Position numbers and translations under genes: made by a program. From Pseudonocardiales bacterium (GTDB taxonomy: Bacteria > Actinomycetota > Actinomycetes > Mycobacteriales > Pseudonocardiaceae): a stretch of DNA of 64,000 bases. Where the stretch lies: positions 124,001-188,000 of the forward strand of contig JAHEXI010000006.1 of the NCBI GenBank assembly GCA_023252195.1. Reading direction: 5' to 3'. Below, piece after piece: positions 1-64,000 of this stretch (the first letter of the stretch is position 1; every line of letters begins with the position of its first letter). The notes below the pieces were generated by a model. That model saw only the letters and a program-made list of their open reading frames with translations. It made no database searches and had not been told where the DNA came from.

Positions 1-246
1 GAAACCTTCTTTCATGATCACTAGGGTGGGAAGGGACATGACGCGGAACATGGCGGCAAGCTGGCTATGCGCTTCAGCGTCGACCTTGCCGAACACCGCA
101 TCGGGGTGGCGCTGCGATGCTTGTCCGAAAACAGCTTCGAACATGCGGCACAGTCGACACCGCGGTCCCCAGAAGTCGACCAGCGCCAATTTGGCGCCGC
201 CCACGACGTCGGAGAAGGTCTCCTTTGTCAGCTCAATCGTCGCCAT
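1..246 (-). CDS. Thioredoxin (N-terminal part, runs off the window)
   Basis: Eighty-two codons read from an ATG at 246 down to base 1, with no stop, so the C-terminus lies outside the window. The protein starts MATIELTKETFSDVV and has the thioredoxin fold order: beta strand with LALVDFW, the redox motif WGPRCRLC (Cys30 and Cys33), and the cis-Pro loop MSLPTLVIM near residue 73. The second position before the resolving Cys is Leu where thioredoxins usually have Pro, which may shift its redox potential. Thioredoxin reduces protein disulphides in the cytoplasm. Before the integrative element arrived this gene would have lain just downstream of rnpB. Confidence 0.85.
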   Translation of the reverse strand, partial: MATIELTKETFSDVVGGAKLALVDFWGPRCRLCRMFEAVFGQASQRHPDAVFGKVDAEAHSQLAAMFRVMSLPTLVIMKEGF

Positions 247-336
247 CTTCCCCTTCGTTGAACCCTTCGGTGATATCGAGAAGGCATCTGCTGTTTCCGC
301 GGTTTTGTGAAATTCGTCTTGTCCGCGTCCGCCCGC

Positions 337-386
337 TGGCGCAGGTGGTGAAGTGCGGGGCGGACGAGCTGGCCTGTAAGCCGGAT
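337..386. repeat. Left attachment site (duplicate of rnpB 3' end)
   Basis: Fifty bases matching 20739-20788 at 48 of 50 positions (differences at 349 and 355). They include the 3' strand of RNase P helix P1 and the conserved segment CTGTAAGCCGGAT. No other part of rnpB is present here, so this is an attachment-site copy rather than a gene. Confidence 0.88.
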
Positions 387-403
387 ACAGCCGTTGTCCC
401 TGA

Positions 404-1654
404 TTAGAGGCCCGTATCGTGGTCTTGGGCCGTCACGGGGCCGTCAACGTCCGCTTCCCCGTTACCGAATAGACCGTCGATCGCGCGTTGAGTTCGGGCC
501 GTGCTGGTCGGCATGAGGTGGGTGTAGGTCCGGAGGGTGAAGCCGGGGTCGTGGTGGCCGAGGTACTCCGACAGGGCCTTGATGCTCTCCCCTGCATCGA
601 GCAGCACCGAGGCGTAGTGGTGCCGTAGCGCGTGCGTCCCGTCCTGCCGGGTCGGGTGAGTGATACCGGCCGCCCTCCTGGCCGGTGCCCAGACCCGGTC
701 ATTGAAGCGGCTGCGCAGGAGCGCTCCACCCACGGGAGTGGTCAGGAGCAAGCGCACCGTGACGGGATCCCCACTCGGGATGCGCCATGGCAGCGTCACC
801 GGCACAGGCGGGAAGCGCTCCATATGCTCATCGAGCAGCCGTAACAAACTGCGCGGAAGCGGGACGTCCCGAGTCTTGTTGCGCTTGGGCAGGGCGTACA
901 CCTGCTGACCGTCGATGATCCGCACTTGCCGAACGACATGCACGACCAGGCCCTCGCGGTCGAGATCCGCTGGAGCAAGCCCGAAAAACTCCCCTTGCCG
1001 CAGCCCACAACCAGCGCCGAGCGGAATGGCGATCTTGTAGCGGTCGGCCAACGCCAATCGCATCGCGTTGACCCGAGCACGCGACCAAGGCACAACTTTC
1101 TGTGAGACGGGCCGAGGTCGGACCACTGTCCGGGCATGGCACGGGTTCTCACGGATCAACTTGTCATCAACGGCCGCGCTGAGGATTGAGGACAGGTGCG
1201 CGAAGCAGCCCGATTGGTAGCTCGCGGCCACGTTGCGTTCCTGCATGCTCCGGATCCACGCCCGGACGTCGGTGGGCCTTATCGATCCGAGCTCGCGTCG
1301 TTCGAAAAAAGGCAGGATCTGCGCGTTGAGCCGCCACGTCACGCTGTTCCGCGTGGAGGCATCAAACGTTTGACTATCGAGCCAAGTTCGCACGAATCCG
1401 CCGAAAGTAAGCCTGCCCGCCTTCGGGTCGATGTAGGCCCCCTGGCGCTTATCGCCCTCGACTCTGACGAGGAAGTCCTCTGCCGCCTTCTTCTGGCGGT
1501 CGGGGAAGCTAACGCTGCGCTCGTGGCCCTCGGGGTCGAGGTAGCGCACCCGATAACGCTGGCCCGTGCCGTGCCGCGCCGCCTTGACCCGGGCTCGCTT
1601 CTTCGTCACCGGGTCCGCGACGACCTTACACCAGCGATCCTCGATGTGGCCCAT
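404..1654 (-). CDS. int: Tyrosine recombinase / integrase
   Basis: A 416-aa phage-type integrase that would catalyse recombination between the element and rnpB. An N-terminal arm-binding region and a core-binding SAM-like region (residues about 83-170) precede the catalytic domain. The catalytic set is visible: Arg219 in GCGLRQGE, His341-x-x-Arg344 in HALRHHYAS, His367 in LGHHDP and the nucleophile Tyr377 in LRTYTHLM. I chose the ATG at 1654, 4 bp after the xis stop and preceded by GAGGTGG; an in-frame ATG at 1687 would overlap xis. The gene ends 17 bp from the left attachment site, the normal position for an integrase at its element's end. Confidence 0.93.
   Translation of the reverse strand: MGHIEDRWCKVVADPVTKKRARVKAARHGTGQRYRVRYLDPEGHERSVSFPDRQKKAAEDFLVRVEGDKRQGAYIDPKAGRLTFGGFVRTWLDSQTFDASTRNSVTWRLNAQILPFFERRELGSIRPTDVRAWIRSMQERNVAASYQSGCFAHLSSILSAAVDDKLIRENPCHARTVVRPRPVSQKVVPWSRARVNAMRLALADRYKIAIPLGAGCGLRQGEFFGLAPADLDREGLVVHVVRQVRIIDGQQVYALPKRNKTRDVPLPRSLLRLLDEHMERFPPVPVTLPWRIPSGDPVTVRLLLTTPVGGALLRSRFNDRVWAPARRAAGITHPTRQDGTHALRHHYASVLLDAGESIKALSEYLGHHDPGFTLRTYTHLMPTSTARTQRAIDGLFGNGEADVDGPVTAQDHDTGL
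427..445. repeat. Tandem GGGCCGTC sites, 11-bp period (left arm)
   Basis: GGGCCGTC occurs at 427-434 and again at 438-445, exactly one helical turn apart. The same pair with the same spacing is found at 15591 and at 20643 near the right end. Tandem sites at an element end, close to the core, are the usual layout of integrase arm-type sites. These overlap the last codons of int. Confidence 0.6.
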
Positions 1655-1658
1655 GAGG

Positions 1659-1856
1659 TCAGGCCACCTCGGAGCTGAGGCCAGCAAACCAGTTCCGAAC
1701 CTCAGCCGGGTCGTACCGAAGATGCCTGCCGACCTTGCGAACCGGCGGACCCTCGCCCCGCCACTTCCACTGATAGAGCGTCTTCACCGGCACGCGGAGA
1801 TACAGCGCCGCATCATCGACCGTCCACAACAGATCGATCCTCGCTACATCACCCAT
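1659..1856 (-). CDS. xis: Excisionase (MerR-like helix-turn-helix)
   Basis: A 65-aa protein with the winged helix-turn-helix found in AICE excisionases: LLWTVDDAALYLRVPVKTLY, then a WRGEGPP wing and RHLRYDPAEVRNWF. It would bend DNA at the attachment site and steer the integrase toward excision. The start overlaps the rep stop as TGATG, and int begins 4 bp downstream, so rep, xis and int are probably translationally coupled. The size and the position between rep and int match pSAM2-family elements. Confidence 0.88.
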   Translation of the reverse strand: MGDVARIDLLWTVDDAALYLRVPVKTLYQWKWRGEGPPVRKVGRHLRYDPAEVRNWFAGLSSEVA

Positions 1857-3505
1857 CACGCTGCCTCCTCGATTGCCGAACGGTTCTCGGGTGGTGATCC
1901 GCTCGCGGCGAGTTGGGCGGCGGTGTATTCGGCGTGCCATCGCTGTCGTTCGGCCACGGCCTGCAGTAGCAAGACGGGACGTGGTGGGACGTCGGGGTCG
2001 GCGGGTGCGGGGCGTTCCCACCGATACGGTCCGTCGTCGGGTCCGTGCGTGGGCTGGATGCCGACCTGTTCCAGGAGTTGCCGAACAAACGCGCCACGCT
2101 CGGCCCGGTGGTCATCGAGGGTCTTGTTCGACCATTTGCGGGAGACCAGGACTCGTCGGCCGGCGATGCCGAGGTGTTCGGGTTTGTGTGCTTTGCCCTT
2201 GCAGTGCCCGGGGGTGATGGAGTGTCGGGCGCCGTGGGGTTGGATGCCGTAGAGCAGCCACACCGCACAGCGGGTCGAGCAGGGGGTGACCAGGAGTTCG
2301 GCGTGGAGCCGGTGGGCGTGGTCGCGGTGGGCGTCGGTGGCGTGCTCGCCGAGTCCGGCCGCTTGGCTTACAGATTTCGTCAAATATTTCGTGAGGTAAC
2401 CGATGTGGCGGCCGGCTTCTTCGGTGCCGCCCAGGATGCCCTTGACGTGTACTTGGGTCCCGAACCGGACGACGTGCGCGGGCTCGGCTAGTTCGTCGCA
2501 GGCTTGGTCGAAGGTGGGCAGTGGTGTGCCGGTGTCGGGGTCGGTGAAGGCCTTGGCGCGGGTGTCCCATACCGGTAGCCGCTGGTCGGTGTAGAGGAGC
2601 TGGTCGTGGTGGGGCCACCAGACTTGGTGGTACGTGGCGGCGGTGATGGCTCGTAGTTCGGTGCGGGGGATGGCTCCTCGGATGGCGGCGTGAAAGTGCG
2701 GGGCGCCGCGTTTTTGGGGTTCGACGGTGCCGAAGTACTGCACCTCCCAGCCGACACAGCGGCGGGTGTTTTGCCAGAACCGATCCAGCAGCGCGGGGAA
2801 GTGGATCGCGTCTCGGGCGGCCCGCTGGTAGTCATAGCGCTCCGGGTCCACCGCGGCCCCCTCGCCATCGACCCGGCCGTAGGAATCCAGGGTCAAGGTC
2901 AGGAACGTCGACGGCCGGTAGCGACCGGCGAAGACCCGCCCGAGGGTGCGGTTCTCGACGGGTCGCCGGGGAAGGTCCGGGGCGTCTTGGCGACGCCGGG
3001 TGGACCGCTTGACCGGCTTGGGTGGCGGGTCTAAGGGGGTGAGTCGTCCGCGGACTCCTGCCGCGCGGAGTTCGGTGTCCAGTTCGGCGACCGACTCTGC
3101 GATCTGCTCACACGTAACCTCATCACCCACGGCGCGGCACTCGGCGTAGACCGCGACGAGATCAGCCCGGGTGGCCATCAACTCCTTGTGATCCTCGCTG
3201 GGGGTGTCTCGGGCGTTGACCGGTTCGGCGTCGAGGTGCCAGCCCTGGCGGCATTGGACCATCCGCAGCCGCCGCGCCTTGTCCGCACACGGCGGACACT
3301 GGTCGGCCCGGGTGGACCCACACGGGACCGGGACGACCTCGACCCGGCCGGTGGTGGTGTCGATGCGGCGCATGGCCAGCGGTCGGATGCAGACGCCGTG
3401 TTGTTCGGCCAGGGCTTGGGCGACATCGGCGCTGAGCGGTAGCGCGGCCCGCTGCGCCCGGGTCATTTCCGCGATTCCCACCGCGGCGGGTTGGGTGGCT
3501 GTCAT
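1856..3505 (-). CDS. RepSA-like rolling-circle replication initiator (HUH)
   Basis: A 549-aa protein of the pSAM2 RepSA kind that would nick the excised circle and start rolling-circle replication. Visible motifs: a putative zinc cluster (Cys62, Cys70, Cys73, Cys85), the strand TFLTLTLDSYG before the metal site, the HUH motif PHFHAAIRG (His270, His272) and the tyrosine motif YLTKYLTKS (Tyr370, Tyr374), any of which may be the nicking residue. I chose the ATG at 3505 because GGGAGGT lies about 10 bp upstream and the start overlaps the upstream stop as TGATG; an in-frame start at 3538 is less likely. It is the third gene of a five-gene overlapping run ending in int. Confidence 0.9.
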   Translation of the reverse strand: MTATQPAAVGIAEMTRAQRAALPLSADVAQALAEQHGVCIRPLAMRRIDTTTGRVEVVPVPCGSTRADQCPPCADKARRLRMVQCRQGWHLDAEPVNARDTPSEDHKELMATRADLVAVYAECRAVGDEVTCEQIAESVAELDTELRAAGVRGRLTPLDPPPKPVKRSTRRRQDAPDLPRRPVENRTLGRVFAGRYRPSTFLTLTLDSYGRVDGEGAAVDPERYDYQRAARDAIHFPALLDRFWQNTRRCVGWEVQYFGTVEPQKRGAPHFHAAIRGAIPRTELRAITAATYHQVWWPHHDQLLYTDQRLPVWDTRAKAFTDPDTGTPLPTFDQACDELAEPAHVVRFGTQVHVKGILGGTEEAGRHIGYLTKYLTKSVSQAAGLGEHATDAHRDHAHRLHAELLVTPCSTRCAVWLLYGIQPHGARHSITPGHCKGKAHKPEHLGIAGRRVLVSRKWSNKTLDDHRAERGAFVRQLLEQVGIQPTHGPDDGPYRWERPAPADPDVPPRPVLLLQAVAERQRWHAEYTAAQLAASGSPPENRSAIEEAA

Positions 3506-3681
3506 CAGTCCCTGACCTCCCGGAAGGTGGTCGCGCACCGGAGCGCGCCGAGTGGGATGGTCGTGGTGGCATCGGGTGCCAGATCGGTTAACGCCTTACC
3601 GACCTTGGCCAGTACCCACACCACGACACCCAAGGCGCCGCCACCCGCAATGACCGCAGCGATCAAACCGATGTCCATCAT
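3505..3681 (-). CDS. Small single-span membrane protein of the rep operon
   Basis: A 58-aa protein from an ATG at 3681 (a second ATG follows directly). Residues about 4-25 (IGLIAAVIAGGGALGVVVWV) form one hydrophobic span, followed by a short polar tail. The stop overlaps the rep start (TGATG) and the start overlaps the stop of the preceding 34-codon gene, so it is locked into the rep-xis-int run. Small membrane proteins of unknown role are common just upstream of rep in actinomycete integrative elements; some belong to spread (Spd) functions. No specific function can be assigned. Confidence 0.7.
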   Translation of the reverse strand: MMDIGLIAAVIAGGGALGVVVWVLAKVGKALTDLAPDATTTIPLGALRCATTFREVRD

Positions 3682-3782
3682 CGACCACCGCCGACCGTGA
3701 CAACGATGGTCGCCATGATGCTGTCCTCATTCAGACCGGGTAGGGGACTTGCGCCGCGCCCCGTCGTTGTGCGTATCCTCAC
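3678..3782 (-). CDS. Tiny 34-codon gene at the head of the rep operon
   Basis: A GTG at 3782 opens 34 codons ending MATIVVTVGGGR, with AGGAG 9 bp upstream of the GTG. The stop overlaps the start of the next gene by the same TGATG arrangement used at the other junctions of this run. The peptide has no recognisable domain. It may be a leader peptide that couples translation rather than a functional protein. Confidence 0.5.
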   Translation of the reverse strand: MRIRTTTGRGASPLPGLNEDSIMATIVVTVGGGR

Positions 3783-4169
3783 TACTGTTCACTCCTGACT
3801 CGGGTGGACAGCGCAGAAGCGGATAGGTTGGTAGCCGTAAATTCCGCTTCTGCGCGTACGTCGGTCGTGCGATTGATGAGGGCGTGCGGCATTACCGCAC
3901 CACCCCGATGCGTTGAAACTCTCTTCTCGACTTCTGTGTGGCGTCTGTCAGCGCAGGCTGCGGCAGCTACCGCACAGCTGATCTCCCCCTGCCGGTACGA
4001 ACGAAGAGCTTCCGCATCGACGGCAGATCTGCCAAGTCAGACGCACTCGCCGTCTGCGTACGCCTCGTCGTGCGAGCAGCGCACTCCACCTTTTGCCCCC
4101 AACCCAGGATCATCACCTCCTTTCCCCTCCGACAGCGTTTGGTCGCTTCCGCCTGCCCGCGAACTCCGC
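3783..4169. promoter_or_regulatory. Palindrome-rich gap upstream of rep: candidate origin or operator region
   Basis: I see no convincing gene in these 387 bp. They hold a perfect 13-bp inverted repeat (GCGCAGAAGCGGA at 3811-3823, complement at 3843-3855), two related palindromes 75 bp apart (TGCGGCATTACCGCA at 3886-3900, TGCGGCAGCTACCGCA at 3959-3974), and the 12-bp palindrome GGCAGATCTGCC at 4022-4033. A hairpin next to a HUH initiator gene fits a nicking origin; paired palindromes fit an operator. Nothing here separates the two. Confidence 0.5.
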
Positions 4170-4409
4170 TCAGTCGGTATCCTTCAGCTCCAGCACAATC
4201 ACGTCGCTAGCGTCGCAGGTCTGCCATATCAAGTTATCGAGCCGTACCGGGAACAGACCGAGCAGACCTAACGAAGTCTCACGCATACTCGGCATCACCG
4301 TGCCCTTGTGTCTTACCCCGTCTTTGAGTTGCACCCGGGTGCCCGGTGGCAGTCCTAGGTCAGTGGTAATTCCCGTCGTGATGGCTGTCGCTTTCGTCGC
4401 CTGTTTCAT
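4170..4409 (-). CDS. Small hypothetical protein of the element
   Basis: A 79-aa protein from an ATG at 4409, overlapping the end of the upstream gene by 50 bp. It has a Thr-rich N-terminus, then LGLPPGTRVQLKDGVRHKG and a C-terminus ending SDVIVLELKD, which reads like a small beta-rich domain. It follows pra and another hypothetical gene on the same strand and is probably co-transcribed with them. I do not recognise the family. Confidence 0.55.
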   Translation of the reverse strand: MKQATKATAITTGITTDLGLPPGTRVQLKDGVRHKGTVMPSMRETSLGLLGLFPVRLDNLIWQTCDASDVIVLELKDTD

Positions 4410-4752
4410 ATTTACGCGCCTGTTCCTCGAACGCCGCTGCGGCGGATTCGATGGCCGCGAGCGTCCACCACGGCAAGGTGGTGGTAGTCTCGATCTGTCG
4501 CCAGGCCGCTGCCACCGCCCAGGACGCTGCTGCCATCTCCCGCGCTGCGGCTGGATCTCCCTTGGGAGAGCGAGCGGTCAGCTCCCAGATGTGGCCGTAG
4601 TGCCGATAGGCCGCCTCCCAGGCACGCGCGCACTGCTCGGAGGCCATCACGGCATCGTCAGTGGAGCCACCAGGTGGCTGGCGGGCTGGACGACCTTGTC
4701 GACCAGTGCCCCGAACCCGGGCGAACTCGGCGGGACCCACCACCAGACTCAC
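4360..4752 (-). CDS. Hypothetical helical protein downstream of pra
   Basis: A 130-aa protein whose GTG start overlaps the pra stop by 4 bases (GTGA), so it is translationally coupled to pra. Residues about 36-115 are rich in Ala, Glu and Trp and look alpha-helical (CARAWEAAYRHYGHIWEL, then WTLAAIESAAAAFEEQARKY). Some actinomycete integrative elements carry a similar-sized helical protein here, but I cannot assign a function. An internal ATG at codon 36 is an alternative start. Confidence 0.6.
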   Translation of the reverse strand: MSLVVGPAEFARVRGTGRQGRPARQPPGGSTDDAVMASEQCARAWEAAYRHYGHIWELTARSPKGDPAAAREMAAASWAVAAAWRQIETTTTLPWWTLAAIESAAAAFEEQARKYETGDESDSHHDGNYH

Positions 4753-5228
4753 GCGGCCCGATGCTGCTGATCACTGCCTCCCGCGGTGCCAGCATGTTTG
4801 TTCAATTGCGGTGAGCGAACCCCGCTAGCGCTAGGTGCTGCCGCGAACCCGCTTGCTCGATAGATGTAGGACTGGTATTTGAATTCGCCGTTACCGGCCA
4901 CCCGCGGTTCTGCCGTCAGCCCCTCTAGCGTGATGGGGCGCATACCCGGCAGGACTTCACCGGTCGTCGGCACCGGTTGCACCTCGGCGACGAACGTGAT
5001 CTCAAACGATGTGCGCTTGGCGTTCGGTTCGTCCGGGTCGGTGACGGTGGCTTTCCACTGCCGCTTCCCTGTCAGCGGGTCAACTTTTTGTCGGACCGGT
5101 CGACCAGCGGCTTTGTCCTCGCGTGTCTGGTATTCGTTGTCTGGTGTCACGTCGCCAATCAGGACCAAGCCCTGAGGAAACGCACCATCAAAGTCGATGG
5201 CGAACCGATGACCCCTAGCAATAGCCAC
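4749..5228 (-). CDS. Pra-like replication, integration and excision activator
   Basis: A 159-aa protein with the layout of the Pra family of pSAM2-type elements: an N-terminal FAIDFDGAFPQGLVLIGDV segment, a central KATVTDPDEP region, FVAEVQPVPTTGEVLPGMRPI, then a short Ser/Ala-rich tail. Pra activates rep, xis and int in pSAM2. The start is the GTG at 5228 preceded by GGAAGAGGCAGGA. It is divergent from the DUF5919 regulator gene, and the 200-bp gap between them carries repeated GTCTC motifs, so the two may be co-regulated. No KorSA-like GntR repressor is seen. Confidence 0.75.
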   Translation of the reverse strand: MAIARGHRFAIDFDGAFPQGLVLIGDVTPDNEYQTREDKAAGRPVRQKVDPLTGKRQWKATVTDPDEPNAKRTSFEITFVAEVQPVPTTGEVLPGMRPITLEGLTAEPRVAGNGEFKYQSYIYRASGFAAAPSASGVRSPQLNKHAGTAGGSDQQHRAA

Positions 5229-5313
5229 GATTCCTGCCTCTTCCTGTCTGACTGTCTGTGTGGTGCCACCCCTCAGTGGGTGACACCACTAGCTTCGGCC
5301 AGGTCAGGGTCTG

Positions 5314-5407
5314 GTCTCGACCTCATGATCGTCTCTTCTCCACCCTCTGTAGCTCGTGTCATCTCGCCTTGTCTCGCCGACGTGCTAGTCTCATCTCCTC
5401 TCGTCTC
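5314..5407. promoter_or_regulatory. Five GTCTC repeats between divergent pra and DUF5919 genes
   Basis: GTCTC occurs at 5314, 5331, 5371, 5388 and 5403 on the plus strand, with one GTCATCTC at 5358. Two neighbouring pairs are 17 bp apart. The cluster lies just upstream of the regulator's ribosome-binding site and between two divergent genes, where an operator would be expected. Confidence 0.4.
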
Positions 5408-5428
5408 ATGCGAAGGAGGGTCGGCCCA

Positions 5429-6313
5429 TTGACCGCAAAGCCGATCGTGCTGAAGATGCTGCTTCAGCGACGCCATCTGCAAACTCACAGCGCTTTCTGT
5501 CGCGAGTACGACAGGGTTGCAGCCGCTGTTGATCCGACCCTGAGGAAAGGTTGGCCGAGCAGGGCACAGTTCTACCGGTGGCTTTCCGGAGACTTAATCG
5601 GACTTCCCTACACCGACCACTGTCGCATACTCGAAGGTATGTTCCCGGACTGGAAAGTCGATCAACTGTTTCAAATTCACGATGAGGGAATCGATTACAT
5701 ACCCGAACCACCCGCGTCGCAGCCACAGACGTTGACTCCCCCGCCAACCGAGCCAGCCGTTCAGGAGACAGATCAGGTGGTAGCGTTTTATCCGCACAGA
5801 TCGGATACTCCGAAACGCCTTTGGATGGACCTTTTAGTGCGCGCCCAAGAAGAGATCGACTTATTTGCTAATGCTAGCTTGTTTCTACCTGAGGAAAATC
5901 CAGAAGCAATAGATATTCTCAAGAAGAAAGCTGCTAAGGGTGTACGAGTCCGAATCTTGCTCGGCGACCCAGATCATCCGGCCATGGAACTGCGTGGCCG
6001 GGAAGAGCGACTCTTCGAGGCAATCCCAGGCAGGATTAGGATGGCGCTGGCGTATTATCGACCTCTGGTTGATGTTGAAGGTATCGAATTCCGCCTACAC
6101 GGGACGTCGTTATACAATTCGATATTTCGTTATGATGATCATATGCTCGTTAATCAGCATATCTACGGGACGTACGGATACATTGCCCCGATTCTGCATC
6201 TTCGAAAGGTAGAAGGTCGCGACCTGTTTGATACATACATGAGAAGCTTCGAACTGATCTGGAGTGAAGAGTCATACAGTATTCAAGCCGAAGAGGCAGC
6301 GCCTACGAACTGA
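5429..6313 (+). CDS. DUF5919 transcriptional regulator (helix-turn-helix plus PLD-like domain)
   Basis: A 294-aa protein. Residues 1-75 form an HTH-like region (REYDRVAAAVDPTLRKGWPS, then AQFYRWLSGDL) used by actinobacterial regulators. A Pro-rich linker follows, and residues about 120-290 resemble a phospholipase-D fold (LLVRAQEEIDLFANASLFLP, GVRVRILLGDPDHPA, RYDDHMLVNQHIYG), the DUF5919 architecture. The HxK catalytic motif is not intact (DDHMLVN), so nuclease activity is doubtful and a sensory role likelier. I chose the TTG at 5429 because GGAGG lies 9 bp upstream. Its 3' end overlaps the convergent HAD phosphatase gene by 11 bp. Codon use is more AT-rich than its neighbours. Confidence 0.78.
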   Translation: MTAKPIVLKMLLQRRHLQTHSAFCREYDRVAAAVDPTLRKGWPSRAQFYRWLSGDLIGLPYTDHCRILEGMFPDWKVDQLFQIHDEGIDYIPEPPASQPQTLTPPPTEPAVQETDQVVAFYPHRSDTPKRLWMDLLVRAQEEIDLFANASLFLPEENPEAIDILKKKAAKGVRVRILLGDPDHPAMELRGREERLFEAIPGRIRMALAYYRPLVDVEGIEFRLHGTSLYNSIFRYDDHMLVNQHIYGTYGYIAPILHLRKVEGRDLFDTYMRSFELIWSEESYSIQAEEAAPTN

Positions 6314-7061
6314 GTGGCGGTTCGTCACTTCGCAGGCGGACCAATGCGGTTATGAAATGATCGAGGCTAGCGAGGCTGGGTAGGACCAGATCGGCGCCGG
6401 CTTCAAGCAGTTGCGGGGCGCTATATACGCCACTGGCTACCGCCAGTATCCGGGCGTCTCCGTCATGTGCTGCCTTGATATCGAATAAGGTGTCGCCAAT
6501 TAAAATTGTCGACGATCGATCAAACGTTTTACCATACTTCTTCGCGACTCTTCGTCGGGCAGCATCAACCAGATTCGAGCGGATCTCGTCGTCCGTGCCA
6601 AAACCGCCGACGTCCAGATCAAGCCACGAGTTTAGGTTAAAAGCATGTAATTTTGCGCACGCGTTAGAGGCAATGTTACCTGTGAGGACGGATTGAATCA
6701 CAGTCGGCATGGCCGACAAACACGTGAGCGCATTGATCACGCCCGGGAGGACATGGCCGCGTTGCGGAAGCTGTGGCGCGTACCGTTCCATGGCTTCGAT
6801 AAGAACGCTTTCAAACTGTGCAATTTCGACGTAGTTGTCAGTGTCGATAAAGTTAGCAGACAGAAGTTCATGCATTATCTGAAAATCAGTGCGTCCGTCG
6901 GTGGCGGGACGTACCGAAGGAGCACATCCAGTTAGTAGCTCAAAAGCCAGGGAGTATGTATCCTTGCTGACGCCGCCGTTCTCAATGAGTGTGTGATCGA
7001 TATCCCACAAAATGAGGGTTTCCGGGAGATGCGCAACGGTATCCACTGACGCATCAGTCAT
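6303..7061 (-). CDS. HAD-superfamily hydrolase (phosphatase)
   Basis: A 252-aa HAD phosphatase with all four motifs: DxD in ILWDIDHTLIE near residue 19, the Thr motif SVLTGN near residue 127, a Lys in KKYGKTF, and IGDTLFDIKAA near residue 190. These enzymes dephosphorylate small metabolites such as sugar phosphates; the substrate cannot be read from sequence. It is convergent with the DUF5919 regulator gene, with an 11-bp overlap at the 3' ends. Base composition is lower in GC than the core genome, which suggests the pair was acquired together. Confidence 0.85.
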   Translation of the reverse strand: MTDASVDTVAHLPETLILWDIDHTLIENGGVSKDTYSLAFELLTGCAPSVRPATDGRTDFQIMHELLSANFIDTDNYVEIAQFESVLIEAMERYAPQLPQRGHVLPGVINALTCLSAMPTVIQSVLTGNIASNACAKLHAFNLNSWLDLDVGGFGTDDEIRSNLVDAARRRVAKKYGKTFDRSSTILIGDTLFDIKAAHDGDARILAVASGVYSAPQLLEAGADLVLPSLASLDHFITALVRLRSDEPPLSS

Positions 7062-7877
7062 GAAGTTATCGTCTCACATCGACCTCGACGAGCGAACGTC
7101 GGACGGCTACATGCGGTGAGCCTCAGGATCATCTCCCGACGATCGAGCCCGAGAAGCCCCCCTGCTAACGCGCGCAGCGGATGGCCGATCAGCAGGGCAC
7201 TCTGAGGAAGACGATCGCCGATGCTGCGGGACGTCATCACATAGCCGGCCCGGCGACCAAGCCGACGCGATCGGCCTCCTATCGAGCGTCGCCAGGCCCG
7301 ACTGTTGACAGGCCAGATAGTGATGCCACGCAGCGTCACCTGGCGGCTACCGAACGTTGCTGCCGAATTCCCCTCTATGGGATCAAGTGCGCCGCCTGAG
7401 GCGGCGCGAACCTGCCTCGTTAAGTAGCTCTCCTGGTCGACCGACCGGAACCACGACACTGCGCGCGGCCCTTGTGGGCCGTGCTCGGTCGCGGCCCGGT
7501 CGGTCGACGGGCCGCCAGCTGAGGGTGCGCCGTCGTGGTTGTGGCAAGGAGTTCGGAGATCAGGGCGACGCGCACCGACCGCCGGCGAGTCCAGCCGAGC
7601 CAAACCGCTGCCTCTTGCCGCACGAATCCCGCCATGTTGCCCGGGATCGCCCCGCCGAGCACTTGTTGCGGACGCCAGATGCGATTTTCGTGTCATCTCG
7701 TCGATCTCCCGAAGGGCTAGCACACCGCGGGGTGTGGCCTATCGGTGGGTCGGTGCTCCTGTTATTGTTTGCTACCAGCGTTCATGCCCGCAGCCCGCTC
7801 GGTTTCGAGGGAGTGCGGGGCGTGCGCGGTGTCGCCCCAGACCCGGTGACTGATAGGTGTCGGCCCGGGGAGAGCAG
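7062..7877. other. 816-bp stretch without a convincing gene
   Basis: Open frames run through this region on both strands, but none has both a good ribosome-binding site and a recognisable domain. A minus-strand segment near 7500-7650 (residues like EAAVWLGWTRRRSVRVALIS) faintly resembles part of a DUF222/HNH protein. The region probably holds gene debris. Confidence 0.4.
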
Positions 7878-8138
7878 ATGGCGACTATTGAGGATCGGGA
7901 GCAGCGGCGAGCTGGCTTTTGCGGTGGGTCACTGGTCAGCGTCGGTACTTGCCCCGGTGCTGGGGTGGTAGTACTGGACACGGTCATCGATACCGATTTT
8001 CTCTGCCGGTTTCAAGCGTGCTCTGCGGCATCCGACGCTGTCTGGCAAGTCGGTTGGCTGGCGTGTCGCACTGATGGCGAACGTGACGCGTGGATCGAGC
8101 GCTATGCGGACTACCTGGAGGACAGGCTGGACGGCTGA
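7878..8138 (+). CDS. Small hypothetical protein
   Basis: An 86-aa protein starting at an ATG preceded by GGGGAGAGC. The C-terminal half (FQACSAASDAVWQVGWLACRTDGERDAWIERYADYLEDRL) looks like a helical globular domain with a Trp pattern, and codon bias is that of a real high-GC gene. No family is recognised. It precedes a decayed STAS gene and two GAF-ANTAR genes on the same strand and may belong to that signalling group. Confidence 0.5.
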   Translation: MATIEDREQRRAGFCGGSLVSVGTCPGAGVVVLDTVIDTDFLCRFQACSAASDAVWQVGWLACRTDGERDAWIERYADYLEDRLDG

Positions 8139-8162
8139 ACCGTCGTTCGGTCCCGATACCCG

Positions 8163-8396
8163 ATGCGCCTTCCCGCCGGTTTGATCACCGTTACGGCAGT
8201 GCCCGCTGTTACGGTCCTGGTCAGTGATTTCATCGGGGTCGAGTTCGTTGGCGCCGCCGGTCTGGAAGTGCTCGTCGAGGTCGGCGACCGCGCCAAGCCC
8301 TGTGGTGTGCCGCTGCGCTGGGTGGTCAGCTCAGGGCCCCGGTGTGGCCTTCGGTGCGGTTCACCGGGCGGGTTTGGCTCGGGATCTCTGAGAAGC
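8163..8396 (+). pseudogene. Decayed STAS-domain (anti-anti-sigma) gene
   Basis: The plus strand encodes pieces of a STAS domain: VTVLVSDFIGVEFVGAAGLEVLVEVGDRAKPCGVPLRWVVSSGP in one frame (8190-8340), then VAFGAVHRAGLARDL ending in a stop in another frame (to about 8392). Intact relatives read SDVTFIDVAGL...VLRLAGL. The N-terminal strands are missing and at least one frameshift breaks the rest. STAS antagonists bind anti-sigma kinases; this copy cannot be functional. Confidence 0.6.
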
Positions 8397-8455
8397 GAGT
8401 GCAGGCCGACACCGTGGCGCTACCGGGCGGTAAATCGGGTAGGGGGCGGTAGCCG

Positions 8456-9190
8456 GTGACGGAGACCACCCGGGCCGATCGGGTGTGGGGTGTGGTGACC
8501 GCCTACGCCGAGGCGCTCGGCGTCCCAGTGTCGTTGCGCTCGCTGTGTCAGGCGGCGGCCGCTCGGTTGCCGGTTAGCGCAGTGGCGGTATCGGTACGCA
8601 GTGGCCGGGTGGTCTCCGAGGTGCTCTGCGCCAGCGGATCGCTAAGCCGGGAGCTGGAGGAACTACAGCTCACCGTGGGCGAGGGCCCGTCGCTGCAGGT
8701 GTTGGTCGGTGGCCCTTTGGTGCTGGTGGGTGACCTGGATTGCGCCGAGTCGCAGGCTCGCTGGCCATTGTTCGTCCCGGCTGCCGTCCAGGCTGGGGCC
8801 CGGGCGCTGTTCGCGTTGCCGCTGCGTGTCGGTGTGATCCGGGTCGGAGTCTTCATCCTCTACGCCGACCACCCGGGCCAACTGCCGGCCGAAGAGTTGG
8901 CTGAGGCGTGGGTCTTCGCCGAGTTTGCTCGGCGGTTGGTGCTCGATGAGCAAGCCGGCATCGGCACCCCGGAGGGCTACCCGGTTGATTGGTTGTCCGA
9001 CAGCCGTCCCGAAGTCCACCAGGCCACCGGAATGATCTCCGTGCAGCTTGGTGTCGGGATCGCTGAGGCGTTCAGCAGGCTGCGGGCGCGGGCGTTCACC
9101 GAAGGGCGCCCACTATCCACTGTCGCGGCCGAGGTCGTCGCCCGCCGACGACGGTTCGACCCCGATCACACCGCACGAGAAGGCGTGTAG
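8456..9190 (+). CDS. GAF and ANTAR domain protein 1
   Basis: A 244-aa protein: GAF sensor domain at residues about 20-165 and an ANTAR-like RNA-binding module at about 180-235 (RPEVHQATGMISVQLGVGIAEAFSRLRARA). ANTAR proteins bind paired hairpins in mRNA leaders and prevent termination; GAF domains sense small ligands. The ANTAR part retains the helix-start motif QATGMIS but lacks the usual long charged linker. The GTG start at 8456 is preceded by GGGGGCGG. It lies directly upstream of a second GAF-ANTAR gene (41-bp gap) and downstream of a STAS relic. Confidence 0.85.
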   Translation: MTETTRADRVWGVVTAYAEALGVPVSLRSLCQAAAARLPVSAVAVSVRSGRVVSEVLCASGSLSRELEELQLTVGEGPSLQVLVGGPLVLVGDLDCAESQARWPLFVPAAVQAGARALFALPLRVGVIRVGVFILYADHPGQLPAEELAEAWVFAEFARRLVLDEQAGIGTPEGYPVDWLSDSRPEVHQATGMISVQLGVGIAEAFSRLRARAFTEGRPLSTVAAEVVARRRRFDPDHTAREGV

Positions 9191-9231
9191 CGTGATCGGT
9201 CCGCGCTATGTTCATGTGGGGATAACCACCG

Positions 9232-9975
9232 ATGGCCGATGATCGATTGACCCGGACCTTTGTGGAGCTTGCCGATACCCTGGTCGCCGGCTTCGACGTG
9301 GTCGAGTTCCTGCACATGCTGGTGGATCGCTGCATGGAGCTGCTCGATGTGTCCGCGGCCGGGTTGCTGCTGGGCGACTCCCACGACCAGCTGCGAGTGA
9401 TGGCCTCCTCCGCCGAGAACATCCACCTGCTGGAGCTGTTTCAGCTGCAGAACCACGACGGACCCTGCCTGGACTGCTACCTCACCGGTGAACCGATCAG
9501 CCACCCCGACCTGCGCGTGGCCGCTGACAGGTGGCCGATGTTCGCTCCCGCGGCCACCGAGTCGGGATTTCGGACCGTGCACGCCGTGCCGATGCGACTG
9601 CGCTCGCAGGTGATCGGGGCGCTGAACCTCTTTCACACCGAGCCAAATGCCCTAGCCCCCGAGGTCACCCAGATCGGTCAAGCCATGGCCGACGTGGCCA
9701 CTATCGGCTTGATCCAGGAACGAGCCCTGCACCACCAGCACGTCCTGGTCGACCAACTGCAGACCGCGCTGGACAGCCGTGTGATCATCGAACAGGCCAA
9801 GGGCATCATCGCCGAACGCCACGGCATCGACCCCGGTGCGGCCTTCACCCTGATGCGCGTTTACGCCCGCAACCACGGGCAGCGGCTCACCGAGTTTGCC
9901 GCCGCCATCATCGACGGCACGACCGCCATCACCAAATTCCTCCCCAGCGCGCCGGCTGCCACTCCCGGGGTGTAA
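9232..9975 (+). CDS. GAF and ANTAR domain protein 2
   Basis: A 247-aa protein. GAF domain at residues about 5-160 (LHMLVDRCMELLDVSAAGLLLGD, GPCLDCYLTGEPISHPDL, VHAVPMRLRSQVIGALNLF). After a helical linker comes a canonical ANTAR module (about 178-230) with ALDSRVIIEQAKGIIAERHG and a conserved R/N pattern in MRVYARNHGQRL. It probably acts as a ligand-controlled transcription antiterminator. Start ATG at 9232. It closely resembles actinobacterial GAF-ANTAR regulators and is better conserved than its upstream neighbour. Confidence 0.9.
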   Translation: MADDRLTRTFVELADTLVAGFDVVEFLHMLVDRCMELLDVSAAGLLLGDSHDQLRVMASSAENIHLLELFQLQNHDGPCLDCYLTGEPISHPDLRVAADRWPMFAPAATESGFRTVHAVPMRLRSQVIGALNLFHTEPNALAPEVTQIGQAMADVATIGLIQERALHHQHVLVDQLQTALDSRVIIEQAKGIIAERHGIDPGAAFTLMRVYARNHGQRLTEFAAAIIDGTTAITKFLPSAPAATPGV

Positions 9976-10059
9976 CCCGAACCGAAGCCCGACGCGAACA
10001 CCGGCAGGGGAAACCCTCGTCAGGCAGCACCAGACCCGTGCCGTCTCCGCGCGTGATCC

Positions 10060-10114
10060 AGTACAAATCGGGTACAGATCGCGCCACCCAACAATGACCA
10101 ACGTCGACCAACAT
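10060..10114. repeat. Repeat A: 11-bp-period GTACAAA pair plus ACGTCGACCAACAT
   Basis: AGTACAAATCG (10060-10070) is followed at exactly 11 bp by GGTACAGATCG. The whole 55-bp block matches 18857-18911 at about 45 of 55 positions in the same orientation. Its inner end coincides with the point where the zinc-finger reading frame of the IS21-type element is cut off. It is probably a scar of an element end. Confidence 0.6.
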
Positions 10115-10320
10115 GGGCATTCGTAGATGGTGAACTGGCGTCGTGGGCGGGCGACGGGGACGACGACCGCGGCGGGTGGGTTCTGGTGACGGCAGTGGAA
10201 CGCGGTTTTCCGGCATGCGCTGGTGCAGTAGCGCTGCCGGCCGGTCGGGGTGAAGTAGCGCTGGCAGACGGGGCAGGTCCTCGTCGTGGGGTCGTCTGGC
10301 GACGGGGATGGGGTGGTCAT
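10115..10320 (-). pseudogene. Truncated zinc-finger gene of the IS21-type element
   Basis: About 69 codons from an ATG that overlaps the istB stop (ATGA). The peptide has a treble-clef type cysteine motif, TCPVCQRYFTPTGRQRYC followed by TSACRKTAFHCRH, then PVARPRRQFTIYECP. Zinc-finger genes of this kind can follow istB in actinobacterial IS21-like elements. The frame then runs into unrelated DNA at repeat A, so the C-terminal half is lost. Confidence 0.55.
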
Positions 10321-11109
10321 GGTGTGCCGTGCCCGCGGCGGAGTTTGTCGGCGCGGGCACGGTGGGTGCGCATTGGGTAGGACTCGCCGGTGATGTTGAA
10401 GACCACAGATCTGTGCAGTAGTCGGTCGAGCATCGCGGCGGCGACCATGGGTCGTCGAAGATCCGTCCCCAGGACGGGATGCCCAGGTTGGTGGTCAGCG
10501 CGATGGAACCTTTGAAGTGGCGTTGGGTGATGACCTGGAACAGCGCGGCGGCGGCTTCGGCGGCCATCGGCAGGTATCCAAGCTCATCGATGATCAATAA
10601 CCGGGGGCCGGCGAAGAGTCGCATGGTGGTGGCCCAGCGGCCTTCCAGGGCGGCGCGGTGACAGCGGGCGGCCAGGTCGGCGGCGGTGGTGTAGTAGGTG
10701 CGGTAGCCGGCGGCGACCGCGGCATGGCTCAGACCGACGGCGAGCATCGTCTTGCCTGTGCCGGGCGGCCCGATGAGCAAGACGTTGGTGGCGTCGTCGA
10801 GGAACCGCAGCGTGCCCAGTTCGGTGACGAGCTTGCGGTCGACCGAGGGTTGGGCGTCGAAGTCAAAATCTGAGAGCTGCCAGGGTGCGGGTAGGCAGGC
10901 GAAGCGGGCCAGACTGGCCTGGCGGCGTTGGTGGGTGGCGGCGGCGACCTCGATCGCGAGTAGGCGTTCCAGCAACGCGGTGTGGCCCAACTGTTCGGCG
11001 CCGGCGCGGTCGAGCTCGCCGGGCAGTGCTTGCGCGCCGCGGATAGCCGCAGCGCGGCGAGATGCCCCCGCAGCCGCTGGTAGATCGAGTTCTGCTCGGT
11101 GGTGGTCAT
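10318..11109 (-). pseudogene. IstB-type ATPase of an IS21-family element, two frameshifts
   Basis: The N-terminus MTTTEQNSIYQRLRGHLAAL lies in one frame, the body in a second (GHTALLERLLAIEVAAATHQ, Walker A NVLLIGPPGTGKT, Walker B RLLIIDELGYLP), and the C-terminus in a third (MVAAAMLDRLLHRSVV, ending HRARADKLRRGHGTP). Frameshifts fall near 11040 and near 10447. IstB is the ATPase helper of the IstA transposase. The two breaks make this copy inactive. Operon order on the minus strand is istA fragment, istB, zinc-finger gene. Confidence 0.85.
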
Positions 11110-11468
11110 CGGGTCGCCTCGGTCCCAGTCGCGTCGGTTCCGGTGGCGGCGAGTTCGCCGTAGCGGGCCAGGTCGATGACTACCTCGGGGCCCAGGTCGG
11201 CGAGCAACTTCACCGCTTCGGCTTTCGCGGTGGGACCCGGTGGCCGATTGGCTTTGCGCTCACAGGGCCGATCGGTGGTGAACGCTGAGAGCACGACGCG
11301 CTCGGGCTCGGCCCGGTGCGCGGGGGTGCGTACCAGCGCGCCGGCGCCAGGCGGGGCGAGGCGGTGGCTGAGCAGCAGCGCGCCGGCCGGGCCGTGGACC
11401 TCCACAGTGGCGGCGCATGACCGATGCGCGTGCACATTGACGGTGAACAGCCGAGCTGAACTCCACAC
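11106..11468 (-). pseudogene. Probable C-terminal fragment of IstA transposase
   Basis: About 120 codons ending EAVKLLADLGPEVVIDLARYGEL plus a Thr/Gly tail, with the stop overlapping the istB start (ATGA), the standard istA-istB junction. The DDE catalytic domain and helix-turn-helix that should come first are missing, so only the end of the transposase gene remains. The assignment rests mainly on position, since the remaining sequence is poorly conserved. Confidence 0.5.
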
Positions 11469-11550
11469 ACGCGCCAGCTGGGAGCAAGACCCCGACTCTT
11501 GATTCGCCGTGTACCCTTCCAGCCTCTCGACTAAGTCTCGGGGGACAAAG

Positions 11551-11598
11551 CCCGGAGCTGGCGGCGCTTCCTGCGGAGGTCCGCGCCGCCGGCTCGGG
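11551..11598. terminator. Strong GC hairpin (terminator-like)
   Basis: CCCGGAGCTGGCGGCGC (11551-11567) pairs with GCGCCGCCGGCTCGGG (11583-11598), with one bulge and a 15-base loop. No T-run follows. It lies in a 590-bp gap (11469-12057) without a gene, between the istA fragment and the next plus-strand gene. Confidence 0.4.
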
Positions 11599-11943
11599 TC
11601 TCATTCGCAACAGACGCCTGTATGACACCGCAGCCACAGAAGCGACGAAGTCAGCAGAGCGGCGCGAAGCGACGCCATGCAACGCCGTTGCCGAATGGAC
11701 ATTAGGCCAGGGATCCGGCTGTCACGCCCACCGTGATCAACGGCCCCGCCAGAGTGAACCTCACCTTCACCAGCAGGGGCGTACGCGTCATTGCGCCGTT
11801 AGCCGTGTGATACCAGGTGTTATAGAGGCTGATATCCACACGAACGTGACCGGTATTGCACCGACGAGCGCACGGAGCTCCACGGGTCGTTACGCACCGT
11901 ACCCGATCCCCACCGGCGGTCGGGATTGCATCAACTCTGCAAT

Positions 11944-11999
11944 TGCACGTGCATTGACGGCGGTAGGAGCCCACTCTACGTTTTGTGTGCACGTGCACA
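11944..11999. promoter_or_regulatory. Paired TGCACGTGCA palindromes
   Basis: TGCACGTGCA is at 11944-11953 and again at 11988-11997, the second extended to the perfect 14-bp palindrome TGTGCACGTGCACA (11986-11999). The centres are 44 bp apart, four helical turns. They sit 60-115 bp upstream of the gene at 12058 and are candidate operators. Confidence 0.5.
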
Positions 12000-12057
12000 T
12001 GCAGAAGCTTTGGGATACTGCCCCTTCCGCGCAGGTCACTTCCTCCCGGAGCGCGAC

Positions 12058-12849
12058 ATGTCAGACAGGACGGACGCCGTCACTGATCTCCCTGTGCGCT
12101 TCACTGCTCTCAACGGGCCCGACCGCCACGCCTTACCCCCATTCCGCTTCGAAGACACTGCGCTGCCGCTTGCCCAACCGGCGGTCCAGCCGGTGATGCT
12201 GGTCCGCTACCGACCCGCCAACACAGCCCAAACCACCCCCGTCGTGCACCTAGCTCCCCTACCAAACCGGCACCCAGCGGACACCATCGCCACCTTGTGC
12301 GGCGCGCTGCTGAGTCTCGACGACATCGAAACCGTCAACTCCAGCCAAGGCATGCCCTGCACAACATGCCTCCTACACCACGTCACCACCACCGCTCCGG
12401 CCGTGATCCCCCCCGTGGACAGCCCCGACAGCGACGACGCCAGGCTCATCAACGGGCTCGCCTACCAGGCGTGGGCCTGGCCGGTGACCCAACACCATGA
12501 CCAGATACGGCTCAGGCTGGACTGCGACGTCTCAGCGATAGCAATCCCCATCGTGCTCAGCACCCAGCTCATCGAACTGCTCACCGCCCGACACTGCGAC
12601 CCAGCAGCGCTAGCCCACCCCTACACCCCCGACCATCACCTCATCCTCACAGCAGAAAGATTCCCGGCCCCGCTACCCTGGCCACCCCGCGTGTACCAAA
12701 TCACCGGCACCCTGCTGCTACCGCCCACCATGACCCCACGCGGGCCGATCACCTGGATACGCCCCCCACACCAGGACTCCCTGCACCTGTCCCGGGAAAT
12801 AGATGTCTTCGGTGCGCTACGCGCGATCCACGCAGACTCCCACCGGTGA
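12058..12849 (+). CDS. Hypothetical protein with a CxxC motif
   Basis: A 263-aa protein from an ATG preceded closely by GGAGCG. The N-terminal half contains PVMLVRYRPANTAQTTPVVH, a segment resembling a wing-like domain, then GMPCTTCLLHH, a CxxC...HH arrangement that could bind zinc (about residues 98-105). The C-terminal half is Pro- and His-rich with beta-like stretches. I do not recognise the family. Two TGCACGTGCA palindromes upstream suggest regulated expression. Codon use is that of a genuine gene. Confidence 0.6.
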   Translation: MSDRTDAVTDLPVRFTALNGPDRHALPPFRFEDTALPLAQPAVQPVMLVRYRPANTAQTTPVVHLAPLPNRHPADTIATLCGALLSLDDIETVNSSQGMPCTTCLLHHVTTTAPAVIPPVDSPDSDDARLINGLAYQAWAWPVTQHHDQIRLRLDCDVSAIAIPIVLSTQLIELLTARHCDPAALAHPYTPDHHLILTAERFPAPLPWPPRVYQITGTLLLPPTMTPRGPITWIRPPHQDSLHLSREIDVFGALRAIHADSHR

Positions 12850-13032
12850 CCACCCACCACCAGCACCCGCGCACCGACAGAGCCGGTCGCGCGCCGCGCC
12901 GAATGAGTCCCACAGCCACAGGAAAGCCACCCGGATCGTCCAAGCCCAGCTTGCCGACGCGACGAGATACCCGATTGCGCCCGTCGTATCCTGCGGCAGT
13001 TGTCACACCTCGTACGCTCGGTGATCTTGATT

Positions 13033-13054
13033 CGTGCCCCTTGCGTGCCCGTTC
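13033..13054. repeat. 11-bp-period CGTGCC tandem
   Basis: CGTGCCCCTTG is followed at exactly 11 bp by CGTGCCCGTTC. The same layout with the CGTGCC core occurs at 15326. It starts 158 bp before structured repeat R1. Confidence 0.5.
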
Positions 13055-13190
13055 TCACGGGGAATCACCGGCTCTGGCGGATAAAAGATCACCGACCGTA
13101 CACGGAGTCCTTCTCCGCTCACAGCATGTGATGGTCCGCTCCTTTGCAAAGCGTACTCGACTTTCTGATAGAGCCTGCGCCCAACCAACA

Positions 13191-13429
13191 ATGCCCTCGC
13201 CGGGCGGGCAGATTTCCGGGATGGCCACCCACAAGAGTTGGTGCGGCTGGGTCGGAGTGGGCTGGGTGTGGCGTCCCGTCGACCTCCCTTCAGGGCTACC
13301 ACACGGCACCCCGGGGGCAGAGCTAGATCACACATGCGCCGGTTCCGTCGAGGGCTACCCCCGGGCTGCCGTGTGGTCGGGCTGCGCCAGATCGACGGGA
13401 CGCCACACCAGCCTCAGTGTGCAAGATCG
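13191..13429. repeat. Structured repeat R1
   Basis: Begins GCCCTCGCCGGGCGGGC and ends CAGTGTGCAAGATCG. The outer stem GTGTGGCGTCCCGTCGA (13266-13282) pairs perfectly with 13392-13408. The inner 19-bp stem at 13299-13317 pairs with 13358-13376 at 18 of 19 positions. Copies at 15749 and 19016 keep both stems with compensatory changes, and a right half remains at 20561. It may be a structured RNA, a folded single-strand DNA site or a mobile repeat. The rest of 12850-13464 holds no gene that I can support. Confidence 0.75.
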
Positions 13430-13464
13430 TCGCAATGCCAACGGCACGGTGAGGAGACTGGCCA

Positions 13465-13680
13465 GTGCAGACCGACTCCGAAGCTGCCACCGAGAATCAG
13501 GTGCTCGACAAGCGGATCCGTGGCCCGTCAGAGCCCGCGAACGAAGAGCCCGCAGGATTCTACATCAGTTACTACATCAACGGCTACGGACAACCACGGA
13601 CGTCCTCGGACCTGGACCCGACGATAAGGCCCAGCCCTGGACAACCAGCAGGTAGTGTCTCACCCCGGATCGGTCGGTAA
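13465..13680 (+). CDS. Small Tyr-rich hypothetical protein after repeat R1
   Basis: A GTG at 13465 with GAGGAG 8 bp upstream opens 71 codons. The peptide has a charged N-terminus, a Tyr-rich centre (FYISYYINGYG) and a Pro/Ser-rich tail. A second copy of this DNA lies after repeat R3 (19298-19420), where a 2-base difference breaks the frame. The good ribosome-binding site favours a gene; the decayed second copy shows it is dispensable. No family is recognised. Confidence 0.4.
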   Translation: MQTDSEAATENQVLDKRIRGPSEPANEEPAGFYISYYINGYGQPRTSSDLDPTIRPSPGQPAGSVSPRIGR

Positions 13681-13790
13681 CAGGGATTAGTCGAACGCAT
13701 CTAGGCCTGGTGTTCGAGGATGTAGTTAGATGCCGTGAGCGTGAGGGCGGTCGATCTGTCACCCATCGTCTGGACTCGCACGCTCAGCGG

Positions 13791-14009
13791 TCAGAACTCG
13801 CCGTCACGGACCCCGGCCACGAAGGCCACCCACTCCGAAGCAGTGAATCGAAGGTCCGGCCGGTTGGGGTTGTTTGAGTCCCGCACCGCCACAGCTCCGT
13901 CACCAAGCTCGGTCACCTCGACGCACTCTTTCATGTCGACCTCGCTGTAGCGGCTCTTGCGCCACGTCACGCCGCTGATGTCACGTGCGTACAGTTCCGC
14001 TTTGTCCAT
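13791..14009 (-). CDS. DUF397 protein
   Basis: A 72-aa protein with the DUF397 signature: WRKSRYSEVDMKECVEVTELGDGAVAVRDSNNPNRPDLRFTASEWVAFVAGVRDGEF. These small proteins usually sit next to an XRE-family regulator and can act as partners of it, as in the whiJ family of Streptomyces. Here the usual XRE partner is absent; instead two other minus-strand genes lie 86 bp upstream. Start ATG at 14009 with GAGAGGA upstream. Confidence 0.9.
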   Translation of the reverse strand: MDKAELYARDISGVTWRKSRYSEVDMKECVEVTELGDGAVAVRDSNNPNRPDLRFTASEWVAFVAGVRDGEF

Positions 14010-14095
14010 GATCCTCTCCTCTGATATTGCCTACGTCCACGGCCTCGGTCCCGTCCTCGCCGCGAAATCCGAGCCCGGGGCAGGCTGTCGGTTGA

Positions 14096-14407
14096 TCACC
14101 GGCGTGGGGTGGGGACGCCGGTGTCCTTCGCCGGGGTGGTGATCAGCGCGTTCACCTCGGCGCGGAAGGCTTCGATGAGCACGGCGATGGCCCGCGCTGC
14201 CTCGTGCAGGGCCACGTGTGTGTGGTAAGCGTGGGTCAGGGCGGGCGGCGGTGGGCCCTGGTGGCCGGCGCTGAGCCATCGGTCAAAGCTGTGCCGGGCC
14301 ACCTTCATCGCCAGCTCAGCGTCGTGCCATTGAGTGCTCGCTGCGATCCCTCGGGTACTGGCGTCGCCCTGGGCCACAGGGTGCCGCGGGGAACCGTGCT
14401 GATTCAT
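14096..14407 (-). CDS. Hypothetical protein coupled to a sigma-like gene
   Basis: A 103-aa protein whose ATG overlaps the stop of the upstream sigma-like gene (ATGA), so the two are co-translated. It is mostly helical: AMKVARHSFDRWLSAGHQ, then HTHVALHEAARAIAVLIEAFRAEVNALI. There is no known domain. Its place between a sigma-region-4-like protein and a DUF397 protein suggests a regulatory module. Confidence 0.6.
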   Translation of the reverse strand: MNQHGSPRHPVAQGDASTRGIAASTQWHDAELAMKVARHSFDRWLSAGHQGPPPPALTHAYHTHVALHEAARAIAVLIEAFRAEVNALITTPAKDTGVPTPRR

Positions 14408-14976
14408 GCCGTTGGTCCTTCCGGTGCGGCGGTTGTGGGCTCGGGTGTTAGGGGTTCGGTCTGGGCGTGGGGCAGCAGCACCACCCGCCCCCGGGTCGCT
14501 GGCGGTGGGCCATTGGCAGTCGCCGCGGGTTGCAACGCGCTCAGTGTCTGGTCTTGGACCCGACGTATCGCGGCGGGTGTGACACCTAGGGCGCCCACGA
14601 TGTCCGGAATGGACACACCGGCCACGACGCGCAACAGAACGATCTCGCGATCAGGGCTGACCAGCGTGGCGATCAGCGCCGGGAGCCGGGCGCAGTGCCG
14701 GGCGTCGACTCGCCGCCGGCTGGGCGGAGAGGAAGGTGTGGTCGCGGCGGGCACCGGCGCAACAGGAGCGAAGATAGGCGGTGCCGCCACCGACGTCCCC
14801 TCACAGGTGGTGCCACCGCCGGGACCGGCCGTTGTGTTCCTCCCCCGAACCCGTATTCCGGGTTCCGGTTGCCGGTCGCTGGATCCGGTCGGGTCCTGGC
14901 GCACCGGAGTTCGCCCAGACCATGCCACCAGTGTCCGCCACGCCGGGCGGAACGCTCGGGGCCAGCCTGGTGACAT
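14404..14976 (-). CDS. Sigma-70 region 4-like DNA-binding protein
   Basis: The C-terminal part (residues about 105-165) contains REIVLLRVVAGVSIPDIVGALGVTPAAIRRVQDQTL, a helix-turn-helix of the sigma-70 region 4 kind. No region 2 is visible, so it is probably an orphan region-4 regulator rather than a full sigma factor. The N-terminal half is Pro/Gly-rich and disordered. The start is uncertain: an ATG at 14976 gives 190 aa, one at 15036 gives 210 aa, and neither has a strong ribosome-binding site. Confidence 0.6.
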   Translation of the reverse strand: MSPGWPRAFRPAWRTLVAWSGRTPVRQDPTGSSDRQPEPGIRVRGRNTTAGPGGGTTCEGTSVAAPPIFAPVAPVPAATTPSSPPSRRRVDARHCARLPALIATLVSPDREIVLLRVVAGVSIPDIVGALGVTPAAIRRVQDQTLSALQPAATANGPPPATRGRVVLLPHAQTEPLTPEPTTAAPEGPTA

Positions 14977-15325
14977 AGAGGGGACACCCGCGTGACGCGC
15001 GACCTCAGACGATCGCAACGGTCCTGGAATACGCATCGATACCCTCGGACGGCTGGTGCTCGGCGCGAGTCGCCGGGCACTCGTGGCGCCGGGTCCGGGG
15101 CGTTCACAAATCGTAGCCGGGCTCGTCGATTCAGGAAACCCATGTGGTTGATTAAGGTGCGCGCAGGCACCGGAGGAGGTCGGCACGGACCCAGGCGAGT
15201 CGATGCGACGAGTCCCGCGACACGACAGTTTCCGCTTGACCGGCCAGAGAGATACGGACACGACGCCCAGGCTGGAGCTGAGCGTCCAGCTCCGAGCAGC
15301 CAGCTCCCCCACAACACCCGCCGCC

Positions 15326-15347
15326 CGTGCCAAATTCGTGCCAGATG
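15326..15347. repeat. 11-bp-period CGTGCC tandem beside a tRNA fragment
   Basis: CGTGCCAAATT is followed at exactly 11 bp by CGTGCCAGATG. It lies 83 bp from the tRNA-like fragment and shares its core with 13033-13054. Confidence 0.5.
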
Positions 15348-15430
15348 CAGCGGGGAGTTACGGGGACACCGATCGTCACTCCCCAACGAATACTCCAACC
15401 TGCCATCGCAGGTCAGACGACCATTCCTGC

Positions 15431-15496
15431 TGGTGGCGGGTCAAGGATTCGAACCTTGGAAGGCATCAGCCGACGGATTTACAGACCGCTGCCGTG
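15431..15496 (-). tRNA. tRNA-Tyr-like 3' half (fragment)
   Basis: Read on the minus strand, this contains an anticodon loop with GTA, a short type-II variable arm (GGC...GCC), a perfect T stem and loop (CAAGG TTCGAAT CCTTG) and an acceptor 3' strand ACCCGCC followed by ACCA. The matching 5' half is missing or scrambled and the anticodon stem has a mismatch, so this is not a working tRNA. Integrases of actinobacterial elements commonly carry or duplicate tRNA 3' ends, so this is a likely old attachment site. Confidence 0.6.
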
Positions 15497-15590
15497 CAAC
15501 CCGAGCGTAGTCGCATACTCAACAGCCCCTGCGCACCCATCGTCACCCGGCCCGCACACGCCGATGACCATAGGCAGGTTCCGTCGCATC

Positions 15591-15609
15591 GGGCCGTCTG
15601 TGGGCCGTC
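15591..15609. repeat. Tandem GGGCCGTC sites, 11-bp period (internal)
   Basis: GGGCCGTC at 15591-15598 and 15602-15609, identical in sequence and spacing to the pairs at the two ends of the element (427, 20643). It starts 158 bp before repeat R2. Confidence 0.6.
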
Positions 15610-15748
15610 TCAGCCGACGGAACAACACTCAACAACGAGATGCGACGCCGACCAACAACAAGTATTGCCGCTGGTCAGCGCCCGTCTCACGGCTGTGATC
15701 AGGAGGCCTGCTTGGTCTCCCAGAAGATCTTGTCAATCTCAACGACCC

Positions 15749-15995
15749 GTGCCCTCGCCGGGCGGGCAGGTCTCGGGGATGGCCAGCCTCCAGAGGAAGT
15801 GCCGTACTGGGTGGGGGTGGGGGTGGGCGGGGTGTGGCGTCTCCTCAACCTCCCTCAAGGGCTACCACACGCCAGCCTGTGGGCAGAGCGGGATGGCGCA
15901 CGCTCCGGTTCCGTCAAGGGCTACCCCCAGGCTGGCGTGTGGTCGGGCGATGCCAGGTCGAGGGGACGCCACACGATCCCCAGCGTGCGAGATCG
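15749..15995. repeat. Structured repeat R2
   Basis: Second copy of the R family. The outer stem GTGTGGCGTCTCCTC (15832-15846) pairs with 15960-15974, with one T-G pair. The inner stem (15865-15883) pairs with 15924-15942 at 18 of 19 positions. Relative to R1 the inner stem differs on both strands while staying paired (GGCA/TGCC becomes GCCA/TGGC; a C-G pair becomes T-A). It ends CAGCGTGCGAGATCG. Confidence 0.75.
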
Positions 15996-16245
15996 TCGGC
16001 GGTCGCGCCGAGTTGATGATCGTTTGGACACTTTATGGTCACAAAACACATCCAGATAACCCAAAATAACCGAAGACAACGAGCGTTTGGAGCCACGAAA
16101 ATCGCAGGTGATCAGTACTATCCGCGAACAACCACGACCACAGTCCGAGAATCCTTGGGTATGGGGTCGCCGCTCCCTTGACCGGATATCGCTATGTGCC
16201 AATCCGGACTCAAAGATGGTCCCCAGTCGCTGGCGAAACTCCGGA

Positions 16246-16719
16246 CTAACGTGGGAGCCCCATATCTTTCTTTGCGCTGACGATTAGCGCCTCACGATAC
16301 TGTCGGATTTCAGCCCTCATCGGATCGCATTCGTCCTGACTCAGACCTTCGCTGATCCTGTCGGATAGCTCGTCAAGGCTCGCGCGTAATCGCTGCGCCT
16401 GATCCAATGTTCTTGCAGGGGCAAGCAGGCGGATCTTCGTCTGTGCGTGTCTTAGCGCCGAACGGTGTGTTTGTACGGTCTGGCTAGTTGCTTCAAACTC
16501 GTCGACGGCCCCCTCCTTTTGAAAGAGACGCTGGTACTGGTTAAGCGCACTAGTATAGAGGTAGCTAGTATCAATGAAGGAATAAAATGCTTCTGCTAGT
16601 GAATCCCTTGCCCACTTGAGCCGCTCCCGCCGTCCAGTCGAGTAAGTGGTCACGGTGAGATTGACGATGCTGATCACCGCCGCAGCTGACGCTGCGATTG
16701 CTGTAAAGTCAAATTGCAT
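16246..16719 (-). CDS. Membrane-anchored helical protein, AT-rich
   Basis: A 157-aa protein with one N-terminal transmembrane span (residues about 5-27, FTAIAASAAAVISIVNLTVTTYS) followed by basic residues, which predicts a cytoplasmic body. The body is helical with coiled-coil character (EFEATSQTVQTHRSALRHAQ, RLRASLDELSDRI). GC is clearly lower than in its neighbours, suggesting recent acquisition. No family is recognised. The layout resembles many single-span proteins of unknown role in accessory islands. Confidence 0.65.
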   Translation of the reverse strand: MQFDFTAIAASAAAVISIVNLTVTTYSTGRRERLKWARDSLAEAFYSFIDTSYLYTSALNQYQRLFQKEGAVDEFEATSQTVQTHRSALRHAQTKIRLLAPARTLDQAQRLRASLDELSDRISEGLSQDECDPMRAEIRQYREALIVSAKKDMGLPR

Positions 16720-17277
16720 CAGTACCCCGTTTTAATTCCTGCGTGCCATCTCCCAATCGACGGAACGCGTCGAAGTGTTGCAGAACTTTCCTACACGAGT
16801 CCTCGGACCGTCCACGCCGTGCCGCCGCGGCAACGGTGCCGTGCGATGGCCACCGGACCACCATCGTCCCCTCCGTCACGTCGAGGAGCCTCGCCGAGAC
16901 CGAGAGAGTCGCGGGCAAGTGAGGCCAACCCGGCCCAGCGAAAGCCGACGGCAACGCGCACGATGACCTGGCACCAGCAGCACAGTGCGAAGCCGGGTCT
17001 CATCGCAGATTGGGTCCCGGAGGCTAGTGTTGCGTGCTCTTGGGGGCCATCAACGGGCCGCAGGTTCAACATCCTGTCTCATCCTGTGCGCCTTGCAGGG
17101 GATTCAAGCATGATCATCGTCAGCGAGTCGTCAGCGGAAGCGGCACGACGAGTTAGCACGGGCCGATACACACCGGCACGTAGGCGCAGCTCAGCGGCAC
17201 GGAGAGGTACCCCCGGGTAACCAGACGCACGGCCAATCAGCGTTCACACCGAAGTGGTCCCAGGAGCCTCTGTCCGC
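16720..17277. other. 558-bp gap without a supported gene
   Basis: Open frames exist on both strands (for example minus 16709-16954), but none shows a domain or ribosome-binding site that I trust. No strong repeat was seen. Confidence 0.4.
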
Positions 17278-17800
17278 TCAGTTGTCCCCGGGATCGTTCA
17301 CCCCCAGGGCACCGTTGCCCAGAGTGAACGTCGCTGGGCCAACCTCAAGGCACCGTGCCGCGCACCCTCGCCGCCATCTCGTCATCATGTGGTCGGTGTC
17401 GCCCAGCACAAGATCGTGCGGTCCGGTGATGTCACGGCCGGGATCGTCATAGGCGTAGCTGTAGCCGCCCGCGCGGTTCGCCAAGATCTCCCACCAGTTC
17501 CCACCCAGGTCCAGCACGTTGAAGCAGTACGCGCCCTGCTGATGCCGGACAGGATGGATCTGCCGGATCCGATACTCCTCCTTGACTGCGGTCAAGATCT
17601 CATGGGCACGATCCACCTCCGCTGGGCTGCCGACGTCGATGCCGTTGTGGTTCATCAAACTCATCTTGTGGTCATCGTTGCCGGTCTCCACCACGACGTA
17701 GCGGTGCAGGTTGGTCAGCAGGGTGTATCTGTGGGTGCCTTGGGCTTCTCTATCAGCTATGCGGGCGAACAGGGTGGGCGCGCGGTGGGTGACCGGGGAC
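17278..17800 (-). pseudogene. N-truncated VOC (glyoxalase-like) gene
   Basis: The minus strand encodes the middle and C-terminal part of a vicinal-oxygen-chelate protein: HRYVVVETGNDDHKMSLMNH, GIDVGSPAEVDRAHEILTAV, then GAYCFNVLDLGGNWWEILAN, where N-W-W-E-I is the metal-site strand. The N-terminal strands with the first metal ligand are absent, and the frame continues without a good start into DNA used by the next gene on the other strand. Probably a broken dioxygenase or lyase of the VOC superfamily. Confidence 0.5.
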
Positions 17801-18637
17801 GCATCGTGGAGTCCCGGGTCGGTGTGTTGGGTCGATGTGTCGAGTACTGATCCGGCCGGTAGTCGGGAGTTCTACAGCGGGTTGTTCGGCTGGACTTACC
17901 AGATCAACTCGCGTCCTGGCCGCGAGCAGTACCTCACCGCGTTGTGCGGTGGTCGCCCGGTGGCTGGTCTGTCGGGAGTTGCGGTGCCGGCGGATCACGG
18001 GGCCGCCTGGACACTGTATCTGGCCAGCGTCGACGTGATGCGTACCGCGCAGGTGCTTGGCCGGTGGGGTGGCCGGGTGCTGTTTGGGCCGGTGGATGTT
18101 CCGGGGCAGGGCAGGGTGCTCATCGGGGCGGACCCGACCGGTGGCGTGATCGGTTTCTGGCAGCCCGCACGACCGTGGATGTTTCGCGGGACCGCCCCTG
18201 GGTCGCTGTATTGGGCTGAGCTGGATACCTGGGACGGCGCGCGAGCTGATGCGTTTTTTGCGAACCTGTTCGGCTACCAGCAGCGGCAGATCGGTGACGG
18301 CATCGACGTCGACTACACCACCTGGTCACGTGAAGGGCAGACGATGCTGGGCAGATTGAGGATGAACGAGGGCTGGGCGGACCCGGACTGCGCTGCGCAC
18401 TGGATGCTGCACTTCACGGTCGCACCGAAGATCGGCACCGACGCTGCGACCCGTCGGGTCCTCACGTTGGGCGGTCGGGTGGACATTGATCCCTACGACA
18501 CCGAGCTGGGGCGAATCGCACGGGTCGCCGACCCTTCCGGAGCCACCTTCGCACTGATCGACCCCACCGATCGAGTCGATGCCACCGCCTACCTCGCGGC
18601 CGGCTCAGCCCGAGTAGATGATCCCTACGACGACTGA
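17789..18637 (+). CDS. VOC family protein with two tandem domains
   Basis: A 282-aa protein with two betaalphabetabetabeta modules: residues about 10-125 (GSVCWVDVSSTDPAGSREFY...DPTGGVIGFWQ) and about 140-270 (GSLYWAELDTWDGARADAFF...DPSGATFALID). This is the layout of the CFP30B/glyoxalase-like proteins of actinobacteria; their substrates are unknown. The GTG at 17789 gives the usual short lead-in before GSVCW; an ATG at 17759 is possible. The 5' end overlaps the opposing truncated VOC gene, so two VOC genes lie head to head. Confidence 0.8.
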   Translation: MTGDASWSPGSVCWVDVSSTDPAGSREFYSGLFGWTYQINSRPGREQYLTALCGGRPVAGLSGVAVPADHGAAWTLYLASVDVMRTAQVLGRWGGRVLFGPVDVPGQGRVLIGADPTGGVIGFWQPARPWMFRGTAPGSLYWAELDTWDGARADAFFANLFGYQQRQIGDGIDVDYTTWSREGQTMLGRLRMNEGWADPDCAAHWMLHFTVAPKIGTDAATRRVLTLGGRVDIDPYDTELGRIARVADPSGATFALIDPTDRVDATAYLAAGSARVDDPYDD

Positions 18638-18856
18638 AAACACCCAGCCGACACGGCACCGGCGAGCTCGGGTGCAGACCACCAGGCGCCCCAGTCGGTG
18701 GCGCACATTCCGACCAGCATTTGCCGTAGGTCGATGGATCATCGACGGTTCGCGCAGGACGCGTAGCCGCGGGTCCAACCGTGAAGATCCACACCTGGGC
18801 GGGTGGACGCAACCGCGCGCATCGTAGACATCACGCCAGGCGCGAGCAGTGCCACC

Positions 18857-18911
18857 GGTACAAATTGGGTACAAACCGCATCACCCAACACCAACCAACG
18901 TTGACCAACAT
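18857..18911. repeat. Repeat B: 11-bp-period GTACAAA pair plus ACGTTGACCAACAT
   Basis: GGTACAAATTG (18857-18867) is followed at exactly 11 bp by GGTACAAACCG, then a CACCCAACACCAACCAACG segment. It matches repeat A (10060-10114) in the same orientation. The AACGTTGACCAACAT part also resembles AACGTCGAGAAACAT beside the right-end arm sites (20665-20679). It starts 159 bp before repeat R3. Confidence 0.6.
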
Positions 18912-19015
18912 CAACCGGAGTCTTCGCAGGTAAACAACCGTCCCAGCCGTCAAAGCCCCGGCCAGAGCTTTCTCAGCGGCGCTACATCAGCAAGCGCAGT
19001 CCAGTCCAACAAACC

Positions 19016-19245
19016 ATGCCCTCGCCGGGCGGGCAGATCTCCGGGATGGCCGGCCACAAGCGCGGGCAGGGCCGGGTGGACAGCGTGTGGCATCCCATCG
19101 ATCTCCACCCAGGGCTACCACACGGCGACCCGGGGGCAGAGCTACCCGAGGCCCTCGCCGGTCGCGTCGAGGGCTGCCCCCGGCTCGCCGCGCGGTCGGG
19201 CTCCGCCAGATCGACGGGATGCCACAGCCCCAGTGTGCAAGATCG
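19016..19245. repeat. Structured repeat R3
   Basis: Third copy of the R family. The outer stem at 19086-19102 (TGTGGCATCCCATCGAT) pairs with 19210-19226 at 16 of 17 positions. The inner stem at 19118-19137 pairs with 19176-19195 at 17 of 20. Compared with R1, GGCGTCCC/GGGACGCC has become GGCATCCC/GGGATGCC and GGCA/TGCC has become GGCG/CGCC, so both partners changed together. Similarity to the R1 neighbourhood extends about 200 bp further right. Confidence 0.75.
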
Positions 19246-19577
19246 CGGTAACCCACCGCCGCGTCGACAAGCCTGGCCGGGAAAACTCCTGACCAAGAAT
19301 CAGTTGCTCGACGAGCGGATCTTCGACCGGTCAGAGCCCACGAACGAACAACCGCCTCGCCTACATCAGTTGCTACATCAACGGCTACGGACGACCACGA
19401 ACGTCCTCGGACCCGAACCCGAAGATAAGGCCCGACCACGGACGAATCTGCACGTAGTGGTGGGTGCTGCTTCCGACTACGGATCACATGGCTTAGCCCC
19501 GCCTTGCCCGCAGCCCGCGCACTCCCTGGACGAAACAGGGATGCAGCGCACCATGGTGGTCCGGTAAGAACCGAGGA

Positions 19578-20489
19578 ATGCATTCCACCACGGCGGTCAG
19601 CACCGGCATCGAGATTGCCTACGAGACCTTTGGCGCCCCGGGCGGTCGTCCGCTGCTGCTGGTGAATGGGCTAGGCGCCCAGATGATTGGGTGGCACCCC
19701 GAGCTGTGCACGGCGCTGGTCGCTGAGGATTTTTTCGTGGTGCGTTTCGATAACCGCGATGTGGGCAGGTCCACCCACCTGCAGGACGCGCCACGGCCGG
19801 ACCTGGATGCGGCGATGGCTGGAGACTTCTCCTCGGCGTCTTACCGGCTTGAGGACATGGCCGCCGACGCGGTCGGTTTGCTCGACGCACTGGGGGTCGA
19901 CCAGGCCCACGTGGTGGGCGTCTCGCTAGGGGGCATGATCGCCCAGACGATGGCCATCAGACACCCCGACCGAGTCCGCAGTCTGACCTCCATCATGTCC
20001 ACCCCGTGGTTTGGCATCGCCTCACCCACCGCCGCGGTTCAGGTCGCCTTGTCCGCCTTGTCCACGTCACCGCCGACCACTCGCGCCGAGGCGGTGGAGC
20101 GGGCAGTGACTCTCCGGAAGATCATCGGCTCACCCGGTTACCCGATGGACAAACCCTGGATCCGTGAGGTGGCCGGGCAGTCCTACGACCGCTGTTTCGA
20201 TCCAACCGGCATCGCCCGCCAGAGGCTGGCAGTCGGTGCCTCCGGTGATCGCACCGCGGCATTAGCCCACGTGACAGCGCCTGCCCTGGTTGTCCACGGC
20301 GACGCCGACCCGTGGATCCCGCTGCGTGCTGGCCAGGCTACCGCCGCCGCACTGCCCAACGTCGAGCTGCTCGTGGTGCCCGGCATGGGACATGACCTGC
20401 CCCGCGGCATCTGGCCCACGCTGGTCGCGGCGATCAGCCGGCTCGCCGATCGGGCCGAAAGCTCTGCCCACCCCACAGTGACCAGTTGA
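19578..20489 (+). CDS. Alpha/beta hydrolase
   Basis: A 303-aa alpha/beta-hydrolase fold protein. Visible features: the oxyanion-hole stretch LLLVNGLGAQMIGW near residue 28, RFDNRDVGRS near residue 56, the nucleophile elbow GVSLGG near residue 115 (Ser in the middle), the acid in VHGDADPWIP near residue 238 and the final His in VPGMGHDLP near residue 268. It is similar to small esterases and epoxide-hydrolase-like proteins; the substrate is unknown. It is the last cargo gene before the right end of the element. Confidence 0.88.
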   Translation: MHSTTAVSTGIEIAYETFGAPGGRPLLLVNGLGAQMIGWHPELCTALVAEDFFVVRFDNRDVGRSTHLQDAPRPDLDAAMAGDFSSASYRLEDMAADAVGLLDALGVDQAHVVGVSLGGMIAQTMAIRHPDRVRSLTSIMSTPWFGIASPTAAVQVALSALSTSPPTTRAEAVERAVTLRKIIGSPGYPMDKPWIREVAGQSYDRCFDPTGIARQRLAVGASGDRTAALAHVTAPALVVHGDADPWIPLRAGQATAAALPNVELLVVPGMGHDLPRGIWPTLVAAISRLADRAESSAHPTVTS

Positions 20490-20560
20490 TCGCCCGCATT
20501 CGCTGTGTAGGCCAGGACTTGAAGACCGGCCCACGACTCGGCTGGTAGTTGAGAAGAGAT

Positions 20561-20637
20561 GTTGCCCCCGAGACACCACGTGGTCGGGCTGCGCCAGACC
20601 GAACGGATACCCCACAAATCCCAGCGTGCAAGATCGG
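20561..20637. repeat. Half copy of structured repeat R (R4)
   Basis: Matches only the right half of the R family: TTGCCCCCGAG...CACGTGGTCGGGCTGCGCCAGA...CCCAGCGTGCAAGATCG. The left stem strands are missing, so neither long stem can form. It ends 5 bp before the right-end GGGCCGTC tandem. Confidence 0.65.
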
Positions 20638-20642
20638 CTCCT

Positions 20643-20661
20643 GGGCCGTCGTCGGGCCGTC
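20643..20661. repeat. Tandem GGGCCGTC sites, 11-bp period (right arm)
   Basis: GGGCCGTC at 20643-20650 and 20654-20661, matching the left-end pair at 427-445 in sequence, orientation and spacing. Both pairs are followed by CAA(A)CGTC. It lies 77 bp from the right attachment site. Confidence 0.65.
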
Positions 20662-20738
20662 AAACGTCGAGAAACATTGAGAAACCTGGAGAAGAAGCGA
20701 GAACGTTCCTCCTGTTCAAGCTCGCTGTATCACCCCAG

Positions 20739-20788
20739 TGGCGCAGGTGGCGAAGTACGGGGCGGACGAGCTGGCCTGTAAGCCGGAT
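20739..20788. repeat. Right attachment site within the 3' end of rnpB
   Basis: Fifty bases repeated at 337-386 with two mismatches. This copy is continuous with the intact RNase P RNA gene and supplies the 3' strand of helix P1 and the conserved segment next to it. Confidence 0.88.
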
Positions 20789-21173
20789 CCTGTGCACCGG
20801 GCGCCTTGCGGCGTCCGGCCGGCGGTCATCCATCTCGGCCTGCCGTTGCCGGCAGGCTCTAGCGGCCTACCCGCAGGCATCGGGCGGGCCGCCCTCGATC
20901 GCCTGCGCAGCGCGCCGAATCCGGCGCGCCTTTTGGCCTTGCTCCGGGTGGGGTTTACCGAGCCGTCCCGGTCACCCGGGACGCTGGTGGTCTCTTACAC
21001 CACCGTTTCACCCTTACCCCGCTCACGCGGGGCGGTCTGTTTTCTGTGGCACTGTCCCGCGGGTCACCCCGGGTTGCCGTTAGCAACCACCCTGCCCTGA
21101 GGAGTCCGGACTTTCCTCGACGGGCCCGTTGCCGAGCCCGACGCGACCGCCCGGCCAGCTCGTCCGCCCCATC
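20757..21173 (-). ncRNA. rnpB: RNase P RNA, bacterial type A
   Basis: The minus strand shows the hallmarks of RNase P RNA: helix P1 formed by GGGGCGGACGAGCTGGCC at the 5' end and its exact complement at the 3' end (20759-20776 on the plus strand), GAGGAAAGTCCGGACTCC, CAGGGCAGGGTGGTTGCTAA, AGGGTGAAACGGTGG, GGTAAACCCCACC and the closing ATCCGGCTTACAGGCC. It is the catalytic subunit that trims tRNA 5' ends. The ends are estimated from P1 to within a few bases. It is intact despite the element joined to its 3' end. Confidence 0.95.
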
Positions 21174-21211
21174 AGCATAGATCGCCCCACACCGGGTTAA
21201 CGTGGCGCCTC

Positions 21212-21964
21212 GTGCCGCCCGTCCAAGTTGCCCTGCTGGTTGTTGCGGGCGTGGTGTCGGGCATGGTCAACGCGCTGGCCGGTGGTGGGTCACTGCTGCT
21301 GTTCCCGGCATTGCTTGCGGTGGGATTCCCGCCACTTGCGGCGAATGTCACCAATTCGGTCATTCAGTGCGCCGGCAGCGCGGGCCTAGCCCTGGGCAGC
21401 CGCCGGGAGCTGCGGAAGCAACAGGGTCGGGTGCTGTCGACCATCGGCGTCGCGGTGGCGGGCTCGCTGGTGGGTAGCCTGCTGCTGCTGGTGCTGCCCG
21501 CCGCGGTGTTCGACGCGGTGGTGCCCGCGCTGGTGGCGGTGGCCAGCGTGCTGCTCGGAGTGCAACCGTGGCTCGCCCGGTGGATCGGCGAGCCCGCACC
21601 CGATGCCCCAGACCGTCGCGCGGTCTTGCTGCCTGCGGTATTCATCGCCGCAATCTACGGCGGCTACTTCGGCGGGGCGCTCGGCGTCATCCTGATCGCG
21701 GTGCTCGCCCTCACCGCGCATGATGACCTGCGCAGGCTCAACGCCGTCAAGGGCGCGCTCTCGCTGATCATCGCCGCGGTCAGCGCAGTGGTGTTCGCCA
21801 TCGGTGCACCGGTGGACTGGCTGGTCGTCGCGCTGCTCGCCCCCGTCAATCTGGTCGGGGGCTTCGTCGGCGCGAAGCTCGCCGGTCGGGTGCCCGAACC
21901 GGCGTTGCGAGCCGCCGTGGTTGTGGTCGGCTTGGCGGTGTCGATCTACCTGTTCATCAGGTGA
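21212..21964 (+). CDS. TSUP/TauE-SafE family membrane transporter
   Basis: A 250-aa membrane protein with about eight spans and the TSUP pattern: GVVSGMVNALAGGGSLLLFPALL in the first half and AAIYGGYFGGALGVILIAVLAL at the start of the second. The family exports sulfite or sulfonates and related organic anions; the substrate here is unknown. GTG start at 21212, only 38 bp past the rnpB 5' end on the opposite strand. The 3' end overlaps the convergent rnhC gene by 8 bp. Confidence 0.88.
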   Translation: MPPVQVALLVVAGVVSGMVNALAGGGSLLLFPALLAVGFPPLAANVTNSVIQCAGSAGLALGSRRELRKQQGRVLSTIGVAVAGSLVGSLLLLVLPAAVFDAVVPALVAVASVLLGVQPWLARWIGEPAPDAPDRRAVLLPAVFIAAIYGGYFGGALGVILIAVLALTAHDDLRRLNAVKGALSLIIAAVSAVVFAIGAPVDWLVVALLAPVNLVGGFVGAKLAGRVPEPALRAAVVVVGLAVSIYLFIR

Positions 21965-23039
21965 GATAGGAAGTGTCGTTAACCAGGCTCACCGTGGCGG
22001 GACCGTCGGGATAGAACTCCGCCACCGACAGCGATGCGATATCCAGGTGCAACCGGTGGAGCAGCGACGGTCCGGCGTCCAGCGCCATCCGCAGCAGCGC
22101 CTTGATCGGCGTGACGTGGCTGACCACGATCAGCGTCGCCGCACCGTGCTCGGCGATCAGCTGATCACGTACCCGGCGAACCCTGCGGTGAACCGCGTCC
22201 ATGCTCTCGCCGCCCGGGGGTGCCAGCGAGGTGTCAGTGAGCCACCTGGTGTGCAGCCCCGGATCCCGCTCTCGGGCTTCGGCGAAGGTCAAACCCTCCC
22301 AGGCGCCGAAGTCGGTCTCGATCAGTCCATCGTGGACGGTCAACGGCACACCCAGCGCATCGGCCACGGGTTGGGCGGTCTGCCTCGCCCGCCGCAGCGG
22401 CGAGCTGACCACCGCAGCGACACCGTTCGTGTTGGCGAGCCGAGCGGCGGCAGCGGCCGCTTGGCTCGCCCCAAGCTCAGTCAGCGACAGGTCCGCGCGC
22501 CCGGAGTAGCGGCGCTGCGCGGAGTGCTCGGTCTGTCCGTGCCGCAGCATCAGCAGCCGCGTCGGGGAGCCGGTAGCGCCGGTCCAGGGCGACGGTGGCG
22601 CCGGCTGTGCCGCCGCGCGCTGAGTGATGCCGGCCTGGGTGTCCATCGCCTCGTTGGCCAGCCGGTCTGCGTGCGCGTTGCGGGCTCGCGGAACCCAGGT
22701 GTATCTGACATCGCCCAGCTGGCGGGACAGCTCGGCCGCCTCGCTGACCAACGGTCGCAGGTGCGGTTGCTTGACCTGCCACCGACCGCTCATCTGCTCG
22801 ACCACCAGCTTGGAGTCCAGCCGAGCCTCGGCGGACTGAGCGCCCTGCTTGACTGCGGCGCGCAGCCCTGCGATGAGACCCGTGTACTCGGCAACGTTAT
22901 TGGTGGTCGTGCCCAGGCCCCCAGAAGTCTCCGCGAGTAGCTCCCCGGTGTCGGCGTCGCGTACCACCGCGCCGTACCCGGCCGGACCGGGGTTGCCACG
23001 CGAGCCACCGTCGGCCTCGATGATGACGCGCCGGGTCAC
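21957..23039 (-). CDS. rnhC: Bifunctional RNase H / histidine phosphatase
   Basis: A 360-aa fusion like mycobacterial Rv2228c. Residues 1-140 are a type I RNase H domain with the DEDD-type acids visible in EADGGSRGNPGPAGYG, NVAEYTGL and DSKLVVEQM. After a Pro/Ala linker, residues about 160-358 are a phosphoglycerate-mutase-like domain with RHGQTEHSAQRRYSG (phospho-His) and VVSHVTP. In mycobacteria it removes RNA from RNA-DNA hybrids, and the second domain has CobC-like alpha-ribazole phosphatase activity. Its GTG start overlaps the cdsZ stop (GTGA). Confidence 0.93.
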   Translation of the reverse strand: MTRRVIIEADGGSRGNPGPAGYGAVVRDADTGELLAETSGGLGTTTNNVAEYTGLIAGLRAAVKQGAQSAEARLDSKLVVEQMSGRWQVKQPHLRPLVSEAAELSRQLGDVRYTWVPRARNAHADRLANEAMDTQAGITQRAAAQPAPPSPWTGATGSPTRLLMLRHGQTEHSAQRRYSGRADLSLTELGASQAAAAAARLANTNGVAAVVSSPLRRARQTAQPVADALGVPLTVHDGLIETDFGAWEGLTFAEARERDPGLHTRWLTDTSLAPPGGESMDAVHRRVRRVRDQLIAEHGAATLIVVSHVTPIKALLRMALDAGPSLLHRLHLDIASLSVAEFYPDGPATVSLVNDTSYLT

Positions 23040-23812
23040 CGACCGGACTCCGCTGAGAGATCCGACGGGGTTGATAGGCCTGATTCAGCGGTGCGCACCA
23101 GCACAACACCGCACTCTTCGCAGCGCACCACCTCGTCGGAGGCGGCGTCCCGCAAGTGCCCGATCGCGGTGCGGTCCAGCTCTAAGCGGCAGGCGCCACA
23201 ACGGCCCTCGCGCACCAACGCCGCACCGGTACCATGGCGGGCCCGGATCCGCTCATAGAGCGACACCAGATCCGCGGGTAGCTCACCGATGAGCACGCGG
23301 CGCTCTAGCGCACCGTGCTCTTCGATGGACGTCACGTCCGCCAATGCCTCATCGCGGCGGCGAACGGCGTCGAGCCGACGCTGCTCTACGTCGACCAACC
23401 CCACTCGGCCGCGCTCAAGGTCGGCGGCGGTGGCCTCGCGCCGCTCCATCACCTCCAGCAGCTCGTCCTCCAGCACCGTCTGGCGACGTCGCAGGGTCGC
23501 CAACTCGTGTTGTAGGTCTTCCAGCTGCTTACCCGAGGAGATCGATCCGGAATCGAGCAGACCGCGGTCCCGATCCTCCCGGGTCCGTACCTGCTCGATC
23601 TCGGCTTCCAGCTTGCGGATGTCGCGGTCCAGGTCCGACACCGCCGTCTCCGCAGCGACCATCGCGTCCTGGGCAGACTGCAGGGACTTGTCCGCCTGCT
23701 CGACCTCGACGAGTTCGGGCAACGAACGGCGGCGGTGCGCGGCGCGGGTCAGCTCGGCGTCCACCGCGGCCAGATCAAGCAGCCGGCGTTGTGCGGCGGG
23801 ATCGGCGTTCAC
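23036..23812 (-). CDS. cdsZ: Coiled-coil zinc-ribbon protein (CdsZ family)
   Basis: A 258-aa relative of mycobacterial Rv2229c. Residues about 20-190 form a long antiparallel coiled coil (VEVEQADKSLQSAQDAMVAA, KLEAEIEQVRTREDRDRGLL). The C-terminus holds a zinc ribbon, CGACRLEL and CEECGVVL. I chose the GTG at 23812 because GGGAGG lies 8 bp upstream; a longer frame to 23956 has an unlikely basic lead. The family links RNA metabolism and ribosome assembly factors; its exact role is not settled. It is coupled by overlap to rnhC, as in mycobacteria. The NIF3-like gene Rv2230c, usually next, is missing. Confidence 0.88.
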   Translation of the reverse strand: MNADPAAQRRLLDLAAVDAELTRAAHRRRSLPELVEVEQADKSLQSAQDAMVAAETAVSDLDRDIRKLEAEIEQVRTREDRDRGLLDSGSISSGKQLEDLQHELATLRRRQTVLEDELLEVMERREATAADLERGRVGLVDVEQRRLDAVRRRDEALADVTSIEEHGALERRVLIGELPADLVSLYERIRARHGTGAALVREGRCGACRLELDRTAIGHLRDAASDEVVRCEECGVVLVRTAESGLSTPSDLSAESGR

Positions 23813-23952
23813 CGCGTGAGCCTCCCAGGTTGGTTTCGCGTGGATACTGACCGTACCGCCGAGGTCCGCGCGCCGACGTATCGCCGTTCGACTCCGAATG
23901 GCGATACCGGGACGGTCACGAACCGCAATCCGGCTCCGAATGGCGTCGGCGG

Positions 23953-25032
23953 TCATGACAGGGCAGCCTGAAGGGCGGCTACGAGCGCGATCGCGATCTC
24001 GGGTGGGCGCACGGCGACGCGCAGGTGGTCTGGAGATAGACCAGGGAACGTGTCCGCGCGCCGGACGGCGATGCCGGCGTCGGCCAAGACGGTGCGGACC
24101 CGCTCACCTCCAGGCACGTGCAGCAGTAGGAACGGTGCCGCGGCCGGCTGCTGGATCGTGAGACCCGGCAAGCCGGCCAGCTGATCGACCATCCACTGAC
24201 GGTTCTGCACGACCTGCCCAGCCGCGGCAGTGGCTTCGGCGACCGCAGCTGGGGCGCTGCAGGCCCGCACCGCCTCCAACACCAGCGTGCCGACCGGCCA
24301 TGGCGGCCGCGGCGCCGCCAGCCGGGCCAGTAGATCGGGCGCGCCCAGCGCGTAGCCCGCCCGGAGCCCTGGCAGTGCCCAGGTCTTGGTGAGACTGCGA
24401 AATACCAGCAGGCCGCGAGTGTGGCGATCGGCTGCCAACGATTCCAGCTCCCCGGGGACCGCATCGGCGAAGGCCTCATCTACTACGAGCACCCGTCCTG
24501 GCCGGGCCAGCGCACGCAGCACCTCGGCTGGATGCAGCACCGAAGTCGGGTTGGTGGGGTTGCCGAGCACCACCAGATCGGCCGCGACGGGAATTCGCTG
24601 GGGCTGCAACCGGTGTGCGGTGTCGGTGAACACTCGCCTTACCGTGATGCCCGCCCGGCGCAGCGCCACCTCTGGTTCGGTGAACGACGGGTGCACGACC
24701 ACCGCTGATCGGGGTGCCAGCGCGGGCAAGAGCGCGAAACCCTCCGCCACCCCAGCAAGCACCAGCACCTCAGCGGGGTCGCGGTCGTGCCGGGCGGCCA
24801 CCGCGGCGCGGGAGGCGGCGTCCTGCGCAGCGGAGGGGTAGCGACCGAGCCCGTCCAACGCCGCAATCAGCCGTTCGCGCAACCACACCGGAGGTTGGCC
24901 GCCACGCACGTTCACAGCGAAGTCGAGCAAACCCGGTGCGGCGTCGACATCGCCGTGGTGCCGCAGCAGTTGGTCCATGTGGACATGCACGCTATCGGGC
25001 CCGGACTCCTGCGCCGGCGTACGGCGCCACAC
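23953..25032 (-). CDS. cobC: Aminotransferase-fold protein of cobalamin synthesis
   Basis: A 359-aa PLP-dependent fold-type I enzyme similar to mycobacterial Rv2231c. The PLP lysine is in SLTKTWALPGLRAGY near residue 218, with VVDEAFADAVPGE (Asp to the pyridine N) and NPTNPTSVL before it and a C-terminal RVAVRPP arginine. Relatives are L-threonine-O-3-phosphate decarboxylases or histidinol-phosphate aminotransferases; cobalamin genes nearby (cobD) favour the first. GTG start at 25032; an ATG at 24978 is possible. No cobalamin riboswitch was seen upstream. Confidence 0.82.
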   Translation of the reverse strand: MWRRTPAQESGPDSVHVHMDQLLRHHGDVDAAPGLLDFAVNVRGGQPPVWLRERLIAALDGLGRYPSAAQDAASRAAVAARHDRDPAEVLVLAGVAEGFALLPALAPRSAVVVHPSFTEPEVALRRAGITVRRVFTDTAHRLQPQRIPVAADLVVLGNPTNPTSVLHPAEVLRALARPGRVLVVDEAFADAVPGELESLAADRHTRGLLVFRSLTKTWALPGLRAGYALGAPDLLARLAAPRPPWPVGTLVLEAVRACSAPAAVAEATAAAGQVVQNRQWMVDQLAGLPGLTIQQPAAAPFLLLHVPGGERVRTVLADAGIAVRRADTFPGLSPDHLRVAVRPPEIAIALVAALQAALS

Positions 25033-25405
25033 CCGCCCCGCAGGAGGTGCGCTGTGGTGATCTGCGGATGTGCCGCACGGCGCAACTTCGCGAGAAAGTT
25101 GCCCGTCACGGCACCTCCGCGCGCGGCAACTCCGACTTCCGCGGACTGCAGAAACCTACCTGATTGTCAAGTCGCAAGGTCGTACTCGCTGCGGATAACT
25201 GGGCTCAGTACCGCGGCGGTAAGCCCGGCTAGAGTGTGCAGTAGGACGCGCACACCTCGCCCACCGGCACGTCCAACGCAGTTGTTACCGGCCGTGAGCC
25301 GGCGCAGTGGACATGGCCCAGACCCCGCCATGGAGCACTCAGTGTTGATCGGCACGTGGTGGCACCACCGTGGTGCTACCGATCGTGATGACGACTTGAG
25401 GAACC
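25033..25405. other. Divergent intergenic region cobC-desaturase
   Basis: A 373-bp gap between divergent genes, expected to hold both promoters. I see no gene, riboswitch or strong repeat in it. Confidence 0.5.
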
Positions 25406-26437
25406 ATGACGATGAGCACCCCCGCCGCGGCATCCACCCCCGCACCTAGAAACCAGTCAGCTCCAGCGCCGCTGGCCTACCAGCCAGATGATGAGGTTCA
25501 GGAGTCGGTCACCAGCCGGGGCACCCGCGCCGGACCACGCCCGATGTTGCACGGTCGACGCCCCGGCAGCGAACAGCTCCTCGTCACGCTGTTCATCGTG
25601 TTGCCGACGCTTGCCCTGATCGCCGCTGTCCCCTTCGCCTGGGGTTGGGGCCTGACCTGGACCGACATCGGTTTGGCCGTGTTCTTCTACCTACTGTGCG
25701 GCCTCGGCGTGACCGCCGGCTTCCACCGCTACTTCACCCACCGGGCCTTCAAGGCCAACCGCGCCCTGCGGATCGCGCTTGCAGTCGCGGGCAGCATGGC
25801 CTTCCAAGGCTCGATCATCACCTGGGTCGCCGATCATCGCCGCCACCACATCTTCACAGACAAGGAGGGCGATCCCCATTCACCCTGGCTTTTCGGCACA
25901 TCCGCTGCAGCGGTGGCCAAGGGCTTCTGGCACGCCCACCTCGGCTGGCTGTTCGACAAGGACAAGACCAATACCTATCGTTTCGCCCCCGACCTGCTCG
26001 CCGATCCTGATATCCGCCGGGTGAACCAGCAGAACGCCGGATGGTCGACGCTCAGCCTGACCATGCCGATCCTGCTGGGTGGTCTCATCAGCTGGTCGTG
26101 GTGGGGTGGGCTGACCGCGTTCTTCTGGGCCGGACTCGTCCGGGTCGGCGCGCTGCACCACGTTACCTGGTCAACCAACTCGATCTGTCACATGATCGGG
26201 AACCGACCATTCACCCAGCGCGATCGCTCTACAAACTTCTGGCCGCTGGCCATCCTGTCCATGGGCGAGTCTTGGCACAACCTGCACCATGCCGACCCGA
26301 CCTGCGCCCGGCACGGCGTCCGCCGCGGCCAACTTGACATGACCGCCCGGTTGATCTGGATCTTCGAGAAGTTCGGCTGGGCGCACGACGTCCGCTGGCC
26401 AAGCACCCGCCGGCTGGCCCGCGTAACCGGCGTCTAA
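25406..26437 (+). CDS. Acyl-CoA / stearoyl delta-9 fatty-acid desaturase
   Basis: A 343-aa membrane di-iron desaturase. Three histidine boxes are present: HRYFTH (residues 107-112), HRRHH (144-148) and HNLHH near residue 284. Four hydrophobic spans surround them. The enzyme would introduce a cis double bond into acyl chains to adjust membrane fluidity, using NAD(P)H-derived electrons, as DesA3 does in mycobacteria. Start ATG with GAGGAACC just upstream. It is divergent from cobC and followed by a broken oxidoreductase gene. Confidence 0.92.
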   Translation: MTMSTPAAASTPAPRNQSAPAPLAYQPDDEVQESVTSRGTRAGPRPMLHGRRPGSEQLLVTLFIVLPTLALIAAVPFAWGWGLTWTDIGLAVFFYLLCGLGVTAGFHRYFTHRAFKANRALRIALAVAGSMAFQGSIITWVADHRRHHIFTDKEGDPHSPWLFGTSAAAVAKGFWHAHLGWLFDKDKTNTYRFAPDLLADPDIRRVNQQNAGWSTLSLTMPILLGGLISWSWWGGLTAFFWAGLVRVGALHHVTWSTNSICHMIGNRPFTQRDRSTNFWPLAILSMGESWHNLHHADPTCARHGVRRGQLDMTARLIWIFEKFGWAHDVRWPSTRRLARVTGV

Positions 26438-26489
26438 CTGTGCAGAGCTTCCGGTCGCAGCTGACCACGGACGAGGACGTCGTCGATCC

Positions 26490-27063
26490 CGTTACTTGGG
26501 CTGGGGCAGTACCGCAGGCATGTTCTTGATGATCTTCATCATCCGGTCGGGGGTGCAGATCCTCAGTGACCACCCTCGGTTGTACTGGACCCGGCACAGC
26601 ACTCCGGGCAAGGACTGGTTCCGCATCCAGAAGCCGGTTCCCGCCGACCCACTGTGGACCGCGAAGCAGGATTCCATCAGCCTGCCGGGGCAGATCGGTC
26701 TGCCCGGGATTCGGCACTCGATCGGGCTGGCCCGCTGGTGGCATCTGAGCATCGACACCCTGTGGTTGCTCAACGGCCTGGCCTTCTACGTTCTACGGCC
26801 CGGACAAGGGCATCTACTACGACGCACACCCCATCGAGCAAATGAGCTACCACCTGACAATGTTGGCCTACGACATGAATGGCCAGCCGCTGTCCTTTGG
26901 ACACGGTGCCCCGCTCCGGTTGCGTAACGAGACGCAGCTCGGCTTCAAACAGGTCAAGTGGATCAAGGGAGTGGAATTCGTCGCGCACTACTCGCAGCTC
27001 GGCGGCGGCTATGGCGGCTACAACCAGGACCACGAGTTCTTCGGTTATCGACAATCCATCTAG
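26490..27063 (+). pseudogene. Broken molybdopterin oxidoreductase with cytochrome b561-like part
   Basis: The first part (LGWGSTAGMFLMIFIIRSGVQILSDHPRLYW, then HSIGLARWWHLSIDTLWLLNGL) is a membrane cytochrome-like segment. Near 26795 the frame changes and the sequence jumps to YGPDKGIYYDAHPIEQMSYHLTMLAYDMNG...GPVRLRNETQLGFKQVKWIKGVEF type C-terminal sequence of a sulfite-oxidase-fold Mo enzyme. The start and most of the catalytic domain are missing. The remains fit a fusion protein reduced by an internal deletion. Confidence 0.65.
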
Positions 27064-27093
27064 CGGGTCTGAATCTACGAAGGAGAGACTTGA

Positions 27094-27426
27094 ATGGAGA
27101 AGTTCTCGTTGACGGCCCTGGTGCGTCAACAACTCGATCTCGCGCAGAGCGCATCAAGTGGTCGAAGCGCTCACACCGTGTACGGCGGACATGAGCATGT
27201 GCTGCGTCAGACCCTGATCGCTTTGGCTGCCGGTCAGAAACTCGATGACCATGAAAACCCGGGGGAAGCGACCGTCCACGTCCTGCACGGGCACGTTGTT
27301 CTGAGGACGGGCGACACGTCCTGGCACGGCTCGTCCGGAGATCTTCTGATCATGCCTGATTCCCGGCACTCGCTCGAGGCCACGGAAGCTGCCGCGGTGC
27401 TCCTCACCGTGGCCAAGCACAGCTAG
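27094..27426 (+). CDS. Cupin-domain protein
   Basis: A 110-aa single-domain cupin: LAAGQKLDDHENPGEATVHVLHG supplies the first cupin motif (His-x-x-x-x-Glu-like ligands) and SGDLLIMPDSRHSLEA the second. Such proteins bind a metal and small ligands; the function is unassigned. An excellent GAAGGAGAG ribosome-binding site precedes the ATG by 7 bp. It lies between the broken Mo-oxidoreductase and ptpA. Confidence 0.85.
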   Translation: MEKFSLTALVRQQLDLAQSASSGRSAHTVYGGHEHVLRQTLIALAAGQKLDDHENPGEATVHVLHGHVVLRTGDTSWHGSSGDLLIMPDSRHSLEATEAAAVLLTVAKHS

Positions 27427-27466
27427 CGCCACGTCCAAGCTCCGAGAATCGGCCACACTAGGCGAT

Positions 27467-27940
27467 GTGGGAAACTCAGGGCGTTATCATGTGTGCTTCG
27501 TGTGCACCGGGAACATCTGTCGGTCGCCAATGGCCGAGATCGTCTTCGCCGACGCATTGGGCCGGGAAGGCCTGGCCGACCGAGTGCGCGTGAGCAGTGC
27601 GGGAATCGGTGGCTGGCACGTTGGTAATCCTGCCGATCCGCGAACCGCCGAGGCGCTGCGCCGGGCTGGATACCCCTGCGAGCATGTCGCCGCGAAGCTC
27701 GGCGCGCAGCACCTGTCCGCCGACCTGCTGGTCGCGCTGGACTCCGGGCATCTCGCGGATCTGCGCCGGCTGATCGGTGATCCGCAGCGAGTTGTGCTGC
27801 TGCGATCATTCGATAAGGCCGCTGGTCAGGCCCTTGACGTGCCCGACCCGTACTACGGCGAGCACGGCTTCGACGACGTGCTGAGCATGGTTCGCGCAGC
27901 GATGCCCGGGTTGCTGGCGTGGGTGCGTGAGCGGTCATGA
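27467..27940 (+). CDS. ptpA: Low-molecular-weight protein tyrosine phosphatase
   Basis: A 157-aa LMW-PTP. The P-loop is CTGNICRS (Cys13 nucleophile, Arg19), and the general acid is in the DPYYGEHGF loop near residue 126. The mycobacterial homologue PtpA (Rv2234) dephosphorylates host proteins, but here it is more likely involved in housekeeping or cell-envelope signalling. GTG start at 27467. It is followed at once by a kinase-like gene and SURF1, matching the mycobacterial order ptpA-Rv2235. Confidence 0.93.
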   Translation: MGNSGRYHVCFVCTGNICRSPMAEIVFADALGREGLADRVRVSSAGIGGWHVGNPADPRTAEALRRAGYPCEHVAAKLGAQHLSADLLVALDSGHLADLRRLIGDPQRVVLLRSFDKAAGQALDVPDPYYGEHGFDDVLSMVRAAMPGLLAWVRERS

Positions 27941-27947
27941 CGCCCGG

Positions 27948-28793
27948 GTGAGCACCCCCGCCGACTCCGTCGCCGCGATCACCGGCCAGCCGGTGCGGAC
28001 CGCGGAGCCCCACGGCGCCATCTGGCGTCTTGAGCTGGGCGACGGGCGCACCGTGGTGGCCAAGCGGGCGCAACCGGGGCAGGCGATGGCCGAGGCAGCG
28101 GGGCTGCGCTGGCTGCGGGTACCCGACGGGCCGCCGGTGCCGCAGGTGCACGGACATGACGAGCAGTGGCTGGTCACCGAATACATCCCGGCTGGCCGAA
28201 CGGATGGCGCCGCCGCCGAGCGGCTCGGGCGTCAGCTCGCCACGCTGCACGCCGCGGGCGCTGCCACCTTCGGCGCCGCACCCCCTGGAGGCTCCCAGCA
28301 GGCGTGGATCGGTGCCGCGCCGATGGCCAACGTTACCGGGCCGCAGTGGCCACAGTGGTACGCCGAACAACGGGTGTTGCCTTATCTGCGCAGCGCAGTG
28401 GACGGCGGCGCGGTGGATGCCGCCGGCGCGCGCGTGGTGCACCGCGCCTGCGAGCAGGTCGAAGAGCTGGCCGGACCGGCTGAGCCGCCGGCGAGACTGC
28501 ATGGCGATCTGTGGGCTGGCAATGTCCACGCTGGCTCCGACGGGCGGTTGTGGCTACTCGACCCGGCCGCGCACGGCGGGCACCGCGAAACGGACCTGGC
28601 GATGCTCGCGCTGTTCGGCTTCCCGCATCTGGAGCGGGTGCTCGCCGGCTACACCGACGTCGCCCCGCTGGCGTCCAGGTGGCCACAGCGTGTCCCCCTG
28701 CACCAGTTGTTCCCGTTGCTGGTGCACGCGGTGTTGTTCGGTGGCGGCTACGGCAGCAGCGCGGTAGCGGCCGCGCGGGCGGCGTTGGGATGA
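27948..28793 (+). CDS. Fructosamine kinase / APH-fold kinase
   Basis: A 281-aa protein of the fructosamine-3-kinase family. It has an N-terminal lobe with TVVAKRAQ and a catalytic loop LHGDLWAGNV near residue 187, then the metal motif LLDPAAHGGHRETDLAML. These kinases phosphorylate ketoamines so that proteins are deglycated. I prefer the GTG at 27948, 8 bp after the ptpA stop; a GTG at 27927 would overlap ptpA. The stop overlaps a possible SURF1 start at 28790. Confidence 0.88.
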   Translation: MSTPADSVAAITGQPVRTAEPHGAIWRLELGDGRTVVAKRAQPGQAMAEAAGLRWLRVPDGPPVPQVHGHDEQWLVTEYIPAGRTDGAAAERLGRQLATLHAAGAATFGAAPPGGSQQAWIGAAPMANVTGPQWPQWYAEQRVLPYLRSAVDGGAVDAAGARVVHRACEQVEELAGPAEPPARLHGDLWAGNVHAGSDGRLWLLDPAAHGGHRETDLAMLALFGFPHLERVLAGYTDVAPLASRWPQRVPLHQLFPLLVHAVLFGGGYGSSAVAAARAALG

Positions 28794-28825
28794 GCGTGTG
28801 GATGAGTACCGGCTACCGTGGTGAT

Positions 28826-29635
28826 ATGCGGTGGCGGTTCCTGTTGCGCCCGGGCTGGTTGGCGCTGACGGCGGTGGTGATCTGCTTCGCTGTGGCGGCG
28901 TTCACCTTGCTCGCACCGTGGCAATTTCGTCGCGCAGCGCAACGTGCGGATACCAATACCGCGATCGAACGCTCCTTCAGCATCCCGCCACGACCGTTGC
29001 GCAGCGTCCTGGCGACCCACGCCACGCCAACCCAGAACACCGAGTGGCGCCGAGTCCAGGCCACCGGCTACTACCTGCCCGACGCCGAGATGGTGGTCCG
29101 GCTGCGCACCGTCCAGGGCGAGCCGGCCTACGAGGTGCTGGTGCCGTTTCGGCTGGCGGACGGATCGAACATCCTGGTCGACCGCGGCTATCTCCGCCCG
29201 GCAGAGGGGGTGCGGATACCCGACTACCCGGCGGTGCCGGGCGGCGAGGTGACCGTGACCGGCCGATTACGAGCCGACGAGCTGGACCCGCAGAACGGCG
29301 AAGTCGTGCACCAAGACGGGCATCGGCAGGTATACGCGGCGAGTAGCCGCACGGTGAGTGCCGCCACCGGAGTACAACTGGAACTGGGCTACCTTCAGTT
29401 GGTCGACGGTGCCCCCGGGGTGCTGTCCGCGCTGCCACTGCCGCAGTTGGACGCGGGCCCATCTTTTCCCTATGCGCTGGAGTGGCTCGCTTTCGGCACG
29501 ATGGCCCCGCTGGGACTGGCCTACTTCGCCTGGCGGGAAGCGACCGAAGGGCGCCGTGACGACAAGTGGTCACCGGATGAGGACGATCCACACGATCCAC
29601 CAATGGCCGAGCTCGCCGACCGGTACGGCCGCTGA
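28826..29635 (+). CDS. SURF1-family cytochrome oxidase assembly protein
   Basis: A 269-aa protein with an N-terminal span (LLRPGWLALTAVVICFAVAA) and the SURF1 motif LAPWQFRRA, a large extracytoplasmic domain (FRLADGSNILVDRGYLR), and a second span near the C-terminus (WLAFGTMAPLGLAYFAW). SURF1 helps insert haem into cytochrome c oxidase. I chose the ATG giving MRWRFLLRPGW; an upstream ATG at 28790 overlaps the kinase stop. Its last 115 bp overlap the convergent cobD gene. Confidence 0.88.
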   Translation: MRWRFLLRPGWLALTAVVICFAVAAFTLLAPWQFRRAAQRADTNTAIERSFSIPPRPLRSVLATHATPTQNTEWRRVQATGYYLPDAEMVVRLRTVQGEPAYEVLVPFRLADGSNILVDRGYLRPAEGVRIPDYPAVPGGEVTVTGRLRADELDPQNGEVVHQDGHRQVYAASSRTVSAATGVQLELGYLQLVDGAPGVLSALPLPQLDAGPSFPYALEWLAFGTMAPLGLAYFAWREATEGRRDDKWSPDEDDPHDPPMAELADRYGR

Positions 29636-30561
29636 GTCACCGCGGCCAGCGTCGCGCACAGTGCGGCAGCCGCGAGCCCGATAACGCGGGACAGCTCCAC
29701 CCCCCGGGTGAGGTCCCCGGCATCCGGGGTGCGGCCATGGCCCAGTATCGGACGCTGCTCAGCCCCATGCGGGTAAACCGTTCGTCCTCCCAACCGTATC
29801 TCTAGCGCTCCCGCGAACGCCGCCTCGACCTGCCCGGCGTTGGGGCTGGGATGCGCCGCCGCGTCGCGTCGCCAGGCTTGCCAAGCTCCGCTGGCCGATC
29901 CGCCGACCAGCGGGGCGCACAGGGTGGTCAGTGCGGCGGCGACTCGCGAGGGCACCAGGTTGGCCAGGTCATCCAGCCGTGCCGCGGCCCACCCGAAGCG
30001 GCGGTAGCGCGGCGAGCGGTACCCGACCATCGCATCCAAGGTGTTGACCGCGCGGAAGCCCAGCAGCCCGGGTACTCCAGCCACCGCGCCCCAGACCAGC
30101 GGGGCGACGACGGCGTCGGAGGTGTTCTCGGCGACCGACTCCACGCTGGCCCGGGCCATCGCGGCCAGGTCGACGCTGGCCGGGTCGCGACCGCACAGGT
30201 GCGGTAGCCGGCTCCGAGCAGCGTCGAGGTCCCCGGCGTCCAACGCCCGAGCCATCGCAGCGCCTTCCTCGGCCAGCGAGGCGCCACCCAGCACCATCCA
30301 GGTCGCCAGCGCGGTGCCAGCCACCTGCACCGAAGTTCTCCCGCGCCCGGCCCGTTCCGCGAGGCCACCGACCGCTGACGCAGCACCGACCAGGGCTGTG
30401 GTGTAGACCAGTCCAGCCAGCCGGTGTTCGGCGTAGCAGGCGCGTTCGGCGGTCACGGCGAGCCGCCCGAAAGCAGCTACCGGGTGGCAGCGGCGCGGAT
30501 CGCCGAAAGCCGCGTCGGCTGCGACTCCGAGCAGCAATCCGACCGCCCGTGCTGCGCCCAC
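29521..30561 (-). CDS. cobD: Adenosylcobinamide-phosphate synthase
   Basis: A 346-aa membrane protein of the CobD/CbiB family, which attaches the aminopropanol arm to adenosylcobyric acid. Characteristic segments: DAAFGDPRRCHPVAAFG at the N-terminus, VESVAENTSDAVVAPLVWGA near residue 150, RAVNTLDAMVGY and SPNAGQVEAAFAGAL. GTG start. The C-terminal 37 residues (Ser/Arg-rich) are encoded antisense to the SURF1 3' end, an extension that looks like loss of the original stop. Position near cobC fits the mycobacterial order. Confidence 0.9.
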   Translation of the reverse strand: MGAARAVGLLLGVAADAAFGDPRRCHPVAAFGRLAVTAERACYAEHRLAGLVYTTALVGAASAVGGLAERAGRGRTSVQVAGTALATWMVLGGASLAEEGAAMARALDAGDLDAARSRLPHLCGRDPASVDLAAMARASVESVAENTSDAVVAPLVWGAVAGVPGLLGFRAVNTLDAMVGYRSPRYRRFGWAAARLDDLANLVPSRVAAALTTLCAPLVGGSASGAWQAWRRDAAAHPSPNAGQVEAAFAGALEIRLGGRTVYPHGAEQRPILGHGRTPDAGDLTRGVELSRVIGLAAAALCATLAAVTQRPYRSASSAIGGSCGSSSSGDHLSSRRPSVASRQAK

Positions 30562-30612
30562 TGATCGACCCCCCAGATGTCCGGACCGAAGCGGACACCC
30601 TACTGGAGCCGA

Positions 30613-32052
30613 CTAAAGGGATGGCCGGAGCTCGGCCTTGCGAACCTTGCCCATGTCATTGCGGGGTAACCCAGCCAGAAAGTGCACAACCCGCGGTCGC
30701 TTGTGGGGCGCGAGCAGTCCCGCGACGTGCTCAACGAGTTCCTCCGCGGCGGGCGGCGGATCGCCGGCCGCGACCACCCAGGCAACGAGCCGCTCCCCAA
30801 GGTCGGGATCCGGCTCACCGGTTACCGCCGCGTCGGCGACCCCAGGATGCTCGCGTAGAGCGTCTTCGATCTCCCCCGCGCCGATCTTGTATCCGCCGCT
30901 GGAGATCAGATCCGTGCTGCGGCGTCCGACGAGCCGCAGGTGACCGTCCGCGCTGCGGGTGGCGACGTCGCCGGTGCGAAACCAGCCGTCGTGCATTGTC
31001 TCGGCGGTGGCGTCGGGTCGGTTGAGGTAGCCCAGGAACAGCGTCGGGCCGGCCACTTCGATCTCGCCGACGGTGTCTGCTACATCGAGCGTGTCGCCCT
31101 CGTCGTCGACCAGGCGAAGTCGGACTCCGTCTAATGGCGGCCCGACAGTGCCTGGCTTGCGCGGTCCTTCGGCGCGGACCGCGCAGGTGATCAGCGATTC
31201 AGTCATCCCGTACCGCTGCGCAACCTGCTGACCGGTGGCCGTCGCGATCCGCTGGTGGTCGGAGACGGACAGGGCTGCGGAGCCCGAGACGAGCAGCCGG
31301 GCCCGGCTCAGCGCGGCGGCAACCTCGGGATCGCGTTCAGCGGCTGCGGCCAACCGGTGGTACATCGTCGGCACGCCGAACAGCATCGTCGCGGATCCAC
31401 CCAGCTCCCGGACCACCCCGTCGATCGAAAAGGAGCCCAGATGGTGCACTGCTCCCCCCAGCCGCAGCGGCCCGAGCACACCGAGCACTAGGCCGTGCAC
31501 GTGGGACAGCGGTAGCGCGTGTACCAGGACATCCCGGGCGGTCCATGCCCAGGCTTCGGCCAGCGCGTCGATGTCCGCGGCGATCGCGCGACGAGGAAGC
31601 ACCACGCCTTTGGGCGGCCCAGTGGTGCCTGAGGTGTAGACGATCAGTGCCGGCGATTCGGGATCTGGCTCAGACGGTATCGCCGTGCCCTGCGCCTGCA
31701 GGTCGACGCTGAGCCGCGGTATTGCGCGCAGCGCCTCGGGCAGCATGGCGTGCGGGGCGGCCAGCACGAGATCGGGGACCGCGTCGGAAATGAGGTGCTG
31801 TAGCTCCCGCGAACCGAGCTTGGGGTTGACGGGTACCGCGGGCACTCCTGCCGCGAGCGCTGCGACGATCGCGACACACGTCTCAAGCTCCGGTTGCGCC
31901 CAGATAGCGACCCGTCGAACATCGGAGAGCTGACCCGCAAGTGCCACCGTCACAACACGCAGCTCCCAATAGGTTACTGAACGCTGCCCGAATCGGACGG
32001 CCTCAGCATCGGTGGGCTGATGTAATGTTGGCAACAATGCCAAGGCGCCCAC
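30613..32052 (-). CDS. fadD36: Acyl-CoA synthetase, FadD36-like
   Basis: A 479-aa adenylate-forming enzyme. It has the ATP loop VYTSGTTGPPKG (residues about 138-149), YGMTESL near residue 279, the hinge GWFRTGDVA and the C-terminal lysine motif PRNDMGKVRK. It would activate a carboxylic acid, possibly a branched or medium-chain one, to its CoA thioester through an acyl-adenylate. The GTG start has GAAAGGAC upstream. It is divergent from an MFS transporter. It is shorter at the N-terminus than long-chain FadD enzymes, like Rv1193. Confidence 0.88.
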   Translation of the reverse strand: MGALALLPTLHQPTDAEAVRFGQRSVTYWELRVVTVALAGQLSDVRRVAIWAQPELETCVAIVAALAAGVPAVPVNPKLGSRELQHLISDAVPDLVLAAPHAMLPEALRAIPRLSVDLQAQGTAIPSEPDPESPALIVYTSGTTGPPKGVVLPRRAIAADIDALAEAWAWTARDVLVHALPLSHVHGLVLGVLGPLRLGGAVHHLGSFSIDGVVRELGGSATMLFGVPTMYHRLAAAAERDPEVAAALSRARLLVSGSAALSVSDHQRIATATGQQVAQRYGMTESLITCAVRAEGPRKPGTVGPPLDGVRLRLVDDEGDTLDVADTVGEIEVAGPTLFLGYLNRPDATAETMHDGWFRTGDVATRSADGHLRLVGRRSTDLISSGGYKIGAGEIEDALREHPGVADAAVTGEPDPDLGERLVAWVVAAGDPPPAAEELVEHVAGLLAPHKRPRVVHFLAGLPRNDMGKVRKAELRPSL

Positions 32053-32082
32053 TCGCAGTCCTTTCGAGGTCCTCTTAAGGTA

Positions 32083-33249
32083 ATGTCCGGTGCTATGGTC
32101 GAGCAGGCTAGCACCGTCGATGGTGATGCCCAGCCGTTCGAATGGTGGATGACGTCCAACCTTGCGCTCGGGGTGGCTTTCAACTGCTTTCTTCCAGTGC
32201 TGCTGCCTTCTTACGTGCTCGCGGCCGGGGGATCAACCACCGACGTGTGGGTAGCGATGGCGATGGCCGGGCTGTTCGCCCTGCTGGGGCCGTCGATCGG
32301 GCGGCTCGCGGCTCGTCGCCGGGCGCACCGATTGGTCCAGGTGCTAGGCATGGCCGGGATGGCCATGGGGCTGATGACGCTGGCACTGGCCCACGGCGGC
32401 TCGTGGTCGATTGTGCTTGCCATCGCCGTGATGGGTGTCGGCGCGGCCGCGGTGGCTGTCGCAGCGCCCATGTTCATCCTGGCCAGCGATCTACCCACGG
32501 ACTTCCAGACGCGACAGCTGACCTGGCTGCAGCTCAATCTTGACTTGGGCAAAATTGCGGGAGGTATACTACTCGCGGTGATGGCGACAGAAAAGCTGTC
32601 ATTCGATGCCCAGTTTCGAGTCGGCAGCCTGGTACTTGGGTTGCTCGGCGTGCTGGTGTGGTCGACCAGTCGATGCGCTGCCGGCCGAATCCGGCAATGC
32701 GACCAAAACGAAATGAACCCCGTGGCGGCAAGCGGGCGATCGCGCACCGCAGTACCGTGGAGGACGTTGCTGCTGTCGCTGTTCGTCGTTCCGGTCGTCG
32801 CCCAGCTGCTCGGCAGTATGACCATGATGGAGACGCAGACCTCGGCGATGCTCACAGTGTCCGGGCTGGTCGGCATGGGCTTGTACCTTCTCGCTGGTCG
32901 CTGGATGACCCGGTCCAATCCCGGCGTGGTGTGGGCGACCGGCCACGTCCTGCGCGGAGCTGGGGGCGTTGTCCTCGGCGCGCTGGGTCTCTCACGTGGG
33001 ATGCCCCAGTTGGTCGTGCTGGCCGCGTTCCTGGTGCTGGAGTCGACGCCGGCCGTCGCGTGGATGGTGCAGACGCGGGCGGCGGCGCAGGCGGTAGCCC
33101 AGCCGGCGTCAGGGATGATCGGAGCGGTCCACGCATCCCGACGAAGCGTGCCAGCCGGACGGCTCGATCAGCGAGTAAGCCGCCAGACCGAGTGCATCGG
33201 CGTCCTGGTCTCGGCGTCACGGAACCCAGTGCTGTCGCAGCCGACTTAA
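32083..33249 (+). CDS. MFS-type transporter, C-terminus apparently lost
   Basis: A 388-aa protein with ten clear membrane spans (for example VAFNCFLPVLLPSYVLAAGG, LVQVLGMAGMAMGLMTLALA, MPQLVVLAAFLVLESTPAVA) in a major-facilitator pattern. After the tenth span the sequence turns into a polar tail (ASRRSVPAGRLDQRVSRQTE), where two more spans are expected, so a frameshift or deletion near 33120 has probably cut the gene. If so it may be non-functional. ATG at 32083, 30 bp from the divergent fadD36 start. Confidence 0.65.
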   Translation: MSGAMVEQASTVDGDAQPFEWWMTSNLALGVAFNCFLPVLLPSYVLAAGGSTTDVWVAMAMAGLFALLGPSIGRLAARRRAHRLVQVLGMAGMAMGLMTLALAHGGSWSIVLAIAVMGVGAAAVAVAAPMFILASDLPTDFQTRQLTWLQLNLDLGKIAGGILLAVMATEKLSFDAQFRVGSLVLGLLGVLVWSTSRCAAGRIRQCDQNEMNPVAASGRSRTAVPWRTLLLSLFVVPVVAQLLGSMTMMETQTSAMLTVSGLVGMGLYLLAGRWMTRSNPGVVWATGHVLRGAGGVVLGALGLSRGMPQLVVLAAFLVLESTPAVAWMVQTRAAAQAVAQPASGMIGAVHASRRSVPAGRLDQRVSRQTECIGVLVSASRNPVLSQPT

Positions 33250-33269
33250 TCTTATCGACGACACCGACG

Positions 33270-33728
33270 GTGAGCAAACGGGCTGACGGCGAGCGGGTCG
33301 CGCAACTGCTTGGATTAGAACGCCTACCGGGGGAAGGCGGCCTCTTTCGCCGGACCCACGCCGATGCGCACAGCTCGGTGATCTACTTCATGCTGCTCGC
33401 ACCCGACTTTTCGGCAATGCACGCGCTAGACAGCGTGGAGGCCTACCACTGGTACGCCGGATCGCCGCTGCGGATGCTGCTACTACATCCGGGAGGGCAG
33501 ATCGAACAAGCCGTCCTTGGACCCGACCTTGTGGCGGGAGCGAGGCCGCAGATCGTCGTGCCCGCGGCGGTGTGGCAAGGGTCCAGCCCGCTCGGCGACT
33601 GGACGCTGGCGGGCACTACCATGGCGCCTCCCTTCACGTGGTCGGCCTTTCGCCTCGGCCGTCGCGCCGAGCTGCTCACAGGCTGGCCGGACGCGGCGCC
33701 TCGGATTCATGCCCTCACCCGGACCTGA
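33270..33728 (+). CDS. Cupin protein of the DUF985 family
   Basis: A 152-aa protein: RVAQLLGLERLPGEGGLFRRTH, then IYFMLLAPDFSAMHALDSVEAYHWYAG and VPAAVWQGSSPLGDWTLAGTTMAPPFTWSAF, the DUF985 (cupin_5) pattern. Family members are small double-stranded beta-helix proteins that can bind sugars or other metabolites; the function is unknown. The GTG start at 33270 has only a weak ribosome-binding site. It follows the truncated transporter gene by 20 bp. Confidence 0.85.
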   Translation: MSKRADGERVAQLLGLERLPGEGGLFRRTHADAHSSVIYFMLLAPDFSAMHALDSVEAYHWYAGSPLRMLLLHPGGQIEQAVLGPDLVAGARPQIVVPAAVWQGSSPLGDWTLAGTTMAPPFTWSAFRLGRRAELLTGWPDAAPRIHALTRT

Positions 33729-33764
33729 CCTCGGCCGGCCCGTCTCGACCTACCTGGAGATGAT

Positions 33765-33899
33765 ATGAGAAACGTCTTATTCGTCCGCAACGACGGACTA
33801 TTCGCCGTCGCCTACATCAACACCGCCGGCGAACTCATCGAAACCCAGGTAGGCGACGACGCCACCATCGACTGGACCCACATCGTCGCCGTCGGGTGA
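33765..33899 (+). CDS. 44-aa small protein with good ribosome-binding site
   Basis: An ATG at 33765 with CTGGAGATGAT upstream opens 44 codons: MRNVLFVRNDGLFAVAYINT, then AGELIETQVGDDATIDWTHIVAVG. It is too short to be noticed by usual cut-offs, but has a good start, balanced codon use and an alternating beta-strand pattern. It sits 36 bp after the DUF985 cupin gene and converges on the P450 gene 46 bp away. It is either a small beta protein or a short precursor peptide; the pattern favours a small folded protein. Confidence 0.55.
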   Translation: MRNVLFVRNDGLFAVAYINTAGELIETQVGDDATIDWTHIVAVG

Positions 33900-33945
33900 G
33901 ATGAGCCGCCTTGAGCTCGGAGACAGATGGCAAGCGGTTCGGTTC

Positions 33946-35139
33946 CTAATCCCATGTAACTGGCACTTCATGAGGCATAGAGATTGATCCTGGTTGCCAC
34001 TGGAGCTCGCTATATGGCTTCGTCAAACGTAGACCCGGCAAAGTTATAAAAAGCCGTTCGAGGCCAACCTGCAGCCACTGGCGGGATAACGCTGCACCCG
34101 GACAGAAATGCGGACCTGCACCAAACACTATGTTACATCGAGTCCGATTTCGGTCTATACTGAATATGTTCGGACGTGTGAACGAATTCGGATCGGTAGC
34201 TGCTGCATGTATTGATGGCAGGACCACTTGTCCGGCACGAATATCTACCTCCCCCAGCGTGACATCTTCGGTCGCAACTCGCGGTAAAAAGAAGTTGAAA
34301 TGAGCTTTATAACGCATAAGCTCTTCCACGGTCCGTCCCCATAGCCTAGGCTCATTCTGGCAAGCCTTCACAACGTCAGGGTGCCGGAAAAGTTCAACTG
34401 CGCATACACCTAAAATTCCAAATGGAGTATAAAACCCCGCGAGTATAGTCCCGGACGCTGCCACGATCTCATCATGGCACAGACGAGTGTTCTTAAATTC
34501 AGCGAAAATCCTAGAAAGTAGCCTGTCATCAGGGTCACGAAGTTTTCTATCAATAAGTTCGCTGCTGTACTCGTATAGTTCACTCCAAGCAGCACAGATC
34601 CTGGCGCGGTCGTCAGCGCTTTCTACGCGAACTAAGACCCTATTAGAAAAGCCATACAATTTATCGCTTTCGTCTTCAGTAATACCCGCAGACAGCGCAA
34701 CCGCTTTGACAATAAACGGTTCGAAGTACCTTTTATTCAGGTCAGGTGGTTGGCATCCATCTAGCAGTTTGCTTATTAAGTCGTCCGCCACGTCCTCGAC
34801 TTCGTGGCGCCATGGTGCAATACTCTGCTCGGAGAAATGTGATATTATTCCATGCCGAGTGCGTCTGATATGCGGAACATCCTGCCGTAGCATGCCATTG
34901 CATGATTGATATCCAGTACCAGTAACTGTGTCCTCGCTTGGATCCAATCTGGCTAAGCTAAATCTCGGGTCGGTCATTATAAGACGCACCATTTTTGCGT
35001 CTCTCACGACGAGGACTCTTTTATCTGAAGCAGGCAAAGCCACTGGGTACAAACCGTCCCGACTAAAATTAAAGTAATCTTGCGGCTTTCCACCTGTTCG
35101 GGATTGGAACGATAATTTTTCAAGTGTAGGCACACCCAT
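33946..35139 (-). CDS. Cytochrome P450, AT-rich
   Basis: A 397-aa P450. The ExxR motif EELMRY and the haem-binding loop FGAGPHFCPGAALSR (Cys near residue 347) are intact. The I-helix reads SGTILAGFYTPFG: Thr is kept but the acidic residue normally before it is Tyr, so oxygen activation may be unusual. I chose the ATG at 35139 because it gives a normal P450 length and marks where AT-rich codon use begins; ATGs at 35229 and 35277 are alternatives. GC is well below both neighbours, so horizontal transfer is likely. No ferredoxin gene lies next to it. Confidence 0.85.
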   Translation of the reverse strand: MGVPTLEKLSFQSRTGGKPQDYFNFSRDGLYPVALPASDKRVLVVRDAKMVRLIMTDPRFSLARLDPSEDTVTGTGYQSCNGMLRQDVPHIRRTRHGIISHFSEQSIAPWRHEVEDVADDLISKLLDGCQPPDLNKRYFEPFIVKAVALSAGITEDESDKLYGFSNRVLVRVESADDRARICAAWSELYEYSSELIDRKLRDPDDRLLSRIFAEFKNTRLCHDEIVAASGTILAGFYTPFGILGVCAVELFRHPDVVKACQNEPRLWGRTVEELMRYKAHFNFFLPRVATEDVTLGEVDIRAGQVVLPSIHAAATDPNSFTRPNIFSIDRNRTRCNIVFGAGPHFCPGAALSRQWLQVGLERLFITLPGLRLTKPYSELQWQPGSISMPHEVPVTWD

Positions 35140-35379
35140 ATCGGGTGACCACGGCCCGGAGGTGGCCGCTTCGTTGGCTGGCCGGCTCGGGGACCGTGGC
35201 GTTTGCCCGGCGTCGGCGCAGGGCGCCATCACCTCCCCCATGGGCTTACCAGCCGACAAGAGTCGCCGTTCGCGCAAGCCCCTTGGGATGAATATGGATA
35301 CCTCGGCGAAGCCGAATGAGTCTGTCCATTGACCTAGCTCCGGGTGATGGGGGACGGTGCGGCGGGTTCAGCGAGCTGC

Positions 35380-36231
35380 TCACCCCAGCGACCGAACCTC
35401 GATTTTTCCGTCGCTGACCCGCGTTTGGTAGGCAGGCTGAGGTATCGAGGCTGGGCCGCGCACAATGCTGCCGTCGGTGAGCCGGAAGGTGCTGGCGTGC
35501 CACGGACAAACGACGCAGCCGTCGACGAACTCGCCTTCGTCCAGTGGGCCGCCAGCGTGGCTGCAGGTGTTGGCCAGCGCGTACAGCTGCCCCTTGTCGC
35601 GAACCAGCAGGACCGAGGCCCCATCGGCGGAGACCTTGCGATGTTCGCCTTCGCCGAGCTCCGCGTCGGCGAGCACCGGGGTCCACTCCGGCGGGCGATA
35701 TTCAAACATGGTGTGGTTGACGTTGACCGCCTTGGCGTACGACAGGTGACCGCCAAGGTATCCACCCGCCATGAGCACTCCGAGTCCGGCAAGTCCGAGT
35801 AATTTGCCGCGGCCGCGACGGCCGCCGCGACGCGCAATCAGTGATGCCAGATACAGGCCCAGCGCGGCCACGTTCGCCCCGGCGTGCACCGTCCCGATGC
35901 GTCTTTCCCCGCCAATGGTGTCCGACCAGTCGTTGAGGCCGGTCATGGCGGTGGGGATCGCGCTGAGGATGCCGGCACCGACAAGGAGGTCCGCCGCACG
36001 TTCCGCGCTGACTCCACCGACGGTGTCCAACAACGTAGACATGCTCCAAGCGCCGATCGGCAGATCGGTCAGCATGGGGTGAGCGGGATGTCCCAGCTTC
36101 GTCCCGCTTAACAGGTTACGTATCCGGCGAGGCGCCACGACCTTGCCGACCAAGCCGGCCAGCGGGTCGGCGACCTTGTCCAGGGGTGCGAAACGTTCGA
36201 TGCGGCGCACCAGCTCGTGTGGAAAGTCCAT
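35380..36231 (-). CDS. DUF2231 membrane domain fused to Rieske [2Fe-2S] domain
   Basis: A 283-aa protein. Residues about 45-170 form the four-helix DUF2231 membrane domain (GHPAHPMLTDLPIGAWSMSTLL, ALGLYLASLIARRG). Residues about 185-280 are a Rieske domain with the cluster ligands in CSHAGGPLDEG and CVVCPWHASTF. It probably passes electrons at the membrane; the partner is unknown. The ATG at 36231 has AAAGGATT upstream. A short gene lies 24 bp upstream on the same strand. The 3' end is 240 bp from the P450 start. Confidence 0.9.
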   Translation of the reverse strand: MDFPHELVRRIERFAPLDKVADPLAGLVGKVVAPRRIRNLLSGTKLGHPAHPMLTDLPIGAWSMSTLLDTVGGVSAERAADLLVGAGILSAIPTAMTGLNDWSDTIGGERRIGTVHAGANVAALGLYLASLIARRGGRRGRGKLLGLAGLGVLMAGGYLGGHLSYAKAVNVNHTMFEYRPPEWTPVLADAELGEGEHRKVSADGASVLLVRDKGQLYALANTCSHAGGPLDEGEFVDGCVVCPWHASTFRLTDGSIVRGPASIPQPAYQTRVSDGKIEVRSLG

Positions 36232-36255
36232 GACCGGAAATCCTTTCTTAGCAGG

Positions 36256-36480
36256 TCAACGGGCGTTGCGGGGCTGGACGGGTCGCACGGTGATCGGCAC
36301 GCCCCGAACAGCTTCTGACCAGGGGTACCCAATCCACGCCGGTGCGGCCTTCCGTGCGTTCGTCTGCCTTGAAACCGGACCACGTGCATGCTGCCGACGA
36401 TCATCGAAAGTTGTCCCCGGGAGTTCTGGTGGACCTGCTCTCGACGTTGATCCCGATCTGTCTTCCGCAACAAACGTCAT
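36256..36480 (-). CDS. Small hypothetical protein upstream of the Rieske gene
   Basis: A 74-aa protein from an ATG at 36480 with GGGAGGG 8 bp upstream. It is Arg- and Pro-rich (FDDRRQHARGPVSRQTNARK, PITVRPVQPRNAR) and has no recognised domain. The gap to the Rieske gene start is only 24 bp, so the two probably form an operon. Confidence 0.5.
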   Translation of the reverse strand: MTFVAEDRSGSTSRAGPPELPGTTFDDRRQHARGPVSRQTNARKAAPAWIGYPWSEAVRGVPITVRPVQPRNAR

Positions 36481-36865
36481 GTCTATACCCTCCCACTCGA
36501 CACTGCGGTATTCGCCCCGGCGCGGGATCAGCCGACACCGCGCCGATGACCGCCGGTTCCCCAGCCTTCGCAAATACCGGCATCCAGCAGCGGATTGCGG
36601 ACCTAGGCGCCGTTACGCCCGACGTGCTCGGGGCTCACCGCCGCGCGGTGAAGCTGGACGGGGAACCGTCGACACCCGCCACGACCTGCTCGTTCACCGC
36701 AGTCTCCCTCGTCGCCACCCTTCCTTGTATCGCCATGGTCCGCTGATGTTAGAACGCCGATGGCCATCCGTCAACGGGAGTTGTTTCTAGAACAGTGGGG
36801 AGCACCCGACAGGCGGTGGGTCGGCTGCCCGCGGACTCCCGCAGAGGGACGCGCTGCGGTGAGGG
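36481..36865. other. 385-bp gap before tRNA-Val
   Basis: I see no convincing gene here. It should contain the promoter of the 36480 gene. No repeat stands out. Confidence 0.4.
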
Positions 36866-36937
36866 TGGGCGCAGCAGGATTTGAACCTGCGACCGCTCGC
36901 TTGTAAGGCGAGTGCTCTCCCACTGAGCTATGCGCCC
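36866..36937 (-). tRNA. tRNA-Val (anticodon TAC)
   Basis: The minus strand gives a full cloverleaf: acceptor GGGCGCA/TGCGCCC, D arm AGCTCAGTGGGAGAGC, anticodon arm CTCGC CTTACAA GCGAG with TAC at 34-36, and T arm GCAGG TTCAAAT CCTGC. CCA is not encoded. In mycobacteria a tRNA-Val gene lies in this same position before ahpE. Confidence 0.95.
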
Positions 36938-36972
36938 GTCGCCGCCCGGAAGAAGACCCGGGAGGCACTGTC

Positions 36973-37428
36973 TTAGGCAGGCAACGCAGCCAAGGCGTGC
37001 TTCCAGATTGTTTGGTCACGAGCCTCACCAGGCTGCTTCATCTCGGCGAAGCGGATCACGCCGTCGGTGTCCACCAGGAAGGTACCTCGGTTGGCGATGC
37101 CGGCATGGTCGTTGAACACCCCGTAGTCCTGTGCAACCTTGCCGTGTGGCCAGAAGTCGGCCAACAGGGGAAAGTCGTAGCCCTGCTGGTTCGACCACGC
37201 CTTGAGCGTGTAGACGGAGTCCACCGACACGGCCAGCACCTGCACATCGTTGAACTCCGCCAGATCATCGCGGAGCTGGTCGAGCTCACCGGTGCAGATA
37301 CCGCTGAAGGCGAGCGGGTAGAACACCACGAGCACGTTGTCACTGCGGAACTCCGACAGCGTCCGCTTCTGATTGTTCTGATCATTCAGGGTGAAATCCG
37401 GCGCCTGATCCCCGACCTGCAGTGACAT
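36973..37428 (-). CDS. ahpE: One-cysteine peroxiredoxin
   Basis: A 151-aa peroxiredoxin like mycobacterial AhpE (Rv2238c). The peroxidatic cysteine is Cys45 in YPLAFSGICTGEL; no resolving cysteine is present, which fits the 1-Cys AhpE class reduced by mycothiol/mycoredoxin. It detoxifies peroxides and peroxynitrite in the cytoplasm. Its position between tRNA-Val and the DUF3052 gene matches the mycobacterial order. Confidence 0.93.
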   Translation of the reverse strand: MSLQVGDQAPDFTLNDQNNQKRTLSEFRSDNVLVVFYPLAFSGICTGELDQLRDDLAEFNDVQVLAVSVDSVYTLKAWSNQQGYDFPLLADFWPHGKVAQDYGVFNDHAGIANRGTFLVDTDGVIRFAEMKQPGEARDQTIWKHALAALPA

Positions 37429-37502
37429 CGTGCGAAAGCCCTCCTCGACTCATCCTTTCCCTCGCGCCGGATGGCGCGAGGTCCCGGCATCGGCTCACCG
37501 GC

Positions 37503-37949
37503 TCAGCGTTTGGCCTTGGCCGCTTTGGGGGTGGCCAACCTGGTGGCTGTCCAGTCCTCACTGACGCTGAGGTTCGACGTCTGCGCCAAACCCACTGTGG
37601 GAGCCGCCTCAGCGAGATCTGAAGGCTCGACATGACCGTTCCGCCCGGTCTTGGGCGTGAGCACCCAGATCACGCCGTTATCCGCCAACGGCGTTCGGGC
37701 GTCGACGAGGGTATCCACTAGATCGCCGTCCTGGTCGCGCCACCACAGCAGCACCACATCGACGACCTCGTCGGAGTCCTCATCGAGCAGGTCACCACCA
37801 ATCACCTCCTCGATCGCGGCACGCACGTCGTCGTCGACGTCCTCATCCCAGCCGAGCTCCTGCACGACCATGTCACTTTCAATCCCGAGCCTCTCGGCAA
37901 CGCCGAGTTTGCCGGTGTCTCCCGCCGCAGCGGCGACCACGGTGTTCAC
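37503..37949 (-). CDS. DUF3052 protein
   Basis: A 148-aa protein of the DUF3052 family, like Rv2239c. It has a [24 protein letters not shown] opening, a highly acidic centre and [30 protein letters not shown]. Function is unknown; the family is conserved in actinobacteria next to aceE and ahpE. GTG start at 37949. It is divergent from aceE, and the 270-bp gap should hold both promoters. Confidence 0.9.
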
Positions 37950-38219
37950 CCCTCCACAACGTCAAGCCCGGCAACCTGCGCCCGGCGATCTTTTACTCGA
38001 TGGCGTCCAAGCGAACACTGCGGTCCACCTAAAGCGCAACTGCCAGCAGCGGGACACGCCGATCTGGGCCCGTCTGAGGCCAGATCGGCGAACCGAATTT
38101 GCCCGCCAGATTACTCGTGGGTAGCAGTGACATCGATCGCGCGGCCTACGCGCATGGGTCTGTATGGGGCACGATGGCGGGCATACTACGAGAGATTGAG
38201 GCGAGGAGACCCCTTGGCC

Positions 38220-40973
38220 ATGAAAAATGACCGCACGCCGGCTCGCGTGCGGGTGATCCGGGACGGGGTGGCAGCCCACCTGCCGGACATCGACTCAGAA
38301 GAGACCGCAGAGTGGTTGGAAGCCTTCGACTCCGCGGTGCTGTCCGGGGGCAAGCAGCGGGCACGGTACCTGATGTTGCGGCTGCTCGAACGGGCCCGCG
38401 AGACCGGCGTCGGTGTGCCCTCATTGACCAGCACGGACTACGTCAACACCATCCCCACCGAGAACGAGCCGTGGTTCCCGGGTGACGAGGACACCGAGCG
38501 GCGCTACCGCGCCTGGATCCGGTGGAACGCGGCGATGATGGTGCATCGGGCGCAGCGCCCCGGCGTCGGCGTCGGCGGTCACATCTCCACCTACGCCTCG
38601 TCGGCCGCGCTCTACGAGGTGGGCTTCAACCACTTCTTCCGGGGCAAGGACCACCCCGGTGGCGGGGACCAGGTCTATATTCAGGGCCACGCGTCGCCCG
38701 GTATCTACGCCCGAGCGTTCCTGGAAGGCCGACTGTCCACCGACCAACTCGACGGGTTCCGTCAGGAGTTCTCCCACGCCGGCCCAGGTGGCGGCCTGCC
38801 GTCCTACCCGCACCCGCGACTGATGCCGGACTTCTGGGAGTTCCCCACCGTCTCGATGGGGCTCGGCGCGATCAACGCGATCTTCCAGGCTCGACTCAAT
38901 CGCTATCTACAAGCCCGCGGCATCAAAGACACCTCCGACCAGCACGTGTGGGGCTTCCTCGGCGACGGCGAGATGGACGAGCCGGAGTCCCGTGGGCAGA
39001 TCCAGGTCGCGGCCACCGAGGGGCTGGACAACCTCACCTTCGTGGTGAACTGCAACTTGCAGCGTCTCGACGGTCCGGTCCGGGGAAACGGCAAGATCAT
39101 TCAGGAGTTGGAGTCGTTTTTCCGCGGCGCCGGCTGGAATGTCATCAAGGTGATCTGGGGCCGCGAGTGGGACGCCTTGCTGTTCGCCGACCGGCAGGGC
39201 GCGCTGGTGAACCTGATGAACGTCACGCCCGACGGCGATTACCAGACCTACAAGGCAAACGACGGCGGCTACGTTCGGGACCACTTCTTCGGGCGTGACC
39301 CGCGCACCAAAGAACTGGTCAAAAACCTCTCTGATGCCGACATCTGGAACCTCAAGCGCGGTGGACACGACTACCGCAAGGTCTACGCCGCCTACCAAGC
39401 CGCCACCCAGCACCACGGCCAACCAACGGTGATTCTGGCCAAGACCATCAAGGGCTACGGCCTGGGCCGGCATTTCGAGGGCCGCAACGCCACCCATCAG
39501 ATGAAGAAGCTCACCCTGGAGGACCTCAAGCACGTCCGCGACGCCCAGCGCATTCCCATCACCGACGCGCAGCTCGAGGAGAATCCCACGCTGCCGCCGT
39601 ACTACCACCCGGGGCCGGACGCGCCGGAGATCCAGTACATGTGCGAACGCCGCCGCGCACTGGGCGGCTTTCTCCCGGACCGACGGACCAAGACCAAAAC
39701 TCTGGTACTGCCCGGCGACAAAGTCTACGAGGTCCTGCGCCGCGGGTCGGGTAAGCAGGAGGTCGCCACCACGATGGCGTTTGTCCGGCAGCTCCGGGAA
39801 CTGATTAAGGATCCCGAGATCGGACCGCGGTTCGTGCCGATCATCCCGGACGAGGCGCGCACATTCGGGATGGACTCGATGTTCCCCACGCAGAAGATCT
39901 ACAACCCGCACGGACAGCTCTACACCTCGGTGGACGCCGAGCTCATGCTGGCCTACCGGGAAAGTGAGCAGGGCCAAATCCTGCATGAGGGAATCAACGA
40001 GGCCGGCTCCACTGCGTCGTTCACCGCGGCAGGCACTTCCTACGCCACGCACAACGAGCCGCTGATCCCGGTCTACGTCTTCTACTCGATGTTCGGCTTC
40101 CAGCGCACCGGAGACGGCCTGTGGGCGGCCGGCGACCAAATGGCCCGCGGGTTCCTGCTCGGCGCGACCGCCGGACGCACCACGCTAGTCGGCGAGGGTT
40201 TGCAGCACAACGATGGGCATTCCGTGCTGCTCGCCGCGTCCAACCCCGCCGTGGTGGCCTACGACCCGGCGTGGGGCTATGAGATCGCACATATCGTCCG
40301 CGATGGGCTGCGGCGGATGTACGGCGACGACGATGCGCGCGATCCGAACGTCTTCTACTACCTCACCATCTACAACGAGCCCTACCGGCAGCCGGCGGAG
40401 CCCCCGGACCTCGACGTCGAGGCCCTGCTGCGCGGTCTGTACCGATACGCAGCGGCACCAGGCCCGGATAAGCCTGCGGTGCAGCTCGCCGCTTCTGGAG
40501 TAGCGCTGCCCTGGACGTTGCGAGCCCAGCAGATGCTGGCCCAGGACTGGGGCGTGGCCGCCGACGTGTGGTCGGCGACGTCGTGGACGGAGCTGCGCCG
40601 CGAAGCCGTCGAGGTCGACCGGCACAACCTGCTGCATCCGGAGGCGGAGCCCCGGGTGCCGCACGTTACTCGAGCCTTAAAAGATGCCGCGGGTCCGCTG
40701 GTCGCGGTGTCGGATTGGATGCGCGCGGTGCCCGATCTCATCCGTCCCTGGGTACCCACCGACTTCGTCACGTTGGGCACCGACGGCTTCGGCTTCTCCG
40801 ACACTCGCCCGGCGGCGCGACGACACTTCCTCATCGACGCCGAATCGATCACCGTAGCCGCGCTGGCTGCGCTGGCCCGCCGTGGCACGGTCGACCAGTC
40901 CGTCGTCGTCCAGGCGGCCCGGCAGTACCGCATCGACGACCCGCAGGCCGCCGGCCCTCGTGAGTGCCATTAA
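38220..40973 (+). CDS. aceE: Pyruvate dehydrogenase E1 component (homodimeric)
   Basis: A 917-aa thiamine-diphosphate enzyme of the AceE family. The TPP/metal motif is [12 protein letters not shown]...[15 protein letters not shown] near residues 245-285. Strongly conserved segments include [33 protein letters not shown] and the catalytic-site MFGFQRTGD. It decarboxylates pyruvate and passes the acetyl group to E2, feeding acetyl-CoA to the fab genes downstream. The start is the ATG at 38220 (or TTG at 38214) with GAGGAG upstream; a longer frame to 38127 is unlikely. The order matches the mycobacterial aceE-fab region. Confidence 0.95.
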
Positions 40974-40995
40974 GTGCTATAACACTGTTTCCCAC

Positions 40996-41796
40996 TCACG
41001 TGGCAGGCGTGGTGAGCCGCGCCGCCATTTCCCAGACCAGGATCTCGGCGCCGTCGGAGGCTGGGGTGATCCGCTGGCCACCGGCGGCGGTCAGGCGTGC
41101 CGCGTCGCCGGTGTCTAGGGGGCCGGTGTCCTCCAGATCTACCGCGCCGCGGGCGACGTACAGGTGCACGAACGCTGCAGCCGGCACGTCGACGCTTGCA
41201 CCGGGCTGTAGCCGGGCCGCGTGCAGCGCCGCGTGCTGATGCCCGATGAAGATCGCGCTGCGGTCGCGGTGGGCGTCCATCCCGGACGCCACCACCACCA
41301 ACTCGCCCGATCCCGCATCCACCGGACCCAACTCGGCATTGATGTCCAGCTGCTGGTAGCTGGGCGCAGTAGAGCGGGTATCGGCGGGCAGCCACATCTG
41401 GACGAAGTGCACGTCCTGATCGTGCGGCTCGCCGTCCAGCCGCCACGAGTCGTTCTTCTCGGAGTGCTTGATCCCGGTGCCGGCGCTCATCCGCTGAGCC
41501 AGTCCGGGGTAGATCACTCCGAGGTTGCCCTTCGAGTCCTCGTGAACCAGGGAACCCTCCAGCACCCAGGTGACGATCTCCATATCGCGGTGCGGGTGAG
41601 TCTCGAAACCCATCCCAGGCTTCACGACATCATCGTTGCTCACCAGCAGCAGACCGAAGTGAATGTTGGCCGGGTCGAAGTGGCGCCCGAAGGAAAAGCT
41701 GTGCCGCGAACTCAGCCATTCGAGCTCGGTGTGCTTGCGGTCCACCGCCCGGCGCACATCGACCTGGGGTATGAGCTTAGGTGGCGAGCTGACCAT
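40996..41796 (-). CDS. Pirin-family protein
   Basis: A 266-aa bicupin pirin. The N-terminal cupin carries the metal site in DPANIHFGLLLVSNDD and GFETHPHRDMEIVTWVLEG, followed by QRMSAGTGIKHSEKN; the C-terminal cupin is degenerate. Some bacterial pirins act on pyruvate dehydrogenase or as quercetinase-like enzymes. Convergent placement 22 bp from the aceE end is suggestive but not proof. The second of two adjacent ATGs (41796) fits the GAGGAG site best. Confidence 0.88.
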   Translation of the reverse strand: MVSSPPKLIPQVDVRRAVDRKHTELEWLSSRHSFSFGRHFDPANIHFGLLLVSNDDVVKPGMGFETHPHRDMEIVTWVLEGSLVHEDSKGNLGVIYPGLAQRMSAGTGIKHSEKNDSWRLDGEPHDQDVHFVQMWLPADTRSTAPSYQQLDINAELGPVDAGSGELVVVASGMDAHRDRSAIFIGHQHAALHAARLQPGASVDVPAAAFVHLYVARGAVDLEDTGPLDTGDAARLTAAGGQRITPASDGAEILVWEMAARLTTPAT

Positions 41797-41902
41797 CATC
41801 TCTCCTCGACTGTATCTCCACGACAATCCCCACGACCGTCTCCACACTTGTGACAAACACTATCGCGCAAAGCCATTGCAGCTGCCGTGCGATGCTGACG
41901 CC

Positions 41903-43087
41903 ATGACCATCGAGGCGGGCCCTCACCCGCTGTCCGCCAGCACGCTGCGGAGCCTGGCACGGGCCTCCGGTGGACTCGCCACGGCCAGTGTGGCCGAGAT
42001 GGAGCAGCGCTTTCCCTGGTTCCGCAGGCTATCGGCCGACCAGCGAGCCGGGGTACTGCTGGTCACCCAAGCCAGCGTGGCGAACTTCGTCGAGTGGCTC
42101 AAAGATCCGCAGCACTCGATCAAGCTTACGATCGACGCGTTTCGCACCGCCCCACGAGATCTGACCCACTGGGTCAGCCTGCGCCAAACCGTCGAGCTGG
42201 TCAGGGTCGCTGCCCTGGTGTTCGAGCAGCAACTGCCCGAACTCGCCGCCGACGACGCCGAACGCACCGTGCTCACCGAGGCCTCGTTGCGCTACAGCCG
42301 AGAGGTCGCCTTCGCCGCGGCCAGCACCTACGCCGGCGCCGCCGAGGCCCGAGGCGCCTGGGACGCTCGGCTGGAAGCGCTGGTGGTGGACGGCATCATG
42401 CGCGGGGATGCCGAGGAGTCGTTGCTGTCCCGCGCGGCGGCGCTGGGTTTGGAGCCTGCGGCTCCGGCGACGGTGCTGGTGGGCAATCCACCGCCGGAGG
42501 AGCCGCCAGAGCTGCTCGCCGACATTCGCGGTAGCGCCATTCGTACCGGCCGCGGAATGCTCGTCGGGGTACAGGGGTCTCGCCTCGTGTTGGTCGTCAG
42601 CGGCCGCCCCGACCCCCCGGAAAACCCACAATGGATGATCGAGGCCTTCGGTCCCGGTCCGGTAGTCGTCGGGCCGACGGTTCCGTCGCTTGCCGAGGCA
42701 CATCGCAGCGCCGCCGACGCCTTGTCCGGGCTGCGTGCCGTGGCGGCCTGGCCCACAGCACCGCGCCCGGTGCCAGCAGCGGAGTTGCTTCCCGAGCGCG
42801 CACTGGCCGGAGACCCGGAGGCGGAGCGGCTGCTGGTAGACCAGGTGATGCGCCCGCTGGCCTCGGCCAGCGGTGGATTGGTCGAGACGCTCGACGCTTT
42901 CTTCGACGCTGGCGGAGTACTGGAGGCTTGCGCCCGGCAGTTGTTCGTGCACCCCAACACGGTTCGCTACCGGTTGCGCCGGATCGCCGACATCACCGGG
43001 CGAGTACCCGGTGACCCGCGAGACGGGCTGGTGCTGCGAGTGGGCATGGCGGTCGGTCGGCTGGCCCGTTCCCGCGGCTTGTGGTGA
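41903..43087 (+). CDS. fasR: PucR-type transcriptional regulator of fatty-acid synthesis
   Basis: A 394-aa protein with a C-terminal PucR helix-turn-helix (LVETLDAFFDAGGVLEACARQLFVHPNTVRYRLRRIADITGR, residues about 330-375). The N-terminal part (RDLTHWVSLRQTVELVRVAALVFE) is helical, and the middle is a GGDEF-like degenerate domain. It lies just upstream of fabD, exactly where Streptomyces FasR activates fabDHPF transcription, and where Rv2242 lies in mycobacteria. The FasR name is by analogy with the Streptomyces protein. ATG at 41903. Confidence 0.85.
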   Translation: MTIEAGPHPLSASTLRSLARASGGLATASVAEMEQRFPWFRRLSADQRAGVLLVTQASVANFVEWLKDPQHSIKLTIDAFRTAPRDLTHWVSLRQTVELVRVAALVFEQQLPELAADDAERTVLTEASLRYSREVAFAAASTYAGAAEARGAWDARLEALVVDGIMRGDAEESLLSRAAALGLEPAAPATVLVGNPPPEEPPELLADIRGSAIRTGRGMLVGVQGSRLVLVVSGRPDPPENPQWMIEAFGPGPVVVGPTVPSLAEAHRSAADALSGLRAVAAWPTAPRPVPAAELLPERALAGDPEAERLLVDQVMRPLASASGGLVETLDAFFDAGGVLEACARQLFVHPNTVRYRLRRIADITGRVPGDPRDGLVLRVGMAVGRLARSRGLW

Positions 43088-43180
43088 CAGAGCTTTGTAG
43101 GAAGTCGACAAGAATGTATCGGTGGACTTCGTGAACGACAGCATCACGGCCGTCGCCAGGCAGGGTGTTCAGTAGACGGA

Positions 43181-44158
43181 ATGATTGCGCTGCTCGCACC
43201 CGGACAGGGTGCCCAGTCCCCTGGCATGCTGGCGCCGTGGCTGGCGCTGCGGGGTGCGCAGCGGCGGATCGCGGCGTGGTCAGACATCATCGGGTTGGAT
43301 CTGCTACGGCTGGGAACCACCGCGGCCACCGAGGAGATCAAGGACACCGCGGTGACTCAGCCGCTGGTGGTGGCACTGTCGCTGCTGGTCGCCGAGGAGT
43401 TGACGCGTCGGGTGGAGCTGCCAACCGATGCGCCGATCACCGGGCACTCAGTCGGTGAACTCGCCGCGGCAGCGGTGGCACGGGTGCTCACCGCTGACGA
43501 TGCGGTCGCCCTCGCGGCCGTCCGGGGCCATGAAATGGCCCGGGCCTGCGCGCTCGCGCCGACTGGGATGTCCGCCGTACTTGGGGGCGATCCCGATGAC
43601 GTCATGGCGGTGCTGGCCGAGCTCGGGTTGGAGGCGGCCAACTACAACGGCGCCGGCCAGATCGTCGTCGCCGGCTCCCTCGACGCACTGGCAACGCTGG
43701 CGGCACACAAGCCGGCCCGAACGCGGGTGCTGCCGCTGCCTGTCGCCGGGGCGTTCCACACCCGCTTCATGGCACCGGCCGAGCACGCGCTGACCCAGTA
43801 CGCCACCCACCTCACCGCCAAGAACCCAGCGCGCCCGTTGCTGTCCAACGCCGACGGTGAGGTGGTCGACGATGGCACCGAGATGCTGCACCGGCTCGTC
43901 ACGCAGGTGACCAGACCGGTTCGCTGGGATTCCTGTATGGCGACACTGGGCGCCTTGGCCGTCACCGCAACGGTCGAGCTCCCGCCCGCCGGCACACTGT
44001 CCGGCTTGGTGAAACGAGCTATGAAGGGCACCGTCACCCTGGCGCTGAAGACTCCCGAGGACCTCGACAAGGCCGCCGGATTCATCCGTGATCAGTTAGG
44101 GACAACCCGCTGCGCAACCGTGTACTCAGGAGCCGACCTATCAGGAACATTGGTGTGA
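43181..44158 (+). CDS. fabD: Malonyl-CoA:ACP transacylase
   Basis: A 325-aa MCAT. The active-site serine is Ser90 in ITGHSVGELAAAA, with the opening LLAPGQGAQSPGM, His near residue 190 in VAGAFHTRFM, and the C-terminal VELPPAGTLSGLVKR. It loads malonate onto AcpP. GTG of fabH overlaps the stop (GTGA), so fabD-fabH are translationally coupled; acpP and fabF follow. ATG at 43181. Confidence 0.95.
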   Translation: MIALLAPGQGAQSPGMLAPWLALRGAQRRIAAWSDIIGLDLLRLGTTAATEEIKDTAVTQPLVVALSLLVAEELTRRVELPTDAPITGHSVGELAAAAVARVLTADDAVALAAVRGHEMARACALAPTGMSAVLGGDPDDVMAVLAELGLEAANYNGAGQIVVAGSLDALATLAAHKPARTRVLPLPVAGAFHTRFMAPAEHALTQYATHLTAKNPARPLLSNADGEVVDDGTEMLHRLVTQVTRPVRWDSCMATLGALAVTATVELPPAGTLSGLVKRAMKGTVTLALKTPEDLDKAAGFIRDQLGTTRCATVYSGADLSGTLV

Positions 44159-45147
44159 GACCCCCCCTCCAGCAGCTCAGCCCGACCGCTGGTGCGCGCA
44201 TCCTCGGCTTGGGCAGCAGGCAGCCTGAACAGATTGTGACCAATGCCGACATCGCCGCACGCGGGGTCGATACCAACAACGAATGGATTCGAGCCCGGGT
44301 GGGCATCGTCGAACGGCGCATCGCCCGCCACGACCAGTCAGTCGTGGACATGGCAGTCGACGCGGGCTCCAAGGCGCTCGCCGACGCCGGCCTGACCCCC
44401 GGCGATATCGACGCGGTCCTGGTCGCAACCTGCACGATGCCCAGCTACATTCCCAACGCCGCCGCGCAGACCGCAGACCGGATCGGGGTACGGGCGGCCC
44501 CCGCCTTCGACATCAACGCCGCCTGCGCTGGCTTCTGTTACGGGCTGGGAACCGCATCGGACATGATCCGCGCCGGCTCCGCGCGGCACGTACTGGTGAT
44601 CGGTGCGGAGAAGCTGTCCGATTGGGTGGATCCCATGGATCGCTCCACCTGCATCATCTTCGCCGACGGCGCGGGCGCCGCGGTGGTCGGCCCGGCTGAC
44701 CACGGCGAGCGGCCTGGGATCGGCCCGATTGCCGCGGGCAGCGCCGGGGATCTGGTGGAGACCATCGTCGTAGCCGACCGCAATTGCTTCATCCGCCAAG
44801 AGGGCCAGGAGGTGTACCGATGGGCGATCACCCAAATCGCGCCGGTGGCGCTACGGGCACTGGAGTTGGCCGGAGTCAGTCCGGCGGACGTCGACGTGCT
44901 GGTGCCGCATCAGGCCAACCTGCGCATCGTTGAAGCTATCGCCAAGCGGATGCGGGCCGCCGGAGCCCGCGAGGACATGGTGGTGGCCGACGATATCGTC
45001 CACTCGGGCAACACGTCTTCGGCGTCGATCCCACTCGCGCTGGACCACATGCGTGCCGAAGGGCGTGTCCGTTCGGGGGATCTCGCGCTGCTGGTCGGAT
45101 TCGGCGCTGGGCTGTCGTATGCGGGTCAGGCGGTGGTTCTACCGTGA
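44155..45147 (+). CDS. fabH: 3-oxoacyl-ACP synthase III
   Basis: A 330-aa KAS III. The catalytic triad is Cys124 in DINAACAGFCYG, His near 254 in VPHQANLRI and Asn near 284 in IVHSGNTSSAS. It condenses an acyl-CoA primer with malonyl-ACP to start fatty acids and helps set branched or straight chains. GTG start overlapping fabD. Mycobacteria lack fabH at this locus, so the arrangement is closer to that of Streptomyces. Confidence 0.95.
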   Translation: MRPPLQQLSPTAGARILGLGSRQPEQIVTNADIAARGVDTNNEWIRARVGIVERRIARHDQSVVDMAVDAGSKALADAGLTPGDIDAVLVATCTMPSYIPNAAAQTADRIGVRAAPAFDINAACAGFCYGLGTASDMIRAGSARHVLVIGAEKLSDWVDPMDRSTCIIFADGAGAAVVGPADHGERPGIGPIAAGSAGDLVETIVVADRNCFIRQEGQEVYRWAITQIAPVALRALELAGVSPADVDVLVPHQANLRIVEAIAKRMRAAGAREDMVVADDIVHSGNTSSASIPLALDHMRAEGRVRSGDLALLVGFGAGLSYAGQAVVLP

Positions 45148-45253
45148 ACGACCCTGGCGCAGGGTGCCGGCCGAAGTCGTGCTCCGCAGCAGGAGGATAC
45201 GTCGCAGTACGGGGCCAACGGCCCCGATCACCGGTGATCGACAGAAGGGACAT

Positions 45254-45499
45254 ATGCAAGTGACGAACGAGGAGATCCTCCGTGGCCTCGCCGAGATCGT
45301 GAACGAGGTGGCGGGCGTCGAGACCAGCGAGATCACCCCGGAGAAGTCCTTCGTGGACGAGCTGGACATCGACTCGCTGTCCATGGTGGAAATCGCCGTG
45401 CAGGTCGAGGACCGGTTCGGCGTCAAGGTGCCAGATGACGTGCTGGCCAACCTCAAGACCGTGGGTGACGCGGTGGACTACGTCGCCAAGACCACGTGA
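45254..45499 (+). CDS. acpP: Acyl carrier protein
   Basis: An 81-aa ACP with the phosphopantetheine attachment serine Ser41 in DELDIDSLSMVEI. It carries growing acyl chains between FabD, FabH and FabF. ATG at 45254 with AGAAGGGA upstream. It lies between fabH (106-bp gap) and fabF (61-bp gap). Confidence 0.95.
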   Translation: MQVTNEEILRGLAEIVNEVAGVETSEITPEKSFVDELDIDSLSMVEIAVQVEDRFGVKVPDDVLANLKTVGDAVDYVAKTT

Positions 45500-45560
45500 G
45501 GTCGACGTACTCATCCGCGCGGACTCGACTGCTGTGGATTGATGTGGGCGGAGGCGCCGA

Positions 45561-46784
45561 ATGATGACCGAGGTTGTCATCACTGGGCTCGGGGCGACCA
45601 CCCCGCTCGGCGGGGATGTCGCATCGACCTGGGATGCCCTGCGCGCTGGCAAGAGCGGCGTCGTCGCTTTAACCGAAGACTGGGTTGAGCGCTTCGATCT
45701 ACCCGTGCGGATCGCCGCGAAGCTTGCGGTCGATCCGGCCGACTCGCTCCCGCGGGTGCAGGCCCGCCGTTGGGACCGTTGCGAGCAGGTGGCGGTGATC
45801 GCTGCGCGAGAAGCCTGGCGGCACGCCGGCACACCGGAGGTGGAGCCGGAGCGGCTGGCCGTGGTGATCGGCACCGGCATCGGCGGCGCGTTGACCTTGC
45901 TCGGACAGGATGACCTGCTTGAGAACGCGGGTATGCGCAAGGTCTCACCACTGACCATCCCCATGCTGATGCCCAACGGGCCGGCCGCGCACGTCGGTCT
46001 GGACCTGGGCGCTCGCGGTGGCGTGCACGCCCCAGTCGCCGCGTGTGCCTCCGGTGCGGAGGCGCTGGCCATCGCGTGGCGAATGCTGCGAGCCGGGGAG
46101 GTCGACGTGGTGGTGGCCGGAGGGGCCGAGGCGTGCATCATCCCCATCACGCTGGCCGGGTTCGCTCAGATGCGAGCCATGAGCACCCGCAATGACGAGC
46201 CCGAACGAGCCTCTCGCCCGTTCGATATCGCCCGGGACGGGTTCGTGCTCGGCGAGGGCGCCGGGGTGATGGTGCTCGAGCGGGCGGGGTTCGCGGCGGC
46301 TCGGGGCGCCGCGCGGCACGGTCGGTTGGCTGGGGTAGGCACCAGCTCCGATGGCCACCACATCACCGCGCCCGAGCCGGAAGGCATCGGAGCCGGCCGG
46401 GCGATCTCGACCGCGCTGCGCACTGCAGGCCTGGCTAAATCTGACATCGGGCACGTTAATGCGCACGCCACCGCCACTCCGGTCGGCGACGTCGCTGAGG
46501 CGGCCGCGATCCGGACAGCCATCGGCGACCACGCGGTGGTCACCGCACCCAAGGGAGCCTTAGGCCACCTGCTCGGAGCCGCTGGCGCGGTCGAAAGCCT
46601 GGCTTGCGTACTGGCGATGCGAGACGGTGTCGTGCCTCCGACGCTGAACCTGGAGGACCTCGATCCGAGGGTACAGCTCGACGTCGTGACCGGCTCGGCG
46701 CGCGAGGTGGAGTTGCACGCCGCCGTCAACGACTCGTTCGGATTCGGCGGGCACAACGTCGCGCTCGTCTTCACCTCGGCTTGA
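45561..46784 (+). CDS. fabF: 3-oxoacyl-ACP synthase II
   Basis: A 407-aa KAS II/KasA type enzyme. Active site: Cys162 in VAACASGAEALA, His near 298 in NAHATATPVGD and His near 333 in LGHLLGAAGAVES. It elongates acyl-ACP with malonyl-ACP. In mycobacteria two such genes (kasA, kasB) lie here and make meromycolate; a single copy here implies ordinary fatty-acid synthesis. ATG at 45561, 61 bp after acpP. Confidence 0.95.
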   Translation: MMTEVVITGLGATTPLGGDVASTWDALRAGKSGVVALTEDWVERFDLPVRIAAKLAVDPADSLPRVQARRWDRCEQVAVIAAREAWRHAGTPEVEPERLAVVIGTGIGGALTLLGQDDLLENAGMRKVSPLTIPMLMPNGPAAHVGLDLGARGGVHAPVAACASGAEALAIAWRMLRAGEVDVVVAGGAEACIIPITLAGFAQMRAMSTRNDEPERASRPFDIARDGFVLGEGAGVMVLERAGFAAARGAARHGRLAGVGTSSDGHHITAPEPEGIGAGRAISTALRTAGLAKSDIGHVNAHATATPVGDVAEAAAIRTAIGDHAVVTAPKGALGHLLGAAGAVESLACVLAMRDGVVPPTLNLEDLDPRVQLDVVTGSAREVELHAAVNDSFGFGGHNVALVFTSA

Positions 46785-46824
46785 TCGGCCGCGGGTAAGA
46801 CACTCGCTCTTGAGGAGACCACGG

Positions 46825-48315
46825 ATGACAGCTCTGGCTCATCGTGCCCGCACAGATGCCCAGCCATGCAACGGTGTCCAGGCCGCAGATGACCGGCCCA
46901 GCAACGGCAGGGCAGCTGATCCGCGCGACCCGGAACTGCGCCTGACGTGCCTGCTCGACCCTGACACGCTGGTGGCCCTGCGCCCTCGCGACACCAGCGG
47001 AGCCTTCGCTGCCCGCGGCCGCATCGACGGAGCCAAGGTGATCGCGTACTGCACCGACGCGACAAGGATGGGCGGAGCGATGGGGTCGGAGGGCTGCCGG
47101 CACATCGTCGAGGCCATCGACACCGCGATCCGGGAGCGCGCACCGGTGATCGGGTTGTGGCACTCCGGGGGGGCCCGGTTGGCCGAGGGTGTGGAAGCTC
47201 TCGACGCTGTCGGTCAAGTGTTCGCCGCCATGGTCCGCGCGTCCGGGCGGGTGCCCCAGATCTCCGTGGTGCTCGGTGCCGCCGCGGGCGGAGCCGCTTA
47301 CGGCCCCGCGCTCACCGACGTCGTGATCATGGCGCCGGAGGGCCGGGTATTCGTCACCGGTCCGGACGTGGTCCGCAGCGTCACCGGCGAGCAGATCGAC
47401 ATGGAGGCGTTGGGTGGCCCCAGCGCGCACGGCAAGAAATCCGGCGTGGCGCACATGGTCGCCGAGTCCGAGCCCGACGCGTTGCTCCGGGCCCGTCACG
47501 TCGCCGGCCTGTTCGCCCGCCCGGGGATGTTTGATCTGCACTCTCTGGGCGAGGACGCCGACCTCTCGGAATACTTGCCAACGCAGCGCCAACGCGCCTA
47601 CGACGTTCACCCATTGCTGCACGCCGTGCTTGACGATCCCGACCAGCCCGGTTCTGCTAGTGGGTTCGCTGAGATGCAACCCAAATGGGCACCCAACATC
47701 GTGGTGGGATTGGGCAGGTTCGCCGGGCGAACCATCGGAGTGATCGCGAATAATCCGCTGCGGCTCGGGGGTTGTCTGGACTCGGCGTCGGCGGACAAAG
47801 CATCGCGGTTCGTCCGGATGTGCGACGCATTCGGAGTGCCCATGCTCGTCATGGTTGACGTGCCCGGGTACCTGCCCGGCGTCGGCCAGGAATGGGACGG
47901 CGTAGTGCGCCGTGGTGCCAAGCTGGTGCACGCCTTCGCCGAAGCGGCCGTGCCCCGGGTCACTCTGGTAACTCGTAAGGCCTTCGGCGGCGCCTATATC
48001 GCCATGAACTCCCGGTCGCTGGGTGCCACCAAGGTCTTCGCCTGGCCCGATGCCGAGATGGCAGTGATGGGTGCTAAGGCCGCGGTGGGCATCCTGCACC
48101 GCAAGGCATTGGCCGCTGCGGCGGAGGAGGAGCGGGAGGCGTTGTACGCCAAACTTGCTGAGCACCACGAGCAGATCGCCGGTGGGGTGGACCGCGCCGT
48201 GGCGATCGGAGTGGTGGACGAGGTGATCAAGCCTGCGCAGACCCGGCGACGACTGGCCGAAGCACTGGCCGCGGCACCTGCCGGCCGCGGCGCGCACGGC
48301 AACATTCCGCTGTAG
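46825..48315 (+). CDS. accD6: Acyl-CoA carboxylase beta subunit
   Basis: A 496-aa carboxyltransferase beta subunit. It has GVEALDAVGQVFAAMVRASGRVPQISVVLGAAAGGAAYGPALTD in the N-terminal half and VDVPGYLPGVGQEWDGVVRRGAKLVHAFAEA plus RKAFGGAYIAMNS in the C-terminal half, the oxyanion-hole glycines. As AccD6 in mycobacteria, it would make malonyl-CoA with a biotinylated alpha subunit (not in this window) for the adjacent fab genes. ATG at 46825 has GAGGAG upstream; 40 bp after fabF. Confidence 0.93.
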   Translation: MTALAHRARTDAQPCNGVQAADDRPSNGRAADPRDPELRLTCLLDPDTLVALRPRDTSGAFAARGRIDGAKVIAYCTDATRMGGAMGSEGCRHIVEAIDTAIRERAPVIGLWHSGGARLAEGVEALDAVGQVFAAMVRASGRVPQISVVLGAAAGGAAYGPALTDVVIMAPEGRVFVTGPDVVRSVTGEQIDMEALGGPSAHGKKSGVAHMVAESEPDALLRARHVAGLFARPGMFDLHSLGEDADLSEYLPTQRQRAYDVHPLLHAVLDDPDQPGSASGFAEMQPKWAPNIVVGLGRFAGRTIGVIANNPLRLGGCLDSASADKASRFVRMCDAFGVPMLVMVDVPGYLPGVGQEWDGVVRRGAKLVHAFAEAAVPRVTLVTRKAFGGAYIAMNSRSLGATKVFAWPDAEMAVMGAKAAVGILHRKALAAAAEEEREALYAKLAEHHEQIAGGVDRAVAIGVVDEVIKPAQTRRRLAEALAAAPAGRGAHGNIPL

Positions 48316-48328
48316 CGGCACAGCACGC

Positions 48329-48928
48329 TCAGCAGGCTGCCCGCAAGTTGTCGCTCGGCCCGGTCGGACCCATCCGTAGCTGGTCGCCTTCGCCGATCAG
48401 GGGGTAGGACACCCACCAACGCAGGCACCGCACCGCCAGGTCGGGTGGTGCATCGGCGGGGTTCTGCAGGCTGGTGAAGGATGTCAGCGCGACCAGCCCA
48501 CCACCGGGTCGGGGCTCGAGCCGGTGCACCACGATGGTCCCGTCCAGCGTGGACCGGTACTGCCCGTGCCATGCGCTTTCCCCGATATCACGCGCCAGCT
48601 GCGGAATGACCGCGCTACGCCACAGCGCGTAGTCGCCTGCGTTGATGGCGTCGAAGTACCTCTGCAACACCTTCCGAATCTGGTCTGCATCCGGATGCAC
48701 TGCGGCATCCTCGGCGAACACGACGGTGGCCGGCCCAGGCTCGGGTCCTTTCGGCGGTGTCTTGCTGCCGATGGCTCCGGCTGAAGGATCCCCGATCGAG
48801 GCGAGCCGACCCGCACCTGCGACGGACGTCTGAGGTCGCAATACCACCCCAGTACCCACGGCGCCAGCCAAGACCGCGAGCACTACCAGCAGAAGGGTCC
48901 ACCCGCGCCGGGCCACGTGCTGCGCCAC
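48329..48928 (-). CDS. Conserved membrane-anchored protein
   Basis: A 199-aa protein with one N-terminal span (LLLVVLAVLAGAVGTGVVLR) and an extracytoplasmic domain. Residues about 80-190 (DQIRKVLQRYFDAINAGDYALWRSAV) look like an NTF2/SnoaL-type fold. No function is assigned. It converges on accD6 with a 13-bp gap. GTG start. Confidence 0.65.
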   Translation of the reverse strand: MAQHVARRGWTLLLVVLAVLAGAVGTGVVLRPQTSVAGAGRLASIGDPSAGAIGSKTPPKGPEPGPATVVFAEDAAVHPDADQIRKVLQRYFDAINAGDYALWRSAVIPQLARDIGESAWHGQYRSTLDGTIVVHRLEPRPGGGLVALTSFTSLQNPADAPPDLAVRCLRWWVSYPLIGEGDQLRMGPTGPSDNLRAAC

Positions 48929-49040
48929 CGGGCCACACTACGCCGCTCCAAGCCCGGCGCCAGAACCGTCAAATGGAACCTTTTCGCGGTTCTCGCCCGG
49001 CGTACGCGCAAGTGGAACCTATTGGTCGAGACCCTCCCGA

Positions 49041-49532
49041 TCAGCCCACGCGATGCAGCCAGGTCACCGGGGCGCCATCAGCCGCGCGGCGGAACGGTTC
49101 CAGCGCGTCATCCCAGGCTGCCCCGAGGAGCTGACCAAGCTGGTGGGCGAAGGACTCCGCGTCCCGAGCGGTGCCGGCCAGGGCCCGTAATTGATCCTCG
49201 CCGACCACGATGTCACCGTTGGCGCTGGTGCTGGCTCTCCACAATCCGAGCCCGGGTACGAAACAGAACCGTTCTCCATCCACCCCGGGACTGGGTTCCT
49301 CGGTGACCTCAAAGCGCAGCATCGGCCATGCCCGCAGCGCATTGGCGACCGCGGCGGCGGTGCCCGGATCGCCAGACCACTCACATTCAGCGCGCAGCTG
49401 TCCTGGAGCCGCGGCCTGCGCGGTCCACTGTAGGTCCGCCCTGATCTGCAGGACGCCCGCTATCGACCACTCGACGTGCGGACATACCGCAGACGGCGAC
49501 GAGTGGACATAGATCGTGCCACTGGTGCTCAT
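49041..49532 (-). CDS. DUF3145 protein
   Basis: A 163-aa protein of the DUF3145 family: GTIYVHSSPSAVCPHVEWSI, then RFEVTEEPSPGVDGERFCFVPGLGLW and GQLLGAAWDDALEPFRRAADGAPVTWLHRVG. This family is conserved beside the fab cluster in actinobacteria; function is unknown. ATG at 49532 (also ATG-rich start). 112 bp upstream of the 48928 gene. Confidence 0.88.
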   Translation of the reverse strand: MSTSGTIYVHSSPSAVCPHVEWSIAGVLQIRADLQWTAQAAAPGQLRAECEWSGDPGTAAAVANALRAWPMLRFEVTEEPSPGVDGERFCFVPGLGLWRASTSANGDIVVGEDQLRALAGTARDAESFAHQLGQLLGAAWDDALEPFRRAADGAPVTWLHRVG

Positions 49533-49699
49533 GTGGTACCTCCGCTGATCGACGAGGAGCGTCTTCCCCTACGTCCTCGAGATCAACTGAAGGCACCGCT
49601 ACTCATTGTGCCCTGGTGGCCGCTGGTGCGCCAGCGGTCCGGTGTGTGTCGCACTAGAAAATACTTGGGCGCACCCCGGTCGGCATGCCTGGTGAGAGA

Positions 49700-51193
49700 T
49701 CAGTGTTCGCGGGCCCCCAGTGCTTTTGCAGCGGCCAGCGCATCGACCAACCCGGTACCCTTGTCGAAGGATGTTTGGTACCCGCCTACCTGCTGGTAAG
49801 GCGCACCGTTCGAGTAACGCAATGCCGTCGACTTCAGCACTTCCTCGATTTCGGCGGGGGTCGCTGTGGGATCGGCCTGGAACAGCAATGCTACAATTCC
49901 GACGATTTGCGGTGACGCCATCGATGTACCGCTGAGCACGTTGTAACTACCCACGTCGAGAATTCCGGGGCCGTTCTGCGGCTTGAGGCCAGTGGAACAG
50001 ATCGGCAGATAGACGCGGCAGGCACCGAGGATGTTCTGCCCCGGTGCGGAGATGTCCGGCCAGGTCGAGGGGTCGCTCTTCACGCCGCGCGAGGAGAAAG
50101 TGGACACCGGACCGTTGCGGGTTCCGTTGCCTTGGTCATTGTAGGAGGCCACCGAGATGATACCGCCGGTCGGATCCTGGGCCGGCGGATTAGTGAGGCT
50201 CTTCGAGCCATCGCCACCGTCATTGCCCGCGGCCCACACCATCACAACGCCTTCCTTGACGAGCTGGCGTTGCAGTTTGACGGTCGCGGAATTCGCATCG
50301 AACTTGCCCCCGCCCTGCGGGCCATAAGAGTTGTTGACCACTCTGATCGGCGGGCATTTCGAGGCCGGCACGGCATCCCCGCACGGTTTTGCGTGGTGCT
50401 CCAGTACCCAGTTCAAAGATGAATCCGCACTGATGATCACCACGGCCGCGCCGGTGGATAACGACACGATGTCAGCGCCGGGTGCTGCACCGGACACCGT
50501 GGTGCCGTCGCTGAGCGTGACGTTGCGGCCCGCGGCGATGCTGGCCACGTGGGTACCGTGGCCGCCGAGAGACAGCGTGTCGGTGTCGACACCGAGTGGC
50601 ACGTCCTTGATGCAGCTGGTGTCGGTGTTGGACTCATCGAGGCACACGCTCTTCAGCTCGCGTACGACCTTGCCGCCAGCGAACGCGGGATGCGTGGGAT
50701 CGATTCCGGAGTCGATCACCGCGATGCTGATGCCGCTGCCGTCCAACGCGGCACCGTTCGCCCCGGACAGCGTCTGCCGGGCCTCCAGGCCACGGGTCGC
50801 CACCAACGAAGTGGAGCGGGTAGTGACCTGCGGGGGGGCTGAGGGTGCGGCGTGCACCGCGATGGGCTGGTCGCCCTCGAGGTAAGTCACGCCGGGCTGG
50901 GTGCGAGCCGCTTCGATCTGTGGCTTGGACGCCTGCGCGACCACCACGCCGATTTTGCGAAACGCGGTGACCCGGTGCATTCCGGTGGTAGCGACTGCCC
51001 GCTCAGCGTCCGCGAGCGTCGCGCCATGCACCATCACCGGCATTCGGCCGGAGGAAGCCGAGAGCAGCTGCCCGACCAGCGACGGCGACAGCGGGACAAG
51101 CGCCGGTTCCGCACTCGCCGGCATGGCAGCCAGCGTGCCTCCCGCGATCAGCCCGCTGACCAGCAGACCGGTCAGCAAACCCCGTCGACTCAT
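49700..51193 (-). CDS. Secreted subtilisin-like serine protease (S8)
   Basis: A 497-aa protease precursor. A signal peptide is clear: MSRRGLLTGLLVSGLIAGGT, cleavage expected after ASA near residue 28. An inhibitor I9-type propeptide follows, then the catalytic domain: Asp161 in IAVIDSGIDPTHP, His212 in GHGTHVASIAAG and Ser near 432 in GTSMASPQ. Four cysteines in loops may form disulphides. It would act outside the cell. The ATG at 51193 has GGGAGGG upstream; a longer frame to 51262 would destroy the signal peptide. Confidence 0.93.
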   Translation of the reverse strand: MSRRGLLTGLLVSGLIAGGTLAAMPASAEPALVPLSPSLVGQLLSASSGRMPVMVHGATLADAERAVATTGMHRVTAFRKIGVVVAQASKPQIEAARTQPGVTYLEGDQPIAVHAAPSAPPQVTTRSTSLVATRGLEARQTLSGANGAALDGSGISIAVIDSGIDPTHPAFAGGKVVRELKSVCLDESNTDTSCIKDVPLGVDTDTLSLGGHGTHVASIAAGRNVTLSDGTTVSGAAPGADIVSLSTGAAVVIISADSSLNWVLEHHAKPCGDAVPASKCPPIRVVNNSYGPQGGGKFDANSATVKLQRQLVKEGVVMVWAAGNDGGDGSKSLTNPPAQDPTGGIISVASYNDQGNGTRNGPVSTFSSRGVKSDPSTWPDISAPGQNILGACRVYLPICSTGLKPQNGPGILDVGSYNVLSGTSMASPQIVGIVALLFQADPTATPAEIEEVLKSTALRYSNGAPYQQVGGYQTSFDKGTGLVDALAAAKALGAREH

Positions 51194-51426
51194 GAACCCT
51201 CCCCTTGTTTGGCGCGTCAGGACGCACTGTGTGAGTGAACACGTAGCGCGAACAACCGTCAACGCTATGCAACCATATGCCGCGCGCGCCTGATCGGCCT
51301 GCTATGAACCAGACGCCTGTGCGAGGGTTCGGTTGCGCTCAGCGCGGGTCGCGCCCATCACGTGCGCCGGGTAGCAGAGCGGGAACGAGGATTAGTCAGC
51401 CGCGCGGTGAGCGAACAGCGCCACAG

Positions 51427-53556
51427 TCAGAGTGCTTCCCGATGGCACAGCGGGTGGGCGCCCCGGAGTAAAGCATCAATTTGCTCAGCAGCGCCCGGTA
51501 GGCCGAACCATGCCCCCTGACCCGTGTCGCACCCCGCCGCCTGGAAACGCTCACACTGCGCGAGGGTCTCGACACCCTCTGCAGTAACGGTCAGGTCCAG
51601 TGCGTGTGCCAGGTCGACCAGTGCCCGCACGATCCGCTGGTCCACCCCATTGCAGGGGGATTGCAGCCCCGCAGCGAAGGAGCCGGCCAGCTTGAGCTCA
51701 CGCAGTGGTAACCGGCGCAGATCCGGAAGATTCCAATAACCGTCGCCGAAGTCGTCAAGGGCGATACGTACTCCCATGCCGTACAGCTTCGTCAGCATCG
51801 TGAGCGGACCCGCGTCGTCGCCCAGCAGTGACTGCTCGGTGAGCTCTAGCTGAAGCCTGGACGGGTCGAGCCCATTGTCGGCGAGGACCTGTGTGACGTC
51901 GGCCACCAGGCTCGGCTCGTGCAGCTGCCGAGGCGCGAGGTTGACGCTGACCAACGGAGCCGCATCACCGAACGCGTCGCGCCAGGCTTTGGCCTGCTCA
52001 CACGCCCGGGCCAGGACCCAATGCCCGAGCTGCACGATCGATCCAGATTCCTCGGCGAGGCGAATGAAACGTTCGGGTCCGAGCACGCCGAGAGTCGGGT
52101 GTCGCCAGCGCACCAACGCCTCGACCGCCCGTAGCGTGCCTTGCCCCAGATCGACCAGTGGCTGGTACACAACGTAGAACTCGCCCCGCGCCACCGCGGC
52201 CACCATCGTTGCGGACAGCGTGAAATCGGCGACCTCGCTAGCGTTGCGATGCTGGTCGAACATCGCGTAGCGACCTTTACCGCCAGCTTTCGCCTGGTAC
52301 ATGGTGATGTCAGCGGCCTGAATGAGGTCGGCCGGGTTGGTGTCGGCCACCGGCCGCTCGACGACGCCGATGCTCGTTCGCACGGTCAACGCGTGGCCGC
52401 CGACTCGGACTGGCGCAGCCAAGGCGGACAGGATTCTATCGGCCAGTACGGCCATGTCCGCTTCGCCACCGGTGTCCTCAACGATGATCAGGAATTCGTC
52501 CCCGCCCATCCGGGCTACCAGCTGCCCGGGACCGCAGCAACGGGTCAGCCGGGACGCGACAGTTTTCAGCAACTGATCGCCGACGTCATGACCGAGGCTG
52601 TCGTTGACCACCTTGAACCCATCAAGATCCAGGAAGCAAAGTCCAACCCGGCGTTGGCTCACCGGCCCAGCGAATACCTGATCCAGCCGTTCGGTGACCA
52701 TCTGCCGGTTGGCCAGCGCTGTCAGTGGGTCGTGGTAAGCTTGGTACTGCAATTTCGCCTGCAGGCGACGCCGTTCGGACACGTCCTCCAGCAGCGCCAC
52801 CTGGTAAGTGGGCGCGCCGCCCTCGTCGCGGACCAGTGACACCGTCAGGTCAGTCCAGATCTCACCGCCGTCGCGACGGTTGAAGCGCTTCTCCATGCGG
52901 AAGTGGTCACGTTCACCGCGAATCAGCTCCCCGTACACTTCCCACACGCTGGCGGCGTCTTCTGGGTGGACCATCGAGCTGACGTTGAGCCGCGTGAACT
53001 CCTCACGGGTGTAGCCGAACATCTCCTGCAGTGCAGGATTAGCGTCGGTGATGTTGCCTTCCAGGTCACCGATGCCGATGCCCAGCTTCGCCTCGGTGAA
53101 CATCGCCCGGAACTTCGCCTCGCTGGCCGCCAGCGCCTGTTCAGCCTGCCGGCGCGCGCGCAAACCGGCGCGATAGATTGCGTCCTGCTCATCGAGGCTG
53201 CGTTCGCGCAACGCACTGGCGTACCCAGCGGCCAGGCTGCCCACAAGCTGAGCAACCCGGCCGGCCACATCGGCTCCTGGCGGAGCGGGAGTCGACAGAC
53301 CGGGCAACCATTCGGCGATCAGCGCAAGGGTCTCTTTGAGGGTCTCAGTGCCGGTGAAATGCTTTTCGACCATGGCGACGCCGACGTCGCGCCCCACCGA
53401 CGGGTCGAACTCGGCCGCCAGGAAACCCTCGACCAACTGGTGTGTGAGCTCAAGCAAGTGCCTGGCCAGCATATGGCGTCCCATCGCCACGTAGCTCGTG
53501 CCGACGATCGCCTCGGTCCAACGCTGGGCGAAGACCTCGCAATCCGCGTGATTCAT
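51427..53556 (-). CDS. PAS-GGDEF-EAL cyclic-di-GMP protein
   Basis: A 709-aa signalling protein. After an N-terminal helical domain (about 1-135) come PAS (about 145-265), GGDEF (about 280-435) and EAL (about 450-700). The cyclase site MGGDEFL is intact; the phosphodiesterase site reads EALVRWRHP with LELTEQS and the DDFGDGY loop, and the later motif is LKLAGSF where LKIDRSF is usual. Both activities are possible, with EAL activity the less certain. Its start overlaps the methyltransferase stop (ATGA), so the two are coupled. Confidence 0.9.
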   Translation of the reverse strand: MNHADCEVFAQRWTEAIVGTSYVAMGRHMLARHLLELTHQLVEGFLAAEFDPSVGRDVGVAMVEKHFTGTETLKETLALIAEWLPGLSTPAPPGADVAGRVAQLVGSLAAGYASALRERSLDEQDAIYRAGLRARRQAEQALAASEAKFRAMFTEAKLGIGIGDLEGNITDANPALQEMFGYTREEFTRLNVSSMVHPEDAASVWEVYGELIRGERDHFRMEKRFNRRDGGEIWTDLTVSLVRDEGGAPTYQVALLEDVSERRRLQAKLQYQAYHDPLTALANRQMVTERLDQVFAGPVSQRRVGLCFLDLDGFKVVNDSLGHDVGDQLLKTVASRLTRCCGPGQLVARMGGDEFLIIVEDTGGEADMAVLADRILSALAAPVRVGGHALTVRTSIGVVERPVADTNPADLIQAADITMYQAKAGGKGRYAMFDQHRNASEVADFTLSATMVAAVARGEFYVVYQPLVDLGQGTLRAVEALVRWRHPTLGVLGPERFIRLAEESGSIVQLGHWVLARACEQAKAWRDAFGDAAPLVSVNLAPRQLHEPSLVADVTQVLADNGLDPSRLQLELTEQSLLGDDAGPLTMLTKLYGMGVRIALDDFGDGYWNLPDLRRLPLRELKLAGSFAAGLQSPCNGVDQRIVRALVDLAHALDLTVTAEGVETLAQCERFQAAGCDTGQGAWFGLPGAAEQIDALLRGAHPLCHREAL

Positions 53557-54359
53557 CCGCGTCGGCCTACCGCGGCGAAGCCGGTGAACCGCTCGGGATG
53601 GTCATCAACGTCGGCCGGCGAGTCCGGCCGCCACAGCGGCAGGAACACCACTCCTGGGGCCACCAGGTCGAACCCGTCAAACAACGTTTCGACCTGGAGT
53701 CGCGAGCGCATCGTCAACGGTGCGCCAGCACGCCGGTAGAGGTCGGTGTGCGAGCCGGCCTGATCGGGGCGGCCTTCGTGAGTGGCGTGCGATAGAACGA
53801 GATGACTTCCCAGCGGCATCATCTTGCGGTACTGACCAACGATGCTCGCCGGACCAGCCTCATCCGGTACGAAATGCAGCATCGCCACCATGAGCACGCC
53901 GATCGGCTGGGTCGGATCGAGCAGCCGCCTGGCCCGTGGGTTATCGAAGATCGCCGTCACGTCGCGCAGGTCAGCCTGGACGACGTCCGCGTACTGATTT
54001 CCGGCCAGGATGGCTCGACTGTGAGCGGCAGCCACCGGGTCGACGTCGACGTAGACCACTCGAGCCTCGGGTGCGGCAGTCTGGGCGACCTCATGCACAT
54101 TGCCCTCGGTGGGGATCCCCGATCCGATGTCCAGAAATTGGGTAATGCCCTGGCTGACAAGGTAGCGCACCGAGCGACGCAGGAACGCCCGATTGGCCTG
54201 CATGATCAAGGGCAGCTCCGGCCACAGCTCAATGGCCTGACGCGCCATCTGCCGGTCCACGGCGAAATTGTGTGAGCCGCCGAGGTAGTAGTCGTAGACT
54301 CGGGCCGGGCTGGCATGCTCTATGTCCACGTCGTCCGACGCCCAGCTCGAACGTTCCAT
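53553..54359 (-). CDS. SAM-dependent methyltransferase (DUF574 family)
   Basis: A 268-aa protein with the DUF574 (Methyltransf_19) signature: HASPARVYDYYLGGSHNFAVDR, then QFLDIGSGIPTEGNVHEVAQ (SAM loop) and VVYVDVDPVAAAHSRAIL. These are abundant in actinobacteria and poorly characterised; substrates are unknown. Translational overlap with the c-di-GMP gene suggests a shared signalling role, which is inference. ATG at 54359. Confidence 0.88.
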   Translation of the reverse strand: MERSSWASDDVDIEHASPARVYDYYLGGSHNFAVDRQMARQAIELWPELPLIMQANRAFLRRSVRYLVSQGITQFLDIGSGIPTEGNVHEVAQTAAPEARVVYVDVDPVAAAHSRAILAGNQYADVVQADLRDVTAIFDNPRARRLLDPTQPIGVLMVAMLHFVPDEAGPASIVGQYRKMMPLGSHLVLSHATHEGRPDQAGSHTDLYRRAGAPLTMRSRLQVETLFDGFDLVAPGVVFLPLWRPDSPADVDDHPERFTGFAAVGRRG

Positions 54360-54570
54360 CCGGAACCCTCCTACGGGTGTCGGACAACCATGCAGCCGTA
54401 ACAGCTACCGACCGCAGATCCGGACCTACCCTCTGAGATCTCAATAACAGAGTGGAAACGCCTAGTGCAAGGCCGCGGGCACACGCCGTTGGCACTTTCC
54501 TTAATACTGGCTCCGTGGTGAACGGCAGATGTACAGCGCAGGAAGATCGAGTTGTGGTAGCTGACGGACG

Positions 54571-55401
54571 ATGAGCGCGCCGACCAAGCGGCGGGCGGCG
54601 GTGCTGGGCTCACCCATTAGTCATTCGCTGTCGCCGACGCTGCACCGTGCTGCCTACACCGCGCTGGGCCTGACCGGGTGGTGCTACGACGCGGTGGAGT
54701 GCGACGAGGCGGCGCTGCCCGCCTTCGTTGAGCGGCTCGGTTCGGAGTGGGCCGGGCTGTCTCTGACGATGCCACTGAAACGGGTGGCGTTGACGGTGGC
54801 CGATGAGGTATCCGCACTGGCCCACGCCGTCGGCGCAGCGAACACCCTGATATTGGGACAGCCAGGTGCGCCGCGTCGGGCTGAGAACACCGATGTAGCG
54901 GGTATTCTCGCCGCGCTACGCGAAGCGGGCGTCGACCGAGTCAGCGCCGCGGTGGTGCTGGGAGCCGGCGGCACCGCCCAAGCGGCGCTTGCCGCGCTGC
55001 GCGAGCTGGGGGAGACCGCGCCGACCGTGCTGGTGCGGAACTCGGCCGCAACGACGGATCTCCGCGCGGCAGCCGATCGGCTCGGTGTCACGCCGGCCAT
55101 CTCCGGCGACTTGCTCGATGGCGCCATTCCCGAGGCTGACGTCGTCATCTCCACCCTACCGCCGGGCGCTGCCGACGCGCTGAGTCGTCAGCAGTGGGTG
55201 AGCAGGCCCGTGGTGCTCGACGTCGTCTATACGCCGTGGCCCACCCCGCTGGCCGCGTCCGCGATCACCGCGGGCTGCTCGACCGTCAGCGGTCTCGCGG
55301 TACTGCTGCACCAAGCCGTTGCCCAGTGCGAGCTGATGACCGGTTACCCCGCCCCAACCGCCCAGATGCGGGCAGCCCTCGACGCTGCAGTCGCCCGGTA
55401 A
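54571..55401 (+). CDS. aroE: Shikimate 5-dehydrogenase
   Basis: A 276-aa enzyme that reduces 3-dehydroshikimate with NADPH. The substrate site is GSPISHSLSPTLHRAAY (Ser pair) with catalytic Lys in SLTMPLKRVAL near residue 70 and Asp in RAENTDVAG near residue 109. The nucleotide loop is VVLGAGGTAQAALAAL. The lysine motif is SLTMPLK rather than the usual NVTxPxK. ATG at 54571. It is an isolated gene here, 95 bp before treY. Confidence 0.9.
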   Translation: MSAPTKRRAAVLGSPISHSLSPTLHRAAYTALGLTGWCYDAVECDEAALPAFVERLGSEWAGLSLTMPLKRVALTVADEVSALAHAVGAANTLILGQPGAPRRAENTDVAGILAALREAGVDRVSAAVVLGAGGTAQAALAALRELGETAPTVLVRNSAATTDLRAAADRLGVTPAISGDLLDGAIPEADVVISTLPPGAADALSRQQWVSRPVVLDVVYTPWPTPLAASAITAGCSTVSGLAVLLHQAVAQCELMTGYPAPTAQMRAALDAAVAR

Positions 55402-55496
55402 CCAGGCCGATGCGCCTCATCACCGACGCCACCCGCCTGGCCGAGCGGAAACTGATCAACTAGTGCGTCCCGCGTGACGCCACCACACTCAACCCC

Positions 55497-57770
55497 ATGG
55501 CGACTCCAACCTCGACGTATCGGTTGCAGTTCGGCTGCTGCCTGACCTTCGCCGATGCCGTTGCGGTGGTTCCCTACCTTGCGTCGCTGGGCGTGGGCTC
55601 GGTCTACGCCTCACCGCTACTGACCGCGATGCCGGAATCAGCACACGGGTATGACGTGGCCGACCCACGCCGGACATCTGATGTGATCGGCGGCGAATCC
55701 GGCCGGCGCGCATTGGTAGCAGCCGCTCGCGAGCACGGGTTGGCGCTGGTGGTGGATATCGTGCCCAATCACCTCGGCGTAGCTGACCCGCAGGCCAACC
55801 CCGCCTGGTGGGATGTGCTGCGGTACGGGTCGTCGTCGCGCTTCGCTCGGTGGTTCGACATCACCGGCTGGCCGCTGCGTCTGCCCATCCTGGCGGATTC
55901 CGCTGATGCGCTCGCCGACTTGCGCCTGGATGGTGATGTGCTCCGCTACCACGAGCATGCTTTCCCGCTGGCCCCGGACACGGCCGCCGGCAGTCCGCAG
56001 CAAGTGCACGCGGTGCAGCATTACCGGCTGGTCTCCTGGCGGGCGGACGTGGGCTACCGCCGGTTCTTCGCGGTCAGCGACCTCGCAGCAGTGCGGGTGG
56101 AGGATCCGGAGGTGTTCGACGCCACTCACGGCGAGGTATTGCGCTGGGTCGCTGAAGGCGAGGTCGGCGGCCTGCGCGTCGACCATCCGGACGGCCTGAC
56201 CGATCCCGCCGGCTACCTGCACCGGCTCCGGGAGCACGCTCCCGACGCCTGGATCGTGGTGGAGAAGATCCTCGAACCGGGCGAGGAGCTGCCCGCGTCG
56301 TGGCCGGTGGCCGGCACTACCGGCTACGACGCGCTCGCCGAGGTCGACGGAGTACTGGTCGACCCCGCCGGAGAAGCGACGCTGACCGCCCTGGATACCG
56401 AACTGACCGGGGTCCAGACCGACTGGTCGCAGCTCGTACACGATTGCAAGCTCGACGTGGCCACCGGCATGCTCGGCTCGGAGCTGCATCGCCTAGCCGC
56501 CCTGGCCCCTGACCTCATCGATGTACCCGATGCGCTGGCCGAGGTACTGGCGTGCTTCCCGGTGTACCGCTCGTACCTGCCCGGCTGTGGGGTCAAGCAT
56601 CTGGATCAGGCGCTTACAGCTGCCCGTCAGCACCGTACCGATCTGGTGCTGACGCTGGCGGCGCTGTCACCGCGGCTGCGGGATCCGAGCGACGAGCTCG
56701 CTGTTCGGTTCCAGCAGACCTCCGGCGCGGTGATGGCCAAAGGGGTCGAGGACACCGCCTACTACCGCTGGACTCGATTCATCACGCTCAATGAGGTAGG
56801 CGGAGATCCGGGCCGTTTCGGGCTCGACCTCGACGCCTTCCACGTCGCTTTGGCGCATCGGGAGGAGCTCGCGCCGCAGGGGATGACCACACTGTCCACC
56901 CACGACACAAAGCGTTCCGCCGACGTACGGGCCCGGCTGGCAGTGCTCGCCGAGCTGCCGGACTGGTGGGCCGGCGCGGTTCGCGGACTCACCCAATTGT
57001 CCGAGGCGGCAGGTGCCCCGGTGCCCGACCCGGCGATGGGGCACCTCCTCTGGCAGACCCTGGTCGGGGCATGGCCGCTGCCGCCGGACCGGCTACACGC
57101 CTACCTGGAGAAGGCAATGCGGGAGGCGCGGACACGCACCAGCTGGACTGACCCGGATGAGCAGTTCGAGGCCGCCATGCATGCCGTCGCTGACACTGCG
57201 CTGGACGACTGGGGGTTGCGCTCAGCAGTGGCCACCGTGGCGGGCCGGATCATCGCACCCGGTCGGTCGAACTCGCTATCCGCGGTGTTGGTGCAACTGG
57301 CGATGCCCGGTGTGCCGGACACCTACCAGGGCGGCGAGCTGTGGGACCTGTCGTTGGTGGATCCGGACAACCGCCGGCCGGTGGACTTCACCGCCCGCGC
57401 CAACCTGCTGGCGCGGATCGACCGCGGCTGGCTGCCCGACGTGGACGACTCGGGCGCGGCCAAGCTGCTCATAGTGTCCCGGGTTCTGCGCGCGCGCCGT
57501 GACCATCCCGAACGATTCACCGGCTACACCCCGCTCCGCGCCACCGGTGCCACCGCGTCACACGCCGTCGCGTTCGCCCGCAGAGGTGTCGTCGCGGTCG
57601 CTACCCGGCTACCCGTCGGGCTCACCGCCCGCGGCGGCTGGGGCGAGACCGCGCTGCCCCTGCCCGAGGGCTCCTGGACCGACGTGTTCACCGGCTTCTC
57701 GGCGTCCAGCGAGGTTGCGCTGGCCGGCCTGCTCGCCCGCTACCCCGTCGCTCTGCTGCTGGCGGACTAG
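55497..57770 (+). CDS. treY: Maltooligosyltrehalose synthase
   Basis: A 757-aa GH13 enzyme that turns the reducing end of a maltooligosaccharide into a trehalosyl unit. Recognisable: TSTYRLQFG at the start, GSVYASPLL, VVDIVPNHLG, the nucleophile in GLRVDHPDGLTDP near residue 228, the acid in WIVVEKIL near residue 257, and STHDTKRSADVRARL near residue 470. It works with TreZ, encoded 93 bp downstream, to release trehalose. Confidence 0.94.
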   Translation: MATPTSTYRLQFGCCLTFADAVAVVPYLASLGVGSVYASPLLTAMPESAHGYDVADPRRTSDVIGGESGRRALVAAAREHGLALVVDIVPNHLGVADPQANPAWWDVLRYGSSSRFARWFDITGWPLRLPILADSADALADLRLDGDVLRYHEHAFPLAPDTAAGSPQQVHAVQHYRLVSWRADVGYRRFFAVSDLAAVRVEDPEVFDATHGEVLRWVAEGEVGGLRVDHPDGLTDPAGYLHRLREHAPDAWIVVEKILEPGEELPASWPVAGTTGYDALAEVDGVLVDPAGEATLTALDTELTGVQTDWSQLVHDCKLDVATGMLGSELHRLAALAPDLIDVPDALAEVLACFPVYRSYLPGCGVKHLDQALTAARQHRTDLVLTLAALSPRLRDPSDELAVRFQQTSGAVMAKGVEDTAYYRWTRFITLNEVGGDPGRFGLDLDAFHVALAHREELAPQGMTTLSTHDTKRSADVRARLAVLAELPDWWAGAVRGLTQLSEAAGAPVPDPAMGHLLWQTLVGAWPLPPDRLHAYLEKAMREARTRTSWTDPDEQFEAAMHAVADTALDDWGLRSAVATVAGRIIAPGRSNSLSAVLVQLAMPGVPDTYQGGELWDLSLVDPDNRRPVDFTARANLLARIDRGWLPDVDDSGAAKLLIVSRVLRARRDHPERFTGYTPLRATGATASHAVAFARRGVVAVATRLPVGLTARGGWGETALPLPEGSWTDVFTGFSASSEVALAGLLARYPVALLLAD

Positions 57771-57863
57771 CGCCTGGCGCCTTGATGCCTCATCGACTAG
57801 CACAAACCGGCCGCTGTGGTCATGGCCAGACAATGCCGCACAACCCTGACAAGATCAGTGCTC

Positions 57864-59630
57864 ATGGACTTCACGGTGTGGGCTCCCCTGCGGCAGCGGG
57901 TACGGGTCGTGGTGAACGGCGCCGAACACGAGATGACCCAGACGGCCGGCGGCTGGTGGTGCGGTCAGGTCGACGACGCGGGATCAGGCAGCGACTACGC
58001 GTTCCAGTTCGATGAGGAGAACACGCCGCTACCCGACCCTCGATCCCGCTGGCAGCCCAACGGCGTCCACGCGCCGTCGCGGATCTATGACCACAGCGCG
58101 TTCGAATGGACCGATGGGCGCTGGACCGGCCGGGCGCTGGCGGGCAGCGTGCTCTACGAGCTGCACATCGGGACGTTCACCCCGAACGGGACGTTCGACT
58201 CCGCGATCGAGCGTCTCGACTACCTGGCCGGGCTGGGCGTCGACCTGGTCGAGGTGATGCCGGTCAACGCCGTCGACGGATCCTGGAACTGGGGCTATGA
58301 CGGAGTCGGCTGGTACGCCGTTACCGAGAATTACGGCGGGCCCGACGCGTTCAAGCGTTTCGTGGACAGCTGCCATGGCCGTGGGCTGGGCGTGGTGCTC
58401 GACGTCGTGCACAACCACCTCGGCCCGTCCGGCGCATACCTGGACCGTTTCGGCCCGTACTTCGCCGGCAGCAACATCTGGGGTCCCACGCTCAATCTCG
58501 ACGGCCCACACTCCGACGAGGTGCGCCGCTACGTCATCGACAACGCACTGGAGTGGTTGGCCGACTACCACCTCGACGGGTTGCGGTTAGACGCCGTGCA
58601 CGCGCTGCGCGACACCCGGGCCATCCACCTGCTGGAGGAGCTGACCACTGAGGTGGACGCCCTCGCCGCATATCTGCGGCGGCCACTGTCGCTGATCGCC
58701 GAATCGGACCTCAACAACCCGCGGCTGATCACGCCGCGGGTCGCGGGGGGCTACGGATTAACCGCACAGTGGGACGACGACATCCACCACTGCCTACACG
58801 CCACTCTGACTGGCGAACGGCAGGGCTACTACGCCGACTTCGGCGCACTGCCCGACCTAGCCCGCACCCTTCGCGGGGCGTTCTTCCACGATAGACGTTG
58901 GTCAAGTTTCCGGCAACACACCCACGGCCGTCCGGTGGACACCGCGCAGCTGCCCGGCTGGAGGTTCGTCACCTACCTGCAGAACCACGACCAGGTGGGA
59001 AACCGCGCCACCGGCGACCGGATCTCGACCACCGTGTCCCCTGGCCTGCTCGCCTGCGGCGCGGCGCTGGTGCTGTGCTCCCCGTACACGCCGATGATCT
59101 TCATGGGCGAGGAGTGGGGCGCGGCTACCCCGTTCCAGTTCTTCTCCTTCATGCCCGACGCGGAGCTGCGCGAAGCCGTCCGCCGAGGTCGGTACGCCGA
59201 GTTCGCCGAACACGGGTGGGACGAGACTGATGTTCCCGACCCGAACGACGAGCAGACCTTTCGGCGCTCCCAGCTGGACTGGTCCGAGCCCGGTTCCGAG
59301 CCACACGCCACCGTGCTGCGCATCTACCGGGAGTTGATCGCGCTACGACAGTGCCGACCCGAACTGTCCGACCCCCGGCTGGATAGCTTGGTCGTTGACG
59401 TGGACTCCGATGCCCGCACGCTGGTACTGCACCGTGGTGCACTGCGGGTGGTGGTCAATGTGGGCGCACAGCCCGCCACCGTTGCGCTGGACGGGCCGCC
59501 CACTGAGGTCCTGCTCGCGTCCGGGGACGCCACCACAACCCCGGACACTGCGCAGCTGGGCGGCGAGTCCTTCGCTGTCGTCGCCCTGGGGATCAGCGGA
59601 AGAGTTTGCGCAGCACCGCCAGCACGATGA
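57864..59630 (+). CDS. treZ: Maltooligosyltrehalose trehalohydrolase
   Basis: A 588-aa GH13 enzyme that cuts trehalose off the product of TreY. It has an N-terminal CBM48-like domain (DFTVWAPLRQRVRVVVNGAE), catalytic nucleophile in GLRLDAVHALRD near residue 245, acid in SLIAESDLNNP near residue 280 and the transition-state Asp in QNHDQVGNRA near residue 373. I chose the ATG at 57864, the usual MDFTVWAPL start. The 3' end overlaps the convergent DUF3618 gene by 38 bp. Confidence 0.92.
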   Translation: MDFTVWAPLRQRVRVVVNGAEHEMTQTAGGWWCGQVDDAGSGSDYAFQFDEENTPLPDPRSRWQPNGVHAPSRIYDHSAFEWTDGRWTGRALAGSVLYELHIGTFTPNGTFDSAIERLDYLAGLGVDLVEVMPVNAVDGSWNWGYDGVGWYAVTENYGGPDAFKRFVDSCHGRGLGVVLDVVHNHLGPSGAYLDRFGPYFAGSNIWGPTLNLDGPHSDEVRRYVIDNALEWLADYHLDGLRLDAVHALRDTRAIHLLEELTTEVDALAAYLRRPLSLIAESDLNNPRLITPRVAGGYGLTAQWDDDIHHCLHATLTGERQGYYADFGALPDLARTLRGAFFHDRRWSSFRQHTHGRPVDTAQLPGWRFVTYLQNHDQVGNRATGDRISTTVSPGLLACGAALVLCSPYTPMIFMGEEWGAATPFQFFSFMPDAELREAVRRGRYAEFAEHGWDETDVPDPNDEQTFRRSQLDWSEPGSEPHATVLRIYRELIALRQCRPELSDPRLDSLVVDVDSDARTLVLHRGALRVVVNVGAQPATVALDGPPTEVLLASGDATTTPDTAQLGGESFAVVALGISGRVCAAPPAR

Positions 59631-59814
59631 GCGCAGCGAGGCCCATCAGCGAGTAGCGCACCGTCGGATTGCCCAGGGTGGCTTCCACCTGCTCCTTGCC
59701 GGCGTCGATCAGGCGGGTGGGATCAGCTCTGGTACCGATCTCCTGCAGCGTTGCGGCCAGCGCATCGCGGGCCTTCTCGATGTCGCGTTCGATGGTGTCG
59801 GCGTCGCGGGCCAT
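59593..59814 (-). CDS. DUF3618 protein
   Basis: A 73-aa protein with the DUF3618 signature DADTIERDIEKARDALAATLQEIG and one C-terminal membrane span (YSLMGLAALIVLAVLRKLF). The ATG at 59814 is preceded by GAGGAGGAC. The family is common in actinobacteria and of unknown function. It overlaps the treZ 3' end by 38 bp and is divergent from bcp. Confidence 0.9.
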   Translation of the reverse strand: MARDADTIERDIEKARDALAATLQEIGTRADPTRLIDAGKEQVEATLGNPTVRYSLMGLAALIVLAVLRKLFR

Positions 59815-59912
59815 AGGGTCCTCCTCGCGGGGTGAGCGTCGGGCACACCGTAGCCACCGGTGTGCCCACGTGGCCACGCCACCCCATCTGCTGGGCGGTA
59901 CCGTCCGACCCT

Positions 59913-60386
59913 GTGACCGACAACCTCCGGCTATCGCCCGGCGACGCCGCGCCTGACTTCACCCTGCCCGACGCCGACAGCAAGCCCGTCTCACTGTCGG
60001 ACTACCGCGGCCGATCCGTGCTGGTCTACTTCTATCCGGCGGCGAGCACCCCCGGCTGCACCAAGCAGGCCTGTGACTTCCGTGACAACCTCACCGAGCT
60101 GGACACCGCCGGGTTCGCCGTGCTCGGCGTCTCCCCCGATCCGCCGGCGAAGCTGGCGAAGTTCCGCGACGCGCAAGGCCTCACCTTCCCGCTGCTGTCC
60201 GACGTGGACCGTGCAGTACTCACCGCCTACGGCGCCTACGGCGAGAAGCAGCTGTACGGCAAGACCGTCACCGGCGTCATCCGATCTACCTTCGTGATCG
60301 ACCCGCAGGGCCGCATCGACAAGGCGCTGTACAACGTCCGCGCCACCGGCCACGTCGCCAAGCTGCGCAAAGACCTCGGCATCTGA
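59913..60386 (+). CDS. bcp: Thioredoxin-dependent peroxiredoxin (BCP/PrxQ)
   Basis: A 157-aa peroxiredoxin. Peroxidatic Cys49 and resolving Cys54 lie in STPGCTKQACDFRDN, five residues apart as in BCP/PrxQ enzymes. It reduces hydrogen and organic peroxides using thioredoxin. GTG start at 59913, chosen because the preceding frame is antisense to the DUF3618 leader. 29 bp downstream lies a tRNA gene. Confidence 0.92.
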   Translation: MTDNLRLSPGDAAPDFTLPDADSKPVSLSDYRGRSVLVYFYPAASTPGCTKQACDFRDNLTELDTAGFAVLGVSPDPPAKLAKFRDAQGLTFPLLSDVDRAVLTAYGAYGEKQLYGKTVTGVIRSTFVIDPQGRIDKALYNVRATGHVAKLRKDLGI

Positions 60387-60415
60387 CGCCGTATCCTGTC
60401 CCCTCGTCACCACAA

Positions 60416-60488
60416 GCCGGCGTAGCCCAACGGCAGAGGCACGGGCCTTAGGAGTCCGCCAGTGTGGGTTCGAATCCCACCGCCGGCA
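60416..60488 (+). tRNA. tRNA with anticodon TAG, short (type I) variable loop
   Basis: A complete 73-nt cloverleaf: acceptor GCCGGCG/CGCCGGC, a 3-bp D stem GCC/GGC, anticodon arm CGGGC CTTAGGA GTCCG (one G-T pair) with TAG at 34-36, a 5-base variable loop CCAGT, T arm GTGGG TTCGAAT CCCAC and discriminator A. CCA is not encoded. TAG would read CUA (Leu), but bacterial tRNA-Leu normally have a long variable arm, so its identity needs checking. Confidence 0.8.
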
Positions 60489-60538
60489 CGTAAGCCCAGA
60501 TGAGGACCTAGTACGCACGGTAAGACGCGAGGCGAGGC

Positions 60539-60604
60539 ATGATCACGGTTTGTGTGCCAAACGACGACACGCCATGTCGCTGGTGCCACACAAACAGTGA
60601 TCAT
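60539..60604. repeat. Near-perfect 18-bp inverted repeat
   Basis: ATGATCACGGTTTGTGTG (60539-60556) and CACACAAACAGTGATCAT (60587-60604) are reverse complements except at one position, with a 30-base spacer. It lies between the tRNA and the end of the PH-domain gene. No T-run follows, so it is not a simple terminator; it may be a small mobile-repeat scar or an operator. Confidence 0.5.
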
Positions 60605-60656
60605 GCAACGACCGGATCGATCAGTCCGCATGTGATGCCGGTGGAGTCCGAGTGAA

Positions 60657-62850
<2,194 letters not shown>

Positions 62851-62961
62851 CGCGTCCTCCTCCCCCGCATCATCCCCCAAACATCATGTCCCAGCCTCGC
62901 CGCTACCGGGGACAACATGTGGGCAAGCCAACCGGGACCAATCGACGCCCAGGTCATGTGG

Positions 62962-63557
62962 TCAGTTTCCGGCATAGCGGGTCGACCATGTGGTGTGGGT
63001 GGGTGGGTTCGGCCCGAACTCAGCGATGGCGTCCTGAGCGAGTGTGGTGATTGGTGTCGTGGAGTTCGAGCTGCTCAAGCCAGGGCGTCGGGATGGCGTG
63101 GACGCCATGGAGAGTGCCGAGGATGTTGCCGGCGATGGAGTCCAGTGGAGTCGCTGTCTCCGGAGTGGTTGACCGCGAGCCGGAGACCGTCGACGAGGTC
63201 GCGGGCGGTGAGTGCGGCGCACACGGCGACGGCGAGCGCTTCCTCACCGACCCAGCCTCCGCCGAGGTGTTCGGCGATCTTTTCTGGGGTGGGTCTGCCC
63301 TGTCCGGCGAGCGCGACTGCGGCGTCCAGGGCGCAGAGTTGCTCTTCGTGACCTTCCCAGCAGGCTAGTTCGGTGCGCGCTGTCTCGATTGCGGCAGGCA
63401 GGGCGGTACCGTCGAGGAGTTGATGGACGATGACGGCCAGCGTGCCGCCGGACAGGTAGCCGCTAGGATGGCCATGGGTGATCGTGCAGGCCTGCGCGCC
63501 ACAGCGGAAACCGTGCTCCGGTTGACCTACCCATAGTCCGGCCGGTGCAGCGCGCAT
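62962..63557 (-). pseudogene. Frameshifted ADP-ribosylglycohydrolase remnant
   Basis: Pieces of an ADP-ribosyl-hydrolase-like protein lie in three frames: THGHPSGYLSGGTLAVIVHQ and LAVNHSGDSDSTG in the first (metal-site motif), SIAGNILGTLHGVHAIPTPW in the second, ITTLAQDAIAEFGPNPP in the third. The N-terminal third is missing and there are frameshifts near 63150 and 63065. Intact relatives remove ADP-ribose from proteins or DNA. This copy is dead. Confidence 0.75.
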
Positions 63558-63826
63558 GACACCGCCACAGCCTTTCGACTGCCCCGCACCGTCACATACC
63601 CGTGCTCTACATCACCGTCGCCACCGCGGGCCACTACCCAGGCGGCCAACTCAGCCGGCGTGGTGAACCCGTACAACCACCGCACATCGCCACAATCACC
63701 CGCCACAACATAACCATCCCTCAAGTGCGGCACCAACAACACGCTTTTTCGAAACGATTCGATCATGGCTTTTTCGTCACCGGCGCCCGCCCAGACACGC
63801 GCTATCTCTTCCCCAAGATCAAACAA
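63527..63826 (-). pseudogene. Truncated SseB-like gene
   Basis: About 99 codons from a TTG at 63826: MIESFRKSVLLVPHLRDGYV, GDVRWLYGFTTPAELAAWVVARG, then YVTVRGSRKAVAV. This matches the start of SseB N-terminal domain proteins common in actinobacterial accessory DNA. The frame ends abruptly where it meets the ADP-ribosylglycohydrolase remnant (63527-63557), so it has lost its C-terminus or is a fusion scar. There is no good ribosome-binding site. Confidence 0.5.
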
Positions 63827-63861
63827 CGCCGCACCCTTCGTGATCGATCAACCACTTGCCT

Positions 63862-64000
63862 TCAGCACGGCTGGTCGCATCCGGGATAATAATCCCGGGC
63901 TAACCGCTCGACATATTTGGCGATCACGTCGACTTCGAGATTCATCACGTCGCCGGGGCGCCGCAGGCCCAGGGTGGTCAGCTGCTGGGTGGTCGGGATA
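63862..64000 (-). CDS. ribE: Riboflavin synthase (C-terminal end, runs off the window)
   Basis: The last 45 codons of riboflavin synthase: QQLTTLGLRRPGDVMNLEVD, then VIAKYVERLARDYYPG, ending CDQPC and a stop at 63862. The enzyme dismutates two lumazines to riboflavin. VNVEVDVIAKYVERL-type sequence is diagnostic for the alpha-type synthase. The gene begins outside the window and would lead into ribBA, from which relics separate it by about 1 kb. Confidence 0.88.
   Translation of the reverse strand, partial: IPTTQQLTTLGLRRPGDVMNLEVDVIAKYVERLARDYYPGCDQPC

Follow-up and report, generated by a model that had tools for sequence, protein, structure and literature searches.

AICEs, mobile elements that occur widely in antibiotic-producing bacteria, are considered to replicate by rolling circle, and rolling-circle plasmids carry interchangeable types of single-strand (second-strand) origin, or sso. 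To our knowledge, no second-strand origin has been described for AICEs. The open papers and the portions of an AICE survey that were searched make no mention of one, and those same portions of the survey do not mention a locus such as the one reported here (PMC3218068). Among described systems, the closest are the sso of ICEBs1, an orientation-specific intergenic locus of about 194 nt with three stem-loops in which structure can replace sequence (PMC4595007), and the sti of pIJ101, a site for second-strand synthesis located downstream of rep (PMC11985553).

The locus studied here, a folded non-coding element present in several copies within the 64,000-nt stretch of Pseudonocardiales DNA analysed (the window), resembles ICEBs1 sso1 and the pBAA1/pTA1060-type sso in being about 200 nt long, non-coding, composed of several stem-loops and with an orientation mostly tied to rep (PMC4595007), and it shares with ICEBs1 sso1 both its location on an integrating rolling-circle element and the fact that structure outweighs sequence. 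On the contrary, it comes from another phylum, has no known sequence in common with those origins, folds into a larger branched structure with long stems, and also occurs as dispersed chromosomal copies, its function being here predicted from sequence. As for pIJ101 sti, the host is a rolling-circle one with GntR and transfer genes and the locus lies downstream of rep, although our covariance model R1 matched nothing significantly in the pIJ101 record, where the top hit scored 15.1 bits (E 0.087). In related genomes (e.g., at loci L187, L189, and L193) it is surrounded by the full set of pSAM2-type AICEs, namely integrase, RepSA, FtsK-like Tra, GntR, and a tRNA att site. No paper on the locus was found in the open literature, and older pMEA300 and pSAM2 papers might hold a prior description.

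Within the window, the unit is ~236 bp long and non-coding, and sequence confirms the three full copies and the half copy placed there by the preliminary description: R1 (13191-13429), R2 (15749-15995), and R3 (19016-19245) are complete, while R4 (about 20537-20636) is a remnant that keeps a single half and whose stems cannot form, all of them being read on the minus strand, which is the folded one. The folded cores lie at 13258..13416 in R1, 15824..15982 in R2, and 19077..19232 in R3 (minus strand; 153.5, 142.3, and 135.2 bits, respectively, with covariance model R1). Two features come in addition to those previously described. One is a separate, conserved hairpin motif of 34 nt that occupies the left end on the plus strand, found at 13192..13226 in R1, where it reads as the minus-strand 3' hairpin GCCC-GCCCGGCGA-GGGC with a T-rich tract after it, and, by profile and motif matches, at 15750..15784 in R2 and 19017..19051 in R3 (all on the minus strand). 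The other is a pair of small hairpins, also on the minus strand, in the junction between the outer and inner stems, which in R1 are placed by fold and alignment at 13266-13284 with 13390-13408 (outer) and about 13298-13320 with 13355-13377 (inner) on that same strand and comprise 18 and 19 pairs, respectively. R1 alone folds much better than its own shuffles, with z values of -3.9 for the plus strand and -5.6 for the minus strand (0/200 in each case). Iterated profile searches of neighbouring genomes revealed sharp repeat edges, which within the genus and on the plus strand are marked by TGCCCTCGCCGGGCGGGCAG and, opposite, by GCGTGCAAGATC, and mosaic flanks beyond them. An additional 83-bp stretch, 88% identical, is common to R1 (13560-13642) and R3 (19361-19443), so that these two copies derive from related larger units.

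Read 5' to 3' along the minus strand, the element begins with an outer arm terminating in CATCCCGTCGACCTGG, followed by a small hairpin (GGCGyAGCC) and by the inner stem (about 19 bp), which is capped by a loop that varies between about 40 and 75 nt; on the 3' side of the inner stem come a second small hairpin (CCCTc.gGGG) and the outer arm GGTCGACGGGATG. A spacer, usually of about 50-60 nt but of about 20 in some copies, then leads to the near-invariant CATCCCGGAGACCTGCCCGCCCGGCGAGGGC hairpin and its T-rich tract, the T content being 49% in the 10 nt past the conserved hairpin versus 23% in the background (42 copies). This 34-nt 3' motif is similar to the 5' outer arm, the same A having been lost from both in one genus, and an alternative pairing with the 3' arm might thus be possible.

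Covariation was evaluated on alignment A5, consisting of 46 minus-strand cores and 42 pairs, for which the outer arms had been partly used to select the sequences. Two-sided compensatory changes were found in 33 of the 42 pairs, a value reached by none of 500 shuffles, with 96.9% of cells pairing versus 82.3% in the shuffles and a covariation score of 0.435 versus 0.153, while sliding the partner column by 1-3 positions lowered pairing to 37-48%. The paired changes noticed earlier among the window copies hence extend far beyond chance: in the homologue set the stems are kept and the changes are paired, and selection on the fold is upheld by dozens of homologues, including one on a plasmid of another order whose stems have been almost entirely rewritten. 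Over the whole structure, wobble cells on the minus strand amount to 114 G.U versus 6 A.C. Because the outer arms had a part in picking the sequences, the unbiased figure is that of the inner helix, which was not used for this purpose and shows 74 G.U versus 2 A.C in our own count from the per-pair tables. Such an excess identifies the window minus strand as the working one, so that, of the former proposal of a fold selected as RNA or as single-stranded DNA on either strand, the selection stands and the strand is now assigned. The element is therefore confirmed as a genuine folded non-coding element whose fold is strongly selected on one strand. A one-strand G.U bias fits RNA and is also expected, less strongly, for ssDNA; given the strand rule described below and the association with rolling-circle AICEs, we lean towards ssDNA.

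The element is found across Pseudonocardiaceae, with about 12 copies in its own genome and representatives in 11/11 genomes searched of the genus. An exact pattern scan located it in named genomes of Thermocrispum, Saccharomonospora, Longimycelium, and several Pseudonocardia isolates, as well as in Pseudonocardiales MAGs, and the 34-nt motif, allowing one mismatch at most, occurs in 33 of 150 family genomes, with no match (0) for the reversed pattern. The covariance model scan covered the order level. A diverged relative resides in another order, on an 8,132-bp Streptosporangium plasmid that encodes an HUH Rep different from RepSA, an FtsK-like Tra, and GntR, and there the stems are rewritten while the 34-nt motif is nearly identical. 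The deposited form of this plasmid (L123, NZ_CP109466.1; 16,264 bp) consists of the 8,132-bp unit repeated exactly twice in tandem, which may be an artefact of the assembly. Plasmid records gave matches only on the Streptosporangium plasmid and on two large Pseudonocardia plasmids, phage records yielded nothing above chance, and no viral contig contained the motif. At the gathering and E-value thresholds no Rfam 15 family matched, and the repeat stays as unrecognised as it had first appeared.

This element belongs to the integrating rolling-circle AICEs of Pseudonocardia-type bacteria. In 20-kb gene maps the pSAM2-type plan reads tRNA, int, RepSA, FtsK-like Tra, GntR, and element, the latter being distal to the integrase. 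Directly beside the element there is no constant protein partner, no single family recurring among 63 neighbours, and AICE genes only emerge at a scale of 2-12 kb, individual loci showing RepSA, GntR/UTRA, integrase, and tRNA genes near the copies. The only AICE components found in the window are a tyrosine integrase of an AICE-like element (404..1687, minus strand; PF00589, E 6e-13), a RepSA rolling-circle initiator (1856..3538, minus strand, which is the folded strand of R1-R3; PF20199, E 8e-101), and a tRNA-Tyr 3' fragment at 15433..15494 (minus strand), about 250 bp from R2, that represents the remnant of an att site; the same fragment recurs on contig C10, about 240 bp away from the copy there. 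The hint of a tie to rep and int in the preliminary description is accordingly supported by position. Regarding orientation, the folded strand is the tra/rep/int strand in mapped elements and the rep strand in 24/26 class-1 cases (our own count, with cases partly related by descent). In both exceptions, G047 and G094, RepSA lies on the opposite strand, convergent to the hairpin, and the element is of the serine-recombinase type.

An independent sample of 15 RepSA regions without the 34-nt pattern, picked without reference to the element, was also explored. With the covariance model, class 1 was recognised in 5 of them (80-138 bits), always on the rep strand, and a fold scan, run on a subset of AICE regions, detected a second class of hairpin at the same place in 4 others, likewise on the rep strand (4/4). 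This class 2 is a long nested hairpin of RepSA AICEs (L217:10505-10694, minus strand; L218:7552-7740, plus; L219:13113-13300, minus; L227:9184-9377, plus), in which L217 and L227 differ by compensatory changes. The remaining 6/15 regions displayed no recognised hairpin of class 1 or 2 by either method. A third class, with arms CTGCCATGGGGCGAG / CTCGCCCCATGGCAG, was found in AICE-type plasmids of Streptomyces and in one filed under Kutzneria (L198:3382-3528, L199:9988-10129, and L200:7150-7305 in Streptomyces AICE-type plasmids); it is matched in 18 plasmid records, and its folded strand is the rep strand in 3/3.

A locus that (i) is selected for its structure, (ii) is non-coding and nearly always folds on the rep strand, (iii) occupies one slot next to different Reps, and (iv) can be replaced there by unrelated hairpins fits what is expected of an sso. 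The element indeed resides on rolling-circle replicons (RepSA AICEs and the HUH-Rep plasmid) as a non-coding stretch of about 150-250 nt with a conserved single-strand stem-loop fold, and the several unrelated hairpin classes in one AICE slot recall the sso types that rolling-circle plasmids can exchange for one another. Judging from these sequence features, R1-R4 are best explained as copies of a cis-acting single-strand (second-strand) origin of pSAM2-type AICEs, a reading to which we grant about half of our confidence. RepSA, as an HUH-type rolling-circle initiator, would displace the folded strand as ssDNA; the element, once single-stranded, would fold into the branched hairpin; and host RNA polymerase or primase might rely on the fold and on the near-invariant 34-nt hairpin motif for priming complementary-strand synthesis. 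The conservation of the element across different Reps points to such a host factor. R2-R4 are probably the remains of older AICEs inserted at the same place. Against an sso stand the strand exceptions in G047 and G094, the 6/15 RepSA regions without a class-1 or class-2 hairpin, the T-rich tract past the 3' hairpin, which an RNA terminator would display just as well, the lack of a significant model match in the pIJ101 record, and dispersed copies distant from any Rep, for which an sso offers no explanation.

Such dispersed families, far from any Rep, comprise 19 model hits in G080 (a finished genome), 18 in G043, 14 in G115 (both strands counted), and 8 in G165 (another family), with G153 also carrying one. 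Dispersal without other elements is true for G080, G043, G115, and G165 and untrue for most genomes. The copies often lie 16-39 nt past a stop codon and, in one genus, they are sense-oriented and just 3' of genes. Those of G080 form a ~460-bp repeat unit past stop codons, mostly between convergent genes. At its loci (L165-L171), another large palindrome and a tail made of ~57-bp tandem repeats accompany the element. In the dispersed copies of G043 (L173, L174, and L175), CCAATACCGCTAAGTT... interrupts the 3' motif at roughly the same point and looks like an insertion sequence targeting the hairpin. One orthologous site (L202 versus L201) lacks the core in G158 exactly between GGTCATCCCG direct repeats, with the 34-nt motif kept, while the variant in G127 carries many paired changes and the element is missing from other strains.

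These dispersed copies and orthologous-site variants, together with the terminator-like 3' end, keep alive a reading as RNA. A structured ncRNA transcribed from the minus strand (that of rep/tra), with its 3' end at the 34-nt hairpin and U-rich tract and with a role in regulation or maintenance of the mobile element, is the main rival to the sso, one that we put forward tentatively. It would account for the strong bias of G.U over A.C, for the intrinsic-terminator-like T enrichment, and for the sense-oriented copies 3' of genes, but it predicts neither a strict rolling-circle slot nor several unrelated hairpin classes in it, and the helices are very long and nearly perfect for an RNA. Moreover, Rfam gave no match and no TANNNT position is common to the copies within 150 nt upstream, where GC-rich divergent promoters could escape. 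More doubtful is the specific version in which these loci would constitute an unnamed family of large structured ncRNAs that are encoded by actinobacterial integrating rolling-circle elements and spread 3' of chromosomal genes, with a 3' motif mimicking the 5' outer arm in a switch-like manner.

The dispersed families in the five genomes, the G080 unit past stop codons, and the presence, absence, and core loss between direct repeats at one orthologous site might also reflect a REP/MITE-like mobile or structural repeat, selected for its own spread and carried by AICEs incidentally. The element shares with REP/BIME and MITE its palindromic nature, its dispersal, and its location past genes in some genera, but its fold is far larger and branched, it is tied to AICEs, and no linked transposase was found. 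In addition, 14 motif-bearing loci are situated within about 12 kb of RepSA, even though genomes carry just 1-5 RepSA genes per several Mb, and neither the fixed slot, nor the strand rule, nor the plasmid copy is expected of such a repeat, making this explanation unlikely.

A double-stranded DNA site, either a dso for Rep or a clt for Tra, could be envisaged on rolling-circle conjugative elements, all the more as the motif AGGTCnnCGGGATGsC is present three times inside the element. Nonetheless, strand-specific wobble is not expected of duplex sites, the clt on which AICE Tra acts is dsDNA (PMC3218068), the 34-nt motif is nearly unchanged with different Reps, and the locus lies 2-12 kb away from rep in most elements, all of which renders this option highly improbable. 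Finally, chance or a by-product, be it a decaying coding repeat, to which the open plus-strand start MPSPGGQ.SGMA of the motif in some copies might point, or an assembly artefact, is practically negligible given a covariation reached by 0/500 shuffles and the presence of the element in finished genomes and plasmids. As a coding sequence the element was rejected: some copies look as if they had a start codon and ribosome-binding site, but the frame is not kept between copies.

Returning to the single-strand origin, a conserved locus that folds on a specific strand, with at least three classes able to substitute for each other in the same slot, represents a direct candidate for the second-strand origin of AICEs and makes this question testable by an ordinary vector assay. 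If the proposal is true, the element would add a new class to a known kind of locus, would help to mark the boundaries and orientation of AICEs, and might allow better vectors to be built for Pseudonocardiaceae. If it acts instead as RNA, it would represent a large new RNA family, one that Rfam lacks and that shows overwhelming covariation.

Other features were also observed in the window. At 7641-7730, inside an ORF region, part of the element is weakly matched (E about 1e-5 to 1e-4), probably by a decayed fragment. Two adjacent GAF-ANTAR proteins, of the RNA-binding antiterminator type, are encoded at 8456-9975, about 3 kb from R1, and a single ORF at 21957-23039 joins an RNase H-like domain (RVT_3) to a histidine phosphatase domain.

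Follow-up and report, generated by a model that had tools for sequence, protein, structure and literature searches.

Why should half of a tRNA-Tyr gene lie in the interior of an element whose ends are marked by a different target, rnpB? This question is raised by positions 15326-15609 of the window, the stretch of 64,000 nucleotides analysed here (G000:C12:124001-188000, from a Pseudonocardiales host genome, G000, of 4.74 Mb in 48 contigs). The original prediction held that this stretch was probably the old attachment site of an element that had used a tRNA target, now enclosed in the rnpB-targeted element. The present element is bounded by a 29-bp repeat of the rnpB 3' end (358-386) on one side and by the intact rnpB gene (20763-21162) on the other, with the following features.

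358-386, plus strand: displaced 29-bp rnpB 3' end, int-side boundary of the present element (29/29 identical to 20760-20788, same orientation)
404-1687, minus strand: int, tyrosine recombinase of the present rnpB-targeted element (PF00589, E 6e-13)
427-445, plus strand: GGGCCGTC 11-bp tandem in the 3' coding end of int; putative arm sites on the int side
1662-1856, minus strand: small helix-turn-helix protein, excisionase-like (HTH_17, E 3e-12; probable role judged from its place between int and rep)
1856-3538, minus strand: RepSA-type replication initiator, pSAM2 type (PF20199, E 8e-101)
3577-3717, minus strand: FtsK/SpoIIIE-type transfer gene, first 47 codons, remainder missing (tblastn)
20643-20661, plus strand: GGGCCGTC 11-bp tandem, distal arm of the element now at rnpB
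20763-21162, minus strand: rnpB, intact, target of the present element (RF00010, 285.8 bits)

As in an AICE, the integrase adjoins the att site (int at 404-1687 beside the displaced rnpB end at 358-386), a replication initiator is present (PF20199) and the target 3' end is directly repeated (29 bp, at 358-386 and 20760-20788), while an FtsK/SpoIIIE-type transfer protein is lacking. Because only 47 codons of the transfer gene are left, we regard the element as a defective AICE. The stub was recognized by tblastn with a single query, the FtsK_SpoIIIE homologue from G001:C126 (L062), at 68% over 47 amino acids (E 1e-10), and this one homologue gave no further significant match in the window. With HMMs built for this analysis, a single integrase ORF was found in the element, the one adjoining the rnpB core. 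The cargo includes two GAF-ANTAR regulator genes in tandem (8456-9190 and 9232-9975), and the element also contains the IstB-like gene of an IS21-type insertion (9929-10990), beside which a GGTACAA arm region recurs in diverged form at 10058.

The stretch in question can be divided into a core and two unlike flanks.

15326-15342, plus strand: CGTGCC 11-bp tandem, putative arm sites on the 3' side of the tRNA half (D1-type flank)
15343-15431, minus strand: remainder of the D1 arm, found beside 10 of 43 tRNA-Tyr half copies
15432-15484, minus strand: core, the tRNA-Tyr 3' half, spanning anticodon loop (CTGTAAATCC...) through acceptor-stem end
15485-15492, minus strand: GCAGCGGT, adjoining the crossover; candidate core-type half-site
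15494-15590, minus strand: U2 arm, in place of the tRNA 5' half (10 of 43 copies)
15591-15609, plus strand: GGGCCGTC 11-bp tandem, putative arm sites on the U2 side

The landmarks of the original prediction were largely borne out: the CGTGCC tandem lies at 15326-15342, the tRNA-Tyr 3' half with its GTA anticodon loop and perfect T arm occupies 15432-15484 of the minus strand, and the GGGCCGTC tandem at 15591-15609 shares its 8-mers with those of the element ends at 427 and 20643, differing from them in the 3-bp spacers. The core matches the host's intact tRNA-Tyr gene (G000:C48; tRNA-Tyr(gta) by ARAGORN) at 52 of 52 nucleotides, and comparison of the fragment with this gene in a search of the host genome gave a match far above chance (96%, E 4e-25). 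Neither ARAGORN nor Rfam made a tRNA or other RNA call at 15432-15484, and the half is therefore not a working gene. The encoded CCA that had been noted at its end proved accidental: the host gene has CGCCACCCAGC, and the loss of a single C from the host's CACCCAGC produces the apparent CCA in the window. Nor is the site's age visible in the tRNA half: the word "old" is unsupported, because the core equals a living gene while the arms have diverged to 66-80% among relatives.

Exactly three GGGCCGTC tandems occur in the window (427, 15591 and 20643), against a mean of 0.01 expected, and none of 100 shuffles reached three. The CGTGCC tandem taken alone is only modestly above chance, with two exact occurrences in the window against a mean of 0.09 expected and two of 100 shuffles reaching two. 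Crossovers in an anticodon-loop subsite are a known class among tRNA attachment cores, as far as the accessible part of PMC4383910 describes them, and the core conforms to this class in its tRNA-Tyr identity from the anticodon loop to the 3' end; a cognate integrase was not found in the same element. A functional attP would carry one integrase motif on both arms, and here GGGCCGTC stands on one side and CGTGCC (TGGCACG type) on the other. As the two arms come from different integrase types, the junction is a hybrid and not one functional attP. We read it as the meeting of two tRNA-Tyr integrase systems, the U2 side with the arm code of the window integrase's family and the D1 side with that of the TGGCACG family.

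Relatives carry the same parts in other arrangements. A query of window positions 15300-16010 matched all 11 genomes of the pseudonocardial genus (E 1e-5), and at least 43 copies of the tRNA-Tyr half were present in 10 of the 11, with none in G006. This number is a lower bound: the best 40 of 43 (G001), 55 (G002) and 47 (G005) first-look candidates were scored, and a copy whose tRNA part runs into N (G002:C347) was left out of the count. Across the 43 copies the sequence changes abruptly at the anticodon loop. Its 5' side bore the tRNA 5' half in nine copies (only partly in G008:C5), U2 in 10 and other sequence in 24, and the 3' side bore D1 in 10, a further type, D2, in 23 and neither in 10; one copy cut by a contig end and unclassified on both sides (G009:C173) was counted among the others. 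U2 was combined with D1 in three copies, with D2 in five and with other sequence in two, and the 24 other 5' flanks were joined to D2 in 13, to D1 in six and to other sequence in five. Copies with the tRNA 5' half were followed by other sequence in three cases and by D1 or D2, directly after tRNA-Tyr sequence, in six (tRNA-D2 in five, one only partial, and tRNA-D1 in one, G002:C447). The halves are joined combinatorially to recurring arms. The best reading of the stretch is indeed an attachment site of tRNA-Tyr-targeting elements inside an rnpB-targeted one; what had to be given up is the picture of an element's end, as a whole core with two arms is present.

The arms carry conserved motifs at similar distances. 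In eight of the 10 U2 copies the GGGCCGTC tandem was located 103-109 nt from the crossover (five exact, three with 1-3 mismatches), and the CGTGCC tandem (at most one mismatch) was located 109-111 nt from the tRNA end in seven D1 copies and 90 nt from it in the window, eight of 10 in total. These tandems, flanking the core, are putative arm-type integrase sites. D2 flanks contain TGTCCGG-like repeats, often at 55, 65 and 75 nt, with at least one repeat in 22 of 23. The 23 other flanks were conserved only at the eight bases adjoining the loop (GCAGCGGA), where 10 to 19 of the 23 agree per position, a pattern that suggests a core-type binding half-site. Some of the 24 other flanks look alike by eye and may be the ends of further elements.

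Do the two sides of the core share one history? After exclusion from the divergence and tree counts of one U2 copy with an N run at the junction (G002:C116), the remaining nine had a pairwise identity of 98.3% in the core and of 80, 71 and 66% in flanking segments at growing distance. On the tree of U2 flanks, AU tests rejected the three D1 copies as one clade (p-AU 0.018), the window and G002:C15 as sisters (p-AU 0.028) and the three G000 copies together (p-AU 0.003), for groups that were picked with the sequences in view and on a tree with no strongly supported branch. As the U2 flanks do not group the D1 copies into a single clade, U and D flanks appear to have been reshuffled at the core, and its two sides to differ in history. 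Secondary chromosomal integration was considered as a possible source of the 24 other flanks, but a clean empty site was not seen with either of two single flanks: that of G004:C116 runs into unrelated sequence in two other genomes, and that of G001:C126 gave no match reaching the junction. In a survey of 297 genomes drawn evenly from the family (E 1e-12, best two candidates per genome), 41 matched; among the matches listed, those outside the genus cover the tRNA part and at most about 20 bases beside it, and none covers the U2 arm.

Within the flanks compared, the fragment does not mark a conserved chromosomal place. rnpB was seen in 10 of the 11 genomes, and of the nine other rnpB loci one (G002:C15) has the tRNA-Tyr half nearby; the flanks compared were 0.6 to 19 kb long, and absence of the half is certain only within those stretches. 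At G002:C15 the order within about 0.75 kb is D2-core-U2-hairpin-GGGCCGTC arm-rnpB. The thioredoxin gene that forms the left flank of the window element was not found adjoining rnpB in relatives, and a conserved left flank was not seen there; in G008 the thioredoxin-like gene (window 1-330) and rnpB lie on one contig, 131 kb apart (G008:C149:1071 and 132337), and the locus therefore differs strongly between species. Several other places (L086, L087, L088, L094) also have displaced rnpB ends, some 34 bp long and accompanied by arms, and in L133 (G004:C101, 4733-5918) a different integrase abuts the intact rnpB 3' end from the opposite side. At least two integrase types of opposite layout seem to use rnpB as a target. 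A route of target change from the likeness of CTGTAAG in the rnpB overlap to CTGTAAA in the tRNA-Tyr overlap was considered and dropped, their orientation to the int side being opposite.

Evidence that related elements differ in their integrases came from the replication genes. Rep homologues 81-87% identical to that of the window lie beside other integrases at tRNA-Arg(tct), tRNA-Asn(gtt), tRNA-Gly(ccc) and tRNA-Met(cat), and a partial homologue (90% over 126 residues) lies beside an integrase at tRNA-Val(cac); the closest relatives of the window integrase in genomes of the genus are at most 56% identical to it. D1-type ends belong to the window's element family, for L057 is colinear with the window (rep...D1-core-U2) and L062 has rep...D1-core. 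Within the genus, neither an intact integrase pairing U2 with tRNA-Tyr nor an intact tRNA-Tyr element with integrase was found, and ten ORFs, chosen from the codirected ones on the U flank of the core loci, contained no integrase domain at E 0.001. Pieces adjoining U2 in G000:C10 gave weak partial integrase matches at E 0.1, from a broken int fragment. On G001:C70 an intact recombinase lies 11 kb from the U2 copy and is of the XerC/XerD-like kind.

An exact 7-mer tandem of period 10-12 was found at 14 of 18 integrase ends (ORFs of more than 300 aa outside the window), and two of the four ends without one stop at a contig end. Random 250-bp pieces from the same loci carried such a tandem in 443 of 3600 cases (12%), so that about two of the 14 would be expected by chance. 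Relatives of the window integrase have the unit ACGGCCTG, close to that integrase's own GACGGCCC, and the units linked to other integrases are TGGCACG (tRNA-Gly), GCTGACGA (tRNA-Val) and TTGTACC (G004:C6). Several of these recur inside the window element.

13033-13049, plus strand: CGTGCC 11-bp tandem, second arm of that type
17117-17136, plus strand: TCGTCAGCG 11-bp tandem, arm unit like that of the tRNA-Val integrase of G001:C257
18857-18875, plus strand: GGTACAA 11-bp tandem, arm unit like that of the integrase of G004:C6 (diverged copy of the region at 10058)

Outside int, exact 7-mer tandems with a period of 10-12 occur at 22 places of the element. In tests designed after the motifs were noticed, all six period-11 places (13033, 15326, 15591, 17117, 18857 and 20643) shared at least 6 bases with an integrase-linked unit on the int strand, three of them at least 7, as against one of the 16 places of period 10 or 12; in the remaining 42.8 kb right of the element the corresponding figures for at least 6 bases were 0/4 (period 11) and 1/14 (period 10 or 12). 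Tandem units of at least four integrase types are present in this one element. The rnpB element and one further element bear out the rule of a code at both ends, and the remaining elements do not. A matching distal tandem occurs in one of six AICEs examined, the tRNA-Gly AICE of G000, which has TGGCACG tandems at both ends, the distal one 90 bp from the displaced tRNA-Gly half; in the other five (tRNA-Asn, two tRNA-Arg, tRNA-Met and G004:C6) none was found, apart from one tRNA-Arg element that has a near match at a distance of 6 kb from its displaced half, and in two of these five a displaced tRNA-Arg half is present with no matching tandem nearby. At L183 (G000:C26) there are two displaced tRNA-Gly halves 4 kb apart (1169-1225 and 5259-5302), of which one is exact and the other diverged; a separate TGGCACG tandem goes with each, and the pair is a remnant of accretion.

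A further repeated component, a hairpin block some 240 bp in length that contains a long nested hairpin, lies near arm tandems and in one orientation throughout the window.

13192-13422, plus strand: hairpin block copy 1 (79% to copy 2)
15746-15990, plus strand: hairpin block copy 2, joined to the U2 arm
19014-19238, plus strand: hairpin block copy 3
20565-20636, plus strand: hairpin block, partial copy 4

Positions 15825-15995 folded as DNA at -50.9 kcal/mol (z -4.2). The block occurs at nine places in G000 and at more across the genus, and it had no match in Rfam. It is possibly an origin or transfer site, or else homology for module exchange.

With a probability of roughly 0.65, we interpret 15326-15609 as a tRNA-Tyr attachment-site junction, kept as a fossil of an integrase change inside a RepSA-type AICE that now uses rnpB. 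The core would be the tRNA-Tyr 3' half, with strand exchange presumably in the anticodon loop (CTGTAAA between GCGGA/T and TCCGT), and the arms would be the two 11-bp-period tandems about 90-110 bp off on either side. Related AICEs would swap an int/attP module and retain their replication genes; an attP of the GGGCCGTC type and an int for rnpB would have been installed beside an existing tRNA-Tyr site, with the old site left inside, and the repeated hairpin blocks by the tandems might have provided homology for such exchanges. The main rival of this integrase-change reading is accretion followed by deletion, in which two tRNA-Tyr elements lay head to tail, U2 of one and D1 of the other met at their junction, and the stretch reached the rnpB locus by deletion or homologous recombination, with no integrase switch within the element. 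We think this unlikely while taking it seriously: the U2 and D1 arm motifs differ as they should where two different elements meet, AICE accretion is described in the available parts of PMC9513070 and PMC3218068, and G000:C26 has a second, diverged displaced tRNA-Gly half 4 kb past the first. Against accretion, however, a second tRNA-Tyr half was not found in the window element, and accretion at a single target does not unite in one element the tandem units of four or more integrase types, whose tRNA targets partly differ.

The occurrence of the same U2 with D1 or with D2 in different genomes, and the reshuffling on the U2-flank tree, would also be expected if the tRNA-Tyr half inside elements were itself a portable landing pad, into which a D1-type AICE inserted site-specifically. 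Such an insertion should leave a second core at the inserted element's other end, but only one core was found in the window, and we consider this course of events quite improbable. An artefact of assembly or binning has to be considered, as the assemblies are fragmented and such repeats often lie at contig ends; the window, however, is inside a 283-kb contig and the U2-core-D1 arrangement recurs in G001 and G010, which leaves an artefact very little room. Least credible of all is a tRNA pseudogene or a tRNA-like RNA with a function of its own. The 52-nt half is unusually well kept, as such an RNA might be, but it drew no tRNA or Rfam call, the conserved block begins at the anticodon loop and not at the start of the gene, and its neighbours are repeated element ends.

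Returning to an integrase change, part of the element's target-changing history may be readable from its DNA. Tentatively, and with rather less confidence than even odds would express, we suggest that the AICEs of this genus record their integrase history, one end module being left per switch, and that old cores stay recombinogenic and reshuffle elements. An end module would then consist of a tandem with an 11-bp period, its 7-8-mer serving as the arm code of the integrase concerned, often a hairpin block and sometimes an old tRNA core, and reshuffling might take place where displaced tRNA halves lie, at a great distance from tRNA genes. On the same tentative footing, the window element could hold the traces of at least four integrase types (the GGGCCGTC, TGGCACG, GCTGACGA and TTGTACC codes). 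Integrase switching is known from side-by-side comparison of elements, and here traces of earlier attachment are seemingly preserved within one element. The arm tandems suggest a simple sequence code joining an integrase to its sites; if it holds, old targets of actinobacterial elements could be read from sequence alone, and displaced tRNA halves as recombination hot spots become a testable idea.

How does the window element compare with known systems? As in pSAM2-type AICEs, int, the small helix-turn-helix protein and RepSA adjoin one another in the order of pSAM2-type elements; the window element differs from them in its rnpB target, its truncated transfer gene and the old attachment arms kept inside. 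Judged by title, none of the papers listed on rnpB as a target names an element inserted in it, and in those parts of the AICE and integration literature that were available, no description of stacked arm codes in one element was found. To judge from the portions of PMC3009677, PMC9513070 and PMC3218068 at hand, the literature already has AICEs in tRNA-Tyr, accretion, integrase switching and the use of tRNA remnants as sites, and the window site therefore illustrates a known kind well. SLP1 of Streptomyces coelicolor, like the element that we propose for the window's past, is an actinobacterial integrative conjugative element that targets a tRNA-Tyr gene, regenerating the tRNA at attL while a direct repeat is left at attR; the boundaries of SLP1 are formed by tRNA-Tyr repeats of its own, whereas in the window the tRNA-Tyr half is internal and rnpB bounds the element (PMC3009677, in part). 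AICE03 of a Streptomyces population has different integrases in different targets (tRNA-Val or rlmN), a case of integrase switching that resembles the window's family in uniting several integrases and targets in one element family, but the accessible text does not describe a leftover att site of a former integrase, such as the window keeps (PMC9513070). Fean6303 and Fcci3390 of Frankia, as far as they are covered in the available part of PMC3218068, share with the window element an extra att site within their structure; the extra site of Fean6303 takes part in excision, whereas the extra core of the window belongs to another target than the present one.
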